64,000 bases of DNA from the NCBI RefSeq assembly GCF_025452195.1, contig NZ_CP104973.1:1550001-1614000 (forward strand), given 5' to 3'. Both the position numbers and the translations under genes were made by a program. Below are positions 1 to 64,000 of the stretch, in pieces (position 1 is the stretch's first letter; the number at the start of each line of letters is the position of its first letter). Source of the DNA: Phyllobacterium zundukense (GTDB lineage: Bacteria; Pseudomonadota; Alphaproteobacteria; Rhizobiales; Rhizobiaceae). The notes under the pieces are model-generated. The model saw only the letters and a program-made list of their open reading frames with translations. It was not told the DNA's origin and ran no database searches.

Positions 1-1
1 C

Positions 2-1180
2 ACCTTCCTGCCGATGCACTTCACGGGCTTGCGCGGTATGCCGCGCCGGGTGTTCACATATCCGGCGGATGTGGGCTGGGACTGGTTCAATTTCATTTCG
101 TCAATCGGCGCGTTCGTCTTTGCCGTCGGTTTTTCGGTCGTCCTTATCGATGTGCTGCGACCCAAGAAGCAAAGACCTGATGCGGACGGCAATCCATGGA
201 ATGCCGGAACGCTCGAATGGCTCGCGCAACGCGATGAAAGTTTTGGGATGCGCACCATACCCATCATCAGACATCGTTATCCGATCTGGTACCAAAAGAA
301 CTTTGTTCAGGACGTACGCGAAGGGCGTTTCTATTTGCCCGACGCGGAGGATGGGAGACGTGAGTCTCTCGTAACATCGGTTTTGGACGCTGAACCCGAA
401 CAATGTGCCCGGATACCCGGGCCGACGTTCCTCACGCTCTTCGCCGCGATCTTTCTGGGCGCTACTTTCATTTTTGCTACTTATCACTGGTGGATATCCA
501 CGCTCGCGAGCGCTTTTCTGACGCTTGCAACAGTCTTGTCGTGGTTGTGGACCGGCACAGGCGAAATCCCCGAGAAGCAGTTTCGAGATATCGGACTTCA
601 ACGCCGGGTACCGCTTTATCGCTCGGGACCAGCTTCCACTGGCTGGTGGGCCATGTTCATCACCATGACAGGCGATCTTACGGCATTTCTCAGTCTCATG
701 TTCTGCTACTTTTTTTACTGGACCATTCACACCGACTTTCCACCAGGGGCAGACGGCAGGAATGGAACGTACTGGCTGGCAGGCTCGGCATGCCTGGTCA
801 TCCTGGCTTGGGCTTCGACGCTCTTGGCGCGGCGATTGAACACCGCCGGTTACCCTGCAGGTGTTCGATCCGCACTTTATGCTGGAGTAGCGTTGGGGAT
901 CCTGGGCGTTCTGGCCATGCTTGCTGGTCCCTGGTTTTCGAAAATGGACCCAACAGCCAATGTCTATCCGGCGACCGTTTGGGCGATTGTCATCTGGGTT
1001 GCCGTGCATACGTCTGTGGGGGTGATCATGCAGGCCTACTGCATCGCCCGCGCTTATGCAGGGAGGTTGACTGCCCGATATGACATGGAGATCTGGAATG
1101 TCACCTTATACTGGCACTTCGCCTGTTTTAGCGCGGTGGTCGCCTTGGCCACGCTCGTTGCTTTCCCGAACCTGACATGA
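2..1180 (+). CDS. Cytochrome c oxidase, fused subunit I+III, C-terminal part (5' end outside window)
   Basis: The reading frame is open from the first complete codon, so the gene begins upstream. The first residues (TFLPMHFTGLRGMPRR) are the conserved end of subunit I, just after its last haem/CuB helices. From about residue 140 a run of hydrophobic helices with the subunit III pattern follows (GWWAMFITMTGDLTAFLSL, then a terminal helix after a W-x-HF motif). In the family such I+III fusions form the catalytic core of an aa3-type proton-pumping oxidase in the inner membrane. The next three genes follow closely on the same strand, as in an alternative cox operon. The subunit II gene is presumably upstream and cannot be seen. 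Confidence 0.9.
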   Translation, partial: TFLPMHFTGLRGMPRRVFTYPADVGWDWFNFISSIGAFVFAVGFSVVLIDVLRPKKQRPDADGNPWNAGTLEWLAQRDESFGMRTIPIIRHRYPIWYQKNFVQDVREGRFYLPDAEDGRRESLVTSVLDAEPEQCARIPGPTFLTLFAAIFLGATFIFATYHWWISTLASAFLTLATVLSWLWTGTGEIPEKQFRDIGLQRRVPLYRSGPASTGWWAMFITMTGDLTAFLSLMFCYFFYWTIHTDFPPGADGRNGTYWLAGSACLVILAWASTLLARRLNTAGYPAGVRSALYAGVALGILGVLAMLAGPWFSKMDPTANVYPATVWAIVIWVAVHTSVGVIMQAYCIARAYAGRLTARYDMEIWNVTLYWHFACFSAVVALATLVAFPNLT

Positions 1181-1187
1181 GGGCGCC

Positions 1188-1565
1188 ATGACACGCGAAA
1201 CCGAAACGGGCCACAATCTTTGGCGGATGCTTGCGCCCCTGACGATATGGGCGCTGCATTTTCTCGCCTGCTATGTCGCGGCTGCGATTCTATGTGCCAA
1301 ATACCCTCAGATCACAGACCTTGCGCCCCTCCGCCATCTGATATTTCTTGTCACTTTCCTTGCGGTGGCAGCTGTTGCCTACATCGGATTCTCGACGCTG
1401 CGAATATGGCGGCACAGCCTGGATGGCGATCTGGATTATGACCACGACACGCCCGAGGAGCGGCATCGCTTCCTTGCGCACGTTACGCTGATGCTATGTG
1501 CATTATCTGTTATCGGTATCCTGTACGTCGCCATTCCGGCCGCAATAATCGGATCATGCCGATGA
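1188..1565 (+). CDS. Small membrane protein of the cytochrome oxidase operon
   Basis: This 125-residue protein has three likely membrane segments (about 14-36, 46-68 and 94-120) joined by a short acidic loop (DGDLDYDHDTPEERHR). It starts 8 bases after the oxidase gene and its end overlaps the start of the ctaG-like gene, so it belongs to the operon. I do not recognise a named family. By position it could be an accessory or subunit-IV-like protein of the oxidase, or an assembly helper. Product class is supported by hydropathy and context only. Confidence 0.75.
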   Translation: MTRETETGHNLWRMLAPLTIWALHFLACYVAAAILCAKYPQITDLAPLRHLIFLVTFLAVAAVAYIGFSTLRIWRHSLDGDLDYDHDTPEERHRFLAHVTLMLCALSVIGILYVAIPAAIIGSCR

Positions 1566-2215
1566 AGGAAACGGCTAGCCTCACCGCGGGACTTATTGTC
1601 CTGGCCATGGCTTGGAGCGGGCCGTTGGCCATCGTCGGCCAACCGGGTTTTTCGTTCCAGATGTTGACGCACATGCTGGTGGTTGCAGTCGCTTCGCCAC
1701 TTTTGGCAGTCTTTCTGCGGCCCGTTCTGCAAGCCCGTGCGTCCCCAATAGTGATCGCCACAATAGCATTCGTTTCGAGTCTGGCTGATTTCATCCTCAT
1801 CTGGGCCTGGCACGTTCCTGTCCTGCACGATTACGCGCGCTACAACAGCGTGGTGCTATTGGCTGAACAGGCGTCATTTCTCTTCATAGGTGTCGTGGTC
1901 TGGACGTTTGCGCTGGCCACCTACCAGACAGCAAGGCGCACAGCGGGCCTCGTCGGAGCGGGGGTTCTGTTTTTTACGTCGATGCATATGACGCTACTTG
2001 GTGCGCTCCTGGCGCTGGCGTCTCGCCCTCTTTACGGCAGCTGTCTGGATGGAGCGAAGGCACTCAACTTGAGTGTTCAGGAAGACCAGCAACTCGGAGG
2101 TGTGATTATGCTGGTCATGGGCGGGTTGATTTACCTTGGCGTCGGCCTCGCCCTGGCCGGTGCCTCCATCGGTGCACACGACGACTTGTCTCTGCGTAAA
2201 AAGGAAGGGAGCTGA
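1556..2215 (+). CDS. ctaG: Cytochrome c oxidase assembly factor, CtaG (caa3) family
   Basis: The protein is a polytopic membrane protein with features of the caa3-CtaG family: a histidine in an early helix (LTHMLVVAVASPLLA), the W-x-W-H motif in FILIWAWHVPVLHDY, and a late MHMTLLGALL segment. The family is thought to help copper insertion into oxidase. ATG at 1556 is chosen because it precedes the hydrophobic N-terminus; another ATG at 1562 overlaps the previous stop as ATGA. A start at 1496 would add an unlikely hydrophilic extension inside the upstream gene. The stop shares a base with the next start (TGATG). Confidence 0.85.
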   Translation: MPMKETASLTAGLIVLAMAWSGPLAIVGQPGFSFQMLTHMLVVAVASPLLAVFLRPVLQARASPIVIATIAFVSSLADFILIWAWHVPVLHDYARYNSVVLLAEQASFLFIGVVVWTFALATYQTARRTAGLVGAGVLFFTSMHMTLLGALLALASRPLYGSCLDGAKALNLSVQEDQQLGGVIMLVMGGLIYLGVGLALAGASIGAHDDLSLRKKEGS

Positions 2216-3300
2216 TGCGCCCGCGCTTCGTGCTAGTAACTGCCCTTGCAGGGCTACTCATTGCTGTCGTTTCTGCCTGGTCAGGTCTATTCAACGTGGC
2301 TGCGAGCAGTGGGCATTTCAAGATCACAGCATGGTTCCTGCACTACGTGATGCGCCAGTCGGTGAAGACCCATTCGATCGGCATCGTGCCGCCTGATCTG
2401 AATGATCCCGTGCTGATCCGCCGTGGCGGAGCCCACTTTGAGACGGCCTGTGTTTATTGTCATGGAAGTCCTCTTGCGGACGGTAGCCCCGTGGCACGAC
2501 AGATGACCCCAGCCCCACCGCAGCTTGGACACACCTTGGATACGTGGAAGTCCGCCGAGCTCTTCTGGATCGTCAAACACGGCATCAAGTATACGGGCAT
2601 GCCAGCATGGCCGGCTCAGGATAGGGACGACGAGGTCTGGGCGGTGGTCGCATTCCTTGAAGTCCTGTCGACGATGTCCGCTGCGTCTTACCGAGAAATA
2701 GCGTTCGGGACTGAATCCGAGCATATCGCGGTACCAGCCGATCTCCCGCAATCGAAAGGCTGTACTCGATGTCACGGACAAGACGGCAAGGGCGATGACA
2801 TCGAAGCGTTTCCCCGGTTGGACATACAGTCCGAGCGATATCTTGGTGCGGCACTGCAAAGCTACGTTCACGGCCGGCGGCAGAGCGGCATCATGGAAGC
2901 TGCCGTTTCCGGACTCACGCCCGGCGACATCGAAGCACTCGCCCGTTACTACCGGGCACCGGCCGAGCCCGGTCAGGCCCAGCACCAATCGGCAGACGAT
3001 GCGACCGTGCTCAAGGGACAGAAAATTGCGCGGGAAGGGATTGCCGAAAAACAGATTCCCGCATGCAATAGCTGTCATCAACCAGAGGGCAACACGCCCA
3101 ATTTCCGTCCCGATTTTCCTCGATTGGCAGGACAGAACAGGCGGTTTCTGATCGATCAGTTACATCTGTTTGCCGCTGAAAAAGATAGAGGTGGAACGGC
3201 CTTCGCCGGGCTTATGGCACCCTTCGCGCATAAACTCGATAACGAAGATATACACGCCGTCGCGGCCTGGTATGCTAGTTTGCCTGCCAGTCGCAATTGA
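2215..3300 (+). CDS. Tri-haem c-type cytochrome
   Basis: Three haem-binding CXXCH motifs are present: C79-H83 (CVYCH), C183-H187 (CTRCH) and C284-H288 (CNSCH), each in a cytochrome-c-like domain of roughly 90-100 residues. Residues 5-22 form an N-terminal membrane anchor or signal sequence, so the haem domains face the periplasm. The gene is translationally coupled to the ctaG-like gene (shared base at 2215) and ends the oxidase operon. The likely role is to carry electrons from the bc1 complex or a periplasmic dehydrogenase to the oxidase. The length of 361 residues fits fused diheme-plus-monoheme cytochromes. Confidence 0.88.
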   Translation: MRPRFVLVTALAGLLIAVVSAWSGLFNVAASSGHFKITAWFLHYVMRQSVKTHSIGIVPPDLNDPVLIRRGGAHFETACVYCHGSPLADGSPVARQMTPAPPQLGHTLDTWKSAELFWIVKHGIKYTGMPAWPAQDRDDEVWAVVAFLEVLSTMSAASYREIAFGTESEHIAVPADLPQSKGCTRCHGQDGKGDDIEAFPRLDIQSERYLGAALQSYVHGRRQSGIMEAAVSGLTPGDIEALARYYRAPAEPGQAQHQSADDATVLKGQKIAREGIAEKQIPACNSCHQPEGNTPNFRPDFPRLAGQNRRFLIDQLHLFAAEKDRGGTAFAGLMAPFAHKLDNEDIHAVAAWYASLPASRN

Positions 3301-3377
3301 GATTCGCCGGGAGCGGCGATACTAGCGACCCGGCGTCGAGTGCAAAGAGCAAAACCCTTCCCGCGCCGCGCAGTCTC

Positions 3378-3623
3378 TTAGTCATCAGCGCGTGGTTTAT
3401 TATGGCCACTTTCCTGATTGAGGCCGCGGATTTCCGGGCGTTTGCCTGTATCGGCAGCATCGGTGCGGGGAGCTCGAAGTTTGTCACCCTTGCGGTAGGC
3501 CTCGCGTAATTCCTTCGATTGTTTCAGATCGCGCTCCGCGGCCCCGGGGTCCACTTCCTTGTCCGGACTCAAGCGGCCTTCAATGATGTCGATCTGCCTG
3601 TCGTGTGTTTTTCTTCCGACCAT
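3378..3623 (-). CDS. Small hydrophilic protein, function unknown
   Basis: This 81-residue protein is rich in charged residues, with no membrane segment and few large hydrophobic residues. AAGGA lies about 8 bases before the ATG at 3623. Its start overlaps the end of the NTF2-like gene by 44 bases on the same strand, suggesting co-transcription. It resembles in composition the three small proteins at 4145-4793. I do not recognise a family. The reading-frame evidence is modest. Confidence 0.55.
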   Translation of the reverse strand: MVGRKTHDRQIDIIEGRLSPDKEVDPGAAERDLKQSKELREAYRKGDKLRAPRTDAADTGKRPEIRGLNQESGHNKPRADD

Positions 3624-4077
3624 GGTTCCGATCCTTCATAGGGGTCTGTTGTTCGGGCGGCAGCGGCGTTTGCTGATGGTGCACAAGAAGCCACTGCGAA
3701 TTCGTGCGCGTGTAAATGGAGCTGCAGAGCGCCCTGTAGGGGGGATCGCCATCGCGTTGCGCTATTGCCCGATAAGTCAGCACCGTTACGCGAGTGTCCA
3801 GTTCTACCAGGCTGCCGTTCTCCATCTCGATCGTTTCCCAGCGCGGCGCCTGCTCAAGTGCCGCGGTGATCTCATTTCCAACGAGGACGCCGGGTGGTTC
3901 CGGAAACACCATGATGCAATCGGGCGCCAGAAACGTCGTGTAGTAGGCCGCATCATTGAGCCAGAAGCCACGTTCCATCTCCCACAGCGCTCCCTCGTTC
4001 GAGCTGTCGTTTTGTGTCACGGAAGTCCTGACAAAGAATGGCAGCAGTTCGGAGATGCCGGAACCCAAGAGGTTCAT
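3580..4077 (-). CDS. NTF2-like / DUF4440-type protein
   Basis: The 165-residue product has the signature of the SnoaL/DUF4440 group of the NTF2-like fold: an early W-x-M-E-x-G-F-W segment, then D-A-A-Y-Y followed by FLAPDCIMVFPEPPGVLVG, and later Y-R-A-L-C-S-S-I-Y with W-L-L-V-H-H-Q-Q-T. Such proteins are small cone-shaped barrels that bind or turn over small molecules, and some act in stress adaptation. A strong ribosome site (AGGAGGAG) precedes the ATG at 4077. The last 20 or so residues after HHQQTPL are polar and probably disordered. Confidence 0.75.
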   Translation of the reverse strand: MNLLGSGISELLPFFVRTSVTQNDSSNEGALWEMERGFWLNDAAYYTTFLAPDCIMVFPEPPGVLVGNEITAALEQAPRWETIEMENGSLVELDTRVTVLTYRAIAQRDGDPPYRALCSSIYTRTNSQWLLVHHQQTPLPPEQQTPMKDRNHGRKKNTRQADRHH

Positions 4078-4144
4078 ATCTATTCTCCTCCTCAGTGCAG
4101 GAGCCCTATGGCCGCCAAGGTGAATGGTTGCACCGGCGCCTTGC

Positions 4145-4363
4145 TCAATCGTCGTTCAAACGGTTTGCCGCATGATCATGGTACTGTTCGGTCTGTATCT
4201 GTTTGCCGTCCGCACCACGTTCACGCGAGTGCTGTGCCTTGTCCCTGTTGGACAGGACCCTGTTTTCAGGAATCTTGTCCTCCGGCGTCTTTGACATTGC
4301 GCCTTCACCTGAGCCTTTGCCCTGTGAACCTTTGCCAAAATGCTTCTTACTGGCTTGCGCCAT
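4145..4363 (-). CDS. Small disordered hydrophilic protein
   Basis: The 72-residue product begins MAQASKKHFGKGSQGKGSG and is dominated by Gly, Lys, Ser, Asp and Gln, with almost no hydrophobic residues, so it is probably intrinsically disordered. AAGGAAA lies 5-11 bases before the ATG. Related composition in the next two small genes on the same strand suggests a group of co-expressed, perhaps stress-protective peptides. No enzymatic function can be proposed. Confidence 0.55.
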   Translation of the reverse strand: MAQASKKHFGKGSQGKGSGEGAMSKTPEDKIPENRVLSNRDKAQHSRERGADGKQIQTEQYHDHAANRLNDD

Positions 4364-4401
4364 AGGAATTTCCTTTCATGCTTGTCCCATGAGTGGAGCG
4401 A

Positions 4402-4599
4402 TCATTTTCCAGCCTTTTTCCGTGGATCGTGCGTGTGATGGCTATCTCGCTCGCCGCCGCCGCCGGATATCTTGCTCTTCGCGCGCTGATCGGACTCGGC
4501 CGGTGGCTTGTGGATTTCGAGCGGTGCCTTGGCATTTTCATGCGAGGCTCCCGGGCCTCCCTGGCGAATGCTGGCTGGCGTCTTGGTTGATGTTGGCAT
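4402..4599 (-). CDS. Small disordered hydrophilic protein
   Basis: A 65-residue product starting MPTSTKTPASIRQGGPG, with runs of Gly (SGGGGERD), Lys and His and no membrane segment. The start at 4599 is preferred over an ATG at 4611 because GAGG lies 6-7 bases before it. It lies between two similar small genes on the same strand. Unknown function; predicted disordered. Confidence 0.5.
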   Translation of the reverse strand: MPTSTKTPASIRQGGPGASHENAKAPLEIHKPPAESDQRAKSKISGGGGERDSHHTHDPRKKAGK

Positions 4600-4607
4600 G
4601 ATGAACC

Positions 4608-4793
4608 TCAACGATCCTGCTGATAACCCTGATGGGTCGTGTTGACTTTGGTGTTGCCGGTCTGACCGCGCTTTTCCGGATGGTCGGTTGCGCTTCCGTG
4701 TTGGGCCTCTTGCTTATCCTCAGGATTGGCGGCATCGCCGGTTCCCTTGGGCGAGCGATTGTCCTTGGGGACAGGGGGTGATTTGGCAGTCAT
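4608..4793 (-). CDS. Small disordered hydrophilic protein
   Basis: The 61-residue product starting MTAKSPPVPKDNRSPKG is rich in Pro, Lys, Asp, Gly and Gln and lacks hydrophobic stretches. The start at 4793 is preceded by GGAAGGAGA, a very good ribosome site; a longer frame from 4889 is open but has no such signal. It is the first of three small same-strand genes. Function unknown. Confidence 0.55.
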   Translation of the reverse strand: MTAKSPPVPKDNRSPKGTGDAANPEDKQEAQHGSATDHPEKRGQTGNTKVNTTHQGYQQDR

Positions 4794-4913
4794 GATTTTT
4801 TCTCCTTCCCGTTTCAAACCAATCAATCCACCGAATGTTCCATCAGCGCGGACTTCATCGCAGAAAGGCATAGGTTGGCCGCAGAACATTCATCGTGGGA
4901 ACACGAACCGCGC

Positions 4914-6890
4914 TCACAAGCCAAACGGATAAGTGTCGGGCGCACCCGGCTTGGCATGCTCCGCCCCGAGCGGTGTGAGGGCAGAGGTTTCGTCAAACCA
5001 GACAAAAGCATCGAATTGACGGGCAAGCGACGCTTCAGCGTAGTGGCTGAGCACCTCGGTTTCCGGTCGATAGATCACACCGATAAACCGCTCCAATCGC
5101 GGTTCCGTCAGGCGTTGGCTGAGCAGCTCGTGTTGATCAAAATCAAGAAGGAAACGCGGAATGGCCGCCTCATGGCAAAGCCGTTCGTAGCTGTCGTGGT
5201 GCGAATGGCGCACGTCCATTATCTGCATCTCGCCATCCCAATCGGCGGCTGCAGCGACCGTGCCGGTATGCGTGCTGAATCCGATCAGGGCTGTTTCCTT
5301 GTGGAAGCGCTGGCGACAAAGCTGGCCGATGGTCAGTTCGCCGCGCACAACACCCATGTCGGTATAGCGAGCGTCGCCGATGTGCGAGTTGTGCGCCCAT
5401 ACCACAGCCTTGGCATCCGGGCCGCCTGTCTCAAGGATACGGCAGAGCGTCTCGAACATATGCGAGTCGCGCAGGTTCCATGATTCAGGACCACCATAAT
5501 ACATGATGCGGTAGTAGCGCTCCGCCGCAGCGACGAGGCGCGCGTTTTGCGCGGCATCGAAATAGTCCTTGCCATCCCTTGCTGCATAGTCGAGGCGGCG
5601 ATTGAGCAGATCGCGGCACTGGGCGACAATCGCATCTTCGCATCTCCGGTAGCCGGCGGTGAGCACGGCGCGTCCGTAGCTGGAAGGCTCCTTTTGCCAA
5701 GGCGTCAGGCAGCCGTAGCGTTCGCGGGCGATTACGGCCGACCGGGGATCGACCTCATCCAGATAGTCTAGGACGGCGGCAATGGATCCGCTCATGTTGT
5801 AGATGTCGAGGCCGTAAAAGCCGGCGTGTCGCTCAGGCTCTACCCCGCCATTATATTCACGCATCCAATCGATGAACGCATCCACATCGGTGTTGCGCCA
5901 CATCCAGGTGGGAAAACGCTGGAACGGCGGGTCGGAACCGGGCCGTGCCTGCCGATGCCGGACATAGCGGTCTATCTCCGCTGCATCGGGCCAATCCGCC
6001 TCAACGGCCACGATCGTGAAACCGTGTTTTTCGACAAGATGCCGGGTGATCGCGGCGCGGGCACTGTAGAAATCCGATGTCCCGTGGCTGGCCTCGCCTA
6101 GCAACACCACGCGCCGGTCAGCAAAGCGGCCAAAACACTCTCCAAACGCCGGATCGTCGGATTCAGGCAGCGGTTCGGCAGCGGCTGCGATCATATCGGG
6201 CAGCGTTTGTTCGCGCACTGCGGTGACGGGACGGTCACTCTCCTCTGCCCAGCCCTGCTCTCCAATCAAGGGGACGAACATCACCGAGCCGAGGTCCTCC
6301 GTCTCAAAGTCGGTTTCGCTCGTACGGGTCAGTTTGCGAAGCGTCTGACTCCATTCGTCAAGGCCGACCGGGATCACCAGGCGACCGCCTATCGTCAGCT
6401 GCTCTTTCAGCGCCCGGGGTACCTCCGGTCCGCCCGCCGCGACCAGAATGACATCGAAGGGCGCGGCTTCTGGCCATCCTTTCGTGCCGTCACCAATACG
6501 CAGATCGATGTTGTCGTAGCCGAGTTGCTGCAACCGCCTGCGGGCGGATTCGCCAAGGGTGTGATGGCGCTCGATGGCAAACACCCGGTCAGCTATCTGG
6601 CTGGCTACCGCCGCCGCATAGCCGGACCCTGCGCCTACATCGAGAACGGTTTCACCGGGCTTCAATTCCGCGGCTTCAATCATCCGCGCAACGATGTAGG
6701 GTTGCGAAATGGTCTGGCCCTCGCTTATCGGCAAGGGACTGTCCTCATAGGCAAACTCTTCAAATCCCGGATCGACAAAAACTTCGCGCGGCACACGGCG
6801 CATGGCCTCTAGAATGTGGGAGTCATTTATACCGCGCCGGGCAATCTGAACATCTACCATCCGGTTTCGCGCGCGGGGAAAGTCGAGCAT
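4914..6890 (-). CDS. Fusion: protein-L-isoaspartate O-methyltransferase + erythromycin-esterase-like domain
   Basis: Residues about 1-212 match protein-L-isoaspartate methyltransferase, which repairs damaged Asp/Asn residues using SAM: N-terminal R-x-x-M-V-D, then ISQPYIVARM and the SAM loop LDVGAGSGY (83-91). From about residue 235 a second domain matches the erythromycin esterase (EreA/B) family: LLGEASHGTSDFY with the active-site Glu and His (266, 269), VEADWPDAAEIDRYV, and AHNSHIGDAR (H500, H503). Ere homologues also occur as housekeeping proteins of unknown substrate, so macrolide resistance should not be assumed. The join has no internal stop. It lies in a stretch of stress-associated genes. 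Confidence 0.88.
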   Translation of the reverse strand: MLDFPRARNRMVDVQIARRGINDSHILEAMRRVPREVFVDPGFEEFAYEDSPLPISEGQTISQPYIVARMIEAAELKPGETVLDVGAGSGYAAAVASQIADRVFAIERHHTLGESARRRLQQLGYDNIDLRIGDGTKGWPEAAPFDVILVAAGGPEVPRALKEQLTIGGRLVIPVGLDEWSQTLRKLTRTSETDFETEDLGSVMFVPLIGEQGWAEESDRPVTAVREQTLPDMIAAAAEPLPESDDPAFGECFGRFADRRVVLLGEASHGTSDFYSARAAITRHLVEKHGFTIVAVEADWPDAAEIDRYVRHRQARPGSDPPFQRFPTWMWRNTDVDAFIDWMREYNGGVEPERHAGFYGLDIYNMSGSIAAVLDYLDEVDPRSAVIARERYGCLTPWQKEPSSYGRAVLTAGYRRCEDAIVAQCRDLLNRRLDYAARDGKDYFDAAQNARLVAAAERYYRIMYYGGPESWNLRDSHMFETLCRILETGGPDAKAVVWAHNSHIGDARYTDMGVVRGELTIGQLCRQRFHKETALIGFSTHTGTVAAAADWDGEMQIMDVRHSHHDSYERLCHEAAIPRFLLDFDQHELLSQRLTEPRLERFIGVIYRPETEVLSHYAEASLARQFDAFVWFDETSALTPLGAEHAKPGAPDTYPFGL

Positions 6891-7022
6891 TATCAGCGCT
6901 CCAGCAGTGGTGTATCCGCTTCCTTAACCTCGAACGAAGGCAATGGTTCCGATTTCAACTTCCACCAAGAGCGCGACTGAATCGCCGCGAAGGGTGCGCA
7001 CGCAGGGCTGACCCGCGTCCAA

Positions 7023-7670
7023 TTATGCTCCGGTATCGTCGTGGCTCGCGCTCAGGGGTTTTGATTCGGGCGACCCTTTGTAGCGAAGGAAAATTGACAA
7101 AACGACCAGCATTGCCGTGGAGAAGAATTCGGACTGCCAGTTCTGAAACGATTCAAACCAGAACCGCGCACCGCCAATATAGGCAAGTAGTGACTGCGTG
7201 CTATTTCCATGGATAACGGCTTCGGCATTCGATGATACGTGGCTGGCCAGCATATGCCCGAGGAAGGAAAGGATAAACAAGAACACCAGGACCAGACCAA
7301 GGGAGTAGCGATACAGCCAGCGAAACAGAGGAACATTATGCAATTTGGCCGGGTAGCGGGGCTCGTCGTTCTCGCCTCCTTTTTCGGGCGGTCCCTCCGG
7401 GTCGCGGGATTCGGCAGATCCCTTCTGGAAGAGATATGCGGTAAGAACGACGTAGGTTGCCATTTGCAGCCATTCGCTCTCCCAGTTTTCAAACAGCGCC
7501 GACAAGAAATTTGCGTTGGTCAAGTATTGGGCGAGTGATACCGCAGGCAGGCCGTGTTGCGCCAGCCGTTCGTTTTCATGGTAATGGCCAGCGACGGTCA
7601 TGCCGATCATGCTAATGAGGAACGCGGTCAAAAGGGCAACGGTCAGGCCGTTGTTGCGCAGTGTACGCAT
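7023..7670 (-). CDS. Membrane protein with internal duplication (DUF6766-like)
   Basis: The 215-residue protein has two copies of a similar unit: a hydrophobic helix near each half's start, then F-E-N-W-E-S-E-W with a helix ending in K-G-S-A-E-S (about 59-89), repeated as F-Q-N-W-Q-S-E-F with a helix ending in K-G-S-P-E-S (about 170-203). The two halves are joined by a polar linker (about 88-108). This fits a small inner-membrane protein of unknown function, tentatively DUF6766. It starts at 7670 and overlaps an HD-type remnant just upstream. Confidence 0.75.
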   Translation of the reverse strand: MRTLRNNGLTVALLTAFLISMIGMTVAGHYHENERLAQHGLPAVSLAQYLTNANFLSALFENWESEWLQMATYVVLTAYLFQKGSAESRDPEGPPEKGGENDEPRYPAKLHNVPLFRWLYRYSLGLVLVFLFILSFLGHMLASHVSSNAEAVIHGNSTQSLLAYIGGARFWFESFQNWQSEFFSTAMLVVLSIFLRYKGSPESKPLSASHDDTGA

Positions 7671-7870
7671 ATCGGTTCTCCGGTGCGAGAATCTATCGAT
7701 TCACGAAAGTCGCGCCAATCGACAACATCATGCAGGACACCGACGATCCTTTCATCCTCCGCATCCGAGGCGAGCATCAATGGGTGGAAGATGTACCGTT
7801 CTTCATCGTCGGCGAGATAAGCAGCATGGACACTGGCAGCAATCGAGATAGTGTGCTCCAAAGAGGTCAT
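7643..7870 (-). pseudogene. Truncated HD-domain phosphohydrolase remnant
   Basis: Translation from the ATG at 7870 gives MTSLEHTISIAASVHAAYL, then YIFHPLMLASDAEDERIVGVLHDVV. This resembles the start of small HD hydrolases related to (p)ppGpp hydrolase, including the paired His-Asp of LHDVV. The usual GQxDKAGxPY segment is altered, and the protein ends soon after HDVV, whereas the family runs on for over 60 residues. GGGAGAG precedes the start. I read it as a 3'-truncated remnant, although a short expressed protein cannot be excluded. Confidence 0.5.
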
Positions 7871-8032
7871 GCGGGGTCTCTCCCAGCGCTTGGTGATGAC
7901 TCTCTTTAATCCTCGGAAGAACAAGGCGTTCCATCCAACACGGGTTTTCTTTCGCTGGCGCCGGCATGGCTTTGTTGATTGGAACACGTGATTAACTTGT
8001 GCGTTTCAATCCAGCAAACAAGGAGGTCTGTC

Positions 8033-8236
8033 ATGGACTGGAATCGCGTGGAAGGTAATTGGATGCAGGTAAAAGGCAAGATCAAGGAGCAATGGGGAAG
8101 GCTGACCGACGATGATCTCGACGTCATCGCCGGGAGACGAGACCAGCTAGAAGGCAAGATTCAGGAACGATACGGCAAGGCGAAGGACGAAGCCAGGCGC
8201 GAAATCGACGACTGGTACAACAGCCAGACCTGGTAG
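8033..8236 (+). CDS. CsbD-family stress protein
   Basis: The 67-residue product MDWNRVEGNWMQVKGKIKE has the typical CsbD pattern: W-x-x-V-E-G-x-W, V-K-G-x-I-K-E-x-W-G-x-L-T-D-D-D, then G-R-R-D-Q-L-E-G-K-I-Q-E-R-Y-G-x-A-K-D-E. CsbD-like proteins are small charged general-stress proteins induced under starvation or osmotic stress; their mechanism is unknown. AAGGAGG lies 6 bases before the ATG at 8033, which excludes the longer frame from 7979. It is the only plus-strand gene here. Confidence 0.93.
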   Translation: MDWNRVEGNWMQVKGKIKEQWGRLTDDDLDVIAGRRDQLEGKIQERYGKAKDEARREIDDWYNSQTW

Positions 8237-8272
8237 CCTTCCAACCGGTGACAATGCATCACGCAGGAGAAC

Positions 8273-9451
8273 CTACGCGGCTCGATGGCTTGGCTTGAGC
8301 GAAGGGCGAAAGCGCTTGAGCAGTGTCTTTCCCAACCGGATACCATACATCTCGATCGTTCTGTGCAGCCCCCAGCTGATTACATAGACGGGTGGAGCTG
8401 TAAGGACGACCGTTATCAGCACGCGATATTGTTCCGTCATCCCGACATAAGCGGGAAGCCCAGACAGGATGCCTATAATCGGAATCATCAGAAGCAGGTG
8501 AACCAGGTAAACGCTGTACGATGTATCGCCAAGGAAACGAAATGGCCGCCAGTCAAGCCTGCCGACCAAGTCTTCGATCCACGGTTGGCCGAAACGTCTG
8601 GCAATACGCTTGTGAAGGACAAGGAAGCCAAACCCCAGCGCCATCGCGCCCTGCGTGGCGGCATACGTCGCCGACTTCGACCCGAAAATCATGCCCGGCA
8701 CAAGCACCAACATCGCCAGCGAGCCAAAGAAAGCGGATCGCCTGTCTGCGTAAGACGCCGCAGCGGCAAAGAGCATGCCTGTCAGGAAGACATCGATTTT
8801 CAAAACCAGATTTGCTGGCATTGGATAGGCGTCAAAGTAGGCGGGTGCGATCATTTGAAGGGCAAACGCAACCGCAAGGCTCGCCAGCATGGCCGCGGCT
8901 GCCCCAACCCGCGCCCAAAGCAGCATGATGATCGGAAAAGCTACATAGAACTGCATTTCCAGGCCGATGCTCCAATCGGGCAAGGGTGTACGAAAACTGT
9001 ATTCGGGAAGCAGACCAAACAAAAATGATCCGTGAACAAGTGCATTCAACGGTGACTGGTCAGTGTATCGAAGCATCGTGGTTGCCGTTGAAGGCCAAAC
9101 TGTAGCGATCTGTTCACGCCAGCCGCCGACCGAGTTGCCGATGATGAACGAAACGAGCAGAAGAAGGTAGAACACAGGAGCAATCCTGAAAAAGCGTCTC
9201 AACCAGAACATTTGCCATGTCATCGGCGCTCCCCAAGGCTCTGCAACAGACCGCTGGATATAGTGGTGCGTCATGAGGAAGCCCGACATCATCATAAAGA
9301 GATCGACCGCGAAACCGCCTTCGGAGATGATGGGCCAATGAACCGCATTTAACACCGCTGCGTGCGAGGCAAGAACCCAAAACGCAGCCAAACCCCGGAC
9401 CGCATCAAGGTAGGGTAAATGTCTGGCATTCAAGGATGCAGAGGTCGACAT
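8273..9451 (-). CDS. Acyltransferase 3 family membrane protein (OafA/YrhL type)
   Basis: The 392-residue protein has about ten membrane helices. It begins with the family start LPYLDAVRGLAAFWVLASH, including the R-G and the conserved His of the first helix, and has the FFRIAPVFYLLLLV loop. Members transfer acetyl or other acyl groups to surface polysaccharides such as O-antigen or exopolysaccharide. The gene is on the strand opposite csbD and converges with it. There is no glycan gene nearby to indicate the acceptor. A start at 9451 fits the family length. Confidence 0.88.
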   Translation of the reverse strand: MSTSASLNARHLPYLDAVRGLAAFWVLASHAAVLNAVHWPIISEGGFAVDLFMMMSGFLMTHHYIQRSVAEPWGAPMTWQMFWLRRFFRIAPVFYLLLLVSFIIGNSVGGWREQIATVWPSTATTMLRYTDQSPLNALVHGSFLFGLLPEYSFRTPLPDWSIGLEMQFYVAFPIIMLLWARVGAAAAMLASLAVAFALQMIAPAYFDAYPMPANLVLKIDVFLTGMLFAAAASYADRRSAFFGSLAMLVLVPGMIFGSKSATYAATQGAMALGFGFLVLHKRIARRFGQPWIEDLVGRLDWRPFRFLGDTSYSVYLVHLLLMIPIIGILSGLPAYVGMTEQYRVLITVVLTAPPVYVISWGLHRTIEMYGIRLGKTLLKRFRPSLKPSHRAA

Positions 9452-9730
9452 GGCTATCCTTGCTGCATTGCGAAGATGTTATTGACCGAATTTTTGCAAT
9501 GCAGCATAGGGTGACACAAGGGTCAATAGCTGACGCCAGGTTTGTTTCCCGATTGCCGCATGGCCCTTTGATTCTGCAGAAGAACTGCCAGGATAATTTA
9601 TGGGCGGGAACAGCAGCAGTTAGAAGTACCGTTGGATCGCGTTCCGGAAAGCCGAGCCACTGCCATACCTCGAAGTGCGCGCTGGACCATCGTGCAATGC
9701 CCCGCAGTTCGTCGCTGAGGGATCAGCGTT
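9452..9730. other. Intergenic region, no gene seen
   Basis: These 279 bases separate the start of the acyltransferase gene from the end of the FMN dehydrogenase gene, both on the minus strand. Short frames cross it but have no coding-like composition or ribosome sites. It should hold the acyltransferase promoter near 9452-9520 and the dehydrogenase gene's 3' end, but I see no clear hairpin terminator. Confidence 0.4.
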
Positions 9731-10933
9731 TCAAGATCCTTGCTCTGCGAATTTTGATTTCGTCCCGCTTCGTTGTGGGGTGAGACGGGTTCGTTGCAGC
9801 GCCGTATGGCATTCACTTGGCTGCTGAAGGCCGAGCATTGTCAAAGTGACATCGATTTCATCTCGGAGCATGGCAAGCAGATCCTCGGCTCCCGCCTCAC
9901 CGTTTGTGGCGAGCCCCCATAGTGGAAGCCGACCAATCATTACTGACCTGGCGCCGTTGGCAATATACTTCAGGACGTCGCTTCCGCGCTTCACGCCACT
10001 ATCCGCAAGGACGTCAAGATCGTGGCCAACGGCATCTGCGATTCCCGAAAGAACGTCGATCGGCGCGGGCGCAATATCGAGATTGCGGGCACCGTGAGCG
10101 GACACCACGATCCCGTCGGCTCCAGCAGTCTTTGCCAGGTGAGCATCGTGAACGCCAAGAACACCCTTGATGACAAGTTTACCTTTCCACCAGCGTCGAA
10201 GCTGATGGATGTCGTCCCAGTTCAGAAGGTTCTCCAGTCGGACGGCTTCGGCGATGGAAAGTCGGGTGACTGCGCTGCGGAATTCCTGCGGATAATGGCC
10301 ATAGGTGGGCATACCAGTCTCCAGGAGATAGCGAAGCAGGACTCCACACAGCCAACGCGGGTGGAGCGCCACGTCCAGGCCAAGGCGCAGTGAATACTTT
10401 ATCGGAATCGAAAAACCGTTCCGATGGTTGTATTCCCGCTTCGGGCTTGTGGGGGTATCGGCCGTCACGACCAGTGTCGTCACCCCTGCCTTTTCCACGC
10501 GTTCCAGCAGCGCGCGTGACAGGTTTCTATCCTTCCACATGTAAAGCTGAAACCAGAGGCTGGCTCCTGGCGCTCCCGCACGGATTTCTTCAATGGTCGT
10601 GATGGATTGTGTGGAGATACAAACCGGGATGCCCATCCGCGCAGCCGCTCGGGCAAGTTTGATCTCGCCGTTGTGTGAGACCAGTCCCGCCAGTGCCGTC
10701 GGCGCCACAACCAACGGCATCGCCGTCGTTTCACCGAGAATTTCGGTTCTCAGCTCGCGCTGAGGGTGACCAGTCAACACGCGCGGAACGAGCGTTATCG
10801 AATCGAGACTGTTTCGAAGGCATCGCAGGGCATTCTCATCTTCGGTTCCACGATCTATATATTCGAAGAGGGCTTTGGGAAGAGCTCTCCGGGCGGCGTC
10901 GCGAAAGCCCCCCGCGTTCAAAGGTCTCTGCAT
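9731..10933 (-). CDS. FMN-dependent alpha-hydroxyacid dehydrogenase (LldD / glycolate oxidase family)
   Basis: The 400-residue product shows the FMN-dependent L-2-hydroxyacid dehydrogenase fold: F-E-Y-I-D-R-G near the N-terminus, PLVVAPTALAGLVSHNGE, STQSITTIEEI, LVIKGVLGVHDAHLA with the flavin-contacting Lys, and VSAHGARNLD with the active-site His. The family usually has HGGR there; this has HGAR, which may shift substrate preference. It oxidises an L-hydroxyacid and passes electrons to oxygen or the membrane chain. The start at 10933 (MQRPLNAGGF) has AAGG 8-11 bases upstream and does not run into the regulator gene. It lies downstream of that regulator on the same strand. Confidence 0.87.
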   Translation of the reverse strand: MQRPLNAGGFRDAARRALPKALFEYIDRGTEDENALRCLRNSLDSITLVPRVLTGHPQRELRTEILGETTAMPLVVAPTALAGLVSHNGEIKLARAAARMGIPVCISTQSITTIEEIRAGAPGASLWFQLYMWKDRNLSRALLERVEKAGVTTLVVTADTPTSPKREYNHRNGFSIPIKYSLRLGLDVALHPRWLCGVLLRYLLETGMPTYGHYPQEFRSAVTRLSIAEAVRLENLLNWDDIHQLRRWWKGKLVIKGVLGVHDAHLAKTAGADGIVVSAHGARNLDIAPAPIDVLSGIADAVGHDLDVLADSGVKRGSDVLKYIANGARSVMIGRLPLWGLATNGEAGAEDLLAMLRDEIDVTLTMLGLQQPSECHTALQRTRLTPQRSGTKSKFAEQGS

Positions 10934-10952
10934 TTTCAGTTGCCTTGGCAGA

Positions 10953-11612
10953 TCATGAGACGGCGAGGACCCAAAGCACTTTAGCGTCGCGCTCGCCGGC
11001 GGATGTCCACACGTGCTCGGCATTGGCATCGTAGTAGATCGAATCTCCCTCGTTTAACACAAGCGGCTCATACAGCTTGCTGTGGACGACAAGAGTTCCT
11101 TCCAGGACGGTCAGGAAAATTTCGGCCCCCGATTTTGCCCAGATCTTATAATCATCGGGTGAACGTGCCGAAACGGTCGTCATAATCGGTGTCATTTTCT
11201 TGTTGCGTAGATCCGAACACAAGAAGTTGTTGGCACACGTATTCGTGTCATGAGCCTTGCCGTTTCCAGCCCGCGTAACACTGCGGCGGCCATAGCCGCT
11301 TGGCGATGTATTTTGCGCATTCAGCAATTCCATCAAATCAATTCCGAGGCCAACGGCGATCCGCTGCAGCGTTCCGATTGTCGGGGAAAGTTCATTGCGT
11401 TCGATCTTCGAAAATGCCGAGGCAGATACGCCCGTCGCTTTGCTGACACTCTGCAACGTCAGGTTTCTGTCCTTGCGAATCTGATGCAAGCGCGCGCCGA
11501 TGTTCATCTCGGATGGCGCGGCATCTGCAATACTGCTGGCGTGTTCGTCGCTCTTGCGGCGAATGACATCGTGGAGCAGTACGCCCTGATCGCTGATTGA
11601 CTGGCTGGCCAT
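10953..11612 (-). CDS. XRE-family regulator with C-terminal cupin domain
   Basis: Residues about 37-95 form an XRE helix-turn-helix: G-A-R-L-H-Q-I-R-K-D-R-N-L-T, then TGVSASAFSKIERNELSPT. The last 70 residues form a cupin barrel (AEIFLTVLEGTLVVHS, LNEGDSIYYDANAEHVW) of the type that binds a small effector. The start at 11612 has GGAG six bases upstream; the frame is open further up but lacks a good site. It is divergent from the aldolase gene, and the dehydrogenase follows it, so it probably controls both sides. It is homologous to PuuR/SutR-like regulators. Confidence 0.85.
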   Translation of the reverse strand: MASQSISDQGVLLHDVIRRKSDEHASSIADAAPSEMNIGARLHQIRKDRNLTLQSVSKATGVSASAFSKIERNELSPTIGTLQRIAVGLGIDLMELLNAQNTSPSGYGRRSVTRAGNGKAHDTNTCANNFLCSDLRNKKMTPIMTTVSARSPDDYKIWAKSGAEIFLTVLEGTLVVHSKLYEPLVLNEGDSIYYDANAEHVWTSAGERDAKVLWVLAVS

Positions 11613-11888
11613 AACCTTCTCCATCAGTTGCCGTCCGAATGCTTTGCTGTTGCGGACTTCACAATCCGCTACCGCAAATGATCCACTCTGGAAAGAAAAA
11701 TACGCTAAAGCCAGAATTTTTCCTATAGTACATTTTTTTGATAAAAATATTGACATGTGCCGAATGCTCATAAATTATCTCATTTGTGAGGCGATCAACG
11801 CAACTAGAAAATAAAACCGGAACGGTCGCGATCACACTGGGAAACCGTGGCCGATCGCGCCTGTCCTCCGACTATGGGACATGCATTC
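11613..11888. promoter_or_regulatory. Divergent promoter region between XRE-cupin regulator and aldolase
   Basis: This AT-rich region separates two divergent genes. A TTGACA on the plus strand at 11750-11755 is followed after 16-17 bases by AT-rich AAATTAT sequence, a possible sigma-70-type promoter for the aldolase operon. No convincing long dyad for the XRE protein was found by eye. Only the location is well supported. Confidence 0.35.
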
Positions 11889-12746
11889 ATGACGACTCTT
11901 TCTGCCAATGAAATTAGTGGCCTCTACACGGCCATAGTCACTCCGATGAAGGAAGACAGAACCGTCGATCTTGACGCCCTGCGCGAGCTTACACGCTTTC
12001 AGTTGGAAAGTGGCGCGGCCGGGGTCGTTCCTATCGGTGGCACTGGCGAATATACGGCTTTCTCGCGATCCGAGCGCAGGGCGATTGTGGAAGCGTGCGT
12101 CGAGGCGTCGGATGGCAAGCCGGTCATTCCCGGTGTCCTGTCCACTGGTTTCAAGGATGCTGTCGAGGCTGGACAGGATTTTGCTGCCGCCGGCGCTTCT
12201 GCCGTAATGACGGTTACTCCTTATTACGCTTCGGGCACCCAAGAGGCGATGCGCGAATACTTCCGGGCCTATCGCCAGGAGATCGATGTGCCTGTTATGC
12301 TTTACCAAATCCCGCGTCGTACCAATGTAACCGTTACCGCCGAGTGCATACAGGGGATGGTCGAAGATCGCTCCATCATCGGCATGAAGTACTCGTCCTA
12401 TGACGTGCCGGAGTTTATCAAGACGATCAAGTATGTCGGTAATCAAATTGCCATACTAAGCGGCGAAGAGCCTCTTTTTGCGACCCACGTCGCACTTGGC
12501 GCTCGCGGTGGCGTTCTAGCGTCCGCGTCGATATATCCCAAGGTCTGGCTTAAAATCTTCCAGCTTGCGCAGGAGGGTAAGCTCCATGAGGCCTTGCAAA
12601 TCCAGGCCCCGATCGACTCCGTCGTCGAGGCAATTTTCCTGGAAACCAATCCCGGGCCTCTGAAGAAATACATGGCTCTGGCCGGCATGCCCGTAGGTAG
12701 TGTCAGGCTGCCGTTACAGGACCCGAGGCAACTCTGGCGAAACTGA
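11889..12746 (+). CDS. DapA/KdgD-family aldolase, C-terminus frameshifted
   Basis: The product is a Class I TIM-barrel aldolase of the dihydrodipicolinate synthase family: GLYTAIVTPM, G-G-T-G-E-Y in place of GTTGE, the tyrosine in VPVMLYQIPRRTN, and the Schiff-base lysine in IIGMKYSS. Members cleave or form bonds at pyruvate. ATG 11889 (MTTLSANEIS) fits the family start. The last residues after SVRLPLQDP do not fit. Adding one base to CCC at 12722-12724 continues as PEATLAKLKEVAN and ends at 12787, a normal DapA C-terminus, so the annotated stop is probably an artefact or a mutation. A FAD dehydrogenase and ABC importer follow. Confidence 0.87.
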   Translation: MTTLSANEISGLYTAIVTPMKEDRTVDLDALRELTRFQLESGAAGVVPIGGTGEYTAFSRSERRAIVEACVEASDGKPVIPGVLSTGFKDAVEAGQDFAAAGASAVMTVTPYYASGTQEAMREYFRAYRQEIDVPVMLYQIPRRTNVTVTAECIQGMVEDRSIIGMKYSSYDVPEFIKTIKYVGNQIAILSGEEPLFATHVALGARGGVLASASIYPKVWLKIFQLAQEGKLHEALQIQAPIDSVVEAIFLETNPGPLKKYMALAGMPVGSVRLPLQDPRQLWRN

Positions 12747-12803
12747 AGGAAGTCGCCAATCAAGCCAAGCTAGTGAATCTCGCTTGACGAAAGGCTTATA
12801 TCC

Positions 12804-14225
12804 GTGATCGATCGGCTGCTCGACATCGTTGGCCCCAAAGGGATCGTTAGCGACCCTTCCGAGATGACGCCCTATCTCACGGATTGGCGTGGTCGAAAGC
12901 AGGGCAGGGCCGTTTGCGTGGTTTTGCCCGCCTCGACAGACGAGGTCGCAGCAGTGATGCGCGTGGCCGCGGAAGAAAAGCAGCCGGTTTTCCCGCTCGG
13001 TGGCAATACGGGGCTGTGCTATGGAGCGGTACCCGAAAGTGACGATGCCGAAAAGCCCGGTATCGTACTCTCGCTTCGCCGCATGCACCGTATCCGCGAC
13101 ATCGATACCGTGTCAGATATTATCACTGTGGATGCCGGGGTCATACTTGCTGAAATCCATCAGGCGGCCGACAAAATCGATCGCCAGTTCCCTCTGCGTC
13201 TTGGTAGCGAAGGCAGTGCACAGGTTGGCGGACTCATCTCGACCAACGCCGGCGGCACCGCAGTCGTCCGGTACGGGCCGATGCGCGACCTGGTTGCCGG
13301 GCTGGAAGTGGTCCTGGCGGACGGCCGCATCGTCAACGACCTCGCGGCTCTGCGCAAAGACAACACCGGCTATATGTTACGGCAGCTCTTTATCGGTGCG
13401 GAAGGAACGCTGGGTATCATTACAGGCGCGGCGCTGAGGTTATTTCCAACGCTCTCAAAGAGTGCGCACGCCTGGATCGACGTGGTCTCGCCGGCGGATG
13501 CTGTTAAACTTCTCGCTCGGTTTCGCGCAACTGCCGGCTCATTCATCGAGGCCTTTGAGCTGGTATCCGCCTCTCAGTTCGAGCTCGTCCGGCGGCACGT
13601 GGATCGGGTTCGCATGCCGTTCGCTCAGTTGCCTGCATGGTCACTGATGGTGGAACTCAGCACATCCGACAGTTACACGGACCTGGATGCCATGCTCGGC
13701 GGCCTGCTCGAGGAGGGTTTTGCGGCCGGTCTGGTTGGTGATGCTGTGGTTGCCGCATCCAATCAACAGGCAAAGGAGATCTGGCATGTGCGCCACTCGG
13801 TATCGGAAGCCAACAAGAAGGAAGGCATTGGTATCGTCCATGATATAGCGGTACGGACATCTTTCGTTCCCGCGTTCATCGACGCGGCGGATAAAGTGGC
13901 AGCGGAACGATTTCCCGAGGCCACCACGCAGGTCGTGTGCCATCTCGGCGACGGAAATGTCCACTATATCCTGATGTTCTCGCACGACTATTGGAACACC
14001 ATTGACGACCAGGACGGGTTTGCACTCGACGTCGAAAGGGCGATCCATGACGTCGGCGTCCAATTCGGCGGAACGTTCAGCGCGGAACACGGAGTGGGCC
14101 GTAAGCTCCCCGCGGAACTGGAGCGGTTGTGCGACCCGCTCCGCTACGAACTGATGCAGCAAATTAAACACGTTCTCGATCCGGACGGCAGGATGAACCC
14201 GGGGGTTCTGCTGAAATCGCAGTGA
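12804..14225 (+). CDS. FAD-linked D-2-hydroxyacid dehydrogenase (GlcD/D2HGDH family)
   Basis: The 473-residue protein starts at a GTG. It has the PCMH FAD-binding motifs PLGGNTGLCYG, LGSEGSAQVGGL and STNAGG, then GAEGTLGIITGAALRLFP, and the C-terminal oxidase domain with HLGDGNVHY and SAEHGVGRKLP. The family oxidises D-lactate, glycolate or D-2-hydroxyglutarate using FAD. With an FMN-type L-hydroxyacid enzyme nearby, the cluster could handle both stereoisomers of a hydroxyacid. It follows the aldolase gene by 17 bases if the aldolase frame is corrected. Confidence 0.9.
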   Translation: MIDRLLDIVGPKGIVSDPSEMTPYLTDWRGRKQGRAVCVVLPASTDEVAAVMRVAAEEKQPVFPLGGNTGLCYGAVPESDDAEKPGIVLSLRRMHRIRDIDTVSDIITVDAGVILAEIHQAADKIDRQFPLRLGSEGSAQVGGLISTNAGGTAVVRYGPMRDLVAGLEVVLADGRIVNDLAALRKDNTGYMLRQLFIGAEGTLGIITGAALRLFPTLSKSAHAWIDVVSPADAVKLLARFRATAGSFIEAFELVSASQFELVRRHVDRVRMPFAQLPAWSLMVELSTSDSYTDLDAMLGGLLEEGFAAGLVGDAVVAASNQQAKEIWHVRHSVSEANKKEGIGIVHDIAVRTSFVPAFIDAADKVAAERFPEATTQVVCHLGDGNVHYILMFSHDYWNTIDDQDGFALDVERAIHDVGVQFGGTFSAEHGVGRKLPAELERLCDPLRYELMQQIKHVLDPDGRMNPGVLLKSQ

Positions 14226-14256
14226 ACTACCAACCGAAAGAAGAAAGGGGAATAAC

Positions 14257-15099
14257 ATGGTTTCCAGAAGAGAATTCGCAGGCCTTCTCGGAGGAGGTGC
14301 AATTGCAGCGACCTTAGCCGGTGCAAGCTCGGCTGTGGCGCAAGCCCCGTCGCAAAACTCGTTTCAGCAGATCATCAACTCGAAGAAGCTGCGCATCGGC
14401 GGCGTTGCAACCGGTGCGCCCTGGACAGTAAGGGACAAGGAGAGCGGCCAGTGGGGTGGTCAGTTCTATGACATCGGCAAGGCTCTTGCCACAGATATGG
14501 AGGTCGAGCTTGAAGTCGTGGAGACGACGTGGGGCAACGCCATCCTCGACCTGCAGGCCAACAAGATCGATGTCATGTTCGGAATGAACCCAACACCGAA
14601 ACGCGCCTTGGCCGTGGACTTCACTGTCCCGGTCTATAACAGCGCTCTCGTTGTCATCGCGAAGACGGGTTTCGAACCGAAAACGTGGGCAGACCTCAAC
14701 AAGCCCGAAGTCAAGATCGCGGTCGACATGGGTTCCGCGCACGACCAGGGTGCTTCGCGCCTGTGTCCCAATGCGACAATCGTACGGCTGAAATCGCTCG
14801 ACGAGGCTACGTTGGCGCTCTCCACGGGCCGCGTTGATGCGCAGTGCATCTTCTGGATGGGAGGTGTTCGTGCCGTCAAGCGCGATCCTCGCCTGGGTAA
14901 GGTCATCGCTCCGACGCCGATCTTCGGTTCGACGTCCAACGCGGCCGTGCGACGAGAGGAAGATAAGACCCTCCGTGATTTCCTGAATACCTGGATCGTC
15001 TATGCGCAGGGCCTCGGCCTGGTCCGAGAGGCCGTCGTGTCCAGTCTCGCGAAGGTCGATATCACCCTCGACGACATTCCCGCCGGCGTTACCTTTTAA
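14257..15099 (+). CDS. ABC transporter substrate-binding protein (polar amino acid family 3)
   Basis: The 280-residue protein begins with a signal sequence carrying a twin arginine (MVSRREFAGLLGGGAIAA) and an AxA site near residue 29. The mature part shows the family 3 solute-binding pattern: K-K-L-R-I-G-G, G-G-Q-F-Y-D-I-G-K-A-L-A, L-Q-A-N-K-I-D-V-M-F-G-M-N-P-T-P-K-R-A. It should deliver an amino or organic acid to the permease downstream. GGGGA lies about 6 bases before the ATG. A hairpin follows the stop. Confidence 0.88.
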   Translation: MVSRREFAGLLGGGAIAATLAGASSAVAQAPSQNSFQQIINSKKLRIGGVATGAPWTVRDKESGQWGGQFYDIGKALATDMEVELEVVETTWGNAILDLQANKIDVMFGMNPTPKRALAVDFTVPVYNSALVVIAKTGFEPKTWADLNKPEVKIAVDMGSAHDQGASRLCPNATIVRLKSLDEATLALSTGRVDAQCIFWMGGVRAVKRDPRLGKVIAPTPIFGSTSNAAVRREEDKTLRDFLNTWIVYAQGLGLVREAVVSSLAKVDITLDDIPAGVTF

Positions 15100-15105
15100 T
15101 GATGT

Positions 15106-15134
15106 TTCGGTGCCTGCCTTTGGTGGGCACCGAA
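15106..15134 (+). terminator. Hairpin between binding-protein and permease genes (attenuator or mRNA stabiliser)
   Basis: TTCGGTGCC (15106-15114) pairs perfectly with GGCACCGAA (15126-15134) around an 11-base loop. No T-run follows, so it is unlikely to stop transcription fully. Hairpins in this position often stabilise the binding-protein message relative to the membrane subunits. Confidence 0.5.
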
Positions 15135-15156
15135 CCGGAACACAGGAAGTCGTGAT

Positions 15157-15818
15157 ATGTATAATTGGGATTTCAACATCCTTTGGAGCTACCGTTGGCT
15201 GCTATTTGAAGGAACGCTCGTCACTATTGCCCTAACGGCCAGCATTGTCGTTTTAGGGCTGCTGATGGGGCTGATTGCCGGTCTGGCGCAGATTTCCCGG
15301 TTCGCGTTTCTAAGATGGGTGTCTTGGGCGTATATCGAACTCTTTCGTTGCACGCCTCTTCTTGTCCAACTCCTGTGGTTTTACTATGCACTGCCAATTT
15401 GACGGGCATCGAGATGAGCGCCATCACGGCGGCCGTTCTCACCCTGTCGTTGTATGGCGGATCGTTCTATGCCGAGGTAATCCGTGGTGGCATCGTGGCG
15501 ATCGACGCCGGCCAACGTGAAGCCGGTCTGGCGCTCGGTTTGACGCCAGCGCGGGTGATGCGGCGCATTATCCTGCCACAGGCGATCAAGCAAATGATCC
15601 CTCCGCTCATGAACCAGTCGATCATCCAGTTCAAAAATACATCGCTGGTTTCCGTTCTGGCCGTGCCCGATCTCCTTTACCAGGGGCAATCGGCCGCGAC
15701 GGAAACATACCGTCCGCTCGAAGTCTATACGGTGATTGCGGTCATCTATTTTGTCGTACTCGTGCCACTGACGGCCATCGTGAAGAAGAGCGAGAAGGCT
15801 CTTCGGGAAAGTGACTAA
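15157..15818 (+). pseudogene. Amino acid ABC transporter permease, frameshifted at 15398-15402
   Basis: The first 81 residues (MYNWDFNILWSYRWLLFEG) match the N-terminal half of a HisM/GlnP permease, stopping at TGA 15400-15402 right after LLWFYYALPI. Reading one base back, the -1 frame continues LTGIEMSAITAAVLTLSLYG, then the EAA loop (AGQREAGLALGLTPARVM) to 15818. Together they make a full 220-residue permease. Adding one T to TTT (15398-15400) restores the frame. No other damage is visible, which favours a sequencing error. Confidence 0.85.
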
Positions 15819-15819
15819 A

Positions 15820-16590
15820 ATGATTGCCGAGAACTATAAGATCGAAATCAGTTCGCTCAAAAAGCAGTTCGGCGATCTGATCGTCTTGCGCGATATCAAT
15901 TTAAAGATTGCTCCTGGCGCCGTCATCGCACTCATTGGCCCTTCAGGATCCGGTAAGTCCACGCTGCTGCGTTGCATGAACCTCTTGGTCATCCCGGACG
16001 GCGGCCTTATTCGCATCGGTAACGACGCGTTCCAGTTCGGACCTGGAACGAGTCTTCCTTCAGCTCGCGAGCAGGCTCGTTTCCGTCGCGGGGCAGGCAT
16101 GGTGTTCCAGCATTTCAACCTGTTTCCTCATATGACGGTTTTGCAAAATGTCATGGAAGGACCGGTTTCCGCGAAGAATATGCCGAAGGCCGAGGCTGCA
16201 GTTCTGGCGCGCAAATTGCTTGCCAAAGTCGGGCTGGCCGAAAAGGCTGACGTTTATCCGCAAAGGCTCTCGGGTGGACAGAAGCAGCGTGTTGCGATTG
16301 CACGGGCGTTGGCAATGGAACCCGAGGTGATGCTGTTCGATGAAGTCACGTCTGCGCTCGATCCAGAACTTGTTTCCGAGGTGCTGTCAGTAATGCGTGA
16401 TCTTGCTGCGGAAGGTATGACAATGATCATTGTCACGCATGAAATTGCCTTTGCACGTGAAGTTGCGGACATAGTCGTCTTCATGCGCGATGGTGTTATC
16501 GTGGAAGAAGGGCCAGCGCGCGAGGTCATCGACACTCCGAAACAGGAGGGGACGCGGTCTTTCCTCAGGCATTTTCATACCCGTGGCTAA
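15820..16590 (+). CDS. Amino acid ABC transporter ATP-binding protein
   Basis: The ABC ATPase has Walker [10 protein letters not shown], the Q-loop at [11 protein letters not shown], signature [17 protein letters not shown], Walker [14 protein letters not shown] (with V where most family members have P) and the switch histidine in VTHEIAFA. This is the GlnQ/HisP class powering polar amino acid import. The ATG at 15820 is two bases after the permease stop; a GTG at 15811 is possible. It completes the importer beginning at 14257. Confidence 0.92.
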
Positions 16591-16604
16591 AATGAACGTT
16601 CGGA

Positions 16605-16982
16605 CTAGCGCTGCATATTCATCAGTTCCGGCATGGACATCATGTTCGCATCGAGATTGGCCATGATGATCATTGAACCGAACACGACCAAGGCAACGAC
16701 AAAGACGCCAAAGGCCAGTGCAAGGATGTTGTTGAGGCTGTCGGGTGCGCTGGAGATGTGCAGAAAGAAGACGAGGTGGACGCCCATCTGGGCTATCGCC
16801 AATACGGCAAGCAGGATGGGAACGCCCGGTCCCCAGATCATGTCGGTTCCTGCAACCCAGAATGAAGCCAACGTCAATATGATCGCAAAGACCAGCCCGA
16901 TGAGGTAGCCCTGCCAGCTTCCCCCGGCGACGCGCGGTGCACCGGCCTCCTGATCCTCGGTCGTTTCGATGGGTTCTGCCAT
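16605..16982 (-). CDS. cyoD: Cytochrome o ubiquinol oxidase subunit IV
   Basis: The 125-residue protein has three membrane helices in the COX4-pro pattern: G-Y-L-I-G-L-V-F-A-I-I-L-T, AVLAIAQMGVHLVFFLHI, and a last helix ending in IIMANLDANMM. It stabilises the bo3 quinol oxidase. Its ATG overlaps the cyoC stop, and it is the last gene of cyoABCD. It converges with the ABC importer gene ending at 16590. Confidence 0.93.
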   Translation of the reverse strand: MAEPIETTEDQEAGAPRVAGGSWQGYLIGLVFAIILTLASFWVAGTDMIWGPGVPILLAVLAIAQMGVHLVFFLHISSAPDSLNNILALAFGVFVVALVVFGSMIIMANLDANMMSMPELMNMQR

Positions 16983-17593
16983 TAGCGGGCTCCAAGATAA
17001 ACGATTGTGAAAACACCTATCCAGACAATATCGAGCGCGTGCCAGAACAGGCTGAAACAGCGCAGCCGCCGCAGGACCATCGGACGGAAACCGAGCGTCA
17101 GAACCTGCGCGAACATGACCAGCAACCAGAACAACCCAGCCGACACGTGCAGGCCATGTGTCCCCACCAAAGCGAAGAAGGCGGAAAGGAATGCGCTGCG
17201 ATCTGGTCCGGCACCGCTCTCAATCATGCCATGGAATTCAGACAGTTCCATGCCGACAAAGGTCGCGCCGAGCAGGAACGTAGCCGCGCCCCAGGCGACG
17301 GCCGGGATCAGTTTGCGTTGTTCGACGGTCAAGGACATCAGTCCGCAGGTGAAGCTTGACGCAAGAAGGATAGCGGTCTCGAGAAGGACGCGGTTGCGAT
17401 CGAAGAGATCGTCCCCCGAAGGTCCGCCCGCCGTCTCATGCGACAGCACCGCAAACGCCGCGAACAACGCCGCAAATATGACGATGTCGCTCAGGAGAAA
17501 CAGCCAGAAGCCGAAGCTGACCACAACATTCCTCGGCGCGGGGCCGCGTTCAGAAAGTGGAATCTCTGAGTGAGTCGATGAACTTGCGCTCAT
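16982..17593 (-). CDS. cyoC: Cytochrome o ubiquinol oxidase subunit III
   Basis: The 203-residue protein has five helices with the quinol oxidase subunit III pattern: [19 protein letters not shown], then ELSEFHGMI and [19 protein letters not shown], ending [15 protein letters not shown]. The start at 17593 gives a 4-base overlap with the cyoB stop and the standard length. A longer open frame to 18169 runs through cyoB and is not coding. Confidence 0.95.
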
Positions 17594-19542
17594 ATGGCTC
17601 CTCGCGACACTTCGCTCTCGACGATGTACTCGACCTCGTCCGCAACGCGCCAGGCGTGAGCAAGAATGGTCATTAGCGCGCCTATCAATCCGGCGATAGC
17701 CATCCACCAGATATGCCAGATCAGGGCGAAGCCGGTCATGACTGCAAAGAACGCCAGCACGAACCCGATGGGGCTGTTGCGTGGAACCGTGATTGTTTCC
17801 GGATCCGGACCATCCTGACGGTGGGATTTGGGACTCTTCTTTGCTTCCCAGTAAGCGTCGAGGCCGTTCACCGATGGCAAGACCGAATAGTTCCATGCGG
17901 GAGGCGGGGAAGGCGTGGACCATTCGAGTGTGCGCCCATCCCATGGGTCGCCAGTTAGATCCCGTCGCTGGTCGCGGGTTCGAATGCTGATGAAGAGTTG
18001 AACAATCGTCAGAACGATACCGGCGAGGATGACGATTGCGCCAAGCAACGCGACGAGCATCAGGGGCTGCCAACCAGCAACATCGTAGTGCTGCATCCGC
18101 CGTGTCGCGCCCATCAGGCCGAGCATATAGAGCGGCATGAAGGCGAGATAGAAACCGATGAACCAGCACCAGAAAATTGCCTTGCCGATGCGCTCATCCA
18201 GCTTGAAACCAAAGGCTTTCGGGAACCAGAATGTATACCCGGCGAACGCACCGAAAAGCACGCCCCCGATAATCACATTATGGAAATGCGCCACGAGAAA
18301 CAGGCTGTTGTGCAAGACGAAATCCGCGGGAGGAATTGCGAGCAAGACGCCTGTCATGCCGCCGACGACAAATGTGACCATGAAACCCAGCGCCCAATAG
18401 ACCGGCGCATCGAAGCGGAGACGGCCACCATAAAGCGTGAACAGCCAGTTGAAGACCTTCACGCCAGTCGGCACCGCGATGATCATCGTCATGATCCCGA
18501 AGAAGCCGTTGATGTCTGCTCCTGCTCCCATCGTGAAGAAGTGATGCAGCCATACCATGAAGGACAAAACGCATATGGCCATGGTGGCAATGACCATCGA
18601 GCGATAACCGAAGAGGCGTTTACCGGAAAAGGTGGCAATAACTTCAGAGAAAACACCAAATGCGGGCAGGATCAGAATGTACACTTCAGGATGACCCCAG
18701 GCCCAGATGAGGTTGATATACATCATGGCATTGCCGCCAGCCTCGTTCGTGAAGAAATGAAATCCGAGGTAGCGGTCAAGAAGGAGCATCGCGAAGGTCG
18801 CAGTCAGGATCGGAAAAGCCGCGACGATCAGAAGATTGGAAGCGAGCGCCGTCCAGCAGAAGATCGGCATCCTCATATAACCCATGCCGGGTGCGCGCAG
18901 CTTCAGGATGGTTGTCGTCAGATTTATCCCCGACAAGAGCGTGCCCGCGCCGGATATCTGCAGCGCCCAAAGATAATAATCGACGCCAACCCCGGGCGAA
19001 TACGCCAATTCCGACAGAGGCGGATAGACCAACCACCCCGTTCTCGCGAACTCGCCGATAACAAGTGACATGTTTACGAGAAGTACACCCGCTGCCGTCA
19101 ACCAGAAGCTGACCGAGTTCAACACGGGAAACGCCACATCGCGGATACCGAGTTGCAGAGGCACGACGAAATTCATCAGGCCGACCATGAAGGTCATCGC
19201 CACAAAGAAAATCATGATCGTGCCGTGAGCCGAGAATATCTGGTTGTAATGCTCGGGTGGCAGGTAACCCTGCGCGCCGCCAGCCGCCAGTGCCAGTTGC
19301 GAGCGCATCATGATCGCGTCGGTAAACCCCCGGACGAGCATGACAAGGGCAAGCAGGATATACATGACGCCAATGCGCTTGTGATCGACGCTGGTGATCC
19401 ATTCGGACCAGAGATAGGGCCACCAGCCTTTCCACGTGACAAGCAGCAATACCGCCGAGATCGTCAGCATGACCATGAGGGATGCGATCATCGGAATGGG
19501 CTGGTCGAAAGGTATGGCGGCCCAGCTGAGCTTTCCGAGCAT
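17590..19542 (-). CDS. cyoB: Cytochrome o ubiquinol oxidase subunit I
   Basis: The 650-residue catalytic subunit of bo3 oxidase oxidises ubiquinol and reduces oxygen while pumping protons. It has [10 protein letters not shown] with the low-spin haem histidine, [17 protein letters not shown] with the CuB His cross-linked to Tyr, WLHHFFTMG with the two further CuB histidines, and HFHNVIIGG with both haem ligands. Full length of about 15 helices. It follows cyoA by one base and overlaps cyoC. Confidence 0.97.
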
Positions 19543-19543
19543 G

Positions 19544-20398
19544 TCAGGTTCCGCCAGAAATCGTGGGTGCCGAATGGTGCCCGGCGGGGGATGTACCGGA
19601 TCCGGGGTTGTTTGAATTCACGATATCATTGAACAGGTTTTGCTCGACCTGACCAAAAGTTGACGATGCCACCGCGGAACTCGGACGCGCCAGCTCCGAG
19701 TAGCTCGCCTTGTCCAACTTCCCGCCAGCAGTGCGTGCGCTTGCAGTCCACTGGTCGAAGGCTTGCTGCGGCATTGCATCGACCACGAAGCGCATATCCG
19801 AAAAGCCTTCGCCGCTGAATTGCGCCGAAAGGCCGGGATACCTTCCCGGCTTGTCTGCGAGCAGATTGAGCCGCGTCGTCATGCCCTCCATCGTGTAAAT
19901 CTGGCTGCCGAGCTGTGGCACGAAAAAGCTGTTCATGACAGTCGCGGATGTGAGCTGAAAGCGTATCGGAACTCCTGCCGGCACCATGAGCCTGTTGACG
20001 CTTGCAACGCCCAGATCGGGATAGATGAAGAGCCATTTCCAATCGAGGGAAACCACCTGCACATTGAGTGGAGCGGCACTGGAAGCGATCCGCTTGCCGG
20101 GATCGAGGTCGTGGGAGCCGACCCAGGCGATACCGCCGAGGAACAGCACCACCAATGCAGGAATCGACCATACGATCAGTTCGATGCGGCCCGAATAGGA
20201 CCAGTCAGGCATGTATCGAGCCCGCGCGTTGCTGTGCCGAAACCACCAGGCGAACCCGAGAGTGAGCAGAATGACAGGAATGACCACTGCCAGCATGATC
20301 GTTGTTGCGTTCAGCAATATCGTGTTCTGTGCGGCACCGACCGGACCCTGCGGGTCGAGAACGCCGCTGCGCCAATAAGAACCCGCTACGTCAGACAT
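19544..20398 (-). CDS. cyoA: Cytochrome o ubiquinol oxidase subunit II
   Basis: The 284-residue subunit has two membrane helices (about 28-50 and 75-94) and a periplasmic cupredoxin-like domain without the CuA cysteines, as in quinol oxidases ([32 protein letters not shown]). Family members usually begin with a lipoprotein signal ending in Cys before a V-L-D-P-Q-G-P segment. Here stops lie just upstream and the first ATG gives [19 protein letters not shown], with Ser where a Cys might be expected. The lipid anchor may be absent or the N-terminus misread. It heads cyoABCD. Confidence 0.93.
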
Positions 20399-20481
20399 GA
20401 TGTAATAACCAGTAAGCGGATTGTCTCATCAACGAAGCCCCTTTTGCCAACCCGGTTCCAAGTTGCGATGGTGATGGCGCG

Positions 20482-22449
20482 TCAGTCAGGCAGGGCGAAA
20501 GCGATAATTTCGTCGCTGACCTTTGGAGTGAGGATCGAATTACCCCCCGCTGCAAACACGACATATTGTTTGCCCTTATACTCATAAACCGCCGGAAGCG
20601 CGACAGCCGGCGCTGATACGAGAGACTTCCACAACACCTTGCCGGTTGCAAGGTCGAGTGCGCGCACCATCGAGTCCATGGAAGCGCCGATAAAGATCAA
20701 GCCGCTTGCGGTGATGACGGGGCCTCCCAGGGTGATCGATCCCCATGACTCAGGCATATAGAAGCCATATTGCTGCACCTGGCCGAACGGCACGTCCCAA
20801 AGCTGCTTGCCGGTTTTAAGATCATAGGCAGCAATTGAACCATAGGGAGGCTTCCAGCAGGGCATTCCCAGAGGATTGAGGAATGTTGTGAGCTGGACTC
20901 CGTAGGGTGCGCCGGTCATCGGAAAGAAACCGCCGGTTTCCAGGCCTCCGGCAGTCGCTGCCTTGTCATAATCAGCACGCGGGATCAGCTTGTAGATCTG
21001 CACTGCACTCGAATAGTTGACAACGAAGGTGCCGGTCGAAGGGTCGACCGCTCCGCCACCCCACTCGATACCCCCAATCGTACCCGGATAAACCAGAGAC
21101 CCTTCAAGGCTGGGCGGTGTGAACCGGCCCTCGTCGCGCAAAGTCGCGGCGGTGCGGCTGCAATAGCCGAAGCTCACGATGTCCGCCAAGCCAAAGACAC
21201 CGGGCCACTTGTCTCCCACGACGGCTTTGGGCAGTGGCACGTAGGGTTGTGTTGGTGAGGCCTTCTCTCCCGGTACTGTTGATGCCGGGAAGGGGCGTTC
21301 CTCGATCGGGTAGACCGGCTCACCCGTCTCGCGGTTGAGGACATAAAGGAAACCCTGCTTGGAGGTCTGCACCAGCGCCGGAATTGTGGCTCCATCCTTC
21401 TGGATATCGATCAGTGTCGGCGCAGAATTGGTGTCGAGGTCCCAGATATCATGATGCACGAGTTGCCTTGACCATACGACTTTGCCTGTGTCCACATCGA
21501 GCGCAGTCACTGATGTCCCGAGCGAGATCGCGTCCAACCTGTTACCGCCGAAAAAGTTTGGACTGGGCGAACTGACCGGCAAAAACAGCAGGTTGCGGTC
21601 ACGATCGACGGCCATGCTTGCCCAGACGTTTGCGGTGCCGCTCTTGGCAGCGTCCGCTGGGTTCAAGGCATGGAACGTCCAGCGCAGAGCGCCCGTCCGC
21701 GCATCGAGCGCAAACACAGTACCGGGTGGATCGACGGCATCGGCCCAGTCCTTGCCGGCCCAACCAACGAAGAGGAAATCCTTGTAGACGGTTGGAGGCT
21801 GGAGAATGGACAGCGGCCACTTGGCGTTTTCAACATTCCACTGGTCGATATCCACGACGCCGCCTTTGCCGAAATCGGCGCAGGGCTTGCCCGTGTCTGC
21901 ATCAATGGAATGCAGTTTTGCGTCCATCGTACCAATATAGATGCGTTTCTGGCATGCCTGCGCAGCGTCAGGGGCATCTGCCTGCCAGTAAGCAACGCCG
22001 CGGTTCTTGAGGTCGGGCTGTGTCAACGCTTCAAGAACAGCATTGGTGTCGTAGCTCCACTTAACCTTTCCTGTATCGGGCTCAAGTGCGAAAATCCGGT
22101 AGAAGGGTGTGCCGAGGTAGACTGTGTCATTAACGAAAAGCGGCGTCGCCGACCATACTGTTGGCGGAAGATCGGCCTGCGGATCAGTGGCCGGCGGACG
22201 ATTGTGCATTCCAGCCGATGGCGGTCCACCGGATGAAACGTCACCAGTATGGGTACGCCATGCCACTGCGAGATTCCCCACATTTTGCGGAGTGATCTGC
22301 TTCAGGGGCGAGAATTTTTGTGCCGCAAGGTCACCATTGTAGGTGCTCCATTCGGCGCTCTGGGCCCGGAGTTCGCCGCAAGTTGCCGTCAACGCCACAA
22401 CAGACAACGCCGACAATAGATACTTTGTCCACATCACGTCGGTCACCAT
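20482..22449 (-). CDS. PQQ-dependent glucose/quinate-type dehydrogenase, lacking the N-terminal membrane domain
   Basis: The 655-residue protein has an eight-bladed quinoprotein fold: FSPLKQITPQNVGNLAVAW, LGTPFYRIFALEPDTGKV, HHDIWDLDTNSAPTLIDI, QGFLYVLNRETGEPVYP, IGGIEWGGGAVDP, ending YVVFAAGGNSILTP. This is the membrane-type glucose/quinate/shikimate dehydrogenase group, which oxidises a sugar or polyol in the periplasm and reduces ubiquinone. Those enzymes normally carry about 140 residues of membrane helices first. Here only a signal peptide precedes the enzyme (MWTKYLLSALSVVALTA from an alternative ATG at 22434), and a small membrane protein is encoded 14 bases upstream. cyoABCD follows. 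Confidence 0.9.
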   Translation of the reverse strand: MVTDVMWTKYLLSALSVVALTATCGELRAQSAEWSTYNGDLAAQKFSPLKQITPQNVGNLAVAWRTHTGDVSSGGPPSAGMHNRPPATDPQADLPPTVWSATPLFVNDTVYLGTPFYRIFALEPDTGKVKWSYDTNAVLEALTQPDLKNRGVAYWQADAPDAAQACQKRIYIGTMDAKLHSIDADTGKPCADFGKGGVVDIDQWNVENAKWPLSILQPPTVYKDFLFVGWAGKDWADAVDPPGTVFALDARTGALRWTFHALNPADAAKSGTANVWASMAVDRDRNLLFLPVSSPSPNFFGGNRLDAISLGTSVTALDVDTGKVVWSRQLVHHDIWDLDTNSAPTLIDIQKDGATIPALVQTSKQGFLYVLNRETGEPVYPIEERPFPASTVPGEKASPTQPYVPLPKAVVGDKWPGVFGLADIVSFGYCSRTAATLRDEGRFTPPSLEGSLVYPGTIGGIEWGGGAVDPSTGTFVVNYSSAVQIYKLIPRADYDKAATAGGLETGGFFPMTGAPYGVQLTTFLNPLGMPCWKPPYGSIAAYDLKTGKQLWDVPFGQVQQYGFYMPESWGSITLGGPVITASGLIFIGASMDSMVRALDLATGKVLWKSLVSAPAVALPAVYEYKGKQYVVFAAGGNSILTPKVSDEIIAFALPD

Positions 22450-22463
22450 TGCAAAAGCTTGGT

Positions 22464-22823
22464 TCAGGCAAACGCGCGACGCCGTCTGAACACGTGAAGA
22501 ATCCAGCCGAGAAGGCTGACGAGCATAAGGATCACAAGTGTTTGACTATGCAGGAGATACCCGGCGAATGATGTGCCGGCGATATTGAGGAGAGAAGAGA
22601 CAATGAAGAACGACCGGAGGAAGCCGGAGTTCAATTTGGCAAGCGCCATACCGAACAGGGCCAGCAGAATGGTGGACGCAATCACCAGAAGCGTTCCTGG
22701 CTCACCGGCGATACCGCTATCGGGATTGAAGTAGTTGAAGATGGAAACGATCAGACCGCCAAGCGATGCCAGCACCATGAGTGCAGCTCCAGCATCATTA
22801 AGGATCCCAGAAATTTTGGTCAT
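22464..22823 (-). CDS. Small four-helix membrane protein, probable anchor for the quinoprotein dehydrogenase
   Basis: The 119-residue product starting MTKISGILNDAG has four predicted membrane helices (about 12-28, 43-60, 64-85 and 90-110). GAGGGGG lies about 5 bases before the ATG at 22823. It lies 14 bases before the PQQ dehydrogenase gene. I do not recognise the family by sequence. Size and position suggest it replaces the missing membrane domain of that enzyme. Confidence 0.7.
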   Translation of the reverse strand: MTKISGILNDAGAALMVLASLGGLIVSIFNYFNPDSGIAGEPGTLLVIASTILLALFGMALAKLNSGFLRSFFIVSSLLNIAGTSFAGYLLHSQTLVILMLVSLLGWILHVFRRRRAFA

Positions 22824-23116
22824 CGTCCCCCTCGCTCCTATAGTATTGGAGCAAGCGAGTGGCAAAGTCTAGCTGGATTTTTACAGCCCTATAGCTCTTT
22901 TGATCAGTCTAACTGCAGTAATCGCCCAACATACCTAAACAATGTTGCATATAGCCAGAGTCCTCAGCTTAAACAGAGATGCAATTCGCTGGTCCGGTTG
23001 GGAGGCTGCGCGGCTGGACTAGAACAACGATGCGGGAATCCATCAACGCGTGCACGTCACGGTGCCGCCAGCGAATATGCTTTTTACTTCGATGGAAGCA
23101 AGGGTTGTTGTCCAGG
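22824..23116. other. Intergenic region upstream of the dehydrogenase/cyo operon
   Basis: This 293-base AT-richer stretch lies between the end of an amidohydrolase gene and the small membrane protein gene, both on the minus strand. It should contain the operon promoter. No gene or clear dyad was seen. Confidence 0.4.
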
Positions 23117-24301
23117 CTACGCCGATAAGAATCGCTCGGTGAGCCGGGCCCACATGGCGGCACCGGTGGTCAGGCTGTCGTCGTTGAAGTCGTACTTCGA
23201 GCTGTGCAGGATCGGCGAGTCCTCGCCATTGCCGAGCCGCAGGAAGCAGCCTGGCTTGTGTTCCAGGAAATAGGCGAAATCTTCGCTGCCCGGAATCATG
23301 GGGCATACGCCCACCTTGTCGTCGCCCACGAGTTCCTTGACGACGTCTATGGCGAAGGCCGTTTCCTTCTCCGAGTTGATGACGACGGGGTACCCGCGCT
23401 CAAAGTCGATGGAAACGCTGGCGCCATGCGCTTCGGCGATCGACGTCGCGATGCCACGCACGCGCCGCTCGAGCATGGCGCGGACATCCGGCGAGAAGGA
23501 GCGAATGCTGGCGACGATCTCGGCCGTTTCGGGGATCACGTTCGACGCCGTGCCGCCGTGGATGGTTCCGACCGTCACGACCGCAGTCTCGATCGGGTTC
23601 ACATTACGGGACACGACTGTCTGCAGCGCCATGACCATGTTGGCCGCAACGACGATCGGGTCGACTGTCAGATGCGGACGGGAGGCATGCCCGCCCTTTC
23701 CGACAATGGTTATCGTCGCGGTATCGGAGGCAGCCATCAATGGGCCCGGCCGCATCAGGAAGGTGCCGGCAGGCGCGCCCGGATGATTGTGCAAGCCGAA
23801 GATCGCATCGCAAGGGAACCGATCGAAAAGCCCATCTTCGATCATCGCCTGGGCGCCGCTGCCCTTCCCGGCCTCCTCGGCAGGCTGGAAGATCAGATTT
23901 ACCGTGCCGTTGAAATGGCGGGTCCGCGCCAGATATTCGGCTGCGCCGAGCAACATTGTCGTATGGCCGTCATGGCCGCATGCATGCATCTTGCCAGCGG
24001 TCGTGCTGGCGTAGGGCAGGCCCGTCGCTTCCATAATGGGGAGGGCATCCATGTCCGCGCGAATGGCGATGCTGCGTCCGCCTGCACCCTGCCGCAACCG
24101 ACCGACGACACCGAGACCTCCGACGTTGCGGGTCACCTCGTAGCCCCAGCGTTCCAGGCGATCGGCGACGTAGGCGGCCGTTTCGTGCTCCTCGAACGAG
24201 AGCTCCGGATGTGCGTGCAGGTGCCTGCGCGTCTCGATGAGCTCGGGGGTCCGATCGTCGAAATCCGCAATGCGAGCGAACTCATTTGAAGTTTGGGGCA
24301 T
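23117..24301 (-). CDS. M20-family amidohydrolase (hippurate/N-acyl-amino-acid hydrolase type)
   Basis: The 394-residue metallopeptidase of the M20D group has R-R-x-L-H-x-x-P-E-L-S-F-x-E, the metal ligands in RADMDALP and HACGHDGHTTMLLGAA, the catalytic glutamates in QPAEEAGKG, HNHPG, and the dimerisation region GKGGHASRPH. It removes an acyl group from an N-acylated amino acid in the cytoplasm. It is the last gene after an amino-acid importer on the same strand, so the importer likely brings in its substrate. Confidence 0.92.
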   Translation of the reverse strand: MPQTSNEFARIADFDDRTPELIETRRHLHAHPELSFEEHETAAYVADRLERWGYEVTRNVGGLGVVGRLRQGAGGRSIAIRADMDALPIMEATGLPYASTTAGKMHACGHDGHTTMLLGAAEYLARTRHFNGTVNLIFQPAEEAGKGSGAQAMIEDGLFDRFPCDAIFGLHNHPGAPAGTFLMRPGPLMAASDTATITIVGKGGHASRPHLTVDPIVVAANMVMALQTVVSRNVNPIETAVVTVGTIHGGTASNVIPETAEIVASIRSFSPDVRAMLERRVRGIATSIAEAHGASVSIDFERGYPVVINSEKETAFAIDVVKELVGDDKVGVCPMIPGSEDFAYFLEHKPGCFLRLGNGEDSPILHSSKYDFNDDSLTTGAAMWARLTERFLSA

Positions 24302-24335
24302 GAGACTGTCTTCCGTGTTTTGCTCGGCCCGCCGG

Positions 24336-25109
24336 TCAGATGAAGCGGCTGAGGAAACTTCTGGTGCGGGGATGGGATGGATTGGTAAGGACCTCTGCCG
24401 GCGGACCCTCTTCGACGACGACGCCTCCGTCCATGAATACGACGCGGTCCGCTGCTTCCTTGGCGAAACCTATTTCATGGGTGACCACGATCATGGTCAA
24501 ACCTTCCTTGGCAAGGTCGCGCATGGCGGCCAGCACTTCGCCCACCAATTCCGGATCGAGGGCAGATGTCGGTTCGTCGAACAGCATCAACCTAGGCCGG
24601 ATTGCCAGCGCGCGGGCGATCGCCACACGCTGTTGCTGCCCGCCCGACAACTGGCGCGGATAGGCGTCCATCTTTTCCGCCAGCCCGACGCGGTTGAGAA
24701 GTTCCTTGGCGTATCGGACGGCCTCGTTCCGGTTCTGGCCATGGACGCCGATCGGCGCTTCGATGACGTTCTGCAGCGCAGTCATGTGCGGGTAGAGGTT
24801 GAACTGCTGGAACACCATGCCGATCTTGCTGCGCTGGACAGCGATGTCGCGATTGGAAAGCTTGTTCAACCGTCCATTCTTGAGGCGATAACCGATCTGT
24901 TCCCCGGCGACTTCGATGAAGCCCTGGTCGATCGCCTCGAGGTGGTTGATGCAGCGAAGGAAGGTGGATTTTCCCGAGCCTGACGGACCCAGAATCACAA
25001 CCACTTCGCCGGGCGCGACATCGAGGTCGATGCCCTTGAGGACTTCCAGCGGGCCGAACGCCTTGTGGACATTGCGGGCCCGCACAAGGCTGGTTTCAGA
25101 CATGCTCAT
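24336..25109 (-). CDS. Amino acid ABC transporter ATP-binding protein
   Basis: A 257-residue ABC ATPase with Walker [23 protein letters not shown], signature [16 protein letters not shown], Walker [14 protein letters not shown] and VTHEIGFA. GlnQ/HisP class. Its start overlaps the permease end by 14 bases. ATG 25103 is an alternative start. Confidence 0.93.
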
Positions 25110-26010
25110 GGGCCGCTCCTACCATGGGCGTGGCGTTTTCTTTTGTCCTGTCCGCAGGCGTCGACCCACGATCGCCACGATTGTAATAGCGTTCGATGGC
25201 GCCCTGTCCGACGTTAAGGATCGACGTGATGAACAAATACCAGAGCACGGCGACAAGCAGCATCGGGATGATCTCGAATGTCCGGTTGTAGATCGACTGG
25301 ACCGAGTAGAGGAGATCGGCCATGGCGATGACGCTGACAAGCGAGGTCGCCTTGATCATGCTGATCAGCTGATTGCCGGTCGGCGGCACGATGGACTTCA
25401 TCGCCTGCGGAATGATGATGCGCCACAAGGCGCGCGCCTTGTTCATACCAAAGGCCTCCGCCGTCTCGGCCTGACCCTTGTCCACCGACAGCAGGCCGCC
25501 GCGAATGATCTCGGCCATATAGGCGGCCTCGTTCAGGGCCAGCCCGACAATGGCTGCGGTCAACGGTGTGATGAGGTCGTTCGTGTCCCAGCTCGCGATT
25601 CCGATGGAAATGCGCGGGAACAGCGTGGACATATTATACCAGAAGATAAGCTGCACGAGCAGCGGTGTTCCACGGAAGAACCAGATGAACAGACTGGCCA
25701 GGGACGACGCCAGCCTGTCGTTCGACATGCGTGCGATGGCGAGAATGAGTCCGAGCACCACACCGATGATCATTGCGACGACCGTCAGGCCGAGTGTCAC
25801 CCATAGGCCCTGTATGACCGTAGGGTCGAAGAGATACTGGGCTACGACCGGCCAGCCGAAGTTCGGATTGATCGCCACGATGTAGGCGAATCCAAGAGCG
25901 ACGGCCAAGGTGAAGATCCAAAGGGCCAGGCGTGTGACGGGGAACGGCACGTGCGCGAGTTTGACGTCGCGCAGCCTGTCGTCGGGTTGAATCGATGCGG
26001 AACCGGACAT
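25096..26010 (-). CDS. Amino acid ABC transporter permease
   Basis: A 304-residue HisMQ-type permease with about six helices, the [10 protein letters not shown] motif, the [12 protein letters not shown] segment and the EAA loop [27 protein letters not shown] that contacts the ATPase. An extra N-terminal cytoplasmic segment (1-25) and helix make it longer than minimal family members. Seven bases separate its start from the binding-protein stop. Confidence 0.93.
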
Positions 26011-26016
26011 GATCCT

Positions 26017-26889
26017 CTACTGCCCCTGGTTGATGCCGGGGGTGTCGATCAGATTCTTCTCGAGGCCCCATTTCTTCATGATCTGGGCGTAGGTGCCGTT
26101 CTCGATCAAAATCTTGAATGAGTCGAGCAGTACGCCGCCCAGAGGCGAGCCCTTCTTCACCACGGCGCCCTGATAGATGTCCTTGAATCCGTTGGCCTGG
26201 CCGACTGCAGCCAGCTCGAGCTGGCCGTTGGCCTGCTGAACGAAGTAGGTCAGGGGTGCCTGGGAAGAGAAGAAGCCGTCGGAGCGTTTCGACCGGACGG
26301 CCAGGATCGAGCTCGGCTGGTCGGTGAAGGACTGGACCTCGACCGCCGGATTACCCGCAGCCACGCATTTTTCGGACTGTTGCTTGATAACCTTTTCCGC
26401 CGAGCCACCGGCCATCACTGCGATGCGCTTGCCGCACGAGGCGTCGAGCGACGTGATGCCCTTCGGATTGCCCTTCTCCACCGCGAAGACGACATATTCA
26501 CGCGCCCAGTCGATGAAGTCATTGGCCTTCTGGCGGTCGGGATAGTCGCCTACCGGGCCCATGGCGAACTGGTAACGGCCGGAATTGATGCCGCTGAGCA
26601 GGGCCGGAAGACCGGCCACGGATGCATGATCGATGGTGATCCCGAGCAATTCGCCTATGGCGATCGAAATATCGTTCGTCGCGCCGGTCAGGTCGGTTCC
26701 GGTGACGATTTCATAAGGAGGGAAGGAGCCGTTATTGACGGCGACCATCTTGCCCGCGTCGCGGATGTCCTGTGGCAAGCGCGAGCGTAGCTCCTCATTC
26801 TGCGTCTGTTTCTGAATGTCCTGAGCCCATGCAGCGGTTGCGGCCAAAGCCGCCACGAGCGAGGCGAGAATGCGGATCGATTTCTTCAC
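26017..26889 (-). CDS. ABC transporter substrate-binding protein (amino acid family 3)
   Basis: Signal peptide MKKSIRILASLVAALAATAAWAQ (cleavage near 22), then GSFPPYEIV, G-A-T-N-D-I-S-I-A-I-G-E-L-L-G, and R-Y-Q-F-A-M-G-P-V-G-D-Y-P-D-R-Q-K. A disulphide is possible between the two Cys residues of the second lobe (SCGKR and EKCVAAG). It captures an amino acid derivative for the permease at 25096. AGAGGAG precedes the start. Confidence 0.9.
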   Translation of the reverse strand: MKKSIRILASLVAALAATAAWAQDIQKQTQNEELRSRLPQDIRDAGKMVAVNNGSFPPYEIVTGTDLTGATNDISIAIGELLGITIDHASVAGLPALLSGINSGRYQFAMGPVGDYPDRQKANDFIDWAREYVVFAVEKGNPKGITSLDASCGKRIAVMAGGSAEKVIKQQSEKCVAAGNPAVEVQSFTDQPSSILAVRSKRSDGFFSSQAPLTYFVQQANGQLELAAVGQANGFKDIYQGAVVKKGSPLGGVLLDSFKILIENGTYAQIMKKWGLEKNLIDTPGINQGQ

Positions 26890-26911
26890 GGTACACTCCT
26901 CTTGGGTGAAA

Positions 26912-27880
26912 TTACGTCAGGCGACGCCTGGCTTCGAACGGAAAAAGCGAATGCGGCGTAAGCTCGGACTGCAGGATGCCCTGATCACGTAGTTCGGCAA
27001 TGAAATCCTCGATCATCCTGAAATTCGCGTCCAGTCCACTATCGTTCCACGTCGGCGGCAAGTCGCGCGCCGAGCGCAGCAGCTCGTCGAACATCCACGG
27101 CGTCGTTTCGGCATATTTGCGCCGCTTCGAGGTCCAAAGCCGCTGACTTTCGTCGACGAGACGGGTTAACTCGCCGGGAAGCCAGGGATGGTCATGGACC
27201 AGCTCCGCCTTGACCGCAATTATGTGCATGCCGGGCACATATCCGACTTCGTCGAAATAGGCCTTTTCGGCGGCTGCGAAGTCCGGCAGCAATTGGCGAA
27301 GCCCCGCCCCGTTCTCGAAATAGCCGTCGGGCATGAAGGGAGTGAAGATCGCATCGAGCTCGCCCTTTGCCAGCAGTTCGAGCATGGGACGTTCACCGGG
27401 AGCCGCCTCGATCCTGCCGGCCAGGCCATAGCCGTCGAGCCGATCGACAATGGGGTGGTTGGCCGTCAGGCGACCGGCGAACCAGAACGCATCTTCGATG
27501 TCGACGCCTTCCCGGCGCAGGGCAGCCCGCGTCCAGGTGTTGCCGGAGTCGCGCCAGCCGGTGACGCCGATCCGCTTCCCGGCCAGATCGGATAGTCGGG
27601 TCATCGGGCTCGCTTCGGTGGTTACGACGCACCTGTGGCGGAAGCCTCGCATGATGAAGCAAGGAATGCCGACGATGGTTTCCGCGCCCTCGGCCATGGC
27701 GGAGGTGTAGCGGCTGAAGGAAACTTCCGCGGCGTCATAGATATCGCTCGAAGCAAGATCGGGGATCAGCGTTCCAACGCGGTCCACCTGGAGTTCGACC
27801 CGATCCGACGAGATGTCGCCGAAGATCAGCGGAGTAAGGTAGTCCCAATCCCGGGTGGCAATTTTGATGGGAACGCGCAT
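26912..27880 (-). CDS. Periplasmic-binding-fold protein, 4,5-dihydroxyphthalate decarboxylase-like
   Basis: The 322-residue product starts MRVPIKIATRDWDYLTPL, like proteins labelled 4,5-dihydroxyphthalate decarboxylase, which share a periplasmic-binding-protein type II fold (E-V-S-F-S-R-Y, GIPCFIMRGFRHRCVVT, LAGKRIGVTGWRDSGNTW). No signal peptide is evident, so it may be cytoplasmic. The start at 27880 has GAGGA 5-6 bases upstream. It is the first gene of the operon divergent from the MocR regulator. Enzyme versus ligand-binding role cannot be settled from sequence. Confidence 0.72.
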   Translation of the reverse strand: MRVPIKIATRDWDYLTPLIFGDISSDRVELQVDRVGTLIPDLASSDIYDAAEVSFSRYTSAMAEGAETIVGIPCFIMRGFRHRCVVTTEASPMTRLSDLAGKRIGVTGWRDSGNTWTRAALRREGVDIEDAFWFAGRLTANHPIVDRLDGYGLAGRIEAAPGERPMLELLAKGELDAIFTPFMPDGYFENGAGLRQLLPDFAAAEKAYFDEVGYVPGMHIIAVKAELVHDHPWLPGELTRLVDESQRLWTSKRRKYAETTPWMFDELLRSARDLPPTWNDSGLDANFRMIEDFIAELRDQGILQSELTPHSLFPFEARRRLT

Positions 27881-27917
27881 GGATTTCCTCATTCCGGCGG
27901 TTTGACGAGACCTCCGT

Positions 27918-27965
27918 AAATGTTTATGTTGATGCAATCAAATGTTATTATGACATTAAACATTT
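27918..27965. promoter_or_regulatory. Repeated AAATGTT elements, candidate MocR operator
   Basis: AAATGTTTA at 27918-27926 is repeated as AAATGTTAT at 27940-27948 (22 bases later) and in inverted form as TAAACATTT at 27957-27965, ten bases before the regulator ATG. MocR-type regulators commonly bind spaced repeats in divergent promoters, so this is a plausible binding site for the neighbouring regulator. Confidence 0.5.
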
Positions 27966-27974
27966 AAAGTTCAG

Positions 27975-29312
27975 ATGATGACAGATCAATTCGACGCTCA
28001 ATGGTTTGCTCATCGTCTTGGCGATCGGACTTCGCGCGGCATCGCGCTTGAAACGGGCGCGATGATCCGCTCGGGCCTTCTGCCGGTCGGAACCAAACTG
28101 CCGTCCGTACGCGATCTCGCCTTCACGCTGGGTATAAGTCCGGCGACGGTTTCCATCGCCTGGGCCGATCTGCGCCGCCACAAGATCATTGGGGGGAGAG
28201 GTAGGAACGGCGCCTGGGTGATGGGCGACCGATTTGCGCCGCGTCCGACGCGCCTCGTGAACATCGGCAACTACGTGCCGGACACCCTGGAACTCGCGAC
28301 GGCGTCGCCGGACAGGTCTTTGCTTCCGCCGCTGGAAGCTGCGCTGGTGCATGGAGCGAAGGCCGAAGCGCTCAACAGCTACGAAAGGGTTCGCATCCTG
28401 CCCGAGTTGGAAGACATCGTCCGTCCGACCTGGCCCTATGATCCTGGTGCGTTCCTGGCAACCAATGGAGGGTACAACGCCGTATACACCTTGCTGCATG
28501 CACTGGTGCCTGCCGGTTCGCCGGTTGCAATCGAAGACCCGACGGCAATGCGGCTTCTGGACATCCTGGAGGATCTCGACGTTCCGATCATCCCGGTTGC
28601 ATGCGACGTGCACGGGCCACTTCCTGAAGCGCTCAGGGAAGCGCTGAAAGAAAAACCGGTGGCGTTTCTCTTCCAGCCCAGGGTGCATTCCGTCACCGGC
28701 TCCTCCATGACGGCGGAAAGACTTGAAGCGTTGGGCGACGTGCTGAAAGGGTCCGAAACGCTCATCATAGAAGATGATGGCGTCGGCGATATTTCGGAGG
28801 CGCCCCGGCATTCATTAGGCCGGCGCTTTCCGGACCGCGTCATCCACATCCTTTCCTATTCGAAAACACTCGGGCCCGATCTGAGGCTGGCCGTGTTGTC
28901 GAGTTCAGCGCGCATCGTCGAACAGATTCAATCGTATCGAAGCTTCAGCGCAGGCTGGACGAGCAGAATCTTGCAGGCTGCTGCATCCTGGCTTCTTCAA
29001 GACCCGTCGACGGATGAAATCATCCGTCGAGCCAGGACGATTTATCGGGAGCGCCGGCACTCGTTTGTTTCGGCATTGCTCCTGCGTGACATAAGAATTG
29101 ATGCCGGAGACGGCCTGAGCGTGCTCGTTCCAGTCATGTCGGAGAACTTTGCTTTGATAACCTTGGCGTCCCGCGGCATCGCGGTTCATCCAGGTTCAAA
29201 ATTCTCCATGAAGCCGATCAATTTCATACGCGTCGCCACCAGTGTCCTTCAATTGCCGGACGTCGACAGGGTCGCCGCTGCGATCGGGGTCGCGGCCGCT
29301 GTACCCAGATGA
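27975..29312 (+). CDS. MocR-type regulator (GntR helix-turn-helix + aminotransferase-like domain)
   Basis: The 445-residue protein has a GntR winged helix in residues 1-85 (G-L-L-P-V-G-T-K-L-P-S-V-R-D-L-A, then LGISPATVSIAWADLR) and a fold-type I aminotransferase-like domain after it. That domain includes GGYNAVYTLLHALV, IIEDDGVGDI, and a lysine in LSYSKTLGPDLRLA at the PLP position. Such proteins sense PLP or an amino compound. It is divergent from the amino-acid uptake and amidohydrolase operon, so it probably controls it. Confidence 0.92.
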   Translation: MMTDQFDAQWFAHRLGDRTSRGIALETGAMIRSGLLPVGTKLPSVRDLAFTLGISPATVSIAWADLRRHKIIGGRGRNGAWVMGDRFAPRPTRLVNIGNYVPDTLELATASPDRSLLPPLEAALVHGAKAEALNSYERVRILPELEDIVRPTWPYDPGAFLATNGGYNAVYTLLHALVPAGSPVAIEDPTAMRLLDILEDLDVPIIPVACDVHGPLPEALREALKEKPVAFLFQPRVHSVTGSSMTAERLEALGDVLKGSETLIIEDDGVGDISEAPRHSLGRRFPDRVIHILSYSKTLGPDLRLAVLSSSARIVEQIQSYRSFSAGWTSRILQAAASWLLQDPSTDEIIRRARTIYRERRHSFVSALLLRDIRIDAGDGLSVLVPVMSENFALITLASRGIAVHPGSKFSMKPINFIRVATSVLQLPDVDRVAAAIGVAAAVPR

Positions 29313-29338
29313 GCATCCGGGGCGCTTTGCTTCATGCA

Positions 29339-29366
29339 AAAGCGGCCTGAGAGATCAGGCCGCTTT
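29339..29366. terminator. Bidirectional rho-independent terminator
   Basis: A perfect 12-base stem AAAGCGGCCTGA / TCAGGCCGCTTT (29339-29350 and 29355-29366) closes a GAGA loop. It is flanked by an A/T-run so that, read on either strand, the stem ends in T residues. It lies between the convergent MocR and porin genes. Confidence 0.85.
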
Positions 29367-29395
29367 CACGTCTTCAAATGGGCGCCTGTGAGGGG

Positions 29396-30511
29396 TCAGA
29401 AATTCCTCTGGAAGCGGATTGTGCCGCCGAAAGCATCGTCATCGCCGCCATTGGCAACCGAGAAGGCCTCGCGAGCGCCGTCGAACTTGGTGTAGTTGAG
29501 TTCCGGCGTGATCACGAAACCCGGAACCAGTTCGTATTCGACGTTGAGAGCAAGGGCGTAGGTGCCTTCGTCTTCCCAGGCCGCCTGGCCGTTGAGGGTC
29601 GCCTTCTCGGCGAGTTTTGCAGTGAAGCCACCCCATGCGGCCCAATCGCCCTCCCAGGTACCGAACCAGTTGCGGTTGAACTGATCGACATCGCCTGTGG
29701 CGGGATCGAAGTCGTTGTCGTAGCCGGACTGATAGCCGCCCATGATGAAGACCGAGAACTTGTCGTTGATCGTGACGTCGAGCCGAAGCTTGCCGGCAAA
29801 TTCCTCGATGTTGGAGTCGTAGCCGACGACGCCGGATACACCGCCCCAGTCTTTCTCAAGTTTTGCACCGGCGAGAACGTGAGGCAGATAGTCTTCGATC
29901 ACATATTGTCCGCCAAGGCCGGTAACATCATCCTGACCTTGCTCTGCGCCGATCATGGCCGAGAAGCCGTTGCCGCCGGTAAAGGTATAGCTGACCTGAT
30001 TGCTCTGCCCGGATTGGTAGTTGATCACATCGTCGTTGAGGACATTGCCGGCGTAGCCGACGAATGATCCGAAAAGTTCATCAGCTGTACCGATGCGGAA
30101 GCCGCCGAGTTCGATCCACGCTTGCGGGAGTGTACCGCCGGTGGAGACGCCGTTCTCGTATTCGAGGCGGGTTTCGGCGTAGGAGCGAAGCGTGCCGAGC
30201 TCCGTCTCCGAACGGGCATCGAAGCGAACTTCCGCGCGGGTAAGCTTGTACCACGTCTCGTCGCCGTTGGCGCCGGCATTGGTGCCATCATAGGGATTGT
30301 CTCCGGCTGCAGCATCGTAACGAACATAACCGTCGATCTTCAGACAGGTCTCTGTACCAGGTATGTAAAAGAAGCCGGTGCCGTATGCATCGCAAACGCG
30401 CACATATTCGACGGGCTCCGGTTCAGCAACAACAACTGCATCTGCAGCGCGGGCGCCGGACGCTGCAACGAAGCCTGCAACGGATCCTAGTAAAAGACTT
30501 TTGATATTCAT
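29396..30511 (-). CDS. Outer membrane porin of the Omp2b/RopA family
   Basis: The 371-residue product begins with signal peptide MNIKSLLLGSVAGFVAASGARA, then VEYVRVCDAYGTGFFYIPGTETCLKIDGYVRYD with the two conserved cysteines, and ends FGGTIRFQRNF with a terminal Phe, as in Brucella Omp2 and rhizobial RopA. It forms a general diffusion pore. GGGGA lies 6 bases before the ATG at 30511; the longer frame upstream overlaps another gene. This gene is a good marker for Hyphomicrobiales. Confidence 0.93.
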   Translation of the reverse strand: MNIKSLLLGSVAGFVAASGARAADAVVVAEPEPVEYVRVCDAYGTGFFYIPGTETCLKIDGYVRYDAAAGDNPYDGTNAGANGDETWYKLTRAEVRFDARSETELGTLRSYAETRLEYENGVSTGGTLPQAWIELGGFRIGTADELFGSFVGYAGNVLNDDVINYQSGQSNQVSYTFTGGNGFSAMIGAEQGQDDVTGLGGQYVIEDYLPHVLAGAKLEKDWGGVSGVVGYDSNIEEFAGKLRLDVTINDKFSVFIMGGYQSGYDNDFDPATGDVDQFNRNWFGTWEGDWAAWGGFTAKLAEKATLNGQAAWEDEGTYALALNVEYELVPGFVITPELNYTKFDGAREAFSVANGGDDDAFGGTIRFQRNF

Positions 30512-30765
30512 TGTTTTTCCCCATGTTGATAATTGTTGATCCTCGTCAGCCAGTCGCTTCCGATACGATGCGATCTCAGGATCGCAATCGGGTCTTCCCA
30601 ATCGAGACGCGAACAGACGCGATAGATCTCCAATGTCTCCGCATCCATTTCGCCCCGCCGATTGAAGTACATGGCGGCCGCATAACGAGTGCGGCCTGAC
30701 CACTCCTGTCCCAGCGGCGTGTTGATCAAGGCCCATTGTTCTCGCTCTACTTCGTCCGCAGACAT
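30508..30765 (-). CDS. Small conserved-looking protein linked to the demethylase gene, function unknown
   Basis: The 85-residue product (MSADEVEREQWALINTPLG) is soluble and rich in charged and aromatic residues, with W-S-G-R-T-R-Y-A-A-A-M-Y-F-N-R-R-G and D-W-E-D-P-I-A. It starts two bases from the demethylase stop and its own stop overlaps the porin ATG (ATGA). The tight coupling upstream supports a real gene. I do not recognise a family; a small partner subunit of the demethylase is a guess. Confidence 0.65.
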   Translation of the reverse strand: MSADEVEREQWALINTPLGQEWSGRTRYAAAMYFNRRGEMDAETLEIYRVCSRLDWEDPIAILRSHRIGSDWLTRINNYQHGEKQ

Positions 30766-30766
30766 G

Positions 30767-32002
30767 TCAGAAATCCGCAGGCGGGTTCGCAGTGCGTCGA
30801 TCGAGCTTGATGAAGGGCCTCGGCACCACCTTGGCGCGCTTCATCAGCTTCTGATAACGAAGCTCGCGCATGGCATAGATCTCGACCCACAGATCGCCGG
30901 TTATGGTGTCGCCGTAGGGTCGCTCCAAACTGGCCAGTGCAATATTGCGCTTGGCCATCGGCGACCAAATCGCCGCGCTGACCAGTCCTATCTCGCGCTT
31001 GCCCTGGTGATAGACGATGGCGTGTTCGGCAGGGATATTCCCTTCGATTTCGAGCCCTATGAGGATGTGCTTCAGGCTGCCATTGGCTCGAGCCTGCTGG
31101 ATGGCACGCCGCCCGTTGAAGTGGGGCTTTTCCATATCGATCATGAATCCGAGGCCAATCTCATCCGGCATTCGCACCCGGTCCGCGCGGATGGCGTGCT
31201 CGGCGGTGATGAAATCGGAATTGGCGACGATCAAGCCTGCTTCGAGCCGTGCCCGGTTGAGTGCGGCATAGCCTATTGCGCGCAAGCCGCGCTGTGCTCC
31301 CGCTTGCCACAACCTATCCCAAAGACCGAGAGCCAGTTTCTGCTCTACGAACAGTTCATAGCCAAGATCGCCGGTAAAGCCCGTGCGCGAGATCGTAACT
31401 GCGCCGCCTTCGTGCGGAAATTCGGCGAGATCGAAGATCTTGAGCGCGGCGACATTTTCGAAGCCCGCATCGCGCAGCACCGCGAAGGACGCTGGCCCCT
31501 GCAGCGCCAGAGCCGCGATAGAACTGGTCTCCTCGATAATGCTGACGTCGAACCCGATGCCGCTATCGAGCAGCCAGGGTAAATGCCGTTCCTGGCTGCA
31601 AAGGCGAAACCGATCACTCGTCAGGCGGAAAAGGGTTCCGTCATCGAGCACGTGGCCTTCATCGTTGCACCAGGCTGTATAGTGAACTCTGCCGGGCTTC
31701 AACTTCCTGACATCGCGAAGGGTAACCCGGTTCAGGAATGCTTCGGCATCCGGTCCTTCAATGCGATATTTCACCATTGGCGAAATATCGAACAGCGCGG
31801 CCTGGCTGCGAATGGCAAAATATTCGAGTTCTTCGTCCCAAAGCGAAAGAGGCGCCTTGTAGCCGGCCCAATCGTACCACTCCTCCGTTTGCATCAAGGC
31901 CTCGATGCGCGGCTGAAACGGCGAGGCGATGCGCGGCGTGCGGAAATGGTCCTGTGAGGCGGCTCTCGCCATCAGCAGCTTTTTCGGGTCGCTGTGCTTC
32001 AT
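30767..32002 (-). CDS. GcvT-family aminomethyltransferase/demethylase
   Basis: The 411-residue product has the folate-binding GcvT fold: ALFDISPMVKYRIEGPDAEAFLNRVTL, YTAWCNDEGHVLDDGTLFRL, LALQGPASFAVL, and the later ISRTGFTGDLGYELFVE and GLRAIGYAALNRARLEAG. Relatives move methyl groups from glycine, dimethylglycine or DMSP to tetrahydrofolate. The start at 32002 (MKHSDPKKL) has AGGAAAGGA upstream and avoids overlap with the FAD gene. It follows two CrtI-like genes, suggesting demethylation of an N-methylated compound. Confidence 0.87.
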   Translation of the reverse strand: MKHSDPKKLLMARAASQDHFRTPRIASPFQPRIEALMQTEEWYDWAGYKAPLSLWDEELEYFAIRSQAALFDISPMVKYRIEGPDAEAFLNRVTLRDVRKLKPGRVHYTAWCNDEGHVLDDGTLFRLTSDRFRLCSQERHLPWLLDSGIGFDVSIIEETSSIAALALQGPASFAVLRDAGFENVAALKIFDLAEFPHEGGAVTISRTGFTGDLGYELFVEQKLALGLWDRLWQAGAQRGLRAIGYAALNRARLEAGLIVANSDFITAEHAIRADRVRMPDEIGLGFMIDMEKPHFNGRRAIQQARANGSLKHILIGLEIEGNIPAEHAIVYHQGKREIGLVSAAIWSPMAKRNIALASLERPYGDTITGDLWVEIYAMRELRYQKLMKRAKVVPRPFIKLDRRTANPPADF

Positions 32003-32006
32003 GACG

Positions 32007-33571
32007 TTATCCTTTCCTCGCAATGATGCGCCGCGCCGCGTTCAATCCCGGGACACCCGACACGCCGCCGCCCGGATGTGAGCCGGAACTTGCAAGATAA
32101 AGTCCGTCAATAGGGGTGTCATAGCCTTCAGCGCCGAAAACGGGACGGGACATCAACATCTGATCCGCCTGCAGTTCTCCGTGGTGCCAATGTCCACCTG
32201 GCATGCGGTAACGCTGTTCAATATCCAGCGGCGTAAGGAGTTCGGCGTGGAGGATCGATTTGCCGAGTCCTGGGGCGTAAGCCTCCAGCTGTGCGAGAAT
32301 TGCCTTCAGGAACTTCGGCTTGCCAGCGCTCCAACCCTCCTTCAATGCGTAGGGAGCATACTGAACGATAGCGGAGAGAGTGCATGCGCCATCGGGCGCA
32401 AGGGATGAGTCGAGCAGGCTCGGCAGGGTTATCTCCATGACCGGCTCGGGCGAGAATTCTCCGTACTTGGAGGGATTGAATGCGCGCTCCACGTGATTGG
32501 CGGAAGGTGCAATGACTAGCCGGCCATTCAATTCCGGTGTACGCAAGCCTGAAAATTGCGGAATTCTGTCCAAGGCCAGATGCAGTTTGGCGGCGTCGCC
32601 ATTAACCCGGATATTACTGATCCGTCTTACAAATCCTGTGTCGATCTCGCGGGTTCCGACAAGATTGAGAAACGTCGTGCGAGGACTGATGGCGGATACA
32701 ACCGTTTTCGCCCGTATTTCCTCACCACTCTCCAGCACGGCACCTACCGCCCGGCCATTCTCGACGATGATCCTGACGACGGGAACATTCGAGCGGATGG
32801 CCACGCCAGCTGCTCTGCGGCGAGTTCGATTGCCTTGACCACGGCGCCGGTGCCGCCGACGGGATGCATCTGCGCGCCGGGCTTGCCACCCATTTCGCCC
32901 GCAAGCCGGTAATAGAGCCCGAGCAGGGAGGTCGGGGACCGCGGTCCAAGATGGCTGCCAAGTGTGGCATCGAAAGCAAGAAGACCTTTCAACCGATCGT
33001 CTTCGAGATGTTCGTCCAGCACATCGGCGACGTTCACGAGCAGCATGCGCAAAAAATCGCGCATGTCCTCCTTGCCGAGCCGGCGCAGGGAGATGCCGGT
33101 CATGGCCAGCGCGGACGTTTCCGCAAAGGACATGCCACGCAAATCGGGAGGTCTACGCGCGAGCAGGGGCTTCAGGATCCCTGCATAGCGCAAGAGTTGA
33201 CTGCGCAGTCCGCTCCACGCCTCCTGTTCCGGCTTGGCAGCGCCGACGAGAGTTTCACCATAAGCGCCGATCAGGGTAAGTGGCGCACCTTCAGCTGAAA
33301 GCACGGTGGTCGGCATGAGACGGGATACGTCCAGTTTGAGGCCGTGCTTCTGCAACTCCAGAGACTTGATCACCTCGGGATGCAACCTGTTGATCAGGTG
33401 GGCTACCGGAGACGTCCGGAAACCTGGTGCGAATTCCTCGGTGCGCGCAGCACCGCCAGTTTCACCATTCGCTTCCAGCACGAGCACTTTTCTGCCGGTT
33501 TTGCCGAGAGTAGCGGCAGCAACGAGGCCATTGTGACCGCCACCAATGACTATCGCATCAAATGACGTCAT
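32007..33571 (-). pseudogene. CrtI-like FAD oxidoreductase, frameshifted near 32806
   Basis: The N-terminal part (33571 down to about 32808) has the dinucleotide fold FDAIVIGGGHNGLVAAATLGK and GETGGAARTEEFAPGF of phytoene-desaturase-like proteins. It breaks after KAIELAAEQL. The rest continues in another frame (VAIRSNVPVVRIIVENGRAVG) through to GLYLASSGSHPGGGVSGVPG. One missing base, restoring CCC at 32806-32807 on the plus strand, would join them as EQLGVAIRS to give about 520 residues, like the 539-residue neighbour. It overlaps that neighbour by 14 bases. The gene is otherwise intact, so a sequencing error is likely. Confidence 0.85.
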
Positions 33572-35177
33572 GGGCGGGACTCATATGTTTCGTGCCAAGT
33601 GACAGATCACGCAGGATTTCGGCTGCAGCGTTGCGTCCGGGTGCTCCCATGACGCCGCCGCCTGGATGTGTGGAAGAGCCGCACATGTAAAGGCCGCCGA
33701 CCGGCGAACGGTATTGCGCGTAGCCGGGGACAGGGCGGTTGAACAGCAGCTGATCGAAGGTCAGTTCGCCCTGGAAGATATTGCCTTCCGTCAGGCCAAC
33801 TTCCGCTTCGAGTTCGCGCGGGGTGCGCACTTCCATATGAATGATGCGATCGCGGAAACCGGGCGAATAATCGGCGATCTGCGAAATCACCGTCTCGCCG
33901 AAAGCATCGCGGTCAGCGTCTGTCCACTCCTTGCCTTCCACCTTGGGTGGGCAATATTGGACGAAGCAGCTCATGAAGTGCTTGCCGGGCGGCGCCATCG
34001 TCGGATCGAGCGTTGTTGGAATGACCATGTCGAGGAAAGGATCGGCCGACCAGCGCCCGGCCTTCCAGTCATCATATCCGCGTTCCATGCGTTCTACGCT
34101 GTCGGTGAAGTGCATGTCGCCGCGATAAACGGGGGAATCCTTTGGAAGTGCCGGAAACTCCGGCATGGAATCGAGCGCGATGTTCACCTTCCCGGACGAG
34201 CCGCGCATCTTGAAGTTCCTGACGCGTCGCAGGAAAATATCGGGAAGTTCCTTCTCCTCGACGAGTTTGAGGAATGTCCTTTTCACATCGGCGTTGGAGA
34301 TGACCATTTTTCCGGGTATTTCTTCACCGCCGACGAGCACGACACCCTTGGCGGATCCATTTTTGACGAGAACGTGGTCAACTTCGACGCCGGTGCGGAT
34401 CGTGCCGCCGGACGCCTCGAACGACGCGGCGAGCGCCTTGGTGACCGCACCCATGCCGCCGCGGGCGTAGCCCCATGCACCGACGGACCCGTCGACCTCG
34501 CCCATGTAGTGATGCAAGAGGACATAGGCCGTTCCCGGTGACATTGGCCCCAGCGCCGTGCCGATAATTCCGGACAGCGCAAAGTTCGCCTTGATCACGT
34601 CTGTCTCGAAATATTCATCGAGGAAGTCCGAGATCGACATCGTCCAAAAGCGCAATGTATCTGCCATTTCTGTTGCGCCGAGACCGGCAAATTTCTTGCC
34701 GAGATACATCAGTTCCGAGATATCGCGCGGGCGGAAGCTCGTTGGATCAGCGGCTGTGCGCATGAGCAACGGCTGTATGAACCGGCACTGTCTCGTCACG
34801 TCGCGCGCATATCGATCATAGGCTTCGGCATCGCGTGGCGAGAAACGCGCGAACTCCCGGCGGTGCGCGTGATGGTCGCGATAATTGGCCAGGTAGTCGC
34901 CGTCCCGGGTAAAGACGGCGCCACCTTCATAGGAGATGACCTGCAGGCCAAAGCGCGGCAGTTCCAGATCGCGCATGATCTCCGGCCGGAATAGCGAACA
35001 GACATAGGAGCAGTTCGAATAGAGGAACCCGGGGGTGAGGGACCGGCTCGTCGCGGCGCCGCCGATCCAGTCGTTCTTCTCCAGCACGAGCACGTCAAGT
35101 CCAGCACGCTGCAAATAGCACGCGTTGACCAATCCGTTATGTCCCGCGCCAATGACGATGGCGTCCCAACTTTTCAT
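33558..35177 (-). CDS. CrtI-like FAD-dependent oxidoreductase
   Basis: The 539-residue protein has the N-terminal FAD fold AIVIGAGHNGLVNACYL, the following loop WIGGAATSRSLTPGF, and the C-terminal FAD motif GLYMCGSSTHPGGGVMGAPG of the phytoene desaturase / retinol saturase-like group. Many members of this group next to amine genes are amine or sulphur-compound oxidases rather than carotenoid enzymes, and no carotenoid gene is nearby. It is the first gene of the operon divergent from the TetR gene and lies behind operator copy 35244-35261. Confidence 0.85.
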   Translation of the reverse strand: MKSWDAIVIGAGHNGLVNACYLQRAGLDVLVLEKNDWIGGAATSRSLTPGFLYSNCSYVCSLFRPEIMRDLELPRFGLQVISYEGGAVFTRDGDYLANYRDHHAHRREFARFSPRDAEAYDRYARDVTRQCRFIQPLLMRTAADPTSFRPRDISELMYLGKKFAGLGATEMADTLRFWTMSISDFLDEYFETDVIKANFALSGIIGTALGPMSPGTAYVLLHHYMGEVDGSVGAWGYARGGMGAVTKALAASFEASGGTIRTGVEVDHVLVKNGSAKGVVLVGGEEIPGKMVISNADVKRTFLKLVEEKELPDIFLRRVRNFKMRGSSGKVNIALDSMPEFPALPKDSPVYRGDMHFTDSVERMERGYDDWKAGRWSADPFLDMVIPTTLDPTMAPPGKHFMSCFVQYCPPKVEGKEWTDADRDAFGETVISQIADYSPGFRDRIIHMEVRTPRELEAEVGLTEGNIFQGELTFDQLLFNRPVPGYAQYRSPVGGLYMCGSSTHPGGGVMGAPGRNAAAEILRDLSLGTKHMSPAHDVI

Positions 35178-35243
35178 TCGATACCCGTTCCCACTGTTCT
35201 TGCTCCATAATTCACACGAGAAATAATGGCTTGTCCAGTAGAT

Positions 35244-35261
35244 ATTGAATGAATGTTCAAC
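35244..35261. promoter_or_regulatory. BetI-like operator, copy 1
   Basis: ATTGAATG (35244-35251) is followed by the imperfect right arm TGTTCAAC, so TTGAA and TTCAA form the outer dyad around six bases. The left arm is identical to that in the copies at 41474 and 44265. It lies between the divergent FAD oxidoreductase and TetR genes, 67 bases before the former's ATG. Confidence 0.65.
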
Positions 35262-35457
35262 AAATATGATTGCGTTCTGGACGACTTGGGTTATTGTTGA
35301 GCTGGATTGTGGACGGTACGCCCTTGACGGAAGCAGAGATCATCGGGACCTGGAAACGATGCAGAGCGAGCTTGACAATGACGGCTTTCACTTCACTCAT
35401 CGGCATGAGGATGCCGGGCGTGATTTGCAGCCCGGCCGGATGCAGAAGAGGTCAGGC

Positions 35458-36129
35458 ATGAAGGTCACACCGATCAAGGAAAAGGACGCGGAGAAGCGCG
35501 GCCGAAAGGCTTCGAAGGAGACGAGGCAGCTGCAGCTTATCGAGGCGACGATCGATTCGCTCGCCAAGCGCGGCTATTCCGAGACGACCATGGCGGATGT
35601 GGCCGATGGTGCCGGTCTCTCACGCGGCATCGTCAATTTCCATTTCGAGAGCAAGGAAAAGTTGCTCGTCGCAACACTGCAATTCATGTCCGAGGAATAT
35701 TCCGTTCACTGGCGCAACGCGCTGGCCAAGGGCGGCGATGATCCTGCCCGGCAACTTGCCAGTGTTGTAGCTTCCGATTTCGATCGTGCCATCTGCAACA
35801 AGAGAAAGCTGGCCGCCTGGTGTGCCTTCTGGGGCGAGGCGAAATCCCGGCCGACCTATCAAGCTCTGTGCGGAGCGCGGGACGAGGCCTATCAGAACGT
35901 GATCATCGACATCTGCAAGAAGCTCAAGACCGACGGCGATTATTCGTTCGATGCCACTGCAACTGCACTTGGACTAAGCGCCATGCTTGAAGGTCTGTGG
36001 CTGCGTCTCATGATGGGAACCGAAGATGTGACGCGGGAATCGGCCCATTTTGCCGCCTGCGATTATCTGGCCTCCGTATTTCCAAAACACTTCTCAAGGG
36101 AAGCCTTGCCTGCAAAGAAAACCGCATGA
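35458..36129 (+). CDS. TetR-family regulator, BetI-like
   Basis: The 223-residue product has an N-terminal helix-turn-helix (LQLIEATIDSLAKRGYSETTMADVADGAGLSRGIVNFHFESKEKLL) and a long ligand-binding domain with A-W-C-A-F-W-G-E-A and L-S-A-M-L-E-G-L-W-L-R-L-M-M-G, both typical of BetI, the choline/betaine repressor. The start at 35458 has AGAGG upstream; the open frame to 35245 would run through the operator region. It precedes the PotD-like gene by 23 bases. The likely effector is a quaternary amine or polyamine. Confidence 0.88.
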   Translation: MKVTPIKEKDAEKRGRKASKETRQLQLIEATIDSLAKRGYSETTMADVADGAGLSRGIVNFHFESKEKLLVATLQFMSEEYSVHWRNALAKGGDDPARQLASVVASDFDRAICNKRKLAAWCAFWGEAKSRPTYQALCGARDEAYQNVIIDICKKLKTDGDYSFDATATALGLSAMLEGLWLRLMMGTEDVTRESAHFAACDYLASVFPKHFSREALPAKKTA

Positions 36130-36152
36130 ACGGTTAAAAAAGGGGAATGAGC

Positions 36153-37234
36153 ATGAAGAAATCGGGCCGCCATCTTGGCATCATACTTGGAGCCGCCGCC
36201 GCGCTGTCGGCTGCTGTCGCGACGATAGCCATCGCCGCAGACAAGGATCTGATCGTTTTCGACTGGGCCGGGTATGAGGAGCCATCGTTCCACCCCGGCT
36301 ATGTTGCCAAGAATGGTGAGTCTCCAACCTTCGCTTTTTTGGCGACGAGGATGAAGCCTTCGAGAAGGTGCGTTCCGGTTTCAAATCCGACCTTGGACAT
36401 CCATGCTCGCAAAGTGTGAAGAAGTGGCGGGAAGCCGGTCTGCTGCAACCATTGGATACGACGAAGATCACCGGCTGGAATGATCTGGCACCGAACATCA
36501 TGGCCATGAAAGATCTTGCGACTACAGCGGACGGCAAGGCATGGTTCATGCCTTGGGACTGGGGGAATACATCGCTGACCTATAACAGCGATAAGGTCGA
36601 CGCGAAGGACGTGCAATCGCTGAAAGCCTTTGCCGATCCGAAGTTCAAGGATCGCGTGTCTATCGGCGACAATGTCGACGATGCTTATGCTTTGGCGAGT
36701 CTCGCGATTGGGTTGAAAGACTGGACGCAGATGACTGACGAACAATTCAAGCAGGCGTCGGACTTCCTTCGTGAGGTCCATAAAAACGTACGGCTCTATT
36801 GGACAGATACCACCGAGATCGTACAGGCGATGGGCGGAGGCGAAGTCGATCTGGCCTGGGCATGGAATGATGCAGCGACGCAACTCAATCTTGCCGGCAC
36901 GCCTGCGGCGAGAAAAGCCGATACAGATGAAGGTAACTCCACTTGGGTTTGCGGTTATGTCCGCTTCAAGGATGCGCCCGGATCGGAAGCGAAGGCCTAT
37001 GATTTTCTCAACGCGCTCAATGATCCGGCGATCGCAACCTACATGGTGAACGATTGGGGATATGGCATGGCGAACGCCAAGGGCATGGGATCGGTCGATC
37101 CAAAACTGCTGGAGGAAAAAGGCTATGCCAACAACGACAAATCCGCCGAGAATACCTTGTTCCAGTCGCCGCTGCCCAATGAGTTGAAGGCGAAGATGAT
37201 CGCTGAATTCGAGAAGATCAAGGCGGGGTATTGA
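36153..37234 (+). pseudogene. PotD-like polyamine-type substrate-binding protein, frameshifted at 36335-36341
   Basis: The first part has signal peptide MKKSGRHLGIILGAAAALSA, then LIVFDWAGYEEPSFHPGYV and SPTFAF. The frame then goes wrong inside a T6 run (36335-36340). With seven T residues it continues FGDEDEAFEKVRSGFKSD, LGHPCSQSVKKWREAGLL and on to [15 protein letters not shown], a complete PotD-type protein of about 360 residues. The GGGGA ribosome site favours the second ATG, 36153. The permease and ATPase genes are at 38505-41397 on the other strand. Confidence 0.87.
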
Positions 37235-38541
37235 GCGCAGACGTTCCCTCGCGCGTTGTCGTCGTCGGCGCAGGCTTTACCGGCATGTCGGCGGCGAGCG
37301 AACTGCAACGCGCGGGCATAGACTTTGTCCTGCTCGAGGCGCGGGATAGGGTGGGCGGACGCGTCGAGTCGAAAGCGAACTGCCTTGGCGAGCTTTACGA
37401 TACGGGGGGCCAGTTCATCTGCGACGACATGCCCGAGATCATGGGGTTGGCGCGAACCCACGGCAAGACATTGGTCGAGACGCCTACACGCGGTGACACC
37501 ATCGCCCAACCGCCGCCGCACGGCAGGCATGATGCGGAAAAAGTTTCTGCAGGATCGATGGCTCTGCGCCGACGCCTGCGAAAACTGGATCCGAACGATC
37601 CCGCGCTGTCCGGTTTGGCCGTCCGCGCATGGGTCGAGAACCAACAGGCCGAACCCGCCGTAAAAATGCGGTTTCTCTCGTTGATCGAAGGTCTATGGTG
37701 CGTGCCGGCCGGGCTTGTTCCACTGTGGTTTATTGTCGATAACGACCGGCGCATCACAAACAAGGTCTCCGAACTGCAGTACTTTCTCAAGGAAACGATG
37801 CATTCGCTGGCCGCAGATATGGCGCGGTCGTTGGGGAAATCGCTGCTATTAAGTGAGCCCGTCGACCGTGTCGAGACGACTGCATCCGGTGTGATGGTAC
37901 GCACTATCCGCGAAGGCTATTCGGCCAACGAGGTCATCATTGCTGTACCGCCTGTAATGGCGCGCAAGATCATCTTCCATCCCTCCTTGCCAGACGCAAT
38001 AAACAACGCGCTTGCCTCGTGGAAGAGCGGCACAGTCGTCAAGTTGCTCATACGATATGCCGAACCTTTCTGGCGGAGGACGGGCCTCAGCGGCAGTGTC
38101 ATCTGGGTCGATCCACGCGGCCTCTACGCGTGCGATGCGAGCCATGATGACCAGCACCCGGCACTCGTGGTCTTCCTCGGGGGACCCATCGCCGTCGAGT
38201 GGTCAAGCCTTGGCGAAGAAGCGCTGAAGCAGGAGGTGCTGTCGAGACTGGTGGTGGCGCTTGGGTCAGAGGCTGGCACGCCGCTGGACATCCTGCTTCG
38301 TAATTGGATCGATGACACGTGGAGTGGTGGTGGCTATTCGGATATTGTCGAGGTCATGAACGCGATCGAAGCCGAAAATGCCTTGCGCCGCGGTTTTGCC
38401 GGCATCACCTTTGCCTCGTCGGAACTCTCGCCATCGTTTCCCGGCTATATCGAAGGAGCGATCATTGCCGGCCGCTTGGCGGTCCGGCCAATTATCGAGC
38501 GCCTTCAGTCGGCGAGTGCCACCAACGCGTCGGGGTCGTAG
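37231..38541 (+). CDS. Flavin-containing amine oxidase
   Basis: The 436-residue monoamine-oxidase-like flavoprotein has [49 protein letters not shown], and late I-T-F-A-S-S-E-L with F-P-G-Y-I-E-G-A-I near the C-terminus, the FAD-binding end. It starts at a TTG overlapping the PotD stop, so it is translationally coupled. It oxidises an amine, giving an aldehyde and peroxide. Its 3' end overlaps the convergent PotA gene by 37 bases. Confidence 0.86.
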
Positions 38542-39579
38542 GCGAGGCGGATCGGGGCGCCCACCGGAATATCGTCAGCGCCAAAATTATTTGTCTCCGT
38601 CACCGAGAGCGGTTTGTCAAAACCTGGTATCTCGATCACGAGATGGGTTATCTCACCGAAATAATGCCGGTCGATAACCTTGCCGGCCACCTCGTATTTA
38701 TCGGTCGCATCATCCCACAGGACGCGCAGGCGTTCGGGTCTGATCCCGAGCGTCGCACCTTTGCCATTCCTGACAAATGCCGCTGGCTTGTCGGTTTTCA
38801 CCCGTCCAAAACCTGGCGTATCCAATATCATCGATGCGCCATTCTCCTCGACAATCTCAGCCTTTACGAAATTCATGCCGCCGAGAAAGTCGGCGACCTG
38901 ACAGTTGACCGGCCGCTGGTAAATCTCTTTCGGCGATGCGACCTGCGCGATCTTCCCGCCGAACATGACCGCGATGCGATCGGACATGGCCAGCGCTTCA
39001 TATTGATCGTGGGTGACGAGAATGAACGTGATGCCGACGGCTTGTTGCAGCCGGCGCAATTCAACCTGCATCTGCTCGCGCAGCTTTCTTGTCCAGCGCT
39101 GAAAGCGGCTCGTCCAGGAGAAGCACCTTTGGGCGCATGACCAGCGCACGGGCGAGCGCAACACGCTGGCGCTGTCCACCAGACAGTTCGGTCGCACCGC
39201 GCTTCCCAAGCCCGGTCAGTGATACTTGCGACAGCGCTTCTTCGACGCGGCGCTTTTCTTCGTCTGCACCAAGGCGGAGCCGTTTCAGCCCGTAACACAC
39301 ATTCTGTTCGACATTGAGATGCGGAAAGATGGCGTAGCTTTGAAAGACCATGTTGGTCGGCCGCCGGTTGGCGGGAATCCCGTCCATCGGTTGCCCGTCG
39401 ACCGAGATCGATCCGCTTGTCGGCATGTCGAAGCCTGCGATCATACGGAGCAGCGTGGTCTTGCCGCAACCAGAGGGGCCAAGAAGCGAGAAGAACTCAC
39501 CCTCGCGGATCGTGAGTGACGTCTCATCCAGCGCCTTGAAGGCCCCGTAGCTGCGCGTCACGCGCGAAATCTCGATCAT
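38505..39579 (-). pseudogene. PotA-like ABC transporter ATP-binding protein, frameshifted near 39085
   Basis: The N-terminal part has Walker A GPSGCGKTT, NRRPTNMVFQSYAIFPHL, signature [17 protein letters not shown] and Walker [15 protein letters not shown], then leaves frame. Removing one T from TTT at 39085-39087 continues [32 protein letters not shown] and a C-terminal TOBE domain, totalling about 357 residues. The start is ATG 39579 (MIEISRVTRSYG). It is the third gene after the two permeases on this strand. Confidence 0.87.
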
Positions 39580-39586
39580 GGAGCGT

Positions 39587-40408
39587 TCAGGCAATCATGC
39601 CTCCCATATTCTGAGTGCGATTGCTTGCGCGGCGTCGCACGATTTCTGCGATGGTCAAAAGGAGAATCGAACCAGCGAGGAGCAGCGTACCGAGAGCGAG
39701 GACGCCCGGCAGCTTGGCGGCAAATCGCAACTGACCCCAGATATAGACAGGCAGAGTCGCTTCGGTTCCGGTCAGGAAGAATGCCATGATAAATTCATCG
39801 AGCGAGATGGTGAAGGAGACGAGCAGGCTTGAAATAATAGCAGGCGAAACCATGGGCAGCGTCACACGCCGGAACGTTCCGAAGGCGCTCTCGCCAAGGT
39901 CCGAGGAGGCTTCCTCAAGGCTCCTGTCGAACCCTTCGAAACCCGAGGTCAGGACGCTCAGCGAATAGGGAATGCAGATCAGTACATGGCCGAATACAAC
40001 CGTGATCAGCGACAGGCTAAGGCCGAGTTGCAGCATGACAAGCAGCATCGAGACTGCAACGATGATCTCTGGAAGGACCAGCGGCGCCATGAGAAGGCCA
40101 TTGATGGTGCGCCTGCCGGGGAAGCGATAGCGCGTTATGGCACGCGCGGCGCATATGCCGAATATCGTGCTCAATAGGGAGGCGGAGATGCCGACGAGCA
40201 GGCTGTTCCATGCCGCATCGGTCAGTGCCGGGGTGCGAGTCAGGTCGCCATACCATTTGAAGGTAAAACCGCTTAAGGGAAACTTCGGTATCGCCGATGT
40301 GTTGACCGAAAAGATCGGTAGGAAAATTACAGGCAAATAGAGGAAGATGACGTAAAGGAAGGCGTAGGTTTTTAGCCAGCTTGGCGCAAAGTTCCGCAAG
40401 GTCTTCAT
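39587..40408 (-). CDS. PotC-like ABC transporter permease
   Basis: The 273-residue permease has six helices and begins MKTLRNFAPSWLKTYAFLYVIF. It has the EAA loop SLEEASSDLGESAFGTFRRVTLPMVSPAI that docks with the ATPase. It is the second permease of a spermidine/putrescine-type importer. The start at 40408 overlaps the first permease stop (ATGA); the longer upstream frame is not coding. Confidence 0.92.
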   Translation of the reverse strand: MKTLRNFAPSWLKTYAFLYVIFLYLPVIFLPIFSVNTSAIPKFPLSGFTFKWYGDLTRTPALTDAAWNSLLVGISASLLSTIFGICAARAITRYRFPGRRTINGLLMAPLVLPEIIVAVSMLLVMLQLGLSLSLITVVFGHVLICIPYSLSVLTSGFEGFDRSLEEASSDLGESAFGTFRRVTLPMVSPAIISSLLVSFTISLDEFIMAFFLTGTEATLPVYIWGQLRFAAKLPGVLALGTLLLAGSILLLTIAEIVRRRASNRTQNMGGMIA

Positions 40409-41397
40409 CGGATTCGCCTCGCTGCCATGCGGATCACGAGAACGACAGAGGCGGCCATTGCCGTCACCACGGCCATGGTCGTCACCGAGAGCGCTGCGCC
40501 AAGTGGCCAGTTTGCGGCTTTGCCGAACTGAGCCTGGATAGCGTTGGCAATCATCACACCGTCTTTGCCGCCGACCAGACGCGGCGTCACGAAATCGCCG
40601 ACAGTCGGGATCATCACGATAAGCGTTGCAGATATGATCCCAGGCACCGACAGGGGTAAGGTAATTCGCAGGAACCGACGCAATGGCCCATCGCCAAGGT
40701 CGGTCGCGGCCTCGACAAGCGAACGGTCGATTTTTTCCAGCGAGATGAAGATCGGCAGTACGGCAAATGTTGCCCACGCGTGCGTCAACGTGATCACCAC
40801 TGCACTGGTGTTGTAAAGGAACGCGTCCGACGGACCGTTGGTGATCCCGAGGCCCATCAACGTCGCGTTGAGAACGCCATTATAGCCAAGGATGACTTTC
40901 CAGGACATCACGCGCAGGAGATAGCTTGTCCAGAACGGGATGGTGATCAGGAACAGCCAGACGCCTTTGTGCTCGCCGCCATGAAACGAGATGAAGAAAG
41001 CGATCGGGTAGGCAAGGACAACTGTAAAGAAGCTGACGAGGAGGGAAATCCACAGCGAGCGCATCAGAAGATCCCGGTAGATGGGATCGGTCAGCGCGAT
41101 GCGATAATTTTCGAGGGTGAATGTCCGGTCGATCGTCAGGTAGTTTTGCGTCCAGAAACTGTTCGCAATGACCAGAACAATTGGAATGACCAGGAAGATC
41201 ACTGCATAAATAAACGTCGGGCTTATCAGCCCGAGACCACGCGCAGCTTCTGATTGCAGAACAGGATTTCTTTGTTTTCGCACGACAGGCAGTGCGGCGA
41301 TCCCTTCCGCCGGTGCCGTCATTCGAACGGACCGCGCGCGTGATATGCCATCAGGTACCGGAGCATATTGTTCCCATTCATTCGATTGACGCGGCAC
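40405..41397 (-). CDS. PotB-like ABC transporter permease
   Basis: The 330-residue permease has six helices after a 55-residue cytoplasmic N-terminus, with TIPFWTSYLLRVMSWK and the EAA loop SLVEAATDLGDGPLRRFLRITLPLSVPGI. PotB/PotH class. The start may be GTG 41397 or ATG 41322; neither has a clear ribosome site. It heads the permease-permease-ATPase operon divergent from the aminotransferase gene, with an operator copy between them. Confidence 0.9.
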   Translation of the reverse strand: MPRQSNEWEQYAPVPDGISRARSVRMTAPAEGIAALPVVRKQRNPVLQSEAARGLGLISPTFIYAVIFLVIPIVLVIANSFWTQNYLTIDRTFTLENYRIALTDPIYRDLLMRSLWISLLVSFFTVVLAYPIAFFISFHGGEHKGVWLFLITIPFWTSYLLRVMSWKVILGYNGVLNATLMGLGITNGPSDAFLYNTSAVVITLTHAWATFAVLPIFISLEKIDRSLVEAATDLGDGPLRRFLRITLPLSVPGIISATLIVMIPTVGDFVTPRLVGGKDGVMIANAIQAQFGKAANWPLGAALSVTTMAVVTAMAASVVLVIRMAARRIR

Positions 41398-41473
41398 GTT
41401 CCCTGTCGTGCCTTCTTTCTTGCATCATGCGCCTATCTGTGGATTGAAATCAAGTGCTATTTCTGACATATTG

Positions 41474-41491
41474 ATTGAATGAACATTCAAT
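41474..41491. promoter_or_regulatory. BetI-like operator, copy 2
   Basis: Dyad ATTGAATG-AA-CATTCAAT with perfect 8-base arms, flanked by AT-rich sequence. It is identical over 18 bases to the copy at 44265-44282 read on the other strand. It sits midway between the divergent permease and aminotransferase genes and could control both. Confidence 0.75.
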
Positions 41492-41572
41492 ATAATGGGA
41501 GAAATCCTATTGATTTCCAATAATTGAGTGTAATTTTAAACGGGGAAAACCCGACACAAGTGTGAGGGAACT

Positions 41573-42994
41573 ATGGCGGCGGTGAAACAGATACGGGCAG
41601 CCGGGGTGGCAGCGGCGCTGACAAATCACGAGACGATCGATCTCGCCAAGCAGCATCTGGTTCAGCCATGGCCCTGTGCTGGAGAAATCGGCGCCGAAGC
41701 CAGGTCGCTGATTAGTGGCGGCGAGGGAATCTATATCACGGACGGCGAGGGCAAGCGGCTTATCGATGGGCCCGCAGGCATGTGGTGCGTCAACGTGGGG
41801 CACCGCCGTGAAGAGCTGGCGCGCGTCATGTACGACCAGGCCATGCAACTATCATACAACACCCCTTGGTATACGATGAACGAGCCATCGGCGGTGCTCG
41901 CAGCGCGTATCGCCGCCTATGCGCCTGGTGACCTCAATCACGTCTTTTTCACCACCGGCGGCTCGACAGCCGTCGAGAGCGCACTGCGTTTCATGCAGTT
42001 TTTCAACAATGCGCGGGGGCGGCACGAGAAAAAGCTGATCCTGTCGCGCGGCGGCGCCTATCATGGTTCTACCTATCTTTCGGCATCGTTGAACGGGCGT
42101 CCGCGGGATCGCGACTGGATGGATGGGGCAGACGAACTTGTCGTCAAATTGTCCTCTCCGGACGCATTTCGCCGCCCCGATGGGATGTGCATAGCCGCAT
42201 TCTCGGATATGCTGGTCGCCGAGTTCGAGGAGACGGTCCGCCGCGTGGGCGCCGATAAGATCGGTGCGTTCATTGGTGAGCCGGTCCAGGCTTCAGGCGG
42301 CGTCATTCTGCCGCCCGAAAACTATCTACCCCGCATCCGCAAGATATGCCGGGACAATGAAATACTGTTCATCGCTGACGAAGTGGTCACGGCCTTTGGC
42401 AGGCTCGGGCACGTCTTCGCTTCCGAGGATGTGTTCGATATCGATCCGGATATCATCACCTTCGCCAAGGGCGTCACCTCGGGCTATTTTCCGCTCGGCG
42501 GCATGGTCATTTCAGAGCGTCTTCTTGAAGAACTGCGCCGTTCAAATCACCCGACGGCGATGTATGCGCATGGACTGACTTACACCAGCCATCCCGTCGG
42601 CTGCGCCGTGGCGCTCACCAATCTCGACCTGCTCGAGGATGGCATCCTTGCTCATGCGCGGTCCGTTGCGCCCTATTTTCAGCAGCAATTGAAGACGCTT
42701 GAGGAACTACCCCTGGTTGGAGAGGTTCGCGGGATGGGCCTGATGGCCTGCGTCGAGTGCGTTGCCGACCGCGAGAGCAAGAATCCGCTGCAACTTGATA
42801 CGAATGTCGGAATGCGCATCGATACACATTGTCATCAGCTCGGCCTATTGGTGCGGCCGCTCATCAATATGTGCGTCATGTCTCCGCCGCTGGTTATTAC
42901 CCGCGAACAGATCGACGATATGGTGGGGATCTTGCGTGAAGGGATTTCTCGCACGATGGACGATCTACGGCGTGAGGGCGTCTGGCAAGGTTAA
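41573..42994 (+). CDS. Class III PLP-dependent aminotransferase
   Basis: The 473-residue protein shows the class III (omega-transaminase) pattern: G-I-Y-I-T-D-G-E-G-K-R-L-I-D-G-P-A-G-M-W, FFTTGGSTAVESALRFMQFF, GAYHGSTYLSASLNGR, GEPVQASGG, LFIADEVVTAFGR and the PLP lysine in TFAKGVTSGYFPLGG. Members transfer the terminal amine of polyamines, beta-alanine or similar compounds to pyruvate or 2-oxoglutarate. GAGGGA precedes the ATG. It is preceded by operator copy 2. Confidence 0.92.
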   Translation: MAAVKQIRAAGVAAALTNHETIDLAKQHLVQPWPCAGEIGAEARSLISGGEGIYITDGEGKRLIDGPAGMWCVNVGHRREELARVMYDQAMQLSYNTPWYTMNEPSAVLAARIAAYAPGDLNHVFFTTGGSTAVESALRFMQFFNNARGRHEKKLILSRGGAYHGSTYLSASLNGRPRDRDWMDGADELVVKLSSPDAFRRPDGMCIAAFSDMLVAEFEETVRRVGADKIGAFIGEPVQASGGVILPPENYLPRIRKICRDNEILFIADEVVTAFGRLGHVFASEDVFDIDPDIITFAKGVTSGYFPLGGMVISERLLEELRRSNHPTAMYAHGLTYTSHPVGCAVALTNLDLLEDGILAHARSVAPYFQQQLKTLEELPLVGEVRGMGLMACVECVADRESKNPLQLDTNVGMRIDTHCHQLGLLVRPLINMCVMSPPLVITREQIDDMVGILREGISRTMDDLRREGVWQG

Positions 42995-43010
42995 GCCGAC
43001 TAATGATGCG

Positions 43011-43030
43011 GCCCGGCGTTTCCGCCGGGC
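43011..43030. terminator. Rho-independent-type hairpin between convergent genes
   Basis: GCCCGGCG (43011-43018) pairs with CGCCGGGC (43023-43030) around a TTTC loop, followed by TTGAT. It ends the aminotransferase transcript and may also serve the convergent Rieske gene. The T-tract is short. Confidence 0.65.
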
Positions 43031-43051
43031 TTGATCGACAATACAGTCCTG

Positions 43052-44248
43052 TCAGATTTGTCCGGCGAGCTGCGCGTTCAGCAAGGGCACCTCGACCTCT
43101 GAAGGGGCCATTTCAACCTTTAGAACGGGCAGCACATTGCGCAGGTGGTCGTGGTGCGAACGGACACCATATTCGAGATCCGAGAGATAGAATCCCGAGA
43201 ACGATTTCGACAGCATCGATTCATTTGACCATTTCGTCAACTGAACATCTTCCGAGCTCGTCTCGCGATCGATGCGCGAGGCGAGGTAGCGGGCAGCCCG
43301 CTGCTGTCGAGTTTCATCCTTGTTGCGGAATACAGCGCCGCGCAACAGGGTCTCGCCTGTCGACAACGGAAACTCCTGGTAATACTGCGCGCCTTCAGGC
43401 GTAACCGAGATCACAGAATTCGGGAAAATCCCGTAATAGATCCACGCGTTGCGAAGGTTCTCGGGCAGATGCGTCGCCTCCGGTGCCAGATTGATATAGT
43501 TGCGCACACTCCAGCGCCGTCCCGCATGGGGATTATAGCTGGCGAAAGATCGCGACACGCCATTGATGAATGGCTCGTCGTAATAGGTCGAGCCGTAGAG
43601 GTCCTGGAGCGCCGGATGGGCCATTGCCACGTGGTATCCTTCATTGTCGACATCGCGCACCGACTTCCAGTTGACGGGCGATTTCTGCGTCCAGAAGCCG
43701 GCAGGCACCATATCCGCGATCTTGTAGTTCGCGATTTCCGCCCCGAATGGCTTCATCAACGTGGCAACTGATGGCTGGGCGCTCTTGAGAAAACGGATGA
43801 AGATAAAACCCATCCAGATTTCGAGTTCGAGTGGCAACAGACCGAATTCGTTTTTGTCCATCTCCGGGAAAGAGCGTGGACGCGCCGCGCCTCGCAGGGT
43901 GCCGTCGAGATTATATACCCAGCCATGGAAGGGACAGACCAGCGCGTTGTTGCATGTTCCCTTGTTATCGGTGACGACACGCGATCCCCGGTGACGGCAG
44001 ATATTGTGAAAGGCACGGATTTCGCTGTCCTTACCACGCACGATCAGGGCCCGCTCGCCTACGATATCAAGCGCGACATAGTCACCGACGTTGGGCACAT
44101 CGCAGACATGCCCGGCTATCTGCCAATGGCTTCGAAAGACGTATTCTTTCTCGAGCTCGAGCAAGGCCGGACTGCTGTAGCTCCAGGCCGGCAGTCCCCG
44201 GCGGTCCCAATTGTCCGGAATCGTCAAATCGCGTTGATTAACCTGCAT
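43052..44248 (-). CDS. Rieske non-haem iron oxygenase, alpha-subunit type
   Basis: The 398-residue protein has an N-terminal Rieske cluster motif (CRHRGSRV, then CPFHGWVYN) and a catalytic domain with NEGYHVAMAHPALQDLYG, giving the mononuclear iron histidines. This architecture covers ring hydroxylases and also N-demethylating or C-N-cleaving oxygenases of betaine, carnitine and stachydrine. Given the amine-related neighbours, the latter is more likely. The start at 44248 (MQVNQRDL) is 17 bases downstream of operator copy 3; the longer frame would run through that operator. No reductase partner is seen beside it. Confidence 0.9.
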   Translation of the reverse strand: MQVNQRDLTIPDNWDRRGLPAWSYSSPALLELEKEYVFRSHWQIAGHVCDVPNVGDYVALDIVGERALIVRGKDSEIRAFHNICRHRGSRVVTDNKGTCNNALVCPFHGWVYNLDGTLRGAARPRSFPEMDKNEFGLLPLELEIWMGFIFIRFLKSAQPSVATLMKPFGAEIANYKIADMVPAGFWTQKSPVNWKSVRDVDNEGYHVAMAHPALQDLYGSTYYDEPFINGVSRSFASYNPHAGRRWSVRNYINLAPEATHLPENLRNAWIYYGIFPNSVISVTPEGAQYYQEFPLSTGETLLRGAVFRNKDETRQQRAARYLASRIDRETSSEDVQLTKWSNESMLSKSFSGFYLSDLEYGVRSHHDHLRNVLPVLKVEMAPSEVEVPLLNAQLAGQI

Positions 44249-44264
44249 AAATCCGCTCTTACTT

Positions 44265-44282
44265 ATTGAATGTTCATTCAAT
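44265..44282. promoter_or_regulatory. BetI-like operator, copy 3
   Basis: ATTGAATG-TT-CATTCAAT, perfect 8-base arms, exactly the reverse complement of copy 2. It ends 17 bases before the Rieske oxygenase start, a position where a bound repressor would block transcription initiation. Confidence 0.75.
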
Positions 44283-44397
44283 ATAAGCACAAACATCATT
44301 TGTTTGCAATCTGTTGGATGCCGACAGGATCGAAATGCCGGCCGTTCGCGCAATCGGCGGTGGCATTGTTTGGTTTTTTGAATCACAAGTCACTACT

Positions 44398-44997
44398 CTA
44401 GTCCGGCCGCTTTGACAGAACCGTGTCAACAAGGCCCCACTCCCTGGCTTCCTCCGCGGTCATGAAGTGATCGCGATCCAGTGTCTTTTCCACATCCTCG
44501 AACGAGCGCCCGCAATGCTGCGCGTAAAGCCGGATCATTCGGGCCTTGGTTTGGCGCATTTCTTCCGCATGGATGAAGATGTCAGAGGCCTGTCCCTGAA
44601 AGCCGCCGAGTGGCTGATGCACATGAATACTTGAATTCGCCAATGCAGTGCGCTGACCGGGTTCACCAGCCATCAGGAGGAAAGAACCCATGGACCGCGC
44701 TGTCCCCATGCACAACGTTGCGACGGGGCATGTGATGAACTGCATCGTGTCATAGATCGCCAGACCGCTGGTAATGACACCGCCGGGCGAGTTTATATAC
44801 ATCGAAACCGGCTTCGTCGGGTTTTCCGATTCCAGAAACAGCAATTGCGCGCAGACGAGTGCCGCCATTCCGTCTTCGACCTCGCCATTCAGGAACACAA
44901 TACGTTCGCGCAGCAAGCGTGAGTAAATGTCGAATGATCGTTCGCCGCGGCTGGATTGTTCCACTACCATAGGGACGAGTTGCATCATGTCGCGCAT
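44398..44997 (-). CDS. clpP: ATP-dependent Clp protease proteolytic subunit
   Basis: The 199-residue protein aligns along its length with Clp[23 protein letters not shown], the active serine in [14 protein letters not shown], the histidine in [16 protein letters not shown], and the aspartate region [25 protein letters not shown] precedes the ATG at 44997. No clpX, tig or lon gene is adjacent, so this is likely one of several ClpP paralogues found in rhizobia. Confidence 0.93.
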
Positions 44998-45033
44998 AGG
45001 CGACCTCCTTCCGGTGTTGTTAGCAGGGTAATT

Positions 45034-45390
45034 TTAGGCTGCTGCGCGCAGAGGTGTCCGGCTATTGCTATTGGCTGCGTTCATCGCAATTTCATGGACA
45101 ATACTGAAGGTCGTGCCGCCAGCATCATTCGCCCCGATCTGGAATGTCACGACACTAATGGCATCGTTATCCTTGATTCTATAACGCACGCGCGTATCAG
45201 GATCGGCGGAAATCAGATGCAGTTCGAAGGGTGGCTGCTGCGCGCCGCTCTCCGGTGCATCGTCCTCTACCCCGGGTCGCTTCAGCCATCGCGACACATA
45301 TTCCGGTACGGTCAAGGCTCGCCACACTTTAGATGGAGCAGCGTCCAGTTCATAGGTGAGGTTTACGCTCGCGTCAGTCGTGCGTGTCAT
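45034..45390 (-). CDS. SRPBCC / AHSA1-type protein
   Basis: The 118-residue product has the START-like small fold: V-N-L-T-Y-E-L-D-A-A-P-S-K-V-W-R-A-L-T near the start and V-R-Y-R-I-K-D-N-D and T-F-S-I-V-H-E later. It overlaps the upstream ArsR gene by four bases (ATGA). ArsR plus SRPBCC pairs are common and of unknown ligand. It is shorter than full AHSA1 proteins of about 150 residues. Confidence 0.75.
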   Translation of the reverse strand: MTRTTDASVNLTYELDAAPSKVWRALTVPEYVSRWLKRPGVEDDAPESGAQQPPFELHLISADPDTRVRYRIKDNDAISVVTFQIGANDAGGTTFSIVHEIAMNAANSNSRTPLRAAA

Positions 45391-45701
45391 TGGTCCATCT
45401 CCTTGAGAAGCTGCTTCAGGTCATCCACGCGGCTTGGCCAGAACGCATTGTAGCGGCTAAGCCATCGATGGATTTTCGCCACGCCATCGGGATTGATCCG
45501 ATAAAGGACATTCCTGCCGTGTTTCTGTTCCGCGATCAGTCCAGCCATGCGCAAGACAGCCAGATGCTGCGACATGGCCGGCTGCGACAAGTCAAATCCT
45601 TGCCGCAAGTCCGTGGCATTCATCTCGCCGTCGGCCAACCGTTCGAAGACGGCGCGTCTTGTCGGATCGGCCAACGCTTTGAAAAATTCTGTCTCACTCA
45701 T
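45387..45701 (-). CDS. ArsR-family transcriptional regulator
   Basis: The 104-residue winged-helix protein MSETEFFKALADPTRRAVF has DLSQPAMSQHLAVLRMAGLI as recognition helix region and RNVLYRINPDGVAKIHRWL after it. No metal-binding cysteines are visible, so it belongs to the SRPBCC-linked subgroup, not the metal sensors. The start at 45701 is the family start; the longer upstream frame has a Cys-rich artefact. Confidence 0.88.
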   Translation of the reverse strand: MSETEFFKALADPTRRAVFERLADGEMNATDLRQGFDLSQPAMSQHLAVLRMAGLIAEQKHGRNVLYRINPDGVAKIHRWLSRYNAFWPSRVDDLKQLLKEMDQ

Positions 45702-45798
45702 GCAGATACATAAGCACAGACTTATATGATTTGCAACAGTGACGAATATCGACATTGGGTGACAAACACACAATCACGCCGGCAGCAGTCCTCCGGGT

Positions 45799-46221
45799 TC
45801 AATCTGGTGGGACAAAGGCGGGATTCCAGACGATTTCCCAAAGATGTCCATCAGGGTCCTGAAAATACCCCGCATAGCCGCCGTAAAACGTGTCCCGGGC
45901 ACTTTTTATGATCGTCGCTCCGGCAGTGCGGGCTTGGTCCATTACTTCGTCAACTTCGTCTTTCCGGGACACATTATGGCCAATAGTAAAGGCGGTCGGG
46001 CTCGGAGCCGTCTTGGGCATTCCCGTATCATGGGCAATATCGTCATGTGACCAGACCGCCAGCTTCAGCCCTGAGGTCAGATCGAAGAATGCAACTGCTC
46101 CATGCTCAAATTCCTTCCCCACGATGCCGTCAGTCGGTAGGCCAAGACCAACGCGGTAGAACTCGACAGCCTTTTCCAGATCACTTACACCAAGGGTAAT
46201 TACGGAAATTCTCGGTTTCAT
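45799..46221 (-). CDS. VOC/glyoxalase-family protein
   Basis: The 140-residue protein has two beta-alpha-beta units of the vicinal oxygen chelate fold: ISVITLGVSDLEKAVEFYRVGLG at the start, A-V-A-F-F-D-L in the middle and Y-A-G-Y-F-Q-D-P-D-G-H-L-W-E-I-V-W at the end, including the metal-binding Glu. Substrate unknown. AGGAG precedes the ATG. Confidence 0.87.
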   Translation of the reverse strand: MKPRISVITLGVSDLEKAVEFYRVGLGLPTDGIVGKEFEHGAVAFFDLTSGLKLAVWSHDDIAHDTGMPKTAPSPTAFTIGHNVSRKDEVDEVMDQARTAGATIIKSARDTFYGGYAGYFQDPDGHLWEIVWNPAFVPPD

Positions 46222-46326
46222 CTGTACTCCTCCGTTCTTGTCGTGGCACGAGCGGCATTGTACGCGAGCTCCATCCGGCTGTCGTGAAAATCCCGGTTGG
46301 AGCGATCCCTGACGTCGAGGTTCGCT

Positions 46327-46959
46327 CTACATCTGCTTGATGTGCATTACGGTCACGCGCTTCAGTTCTTCGATATCTTTCGCTGACAGGGCATCGATCA
46401 TCTGGTGGTGCTCCCGCGACGATTGTTCAATCCGCGCGCGTGTTTTCCATTGTGACACCGGCGCCGAAGACGTCCTCTGGCGGATTTCGGTAACGAGGTT
46501 CACCAGTTCGCTGTTGCCGCAGAGCGCGAGCAACTCGCGGTGAAAGGCGAGATTGGCTTCGTAAAGCTCGATCATCGTTCCGTTCATGATGAGATCGTCA
46601 AAACGGCATGCGAGGTCCCGGAGTTTTTTCGTCGTCAGTTCCGAGGAGTTGGCAACGATCTTGTCCGCGACCGCCGTTTCGAGGATGACACGAATGTCGC
46701 TCACTTCCGTCGCCTGACGGCCATCGGGTTCATACACGTGGTAACCGCGATTGGGAACATGTTCGACCAGACGTCTTTGTACCAGCCTGTCGAGAGCGCG
46801 CCGCACTTCCGGCCGGGTGCATTGGTAGCGCTGTTCGAGATCGATCTGTTTCAACCATGCGCCTGGAGCGAGCACGCCAGCTAGAATATCGTGCAGGATC
46901 AAATCGGTGACATCGACGGCTTTGAGCTGTGATCTTGTTTTGGTTGTTGCTTCACTCAT
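46327..46959 (-). CDS. GntR-family regulator (FCD/FadR-like)
   Basis: The 210-residue regulator has a winged helix (DLILHDILAGVLAPGAWLKQIDLEQRYQCTRPEVRRALDRL) and a C-terminal helical FCD domain (A-N-L-A-F-H-R-E-L-L-A-L-C-G-N, E-Q-S-S-R-E-H-H-Q-M-I-D-A-L), which often binds an organic acid through metal-linked histidines. It is divergent from the amidohydrolase/ABC operon, and a dyad lies between. Confidence 0.88.
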   Translation of the reverse strand: MSEATTKTRSQLKAVDVTDLILHDILAGVLAPGAWLKQIDLEQRYQCTRPEVRRALDRLVQRRLVEHVPNRGYHVYEPDGRQATEVSDIRVILETAVADKIVANSSELTTKKLRDLACRFDDLIMNGTMIELYEANLAFHRELLALCGNSELVNLVTEIRQRTSSAPVSQWKTRARIEQSSREHHQMIDALSAKDIEELKRVTVMHIKQM

Positions 46960-47073
46960 CGTCTCTCCCCGTATCCATCGAAATGCGTGCCGGCTGTAAG
47001 GTCTTCGTTCCCTACGAGATGTACGCCAGACAAATAATTTTACACAGAGGTTGCGTAAAAACTATTTGCGTCT

Positions 47074-47089
47074 AAATTGGTGCCAATTT
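47074..47089. promoter_or_regulatory. Dyad AAATTGG-TG-CCAATTT, candidate GntR operator
   Basis: Seven-base perfect arms (47074-47080 and 47083-47089) with a TTGG/CCAA core, close to the FadR-class GntR operator pattern. It lies between the divergent GntR and amidohydrolase genes, 35 bases before the latter's ATG. Confidence 0.55.
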
Positions 47090-47123
47090 TGGTTACTATC
47101 ATAAAAACAGCCAAGTGGGAATC

Positions 47124-48549
47124 ATGAGAAATTCGGGAGAAGTATGGGAAATCGTCGTGGCCAAGCGCGCTGCATTCTTTGAATTGAGCGATCGCGTTTG
47201 GGAGATGCCCGAGACGAACTACGAAGAATATCGCTCGTCAGACGAGCATGCACATCTGCTCGAGAAGGAAGGGTTTCGCGTCACCCGCGGCATCGCCAAT
47301 CTGCCGACCGCAGTGATGGGCGAAGCAGGAGAGGGCGGACCAATCATCGCCATTCTCGGCGAATTCGACGCGCTCCCCGGCCTCAGCCAGGTAGCTGGAC
47401 TGGCCGAAGAGCGGCCAATAGTCGAAGGCGGAAATGGCCATGGCTGTGGTCACAACCTTCTCGGGTCAGGATCGATGCTCGCAGCAGCTGCCGTCAAGGA
47501 CTATCTGGCAAAAAACGGACTGAGGGGACGCGTACGCTACTATGGCTGTCCCGCTGAAGAGGGTGGCTCGTCCAAGGGCTTCATGGTGCGTGCTGGCGTA
47601 TTCGACGACGTCGACATTGCCATTTCCTGGCATCCGGCAGCCTTTGCCGGCGTGAACAATCCAATCTCGCTTGCCTGCAACGAAATCAATTTCCATTTCA
47701 GCGGCCGTGCGTCGCACGCCTCGGCAACGCCGCATCTGGGACGCAGCGCCCTGGATGCTGTCGAGCTGATGAATGTCGGCGTGAACTACATGCGCGAACA
47801 TATTCCATCGAGCGCACGTATCCACTATGCCGTTACCGACACAGGTGGCTCTGCCCCGAATGTCGTTCAGGCCCGGGCAACTGTACGCTACCTGGTACGG
47901 GCACGTGACCTGCCCGAACTCAACAGCCTTGTGGCGCGGGTCAAGAAGGTCGCAGATGGTGCGGCATTGATGACCGAAACCACCGTACGCAGCCGCATTG
48001 TCAGTGGCGATGCCAATCTTGTCGGTAACACGCCGCTCGAAACCTTGATGCATGCGCAGCTGGAACGTCTTGGCCCGCCGGATTTCGACGAGGCCGACCA
48101 TGAGACTGCGCGGAAATTTCAGCAGACGTTCTCGCAAGAGGACATCCTATCCTCCTACAAGCGATTTAACGTGATGCCGAAGAAAGGCCAGGCGTTGTGC
48201 GACAGCATTTTCCCCCCCTGAGAGCGGTGATGGATCGATCGTCGGCTCGACAGATGTGGGAACGGTAAGCTGGGTTGTCCCGACAGTGCAGATGCGCGGC
48301 GCGACCTATGCCATTGGCACGCCGGGACATTCATGGCAGCTGGTTGCTCAAGGCAAGCTGCCTGCGGCGCACAAGGGCATGGAACATGCTGCGAAAGTGA
48401 TGGCCGCGACAGCCATCGACCTGCTTGCCAATCCGGATCTCATTGGGGCCGCCAAGGCCGACCATAGACAGCGTCTGGACGGAACGCCGTTCATCAACCC
48501 CATACCGGATGACGTCGAGCCGCCATTGCCGGAGAACACGGATGTCTGA
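47124..48549 (+). pseudogene. AbgB-like M20 amidohydrolase, frameshifted at 48212-48218
   Basis: The product resembles aminobenzoyl-glutamate hydrolase subunit B: I-A-I-L-G-E-F-D-A-L-P-G-L, GHGCGHNLLGSGSMLAA, GCPAEEGGSSKGFMVRAG, and GRASHASATPHLGRSALDA. It stops at 48221 after a C7 run. Reading with six C residues, FPPESGDGSIVGSTDVGTVSWVVPTVQMRG follows and continues to 48549, giving about 474 residues, the AbgB length. It overlaps the next gene by eight bases. The homopolymer location points to a sequencing error. Confidence 0.87.
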
Positions 48550-50218
48550 AACAGTTTTTGAACCGGACAAAGATCAACTGATGGAACACATTCGCGCGTT
48601 TTCGCGGAGAGTGAAATTGTCCGGTACGCCTGAAGAACTTGAAAGCTTCCGCTATCTGCAAGCGCAGATGGAAAGCTATGGCTACGATGTCCGGCTCATC
48701 CAGCACGATGCTTATATCAGTCTGCCGGGCAAGGCGCGGGTCATTGTGGATGGTCGCGTACTGCGCTGCATCACCCATTCGATGTCCGTTTCCACGCCCG
48801 GGGTTTCGGCTGAACTGGTTTACGTCGGCGAAGGCACAGCGGCGGAGTTCAGGGTCGCGGACGTTGCGGGGAAAGTCGTTCTCGTCGATGGTATAGCGAC
48901 CGAAGAGGTCGCTGCGCTTGCCAGCGCTGCCGGGGGGGTCGGCCAGCTTCATGTCAGTCCCAACGAACACCTCTACGAAATGTGTGTGTCGCCCGTGTGG
49001 GGCAGCCCTTCACAGCACACGCGTTCAAATCTCCCGTCCACCGTCATCTGTTCTGTGCCTAATGACGAAGGGGCGAAACTGCGTACACGCTGCGAGCGAG
49101 GGGAGACGGTCAATGTCTCCATGCAGGCCGAGGTGGATACAGGTTGGCGCAAAACGCCTCTGCTGGTCGCCGAGTTGAGTTCCTTGGCTGCCGAAGCAGG
49201 CGAACCTTTCGTGCTTTTCTCGGGCCATCATGACACATGGCACTACGGCGTCATGGATAATGGCGGCGCCAATGCGACAATGCTGGAGGCTGCGCGCCTG
49301 CTTGCCGCCCATCGTGGCGAATGGCGAAGGGGGCTGCGCATATGCTTCTGGTCGGGCCACTCACATGGGCGCTATTCGGGCTCGGCATGGTACGCGGACG
49401 AATACTGGACCGAATTGGAGCAGCGCTGCATCGCCCACGTCAACGTGGATTCGACCGGCGGCGAGGGGGCAAGCGTGCTCACCAATTCAGGCGTGGTCGA
49501 CGAGTTAAAGGCAGTGGCCTTCGCGGCAGTCGAAGCTTTCACCGGACAGCAACATGCCGGGCGGCGTCATGGTCGTTCAGCCGACCAGTCTTTCTGGGGC
49601 ATCGGCATTCCCTCGATGTTCGGAAGTCTCAGCCATCAGCCGCCCGGACCAGTCAAAATGCTGACGGCGCTCGGCTGGTGGTGGCATACCCCGCATGACA
49701 CGATCGAACACATTGATCCAAAGAACCTCGTCCGCGATACCGGGATCGTTATTCAGGTTCTGCGACAGCTGCTGACCTCTCGCATCCTGCCCTATGACTA
49801 TACGGCCTATGCGGATGCATTCGCTGAGGAAATTGCGCAAATCAAGCAGCAGCTCGGCGTCAGGCTGGACATCAGCTCCCTCGAAAATGGTGCATCAGCT
49901 CTCCGGAACAATGCGGCAAGTCTGCTTGCGGCGTCGAAGACTGCTACGGATGTGGATGCCTCGCGTATCAATGCTGCGCTTATGCGCGCATCGCGCCGGC
50001 TTGTCCCGCTCAACTATACGACCGGGGAGCGTTTCCATCACGATTCAGCGTTGCCGCATCCGGCCTGGCCATCATTGGAGGGGATCAGACAACTCGCGCG
50101 GCATCCGGAAGGTTCGACCGAGCTACCGTTTTATGCGGTGCACGCGCGTCAAACGCACAATCGCATTGCCCATGCCTTGATGGAAGCGAATGCGGAACTG
50201 GAGGCGGTGCTGATCTGA
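48542..50218 (+). CDS. M28-family peptidase-like protein
   Basis: The 558-residue protein has an M28 zinc-peptidase fold with an inserted PA-like domain (about 80-170). Zinc ligands are visible in LFSGHHDTWHYGVMDNGGANATMLEAAR. In the position of the usual catalytic Glu-Glu (F-x-x-E-E) it has CFWSGHSHGRYSGS, so the active site differs from classical aminopeptidases. No signal peptide is apparent. The start at 48542 overlaps the upstream gene by eight bases. The role is probably hydrolysis of a small amide or peptide taken up by the transporter that follows. Confidence 0.83.
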   Translation: MSETVFEPDKDQLMEHIRAFSRRVKLSGTPEELESFRYLQAQMESYGYDVRLIQHDAYISLPGKARVIVDGRVLRCITHSMSVSTPGVSAELVYVGEGTAAEFRVADVAGKVVLVDGIATEEVAALASAAGGVGQLHVSPNEHLYEMCVSPVWGSPSQHTRSNLPSTVICSVPNDEGAKLRTRCERGETVNVSMQAEVDTGWRKTPLLVAELSSLAAEAGEPFVLFSGHHDTWHYGVMDNGGANATMLEAARLLAAHRGEWRRGLRICFWSGHSHGRYSGSAWYADEYWTELEQRCIAHVNVDSTGGEGASVLTNSGVVDELKAVAFAAVEAFTGQQHAGRRHGRSADQSFWGIGIPSMFGSLSHQPPGPVKMLTALGWWWHTPHDTIEHIDPKNLVRDTGIVIQVLRQLLTSRILPYDYTAYADAFAEEIAQIKQQLGVRLDISSLENGASALRNNAASLLAASKTATDVDASRINAALMRASRRLVPLNYTTGERFHHDSALPHPAWPSLEGIRQLARHPEGSTELPFYAVHARQTHNRIAHALMEANAELEAVLI

Positions 50219-50247
50219 ACGCGGCCTGACAACAGTTCGCGAATAAT

Positions 50248-50263
50248 GAGGCCTTGCGGCCTC
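50248..50263 (+). terminator. Short hairpin upstream of binding-protein gene
   Basis: GAGGCC (50248-50253) pairs with GGCCTC (50258-50263) around TTGC, without a T-run. It precedes the ribosome site of the next gene and more likely stabilises or processes mRNA than terminates it. Confidence 0.4.
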
Positions 50264-50282
50264 CAAATAAAGGGGAATGAAC

Positions 50283-51134
50283 ATGAACAAGAAATTGCTT
50301 TTGGCTATCGTAGCCGCCGCTTTGTCATTCACGGGTACGGCGGCAAACGCCAAGGACTGGACCCATGTCAAAGTCGGGATCGAAGGTGCCTTTCCGCCCT
50401 GGAACATGATTGACTCCGGGGGCAAATTGTCAGGCTTCGATGTCGATCTGATCCAGGATCTGTGCACGCGCGCCAAGGTCGAATGCGAACTCATCACTGG
50501 CGAATGGACTAGCCTTATCCCCAGTCTGAACGCCGGGAAGTTCGATCTCGTCATGACGCTCGGCATCAACGAAAAACGCAAGCAGGTCGTCGACTTCACG
50601 GTTCCCTATGCGAGCGGCGTTGCCAGCTTCCTGACGTTGAAGGATGGAACGGTAACCGCGTTCCCCATGACGGGCGAACGCCTGAATCTGAATGACCATG
50701 CCAAGGCCGACTCCGTGATGGCCGAGATCGGCAAGGAGCTCAAGGGCAAGTCTGTCGGCGTTGTTGGCTCGACAAGCCAGGAACAGCTTATTCAATCCTA
50801 TTTTGGCAACACAGTTACGGTCCGGACCTACAAGAGTTCCCCCGAACGCGATCTCGACCTGAAGGCAGGCCGTATCGATGCGGGTTTCGACAGTGGCGTA
50901 TACGCAACCTCGATGTTGACCAAGCCAGGCAATGAGGATCTGCAGATGTCCGGCCCGCTTGTCAAAGGCGCCATGCTTGCAACGGAAGTGGCGCTTGGCA
51001 CGCGCAAGGGCGAGGCCGATCTTCGCGAAAAGTTCGATGCTGCGATCAAATCTGCTGCCGAGGCAGGCGTCATCAAGACGCTTTCAGAAAAGTGGAGCAA
51101 GCTCGATCTCACGCCTACATTCAGCGGAAATTGA
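50283..51134 (+). CDS. ABC transporter substrate-binding protein (opine/basic amino acid type), first of two
   Basis: Signal peptide MNKKLLLAIVAAALSFTGTAANA, then WTHVKVGIEGAFPPWNM, L-S-G-F-D-V-D-L-I-Q-D-L-C, L-N-A-G-K-F-D-L-V-M-T-L-G-I-N-E-K-R-K. The pattern with a Cys pair and the A-F-P-P-W-N segment is close to OccT/NocT and ArgT-type proteins. GGGGA lies eight bases before the second ATG, 50283, which is preferred over 50277. Confidence 0.9.
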   Translation: MNKKLLLAIVAAALSFTGTAANAKDWTHVKVGIEGAFPPWNMIDSGGKLSGFDVDLIQDLCTRAKVECELITGEWTSLIPSLNAGKFDLVMTLGINEKRKQVVDFTVPYASGVASFLTLKDGTVTAFPMTGERLNLNDHAKADSVMAEIGKELKGKSVGVVGSTSQEQLIQSYFGNTVTVRTYKSSPERDLDLKAGRIDAGFDSGVYATSMLTKPGNEDLQMSGPLVKGAMLATEVALGTRKGEADLREKFDAAIKSAAEAGVIKTLSEKWSKLDLTPTFSGN

Positions 51135-51163
51135 ACGCGCAGTTTCAAGAGAAGGGCACAGAT

Positions 51164-51208
51164 ATGCCGTTCAATCGGTTCTATGAATTCGGATCGTACT
51201 GGCCATGA
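51164..51208 (+). other. Mini-ORF coupled to the permease start
   Basis: An ATG at 51164 with GAAGGG seven bases upstream opens a 14-codon frame (MPFNRFYEFGSYWP) whose TGA overlaps the permease ATG as ATGA. The permease itself has no clear ribosome site. This could be a coupling leader peptide, or the true N-terminus of the permease if a base is missing. Confidence 0.4.
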
Positions 51209-51924
51209 ACCAGCCGGGCTTCCTTGACGTCATCAGCTTTGGACCGGGAGGGTGGGGTGCGGCCCTTCTCGCCGGAGCCTGGATGACGGTGCTCATCGCT
51301 ATATCCGGTTTTCTGATCGGTTCGATCATAGGCACATTCGGCGCTTGGGCAAAGATCTCCGGCGGCAGGACAATACGGGCTATCGCTGATGGATATACCA
51401 CTGTGCTGCGCGGCATTCCCGACCTTCTCGTCATCTATCTGTTCTATTTCGGCGGCAGTGCAGCGGTAACAGCGATCGGGCGTTTTTTCGGCTCGGAGGG
51501 GTTTATCGGCTTTCCGGGGTTTCTGGCCGGTGCATTGGCGGTCGGCATCACGTCGGGCGCCCAGCAGACAGAGGTGTTTCGCGGGGCATTCAAGGCCGTG
51601 CACCGGGGTGAAATAGAAGCGGCTGTCGCTTGCGGCATGTCGCGCGCTCTGCGCTTCCGGAGGATCATCGCACCATTGACGCTGCGTCACGCGCTGCCCG
51701 GTATGGGCAATGTCTGGCAGGTCGTGTTGAAGGAATCGGCCCTCGTGTCGATTACGGGCGTCGCTGAATTGCTGCGGCAGGCCCAGGTGGGCGCCGGATC
51801 GACTGGAATGCCCTTCAACTTCTATGTCGTGGCCGGCGCGATTTACCTGACGATCTCGACCTTCTCCGGTGCGCTGCTGCAATGGTCCGAGCGCTACTTT
51901 TCACGCGGTGTCAGGAGGAACTGA
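51205..51924 (+). CDS. Amino acid ABC transporter permease (HisQ/OccQ type)
   Basis: The 239-residue permease starts MNQPGFLDVISFGPGGWG, typical of HisQ/OccQ. It has VLRGIPDLLVIYLFYFGG and the EAA loop GEIEAAVACGMSRALRFRRIIAPLTLRHALPG. It is coupled with the next permease (stop and start overlap). No strong ribosome site precedes 51205; see the mini-ORF at 51164. Confidence 0.9.
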   Translation: MNQPGFLDVISFGPGGWGAALLAGAWMTVLIAISGFLIGSIIGTFGAWAKISGGRTIRAIADGYTTVLRGIPDLLVIYLFYFGGSAAVTAIGRFFGSEGFIGFPGFLAGALAVGITSGAQQTEVFRGAFKAVHRGEIEAAVACGMSRALRFRRIIAPLTLRHALPGMGNVWQVVLKESALVSITGVAELLRQAQVGAGSTGMPFNFYVVAGAIYLTISTFSGALLQWSERYFSRGVRRN

Positions 51925-52643
51925 TGGATTGGACATTTACGCTTGAAACGTTCATCAGCCTTGTCGCGGCTATTCCACTGACGCTGCAACTCGCTGCCAC
52001 GTCGATCCTGCTCGGCGCTTTTCTTGCCCTCGGTCTGGCATTGCTTCGGCTTTCCGGGATTCGCGTTCTGGACTGGTTTGCCCGGTTCTACGTATTCGTG
52101 TTTCGCGGCACGCCACTGCTGGTGCAAATATTCCTCATCTACTACGGGCTCAGCCAGTTTCCGGCGGTGCGCCATACGATTCTGTGGCCGATACTGCGCG
52201 AGCCCTACTGGTGCGCCGTCATTGCATTGACGCTCAATACTGCCGCCTATGCCAGCGAAATCATCCGCGGCGGCCTCTTGTCGGTTCCGCACGGCCAGAT
52301 AGAAGCTGCCCGAGCGTGCGGCATGCCACGCTTTATGGTTTTCCGGCGGATCGTCTTGCCTCTTGCTATCCGGCAGGCATTGCCTGGATATGGCAACGAG
52401 ATGATCTCCATGGTGAAAGCGACTTCGCTTGCCTCGATCATCACGCTGATGGAAGTCACCGGGGTCGCCGCGAAAATCATCTCGGAAACCTACCGCGCCA
52501 TCGAGGTCTTCATCGTCGCTGGCGTAATTTACCTGACCATCAATTTCCTGCTCACGCGGCTGGTGCATGTCGTCGAATACATGCTGAGCCCGCATCTTCG
52601 CGCGCCGCGCCTGCAGACCCCCGTTCAAGGAGAGAGCAAATGA
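51924..52643 (+). CDS. Amino acid ABC transporter permease (HisM/OccM type)
   Basis: The 239-residue second permease begins [21 protein letters not shown]. It has [18 protein letters not shown] and the EAA loop [32 protein letters not shown]. Start and stop overlap the neighbours (TGATG at 51922, ATGA at 52640). The longer frame from 51882 is inside the first permease. Confidence 0.93.
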
Positions 52644-53422
52644 ACGCTCAAGCGCCTGCGATCACGCCATTGGCGCTCGACGTCAAGGATCTGCACAAGA
52701 GCTTCGGCAATGTCGAAGTACTGAAAGGGATTTCGCTCGGCGCCCGCGAGGGCGAGGTCGTCTCGATCCTTGGGTCTTCCGGTTCCGGCAAGTCGACCCT
52801 GCTGCGCTGCATCAATCTTCTCGAAGTGCCCGATTCCGGCGACGTAACAGTCGGCGACGAGACGATCCGCATGCAGCGCACGCGCGATGGCAAAAGCCGG
52901 CCGGCGGACCAGGCGCAGGTCGAACGCATTCGCTCACGGCTCGGCATGGTGTTTCAAAGCTTCAATCTGTGGTCGCACAAGACCATCCTCGAAAACGTCA
53001 TCGAAGCACCGATCCATGTGCAGAAGCGCCCGCGCAAAGAGTGCGTGGAAGAGGCTGAAGCGCTTCTTGCGAAAGTCGGTATCACTGAAAAGCGCGATCA
53101 CTATCCCTCGCATCTGTCGGGTGGTCAGCAGCAACGCGCTGCAATAGCGCGTGCTCTCGCCATGCGGCCGAAGGTGATGCTTTTCGACGAGCCCACCTCG
53201 GCGCTCGATCCGGAGCTCGTCGGCGAGGTTCTGCGCGTCATGCGCGGTCTGGCCGAAGAGGGCCGCACCATGCTGGTGGTCACCCACGAGATGGGCTTTG
53301 CCCGCGATGTCTCAAGCCGCGTTGTCTTCCTGCACAAGGGGCTCGTCGAGGAGGACGGCCGGCCGGAACATGTTTTCGTCAACTCGAAATCCGAACGATT
53401 CAAACAGTTCATCAAAGGCTGA
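52640..53422 (+). CDS. Amino acid ABC transporter ATP-binding protein (HisP/OccP type)
   Basis: The 260-residue ATPase has Walker [10 protein letters not shown], an extended loop with [17 protein letters not shown] typical of HisP/Occ[16 protein letters not shown], signature [15 protein letters not shown] and Walker [14 protein letters not shown]. The start overlaps the permease stop by four bases. It powers the importer built from 51205 and 51924. Confidence 0.94.
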
Positions 53423-53433
53423 ACTCATCAGCC
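53417..53433 (+). terminator. Short hairpin at the ATPase gene end
   Basis: GGCTGA (53417-53422) pairs with TCAGCC (53428-53433) around ACTCA, including the stop codon of the ATPase gene. With no T-run it may be an intercistronic processing or stabilising hairpin before the second binding-protein gene. Confidence 0.35.
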
Positions 53434-53454
53434 GCAAAAGGGGAATACCTGGAA

Positions 53455-54309
53455 ATGAAATATGCAATTTTTACTTTGAAAGCCTTGCTGCTGTCGGCGT
53501 TGGTCTTTTCGTCGGCCGCCCAAGCAGAAAGCAAGAAATGGACGCAGATCACCATCGCCACGGAAGGCGCATTCAAGCCGTATAACTTTACCAAGCCCGA
53601 CGGAACACTCGACGGTTATGAGATCGAGCTTTCGAAATATCTTTGCGATCATATGAAAGTCGAGTGCAAGATCGTCGTCCAGGACTTCGACGGGATGATC
53701 CCGGCGCTCAATGCCGGTAAGTTCGACGCCATCATGTCGGGCATGTCGGCGACTGCGAAACGCGAGCAGATCATCGATTTCAGCCAGTCCTATGGTTCCA
53801 CCGGCCAGGCTTTTGCAACGTTGAAATCAAGCCCGTTGGCAGGCATGGAATTCAAGGGCGAAGTCTTCTCGCTGGCGTCCAATGAAGCAGGTGCCGTCAG
53901 CGCTTTGGAGAAACTGAAACCACTTTTGCAAGGCAAGACTATCGGCGTCCAGACAGCCTCGACAGGTGCGACCTTTGTCGAGAAATACTTGAAGGACATT
54001 GTCGAGGTTCGCGAATACAAGACCACCGAGCAACACGACCTTGATCTCGCCGCGGGCCGCGTCGATCTCGTCATGGCGTCCATGGCCTATCTCACGACAT
54101 CGGCCGCCAAGCCAGGCAATGAGGAGATGACTGTGGCCGGTCCGCGCTTTCAGGGTGGGTTCCTGGGCAAAGGCAGCTCGGTCGGTCTGCGCAAGAACGA
54201 ACCAGAACTCAAAGCGATGTTCGACAAGGCAATCGATGCAGCCAAGGCCGATGGCACGATCAAAACATTATCGCAGAAATGGTTTGGCTTCGACGTTACG
54301 CCACTCTGA
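53455..54309 (+). CDS. ABC transporter substrate-binding protein (opine/basic amino acid type), second of two
   Basis: Signal peptide MKYAIFTLKALLLSALVFSS with cleavage near AQA (23), then ITIATEGAFKPYNFTKPDGT, L-D-G-Y-E-I-E-L-S-K-Y-L-C, and K-F-D-A-I-M-S-G-M-S-A-T-A-K-R. It is clearly related to, but diverged from, the protein at 50283 (same Cys spacing, N-A-G-K-F-D motif, conserved K-P-G-N-E). Both should feed the same permease pair with different substrates or affinities. Confidence 0.9.
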   Translation: MKYAIFTLKALLLSALVFSSAAQAESKKWTQITIATEGAFKPYNFTKPDGTLDGYEIELSKYLCDHMKVECKIVVQDFDGMIPALNAGKFDAIMSGMSATAKREQIIDFSQSYGSTGQAFATLKSSPLAGMEFKGEVFSLASNEAGAVSALEKLKPLLQGKTIGVQTASTGATFVEKYLKDIVEVREYKTTEQHDLDLAAGRVDLVMASMAYLTTSAAKPGNEEMTVAGPRFQGGFLGKGSSVGLRKNEPELKAMFDKAIDAAKADGTIKTLSQKWFGFDVTPL

Positions 54310-54431
54310 TCGATTGATAGTGCCGGGCATTCAGGCGGATGTGTTTGTGCCCGGCCGTCCGACGATCAATATCGAGAGCGCCACATGTCGATGGTTGGAG
54401 GTCAGCGAGTAAAGCCATCGCCGTATAAACA

Positions 54432-54446
54432 TGACTTGATTTATCA
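54432..54446. promoter_or_regulatory. TGA-N9-TCA iron-responsive box (RirA type)
   Basis: TGA (54432-54434), nine bases, TCA (54444-54446), with the dyad extending one more base each side (ATGA/TCAT). This is the iron-responsive operator pattern of the rhizobial regulator RirA. It lies 69 bases before the siderophore-interacting protein gene. Confidence 0.55.
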
Positions 54447-54515
54447 TATTATTGCGATTAAAGCACCCGGTTATCGCACCTCGGCTTTTGGTGCAGTTCC
54501 TACACGGGGTTTGAG

Positions 54516-55622
54516 ATGCCGGAAATCCGCTTGAGTGCGACCGCGCGCGTGATTGTGTCAACACCGGATCACTATCTTGAGCGGCTGACGGATTACTTCT
54601 CCGAGCATGGCGATGTCTCGCTTGCCGCACGCAAAGGGCGCATTACTCTCCCGTTCGGCACGGCAATGATCGAGGCGGATAATGACAGCCTTTCGCTTCG
54701 CACGGAGGGCGAGGATGAAACTGGTCTTGCCTATATGAAATATGCCATCGCCAACCAGATGCTTGAGCTGGCGAGTGAGGAAAAGCCCAGGATCGTCTGG
54801 GTGGGCGACTGCGCTGCGGGCGGGCACCCGCCATTTTTCCGCGAGATGCGCTTTGTCAGCGCTACGAATATATCCCCGCACATGCGCCGTGTGACACTTC
54901 AGGGAGAGAGGCTGGCGCGTTTTGCGCGCGGAGGACTGCATGTCCATTTGCTGTTTCCGCCAAAGGGCGTTGAACGACCACAATGGCCAGTAACGGGGGA
55001 AGACGGGCGCCCGGTATGGCCTGAGGGCGAGCACAAGCTGGTCTCCCGCGTCTACACGATCCGCAATATCGACGCGGACGCCGGCAAAGTGGATATCGAC
55101 ATCGTCATTCACGAAGGGGAAGCAACGCCGGGTTCAGGTTGGGCCCTGAATGCCCGCAAAGGCGATCTGGTGGGTATGACAGGGCCGGGCGGCGGCGATG
55201 TGCCTGAGGCGGATTGGTATTTGCTGGCCGGAGATGAAACTGCACTTCCGGCAATCGGGCGCATACTGGCGCGGCTTCCAACGCTTGCAACGGCGGTCGT
55301 GCGTATCGAAGTGGACAATCCGCTCGACGAGCAGCTTCTGGCCTCTGCGGCCAATGTTGACCTTGTCTGGCTGCATCGCAATGGCCTGGAAGCAGGCACG
55401 ACGACGCTGTTGCAGGATGCTGTCGAAACGGTGCCGTTCCCGACTGACGGGCAACGCGTGTTCGCCTGGGCGGGCTGCGAATTTGCAGCGTTCAAGGATA
55501 TTCGCGGCTACTTGCGGAACGAGCGGAAGCTTGAACGGGAAAAACACCTTGTTGTGGCGTACTGGCGCCGCGGGTTTGATGGCGACAATGCCCGAAAAGA
55601 GCGAGAGAAAAAGGCTGGATAG
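54516..55622 (+). CDS. Siderophore-interacting protein with N-terminal DUF2218 domain (probable ferric reductase)
   Basis: Residues about 5-98 form a DUF2218 domain (A-T-A-R-V-I-V-S-T-P-D-H-Y-L-E-R-L, then F-G-T-A-M-I-E-A). Residues 110-235 form the FAD-binding domain, with H-L-L-F-P-P-K and SRVYTIRNID binding FAD. The C-terminal SIP domain has L-A-G-D-E-T-A-L-P-A-I and AWAGCEFAAFKDIRGYL. The family reduces Fe(III) in siderophores to release iron in the cytoplasm. It is followed by an AraC gene and a TonB receptor gene, and preceded by a RirA-type box. Confidence 0.92.
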   Translation: MPEIRLSATARVIVSTPDHYLERLTDYFSEHGDVSLAARKGRITLPFGTAMIEADNDSLSLRTEGEDETGLAYMKYAIANQMLELASEEKPRIVWVGDCAAGGHPPFFREMRFVSATNISPHMRRVTLQGERLARFARGGLHVHLLFPPKGVERPQWPVTGEDGRPVWPEGEHKLVSRVYTIRNIDADAGKVDIDIVIHEGEATPGSGWALNARKGDLVGMTGPGGGDVPEADWYLLAGDETALPAIGRILARLPTLATAVVRIEVDNPLDEQLLASAANVDLVWLHRNGLEAGTTTLLQDAVETVPFPTDGQRVFAWAGCEFAAFKDIRGYLRNERKLEREKHLVVAYWRRGFDGDNARKEREKKAG

Positions 55623-55659
55623 AAGCATGCTGGATTGAAGGCAGGCAAAGAGGCTAGAG

Positions 55660-56544
55660 ATGACATTTCATCCGCGGATGAAGAGCCGGGTAGAAGGGGT
55701 CTCCGTCATCGGGGACCTTCGCTGGCGCTCGTGGCAGGGCGTTGTTGCCGATGTCTGGTCCGTCAATTGCGCTCCGGATGCAGCTGGAGAATATGTGTCG
55801 GAGGATCCGCGTCTATTCGTGACGCTCGACAAGTCAGGAGATGGCAGCTTCGGCGTGGGGCTCAACACCCATGCAAAGGGTTCGATCCGGAGCAGCGTGC
55901 CTTACCCGATGAGCTATATACCTGCCGGCTTGCCAGTATGGGGGCGGGTTCACGATATCCAGTATCTGCGTCATCTCGATATGCACTTTGATATCACGAG
56001 TTTTGAACGCCGCTTTGCAGATGATCGTATCGGTGAAAGATTGAAGCTACCCCGGCTGATGTTTTTCGATGAGCAGGTCGCAAAGCTCGCCAACCTGATT
56101 GCCGATGAATGTCTTAACGATGAACCGCTGCACGAACTCTACGGCGATGGGCTGACCACGGCCCTTTTTGTCGCGCTCTTTCATATTCAGCAAGGCAAGA
56201 AACGGCAACGCAGCCAGCTTTCGCCGCGACAGTTGCGGACTGTCACAAGCTATATCGAAGACAATTGCATGCGAAGCATCCGCCTCCATGAACTGGCGGA
56301 ATTGACGAGCCTTTCGCAGTCCTACTTCAGCCACGCTTTCAAGGCCTCGACAGGCATTGCCCCGCATCAATGGCAGATACGCGCCCGCATCAGAAAAGTT
56401 CAGACGCTGTTGGAAAAGCCCGGATCATCGCTGACACGCGTAGCTGCCGCTGCGGGTTTTTCGGATCAGGCACATTTCACGCGCGTATTCAAGCGGGTCG
56501 TGGGGGTGACGCCTGCCGTCTGGCAGCGGGATCGGCAGTTGTAA
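55660..56544 (+). CDS. AraC-family transcriptional regulator
   Basis: The 294-residue protein has a ligand-binding N-terminus of the RhaS/PchR-like type and a C-terminal double helix-turn-helix from about residue 190 (L-S-P-R-Q-L-R-T-V-T-S-Y-I-E-D-N, LTSLSQSYFSHAFKASTGIAPHQW, and AAAAGFSDQAHFTRVFKRVVGVTP). It lies between the siderophore-interacting protein and TonB receptor genes, so it may activate the receptor in response to the siderophore. Confidence 0.9.
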   Translation: MTFHPRMKSRVEGVSVIGDLRWRSWQGVVADVWSVNCAPDAAGEYVSEDPRLFVTLDKSGDGSFGVGLNTHAKGSIRSSVPYPMSYIPAGLPVWGRVHDIQYLRHLDMHFDITSFERRFADDRIGERLKLPRLMFFDEQVAKLANLIADECLNDEPLHELYGDGLTTALFVALFHIQQGKKRQRSQLSPRQLRTVTSYIEDNCMRSIRLHELAELTSLSQSYFSHAFKASTGIAPHQWQIRARIRKVQTLLEKPGSSLTRVAAAAGFSDQAHFTRVFKRVVGVTPAVWQRDRQL

Positions 56545-56631
56545 CGCCAGACAACCTCGCCAACTGAATTCCTCACAAGAACGGCCCAAAAAAGTTCAAA
56601 AGACGACAGGAACAATCAATCCCAAAAATTA

Positions 56632-56654
56632 AAGTTGATATATGTACTCAACTT
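56632..56654. promoter_or_regulatory. AAGTTGA-N9-TCAACTT iron-responsive box (RirA type)
   Basis: A perfect seven-base dyad AAGTTGA (56632-56638) and TCAACTT (56648-56654) separated by nine bases contains the TGA-N9-TCA core of RirA-type sites. It lies about 75 bases before the TonB receptor start, where it would overlap the promoter. Confidence 0.65.
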
Positions 56655-56728
56655 ATATTCTGGCCTTGCTAGCGGTTACGGCTCGCCGCGTTGTTGGCCT
56701 TTTTGGACTTATCTGCGAGGGGATTATC

Positions 56729-58876
56729 ATGCGTGGTGTTTATCGGTTGGCATTTGGTACGCTGCTTGGCGGGACGGCGGCGTCCGTAATGCTATGGGCA
56801 ACTGAAACGCGTGCGCAAGATGCCTCCATCCAGCTGGACCCGATCGTCATCGAGGGGGGAAGTTCTGATGGTTCGGCAACCGGTCCGATTGATGGCTATG
56901 TGGCCAAGCGCTCTGCAACCGGTTCCAAGACAAATACCCCGATTACGGAAATTCCGCAGGCTGTATCGGTTGTCGGCAGGCAACAGATGGATGACCAGGG
57001 CGTGCAGAAGATCGACGAGGCGCTGCGCTATACCTCTGGCGTATTTGCGCAGCCCTTCGGCGTCGACAATGATACAAACTGGATCTACATCCGCGGCTTC
57101 GATGCGACGCAGAAGGGAACGTATCTCGATGGATTGCAGAATTTCGGCTTCGGATTCGGCGGCTTCTTTATCGATTCATTCGGTATTGAGCGCATCGATG
57201 TTCTGAAGGGACCTGCTGCCGTGCTTTACGGCGGCAGCAATCCCGGAGGCATTGTCAACTACATCAGCAAGCGTCCGACCGGCGAACGTCTGCGTTACGT
57301 CGAAACCGGGATCAACAGCTATGGCAACGGCTACCTTGGTTTCGACATTGGCGACAAGGCTTCCGAGGTGGTCGACTATCGCATCAACGGTAAAATATCG
57401 GGCGGTGACAACTACACCGATTTTTCAAAGGATTTCCTTGGTGTGATTTCGCCCAGCATCACCTGGAAGCCGGATGACGCCACGAAGTTTACGATTCTCG
57501 CCAATTACACGCATCTGGATCTTACCCATGATGGTGGTAGCTTCCTGCCCTATTATGGAACTGTGGTCGACGCGCCCTTTGGCAAAATCGATCGCAAAGC
57601 GAATTTCACGGAACCGTCGATCGACGACTATAACCGCGAGCAAGCCTCTATCGGCTACGAACTGGAACACACTTTCGACAATGACTGGACGGTGCGGCAG
57701 AATCTTCGCTACGGTTACAGTGGCGTGCGCGAACACAATCTATATCCGTTTGGATACGATGCTTTTTCCGCGCAGCCCATCGACGGCAATTACGATCTCT
57801 CGCGCATCAATTTCATGCACGATACGACGGTCAATACGTTCGTCGTCGACAACCAGCTCGAAGGCCAGGTAGCGACGGGCCCGATCGAGCACACGCTGCT
57901 GTTTGGCGCGGAATACAAGTTCTTCGACATTGACCAGATTCAGGCGACCGGCGGGTCAACCCCTATTAGTGCAGTTGATCCGGTTTATGGTGAACCTCAA
58001 GGTCCAATGTTTGCTCCTTACATCGACCAGGTCGTCAAGCGTCATCAGATCGGCGTCTATACGCAGGACCAGCTGCGCTTTGGCGATGGCTGGCTTGTCA
58101 CTTTGAATGGCCGCTACGATTATGTGACGACGGATGCAAAAGGCACGCCTGAATATGACGGTCATGATGGTCAGGTCAGCGGAAGGGCTGGCATTGGCTA
58201 CGAGTTCGACAACGGGATCACGCCCTACGCGAGCGTCGCGACGTTCTTCAGTCCGGAAATTGGGGTCGACAGTAATCTTGCCTTTCTGAAGCCCGAAACC
58301 GGCCAGCAATACGAAGTCGGCATAAAGTACCAGCCGACGAGCTTCGACGGTCTGATCACCGCTTCGCTGTTCGATCTGACAAAGCAGAACGTGCTGACCG
58401 GGCCGTTCAACGCGCAATTCCAGGTCGGCGAAGTCAATTCCCGTGGCTTCGAAATCGAGGCGCAAGCGAACATCACCGAAGCCTGGAGGCTGACAGCCGC
58501 CTTTACTGCGCTCGACTTGAAAGTGAAGGACGATGCCGACGCGGCACTGATCGGCAAGCAGCCTTATTTGATCCCCGAAGTGCAGGCGTCGCTCTTTGCC
58601 CAATATAGCTTCCTTGATGGTAGGCTTGAAGGCCTGTCCCTCGGTGGTGGTGTCCGCTACGTCGGCTCGAGCTATGCCGACCAATTGAATACGTTGAAGG
58701 TTCCCGATGTGGCATTGGTCGACCTGAAACTCGGCTACAAGAAGAACAATTGGGGCGTTGATCTGAACGTCACCAACCTGTTCGACGAGGATTATGTATC
58801 GGGCTGTCAGGGCGTTTACGTTTGTTCCTATGGCGAAGGACGCAAGGCGCTGCTGAAAGCCCATCTGACCTGGTAG
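56729..58876 (+). CDS. TonB-dependent siderophore receptor (FhuA/FoxA type)
   Basis: The 715-residue outer membrane receptor starts at 56729 (MRGVYRLAFGTLLGGTAAS), with GAGGGG upstream. It has a signal peptide ending near TRA, a TonB-box-like D-P-I-V-I-E segment, the plug domain (TEIPQAVSVVGRQQMDDQG, YIRGFDATQKGTYLDGLQ, GIERIDVLKGPAAVLYGG, NPGGIVNYISKRP) and a 22-strand barrel ending LLKAHLTW with terminal aromatic Trp. This matches hydroxamate-type receptors. The longer frame from 56642 would overlap the RirA-type box. Confidence 0.93.
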   Translation: MRGVYRLAFGTLLGGTAASVMLWATETRAQDASIQLDPIVIEGGSSDGSATGPIDGYVAKRSATGSKTNTPITEIPQAVSVVGRQQMDDQGVQKIDEALRYTSGVFAQPFGVDNDTNWIYIRGFDATQKGTYLDGLQNFGFGFGGFFIDSFGIERIDVLKGPAAVLYGGSNPGGIVNYISKRPTGERLRYVETGINSYGNGYLGFDIGDKASEVVDYRINGKISGGDNYTDFSKDFLGVISPSITWKPDDATKFTILANYTHLDLTHDGGSFLPYYGTVVDAPFGKIDRKANFTEPSIDDYNREQASIGYELEHTFDNDWTVRQNLRYGYSGVREHNLYPFGYDAFSAQPIDGNYDLSRINFMHDTTVNTFVVDNQLEGQVATGPIEHTLLFGAEYKFFDIDQIQATGGSTPISAVDPVYGEPQGPMFAPYIDQVVKRHQIGVYTQDQLRFGDGWLVTLNGRYDYVTTDAKGTPEYDGHDGQVSGRAGIGYEFDNGITPYASVATFFSPEIGVDSNLAFLKPETGQQYEVGIKYQPTSFDGLITASLFDLTKQNVLTGPFNAQFQVGEVNSRGFEIEAQANITEAWRLTAAFTALDLKVKDDADAALIGKQPYLIPEVQASLFAQYSFLDGRLEGLSLGGGVRYVGSSYADQLNTLKVPDVALVDLKLGYKKNNWGVDLNVTNLFDEDYVSGCQGVYVCSYGEGRKALLKAHLTW

Positions 58877-59118
58877 CAGCCGGCCCGGAACGCATTATCG
58901 CCAGGGACCATAACGAACGATGACCTACCGCAGTCTTTTGCATCATTGATAATACGGAGAAATTATCCTTGCCTTTAGGGCGGCGACCGAGCGCATATAA
59001 AAGAGCCATGCGGTCAAAATACAACTTCAAATTTGGTTCACGGAGTTATGGCATAAGTGACCGCAGAGCTGCATGATGCATGCTGGCGGCGTGATGCGAA
59101 TGAATTCGGAGGGCTGAA

Positions 59119-60039
59119 ATGAACGACCAAAAGCACGAAGCGGCAAACCAGGATTGGCTTGAGGCTGAACTCGCCGATACACTCGATGAGGATTATGAGC
59201 TCGAACTTTCCGAGCCTGCGCTGTCCGAAGAGATTCGCAAGATCTACCGCAAGACTCATCCGCCAACCATCCCGCGTATGGAGTATTTTCGTGCCTTGCT
59301 TGCGTTGCAGGCGGAGTTGATCAAACTGCAAGACTGGGTCGCCTATCACAAAGAGAAGGTCGTCGTCGTTTTCGAGGGACGCGACTCTGCAGGCAAGGGA
59401 GGTGTCATCAAGCGCATTACCCAGCGGCTCAACCCGCGCACTGCGCGCGTCGTAGCGCTTCCAGCTCCTTCAGACCGGGAAAAATCCCAGTGGTATTTCC
59501 AGCGTTACGTGCCTCATTTGCCCGCCGGTGGCGAAATCGTACTGTTCGACCGATCCTGGTACAATCGTTCAGGCGTCGAACGCGTGATGGGATTCGCAAC
59601 GGAAGACGAGGTTCAGCAGTTCTTCCACGATGTGCCGGAATTCGAACGCATGCTTGTCCGCTCCGGCATCAGGGTTATCAAGTACTGGTTCTCGATAACC
59701 GACGAGGAGCAGCAGTTGCGCTTCCTCATGCGCATTCATGACCCGTTGAAGCAGTGGAAACTCTCTCCCATGGATCTGCAATCGCGCGTGCGCTGGGAAG
59801 GCTACACCAAAGCCAAGGAGGAAACCTTCGCCCGTACGAATATACCCGAAGCGCCCTGGTATATCGTCGAGGGTAATGACAAGAAGCGCGCCCGTCTCAA
59901 CTGCATTGCGCACCTTCTTTCACAGGTTCCCTATGAGCCCGTGCCCCACGAAGAGATCACCTTGCCTGATCGCGTGTTCAATCCGGACTATGAGCGTAAG
60001 GTATTGCCGCCCGAACTCTACGTTCCGTCAAAATACTAA
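59119..60039 (+). CDS. ppk2: Polyphosphate kinase 2
   Basis: The 306-residue PPK2 protein has Walker A GRDSAGKGGVIKR, NPRTARVVALPAPSDREKSQWYFQRY, the Walker B/lid region FDRSWYNRSGVERVMGF, and later KYWFSITDEEQQLRF and AWPYIVEGNDKKRAR-like contacts (here APWYIVEGNDKKRARLN). It transfers phosphate between polyphosphate and nucleotides, usually driving NDP to NTP. The N-terminal 40 residues are acidic and probably flexible. It stands alone. Confidence 0.95.
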   Translation: MNDQKHEAANQDWLEAELADTLDEDYELELSEPALSEEIRKIYRKTHPPTIPRMEYFRALLALQAELIKLQDWVAYHKEKVVVVFEGRDSAGKGGVIKRITQRLNPRTARVVALPAPSDREKSQWYFQRYVPHLPAGGEIVLFDRSWYNRSGVERVMGFATEDEVQQFFHDVPEFERMLVRSGIRVIKYWFSITDEEQQLRFLMRIHDPLKQWKLSPMDLQSRVRWEGYTKAKEETFARTNIPEAPWYIVEGNDKKRARLNCIAHLLSQVPYEPVPHEEITLPDRVFNPDYERKVLPPELYVPSKY

Positions 60040-60161
60040 CTTAATACCGGCAATCCCGGCTGCGCGTTGTCTGTGATATCTTCTCCATTGCCTTCCCAGA
60101 GCGATCATCGGGAAGGCGATCGTTTCTGAACATCTTCAAAAACGCTGGGGGGATAGCGACA

Positions 60162-61049
60162 ATGGATGAACACGAGATCGATGCGGTCAGGGCCCTGCTG
60201 CAATCCCATCCGCGACCCGCGAGCCTTGCCGAGCGTCGCCAACGCCTCGATCTCGTAGCGGCCGACGATCCAATCGCGCCCGATATCCAGTTCAAGCATC
60301 AAATGGTCGGTACGATTGAGGCTGAATGGTCGCTGGCGACGGGAAGCGACAGTACCAAGACGCTGCTGTTTTTTCACGGCGGTGGCTATTGCTCCGGATC
60401 GATCCAAAGCCATCGCAGGATGGTGGCCGAGACGGGTCGCGCTGCGGGCGTGCGCACGCTTGCGCTCGGTTACCGGCTCGCGCCCGAGAATCCGTTTCCG
60501 GCTGCCCTCGACGATGCGCTTGCCGCGTTTGAGTTCCTGCTCGCTCAAGGCGTTCCCTCGGCCTCGCTTGCCATCGGCGGTGACAGTGCTGGCGGCGGGC
60601 TGACGCTCGCGACCATGATACGTCTGCGCGACGCTGGCAGACCGCTGCCCGGTTGTGCCTGGTTGGTGTCGCCATGGGTCGATCTCGAAATGGCCGGCGC
60701 GAGCATGGACGAGAAGGCCGCCATCGATCCGCTGATTCACCGCGACTATCTCGAAGAGCTTGCGGGCGCATATCTTGGTCGGACCAGCGCTCGCGAGCCG
60801 CTTGTTTCGCCGCTCCATGCCGATCTTGCAGGGCTCCCGCCGATCCTCATCCAGGTTGGCTCGGCCGAGACACTCCTTGACGATGCGGTGCGGATCGCCC
60901 GCAGGCTTGGAGCGGTCGATATAGCAACGAACCTGGAGATCTGGCCACACATGATCCACGCTTGGCATCTATGGGCGGCGCGGCTGACTTCGGGGCGAGA
61001 AGCGATCGCGTCGGCCGGCGCGTTCATCAACAGACACCTCGCGACTTGA
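60162..61049 (+). CDS. Alpha/beta hydrolase, hormone-sensitive-lipase-type esterase
   Basis: The 295-residue esterase has the oxyanion motif FFHGGGYCSGS, the nucleophile motif GGDSAGGGLTLA, the Asp in QVGSAETLLDDA and the His in PHMIHAWHLWAA. It belongs to the HSL family, which hydrolyses short acyl esters in the cytoplasm. No signal peptide. It starts at the ATG 60162; no operon partner is evident. Confidence 0.92.
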   Translation: MDEHEIDAVRALLQSHPRPASLAERRQRLDLVAADDPIAPDIQFKHQMVGTIEAEWSLATGSDSTKTLLFFHGGGYCSGSIQSHRRMVAETGRAAGVRTLALGYRLAPENPFPAALDDALAAFEFLLAQGVPSASLAIGGDSAGGGLTLATMIRLRDAGRPLPGCAWLVSPWVDLEMAGASMDEKAAIDPLIHRDYLEELAGAYLGRTSAREPLVSPLHADLAGLPPILIQVGSAETLLDDAVRIARRLGAVDIATNLEIWPHMIHAWHLWAARLTSGREAIASAGAFINRHLAT

Positions 61050-61144
61050 GAGCTCCTGCGGGAACCAGCGAAACGGTCAGTCGAAGGGGCGAGTGCTGGC
61101 ACCGCCATCTGTGCAGGTCTACGAAATTGTGGCATAGATGAGCG

Positions 61145-62104
61145 ATGGCGATAAGTCTCTTGGCAGTCCACAACAGCGGCGGCGAGACGGAGCGGGCGAC
61201 GGGCAATTCGCTTGCCGTTGGCTACTCCGTAGCCGTGCTGTGCTGGCTGCTGTCGGCGGGTGTCTATATCTCCGCGAAATGGGTCTCTCCCGAAATGCCG
61301 CCATGGGCGTTGTGTTTCTGGCGCGTCCTTATTGCGTGGGCGATCCTGCTGCCGATTGTGCACAGTCATTTCGGCTCCATGGCTACGCTCGCGCGGGCGC
61401 GCCCGCTGGAGCTCATTCTCGTCGGCGGCATCGGGCTCGCGATCTGTCAGGGCATGGTCTTTATGGGGCTCGAAAACGCCGACGCCACCACGGCCGGCAT
61501 CATCATGGCGCTAATCCCGATCATAACCATGATATTGGCCCGTTTTATCCTGGGTGAGCCAATGGGAAGGTGGCAGGTAATCGGATCGATCGTTGCCTTC
61601 GCCGGGATCGTGGTCATCATTGTCAAAGGCAGCCCGGCGGTGCTGATGCGTCTCGACGTCAATCCCGGCGAGTTGTGGCTCGTCGCTGGCGCTTTCTGCT
61701 TCGGCCTCTATGCTGTTCTGCTCCGCCGCGCGAAATTCGATTCAGAGCGTCTTCCGCTTCTGGTCCTTTTACTTGGGGCTGCAGCGCTGACAGCGCTCCC
61801 CTTCTATCTCTGGGAACTTGCTTCCGACGAACGCTCGGCCCTCGACAGCAATGGCCTGTTAGCCTTGGCCTATGTGGCGGTCCCCGGCGGAGCGCTGATG
61901 TACTACCTCTTCAATTGGAGCGTAGAAGCGTTGGGGGCAGGTCGGGCGGGCGTGCTTCTTTACATCCAAACGATATTTGTCGCCATACTCGCCTATTTTA
62001 TCCTTGGCGAGCGCCTGCAAACCTATCATCTCGAAGGCGCTGCGCTCATAGTCGTCGGCGTGCTTTTTGTCATCCTGCTCAAGCCTCGGACCAAGTCTGT
62101 ATGA
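61145..62104 (+). CDS. DMT-superfamily (EamA) transporter
   Basis: The 319-residue protein has ten membrane helices in two EamA repeats: AVLCWLLSAGVYISAKWV ... FWRVLIAWAILLP in the first and LWLVAGAFCFGLYAVLLRR ... YIQTIFVAILAYFILGER in the second. It probably exports a metabolite or amino acid. It follows the esterase by about 95 bases and converges with the LysR gene. Confidence 0.92.
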   Translation: MAISLLAVHNSGGETERATGNSLAVGYSVAVLCWLLSAGVYISAKWVSPEMPPWALCFWRVLIAWAILLPIVHSHFGSMATLARARPLELILVGGIGLAICQGMVFMGLENADATTAGIIMALIPIITMILARFILGEPMGRWQVIGSIVAFAGIVVIIVKGSPAVLMRLDVNPGELWLVAGAFCFGLYAVLLRRAKFDSERLPLLVLLLGAAALTALPFYLWELASDERSALDSNGLLALAYVAVPGGALMYYLFNWSVEALGAGRAGVLLYIQTIFVAILAYFILGERLQTYHLEGAALIVVGVLFVILLKPRTKSV

Positions 62105-62190
62105 CCAAACCCTGAGGGCCCATTGAAATGACGATGAATGACCCCAATCAATTGGCGTCTGAAGTCTCGATTTCGATTGAGTGGATCCGT

Positions 62191-63123
62191 TCATTCTCTC
62201 TGGAGCGCTTGTGGCCCCGGTTCCTGTAATACTATCTGCAGCCATTTGACGAAGAGGTTCGCAGTTTCCTCGCTCCGTTGCCGTGTCGGGACCACGACGA
62301 AATAAGCCCCTCTGGGTTTGATCGCGGCGTCAGTCAGGCGCACCAGTCTTCCCTGCTGCAACAAGTCTTCCACGAGATGTGTCCAGCCCAGCGCGATCCC
62401 CTGACCGTTGAGCGCGGCATAGATCGCTTCGGTGTAAAAGCTGCAGCGCAATCCCAGCGTCTTCTTGGGAACCACGATGGAAAATGACGAGAGCCACTCA
62501 TTCCAGCCTGTCCATGTTGGATCGTCGGTTTCATTGGAAATGAGGGAATACGAGGTCAGGTCCGCCGGGGTCTTGATGCGCCCGTCTGCGCCGATATATT
62601 TTGGGCTGCAGACCGGGAAGACTTCGTCCTCGAACAGCAATTCCGCATGAGCATCCGGCCACATGCCATTGCCGAACCTGATCGCGACATCCGCCTCGCC
62701 CAAGTGGAGGTTTGGCATACTGTCCTGAGAGAGGATGCGGAGGTTGATGTAGGGATACTGGCGCGAAAATTCTGAAATTCTGGGCATCAACCAGAAATGC
62801 GAGAATGCAACTGTCGCAGAAATGGTCAGCTCGTCGCCGGGTGCGTCCTTGCGAAGGTCGGTGACAGCTTCCGCGATGAGTTTGAAGGCGTCACTGGTGG
62901 CCGCCGAAAGCGCCTTGCCCTTGTCCGTCAAAACCACCTTGCGGTGCAGACGCATAAAAAGGGGAAAGCCAAAGTCCTTCTCGAGAAGGTGTATCTGGCG
63001 GCTGACCGCAGCCTGGGTGACGCCGAGTTCCTGGGCGGCCCTCGTAAAGCTCGACAACCTCGACGCCGCTTCGAATACGGTAAGTGCCGTCAATGGTGGC
63101 AGCTGTTTCCTCAAGTTTTTCAC
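62191..63123 (-). CDS. LysR-family regulator (GcvA-like)
   Basis: The 310-residue regulator has a winged helix (LPPLTALTVFEAASRLSSFTRAAQELGVTQAAVSRQIHLLEKDFG) and an effector domain (E-L-T-I-S-A-T-V-A-F-S-H-F-W-L-M-P-R, L-G-E-A-D-V-A-I-R-F-G-N). The N-terminal pattern with LPPL is typical of the GcvA group. It starts at a GTG. It is divergent from the Rieske oxygenase gene at 63257 and probably controls it. Confidence 0.9.
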   Translation of the reverse strand: MKNLRKQLPPLTALTVFEAASRLSSFTRAAQELGVTQAAVSRQIHLLEKDFGFPLFMRLHRKVVLTDKGKALSAATSDAFKLIAEAVTDLRKDAPGDELTISATVAFSHFWLMPRISEFSRQYPYINLRILSQDSMPNLHLGEADVAIRFGNGMWPDAHAELLFEDEVFPVCSPKYIGADGRIKTPADLTSYSLISNETDDPTWTGWNEWLSSFSIVVPKKTLGLRCSFYTEAIYAALNGQGIALGWTHLVEDLLQQGRLVRLTDAAIKPRGAYFVVVPTRQRSEETANLFVKWLQIVLQEPGPQALQRE

Positions 63124-63256
63124 AGTTCACCCCGACTTGGCTGAGCCGCGCCAGAGTTTCCCATTACTTCAGGTAATGTCAATGGCGCACATTTGTGCGG
63201 TTGAATTATTGCGAGTCGGTGCGATTCTAAGGAGGCTTGATCCATAAGGAAACATT

Positions 63257-64000
63257 ATGCTCAATACGTTCCCATCGCCGATCTCCTCTTTGCTCGATGC
63301 GCGTATCGACGGGCACTCTCTTCCTGCTGGACTTTATACGCGCGACGACGTCTTCCAGGCGGACCTCGATGTGTTCTTTTCCAGGCACTGGATTCATGTT
63401 GGTCTCGAGTGCGATGTTCCGGAAGCCGGCGACGCCGTGGTCATCGACATCGGATCGACGAGCCTGATCCTGCTGAGGGACGACGAAAACGACATCCGGG
63501 TGGTCCGCAATGTTTGCCGCCATCGCGGCGCGCGACTGCTGGACGCGGGGTCAACAGTCATTTCCAAGCTGGTGTGCCCCTACCACCAATGGACCTACGA
63601 GCTTTCGGGTGAACTCAGTTATGCCCCGCACATGGGGAAAAACTTTGACAAGAGTTGCAGGAGCCTGAAGCCGGTCAACTTCAAGTCGATCGGCGGCCTG
63701 ATCTATGTTTGTCTTTCCGACAATCCTCCGCAAGACATTAAACGGCTGGAGGAAGTCATGGAGCCGCGACTCGCGCCCTATGATATCCGCAACGCCAAGG
63801 TCGCACACCAGCTGGACGTCATCGAGAAGGGCAACTGGAAGCTCACCATGGAGAACAACCGGGAGTGCTATCACTGCTCGGCCAACCACCCGGAATTGTG
63901 TGTTTCGTTCGTCGATCTTGACTTCGGATATGATCCCGACAGCCTCAGCCCGGAGGACCGGGAAGAGGCTGAAGCGCACTTCGCCATGTACAGCGAGCGT
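63257..64000 (+). CDS. GbcA-type Rieske oxygenase (glycine betaine monooxygenase-like), 3' end outside window
   Basis: Translation from ATG 63257 (AAGGA eight bases upstream) gives MLNTFPSPISSLLDARID, the Rieske motifs CRHRGARL and CPYHQWTYE, and MENNRECYHCSANHPELC around the mononuclear iron ligands. This closely resembles glycine betaine monooxygenase GbcA and stachydrine or carnitine oxygenases, which attack N-methyl groups. The sequence ends in frame at the window edge after 248 codons. A GbcB-like reductase may follow. Confidence 0.88.
   Translation, partial: MLNTFPSPISSLLDARIDGHSLPAGLYTRDDVFQADLDVFFSRHWIHVGLECDVPEAGDAVVIDIGSTSLILLRDDENDIRVVRNVCRHRGARLLDAGSTVISKLVCPYHQWTYELSGELSYAPHMGKNFDKSCRSLKPVNFKSIGGLIYVCLSDNPPQDIKRLEEVMEPRLAPYDIRNAKVAHQLDVIEKGNWKLTMENNRECYHCSANHPELCVSFVDLDFGYDPDSLSPEDREEAEAHFAMYSER

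Follow-up and report, generated by a model that had tools for sequence, protein, structure and literature searches.

The closest described systems are those of the BetI regulators of Escherichia coli and Ruegeria pomeroyi. Two-BetI systems are known in Alphaproteobacteria, and R. pomeroyi has one (PMC12442346). Its betI1 boxes encompass predicted −35 elements, the BetI1 footprint holds the 14-bp palindrome ATTGACG*CGTCAAT, and the effector is choline (PMC12442346). BetI2 controls betTA, also with choline as the effector; its boxes have no betI-box match and a common AAACTTGAAC (PMC12442346).

We analyzed a 64,000-nucleotide stretch of the Phyllobacterium zundukense genome, here called the window. 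In it, a local TetR repressor very probably controls five units of an amine/betaine-type catabolic cluster through three putative operators (Table 1). Our literature search, which was limited in depth, found no publication on this cluster, and a search on the BetI regulons of Rhizobiales (RegPrecise) found none either.

Table 1. Genes and putative operators of the amine cluster, in window coordinates
Feature	Position	Strand	Remarks
gcvT-like folate-dependent aminomethyl transferase	30767..32002	-	PF01571, PF08669; probable end of fad1 operon
fad2, second FAD oxidoreductase	32007..33571	-	ORFs, without family scan; frame broken in this assembly
fad1, FAD-dependent oxidoreductase, Amino_oxidase/phytoene-desaturase-like	33558..35177	-	Family scan
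Putative operator 1	35244..35261	.	ATTGAATGAATGTTCAAC; 3 mismatches, asymmetric variant; between fad1 (-) and divergent tetR (+)
tetR, 223 aa, BetI-type C-terminal domain	35458..36129	+	PF00440 and PF13977 above cutoff; probable operator reader
ABC solute-binding protein (SBP), distantly PotD-like	36153..37234	+	Downstream of tetR; frame broken
Flavin amine oxidase, MAO-like	37231..38541	+	PF01593; PDB matches include monoamine and putrescine oxidases
ABC transporter ATPase	38505..39582	-	Assigned by eye, without family scan; frame broken; conserved in relatives
ABC permease 2	39587..40408	-	Assigned by eye, without family scan; conserved in relatives' loci
ABC permease 1 (perm1)	40405..41322	-	PF00528
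Putative operator 2	41474..41491	.	ATTGAATGAACATTCAAT; perfect dyad; divergent region perm1 (-)/aminotransferase (+)
Class III aminotransferase (amt)	41573..42994	+	PF00202; NF005447/PRK07036 704 bits, above cutoff 618
Rieske oxygenase alpha subunit	43052..44248	-	PF00355, PF00848; carnitine/glycine-betaine monooxygenase-like, not an equivalog
Putative operator 3	44265..44282	.	ATTGAATGTTCATTCAAT; perfect dyad; 17 bp upstream of Rieske start codon

The window search found the dyad ATTGAATG-N2-CATTCAAT with 0 mismatches at operators 2 and 3, which are exact reverse complements of each other. All three coordinates given in the initial annotation were correct, as was its placement of the sites in the fad1/tetR and permease/aminotransferase gaps and before the Rieske gene. 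Operators 2 and 3 have the spacing ATTGA-N8-TCAAT (TTGAA-N6-TTCAA). Operator 1 has TTGAA-N6-TTCAA, and its variant core is TGAATGAAYGTTCAAC. Dinucleotide shuffles of the window gave a mean of 0.34 matches at ≤3 mismatches, with at least three matches in 1 of 100 shuffles; taken alone, the count of three sites in the window is only mildly unusual.

The broken frames have intact counterparts in relatives. Both pieces of fad2 have homologues, and the gene is a single 521-aa frame in L024 to L026; it overlaps fad1 and probably belongs to the same operon. The ABC ATPase is a 362-aa frame in the same three loci, and the SBP is a 362-aa frame in L024. The SBP part at 36368-37231 matches PF13416, and it scores 70.6 against the PotD model (cutoff 582). 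The Rieske protein has the Rieske and ring-hydroxylase-type catalytic domains of CntA and GbcA, and its best PDB matches are carnitine monooxygenase. However, it reaches only 140 bits against the GbcA model, with a cutoff of 670. In many relatives, a methyltransferase gene precedes the tetR-SBP-amine oxidase unit.

Like E. coli BetI and R. pomeroyi BetI1, the cluster regulator is a TetR family protein with a PF13977-type C-terminal domain (PF00440, 50.2 against a cutoff of 24; PF13977, 64.5 against 27). Its best NCBIfam match is BetI, and it misses PRK00767 narrowly (115 against 118 bits). These likenesses, and the existence of two-BetI systems, would fit a regulator that is BetI itself or a second alphaproteobacterial BetI, with the cluster part of a choline-induced choline/betaine regulon. 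However, the protein scores 118.2 bits against the BetI equivalog TIGR03384, below the cutoff of 201.3. In a tree built by a quick method without bootstrap, the TetR orthologs form a separate group (33 of 53 rows, SH-aLRT 98) on a long branch (2.07). Two extra Hyphomicrobiales BetI copies that are possible BetI2-like candidates (L255 and L256) fall on the BetI side. The recognition helix reads SRGIVNFHF in 81/81 TetR orthologs and mostly SxALAHHYF in 31 BetIs. Moreover, a true, above-cutoff BetI coexists with the cluster TetR in G007 and G011. Judged by these comparisons, the cluster regulator is a BetI-type paralog and not BetI; the description in the initial annotation as BetI-like needs this refinement.

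We considered residue 57, which is G in TetR and A in 28 of 31 BetIs, as a single-residue specificity code and rejected it. It had seemed to follow the operator type, since the BetIs of E. coli and L258 also have G. Residue 57 alone does not set that type, however, because G occurs together with ordinary BetI-type boxes in the BetIs of L194 and L200.

The cluster operators share with the betI box an AT-rich inverted repeat with ATTGA/TCAAT arms, and that box likewise lies upstream of regulated genes (PMC12442346). They differ from it in spacing: the betI box type ATTGA-N4-TCAAT was not found at any of the three operators, and the perfect cluster sites have ATTGA-N8-TCAAT where BetI1 has its 14-bp palindrome (PMC12442346). 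TTGA-N8-TCAA, an 18-bp register, can be read upstream of betI in 30/30 loci. However, the frequent betI repeat TTGATTGA also permits a 14-bp register, and the BetI1 footprint palindrome is the 14-bp one (PMC12442346); we therefore dropped the idea of the same 8-2-8 geometry as BetI and claim no shared geometry. TTGAA-N6-TTCAA occurs upstream of a true betI in only 1 of the 35 regions examined (L258). That region is one of five further BetI regions selected as second copies or low-scoring; the usual dyad is present in L256 and L257, and none was found in L255 or L259. The E. coli betI-betT intergenic region contains ATTGATTGGACGTTCAAT, two mismatches from the dyad. The idea that BetI operators are likewise TTGAA/TTCAA dyads thus agrees with the E. 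coli site, but the usual betI box of relatives differs, with L258 the sole counterexample. R. pomeroyi BetI2 is likewise a BetI-type regulator, a second one, with non-betI boxes, and their AAACTTGAAC contains TTGAA (PMC12442346).

The E. coli and L258 sites add to what favors BetI itself. Against it, the scanned targets of the cluster operators are not bet genes, and no choline dehydrogenase or betaine aldehyde dehydrogenase was found among the family-scanned cluster genes, namely gcvT, fad1, tetR, part of the SBP gene, the amine oxidase, perm1, amt and Rieske. The same set showed no choline transporter. We consider control by BetI or a second BetI improbable.

Scanning the genome with the 18-base dyad, as the initial annotation had proposed, found 2 exact copies in all 6.41 Mb, both inside the amine cluster; the number expected from a first-order Markov model trained on the window is 0.0036. 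This pair is the strong part of the evidence. At ≤3 mismatches there are 26 places in the genome (reversed-pattern control, 2). Because 23 of them lie outside the cluster, operator 1, with its 3 mismatches, would carry little weight by itself; what strengthens it is the presence of its core TGAATGAAYGTTCAAC before fad1 in 72/72 usable loci of relatives. Outside the cluster, 11 of the 3-mismatch places were fetched: ORFs of 100 codons or more cover 8 of them but not the other 3.

Two further dyads in the same genome, each with 2 mismatches (L003 and L004), were rejected as regulon members since they lie between convergent ORFs. These palindromes, of the form TTGAACG-N2-CGTTCAA, raise the question of whether the cluster sites are hairpins, either terminators or REP-like elements, as does a terminator-like palindrome with a longer stem and a T tail in another genome (L220). 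However, the three cluster sites are all upstream of start codons, none lies between convergent genes, and the long stem and T tail seen in L220 are missing from them. The strict dyad is also tied to tetR across the genus, and hairpins are therefore a highly improbable explanation.

Within Phyllobacterium, the strict dyad RTTGAAYGNNCATTCAAW occurs in exactly 6 of 20 genomes, which are those with TetR, and in 0 of the 14 without it; it is always on the tetR-carrying contig, and its reversed control gives 0 matches in the 20 genomes. The looser TTGAAYGNNYRTTCAA is found at three places in each of the five other TetR-bearing genomes, all on the tetR contig. It also matches in 11 of the 14 TetR-less genomes (18 places), and its reversed control gives 7 matches over the 20 genomes. 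In one TetR-less genome, a site within a long ORF (L224) was rejected as a regulon member. Another transcription factor, encoded elsewhere, might read the dyad, with TetR a mere neighbor. A BetI model search of the genome does give 21 places at E ≤ 0.001, among which this TetR ranks best, and binding of the dyad by TetR is putative. However, the presence and absence of the strict dyad and TetR match perfectly in the 20 genomes, and the 220 bp that precede the next BetI-like paralog (L017) contain no TTGA-N8-TCAA dyad. A factor encoded elsewhere is hardly likely. With exact dyads only in the cluster and the strict dyad in the genus only with TetR, the central proposal of the initial annotation, one operator common to the cluster units with the in-cluster TetR as its likeliest reader, is supported. 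The refuting outcome it had named for the genome scan, random occurrence of the dyad away from amine genes, was not seen for exact copies.

We then compared orthologous intergenic regions in 80 fetched loci carrying the tetR gene, with counts made over the usable loci per gene. Five of these loci are Phyllobacterium loci on the same contigs as five of the six TetR-bearing genus genomes. The cluster occurs in Phyllobacterium, Mesorhizobium, Mycoplana and Pseudaminobacter, and in further Hyphomicrobiales. A site at ≤3 mismatches is kept upstream of the aminotransferase gene in 64/65 loci and upstream of the Rieske gene in 39/39, beside the variant core at fad1 noted above. The regions upstream of fad2, gcvT, SBP, amine oxidase and permease 2, 348 in all, gave no site at ≤4 mismatches; they often fall within neighboring coding sequence. 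Mean information content in site and flanks is 1.82 and 1.13 bits at amt, 1.63 and 0.99 at Rieske, and 1.87 and 0.94 at fad1; the amt flanks are also conserved, and common descent accounts for part of the conservation across the Mesorhizobium and Phyllobacterium loci.

Eighteen of the 80 genomes were picked because part of the cluster was absent or partial in the locus; they hold 42 places at ≤1 mismatch, of which we fetched 27. Of the 17 that lie beyond the original locus, 15 have a Rieske or perm1/amt gene next to them. L167 has no regulon gene adjoining its site, and L156, an exact site found in one genome at the 5′ end of an unrelated ORF, was rejected as a regulon member. Around more distant TetR relatives (48 to 69% identity), 7 of 10 regions have a ≤3-mismatch site in the cluster between gene matches; no recognizable site was found in the other three (L266, L267 and L269), though fad1 and gcvT are present.

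The promoters of neighboring genes thus share a palindromic site that has been kept together with the regulator, the pattern by which a local TetR regulon is recognized. Its conservation alongside tetR in related soil bacteria suggests one repressor that switches the cluster as one unit. We propose that TetR is a local and probably autoregulated repressor, and that its dimer would bind the 18-bp dyad (consensus ATTGAAYG-N2-CATTCAAW, arms TTGAA-N6-TTCAA) in three places. These would serve five predicted units: fad1-fad2-gcvT, tetR-SBP-amine oxidase, the ABC permease/ATPase operon, the aminotransferase and the Rieske oxygenase. TetR may be freed by an amine or betaine-like inducer, or by its catabolite, and uptake and breakdown would then be induced jointly.

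At the aminotransferase, and in the window also at the Rieske gene, a putative −10 box coincides with the dyad or lies just upstream of it; a repressor bound there would thus prevent transcription from starting. At amt in relatives, 60/65 sites have a −10-like hexamer, paired with a −35-like one, that ends 1 to 2 bp ahead of the dyad. These promoter matches are weak, with 0.5 to 0.6 expected by shuffling. Operator 1 gave no match, and the search at Rieske (28/46 at −8 and 11/46 at +3), perm1 and fad1 gave no fixed −10 position.

More tentatively, the cluster regulators may form a separate BetI-type sensor family, present in several Hyphomicrobiales families, whose DNA target and ligand have both diverged from those of BetI and which governs an undescribed methylated amine/betaine pathway. 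Such a pathway might combine PotD-like uptake, Rieske N-demethylation, flavin amine oxidation, transamination and folate-dependent methyl transfer, with a SAM methyltransferase also taking part in many species. The operator would have been kept distinct against cross-talk, and cells with both regulators, such as G007 and G011, would be spared it by an operator unlike the usual betI box.

A regulator, a precise putative operator and a gene list are now proposed for an amine-catabolic cluster of several Hyphomicrobiales. BetI and the cluster TetR make a related regulator pair, sometimes in one cell, with operators that are related but mostly distinct. If TetR binds as proposed, a TetR-based reporter could help to find the substrate of the cluster.

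Three copies of an 18-bp TTGAA-N6-TTCAA-type dyad had been placed in front of amine-cluster transcription units by the initial annotation. Each position matched, and the dyads lie in the gaps at fad1 (FAD oxidoreductase)/tetR, at perm1 (ABC permease)/amt (aminotransferase), and before the Rieske gene. At ≤3 mismatches the dyad is mildly enriched in the window, three copies being reached in 1 of 100 shuffles. The motif scan proposed in the same annotation found only two exact copies in the whole genome, both in the cluster, against 0.0036 expected genome-wide under a first-order Markov model built from the window. The evidential force rests on these two copies rather than on the ≤3-mismatch count in the window. 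Genome-wide, 26 places matched at ≤3 mismatches, compared with 2 for the reversed control pattern: 3 in the cluster, 2 with 2 mismatches (loci L003 and L004), and 21 with 3 mismatches. Eleven of these 21 were fetched: 8 were covered by ORFs of 100 codons or more, and the other 3 were not.

Positions of the window, the putative cluster operators, and two look-alike palindromes
Feature	Position	Context
Window	G000:C5:1550001-1614000	on largest contig; genome 6.41 Mb, five contigs
Operator 1	35244	between fad1 (-) and tetR (+)
Operator 2	41474	between perm1 (-) and class III aminotransferase (+)
Operator 3	44265	17 bp ahead of Rieske start codon
L003 palindrome	L003:1501-1518 (G000:C5:2705225)	perfect TTGAACG-N2-CGTTCAA, between convergent ORFs
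L004 palindrome	L004:1501-1518 (G000:C5:2930921)	perfect TTGAACG-N2-CGTTCAA, between convergent ORFs

The dyad and the TetR gene occur together. TetR orthologs were found in 6 of 20 genus genomes (E ≤ 1.2e-127; next best match, 9e-17), and the strict dyad RTTGAAYGNNCATTCAAW occurred in the same six, every time on the TetR contig. It was absent from the 14 TetR-less genomes, and the reversed pattern was absent from all 20. The looser TTGAAYGNNYRTTCAA matched three places in each of the five other TetR genomes, all on the TetR contig, and in the own genome matched the three cluster sites plus L003 and L004. Among the TetR-less genomes, 11 of 14 had matches to it (18 places), including one inside a long ORF (L224) and one terminator-like hairpin (L220); the reversed control gave 7 matches over all 20 genomes. 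The L003 and L004 palindromes read AATTAATTGAACG-N2-CGTTCAATTAATT, and that of L220, from another genome, is similar; its stem is longer, and it carries a T tail. We set all three aside as regulon operators because of their convergent-ORF position or terminator-like hairpin, and they were taken as a separate kind of element from the cluster operators. A 438-aa ORF adjoins the L003 palindrome, and likewise a 438-aa ORF adjoins L220. A wider search covered 18 of 80 genomes, picked because the locus was without part of the cluster. A site at ≤1 mismatch was present in 17 of the 18, and the reversed control in none. When 27 of the 42 listed places were made into loci, 10 fell inside the original loci and 17 outside, and 15 of the latter have a Rieske or perm1/amt gene as neighbour (exceptions, L156 and L167).

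For conservation we used 80 loci kept of 301 confirmed relatives with the TetR gene; the five closest named relatives of the protein are Phyllobacterium (86-98% identity). The comparison of orthologous intergenic regions, also proposed earlier, bore out the sites. At ≤3 mismatches, one preceded amt in 64 of 65 usable loci (the remaining one at 4; 15 of 80 left out, with no good amt match) and Rieske in 39 of 39 (7 loci at an edge and 34 without the gene left out of 80). The amt site also served as the perm1 site, at ≤4 mismatches in 59/64. The fad1 site is a variant: the generic dyad matched at ≤3 mismatches in 27/72 and at ≤5 in 71/72 usable loci, and TGAATGAAYGTTCAAC, with a wider search margin, in 72/72 (8 of 80 left out, gene absent). 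Within 300 bp upstream of tetR, just 9/79 loci had a match at ≤4 mismatches, because a methyltransferase gene intervenes in most relatives. No dyad at ≤4 mismatches was found in 348 regions upstream of fad2, gcvT, the solute-binding protein (SBP) gene, amine oxidase, and permease 2, a lenient control because these regions are often inside coding sequence. Information content was higher in the site than in its flanks at the amt, Rieske, and fad1 promoters; the amt flanks are conserved as well. Four Mesorhizobium loci (L065, L074, L092, and L100) have tetR, amine oxidase, and fragments of other cluster genes but lack fad1 and any dyad at ≤3 mismatches, a picture that would fit rearrangement or ongoing loss of the cluster.

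Gene families were assigned from profile scans, and fad2, the ATPase, and permease 2 by eye and conservation. Because fad1, fad2, and gcvT are tightly packed or overlapping, they would form a single operon, and three operators would serve five units. The SAM-methyltransferase gene lies between fad1 and tetR in many relatives (ORFs in L037 and L041; identity established for L037:9120-9926), among them Mycoplana and many Mesorhizobium loci. Its exact-match marker peptide EALWGEGY occurs in 23/80 loci and in none of five Phyllobacterium loci; the fad1-tetR gap in Phyllobacterium is only about 280 bp. Reading frames are broken in the window in fad2 (32007-33571), SBP (36153-37234), and the ABC ATPase (38505-39582). 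In the near-identical relatives L024-L026 each is a single uninterrupted frame close to the expected length. That three frames are broken within some 7 kb points to errors in the assembly or to recent cluster decay. By eye, 44398-44997 was assigned to a ClpP-like protease gene (199 aa), which precedes the Rieske operator on the same strand.

The claimed resemblance of the TetR to BetI held in part: BetI is its best family match, but its score is under both BetI cut-offs, and the TIGR03384 equivalog cut-off was reached nowhere in the own genome. In a quick 53-row tree without bootstrap, the TetR orthologs clustered together (SH-aLRT 98) and were separated from the BetI of E. coli, those of Alphaproteobacteria, and two additional copies of BetI. 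True BetI occurs in 57/99 relatives, among them G007 and G011, which also have this TetR. Upstream of BetI, at the 30 places fetched out of 59, we found TTGA-N8-TCAA in 30/30 and TTGAA-N6-TTCAA in 0/30, with NTTGAYTG in 54/60 half-sites. Many of these dyads also fit the 14-bp type of the R. pomeroyi BetI1 footprint, ATTGACG*CGTCAAT (PMC12442346). The E. coli BetI region contains ATTGATTGGACGTTCAAT. The recognition helix is S-R-G-I-V-N-F-H-F in 81/81 TetR sequences, whereas it is mostly S-x-A-L-A-H-H-Y-F in 31 BetIs. Among five further BetI regions, L255 and L259 had neither dyad kind upstream, and L258 (G056:C7) had TTGAA-N6-TTCAA. The L258 protein exceeds the equivalog cut-off, has the helix SQGLAHHYF, and lies downstream of ATTGAATGTGCGTTCAAA; judged by sequence, it is a BetI carrying the putative operator type of the cluster TetR. 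Comparison of BetI and TetR helices with upstream boxes excluded residue 57 alone as the determinant of operator type. A TetR ortholog at E ≤ 1e-50 was present in 31/397 order-level genomes, own genome counted. Ten wider regions around TetR relatives of 48-69% identity hold subsets of the same cluster genes. Seven (L260, L261, L262, L263, L264, L265, and L268) have a site within the cluster, located between gene matches, L261 having GTTGAATGAACATTCAAT before the Rieske gene; none was found in L266, L267, or L269.

A -35/-10-like pair ends 1-2 bp ahead of the amt dyad in 60/65 loci (41444-41472 in the window), so the predicted start lies inside the operator. The Rieske pair in the window, TTGCAA-18-TATATT, ends at the dyad edge (44280), a spacing not conserved across the loci compared, and no promoter was recognized at operator 1 in the window. 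This operator layout fits a model in which TetR bound at the dyad would repress sterically. E. coli BetI placed at +1 of synthetic promoters causes repression (PMC8667592). From general knowledge of the enzyme families, the inducer is most likely a methylated amine or betaine-like compound. The initial finding was right, and it now has stronger support than the annotation was able to show. That the cluster and its dyads form a new local TetR regulon is a well-supported prediction. It is of interest chiefly as a starting point for work on an amine pathway as yet uncharacterised and on specificity among the relatives of BetI.
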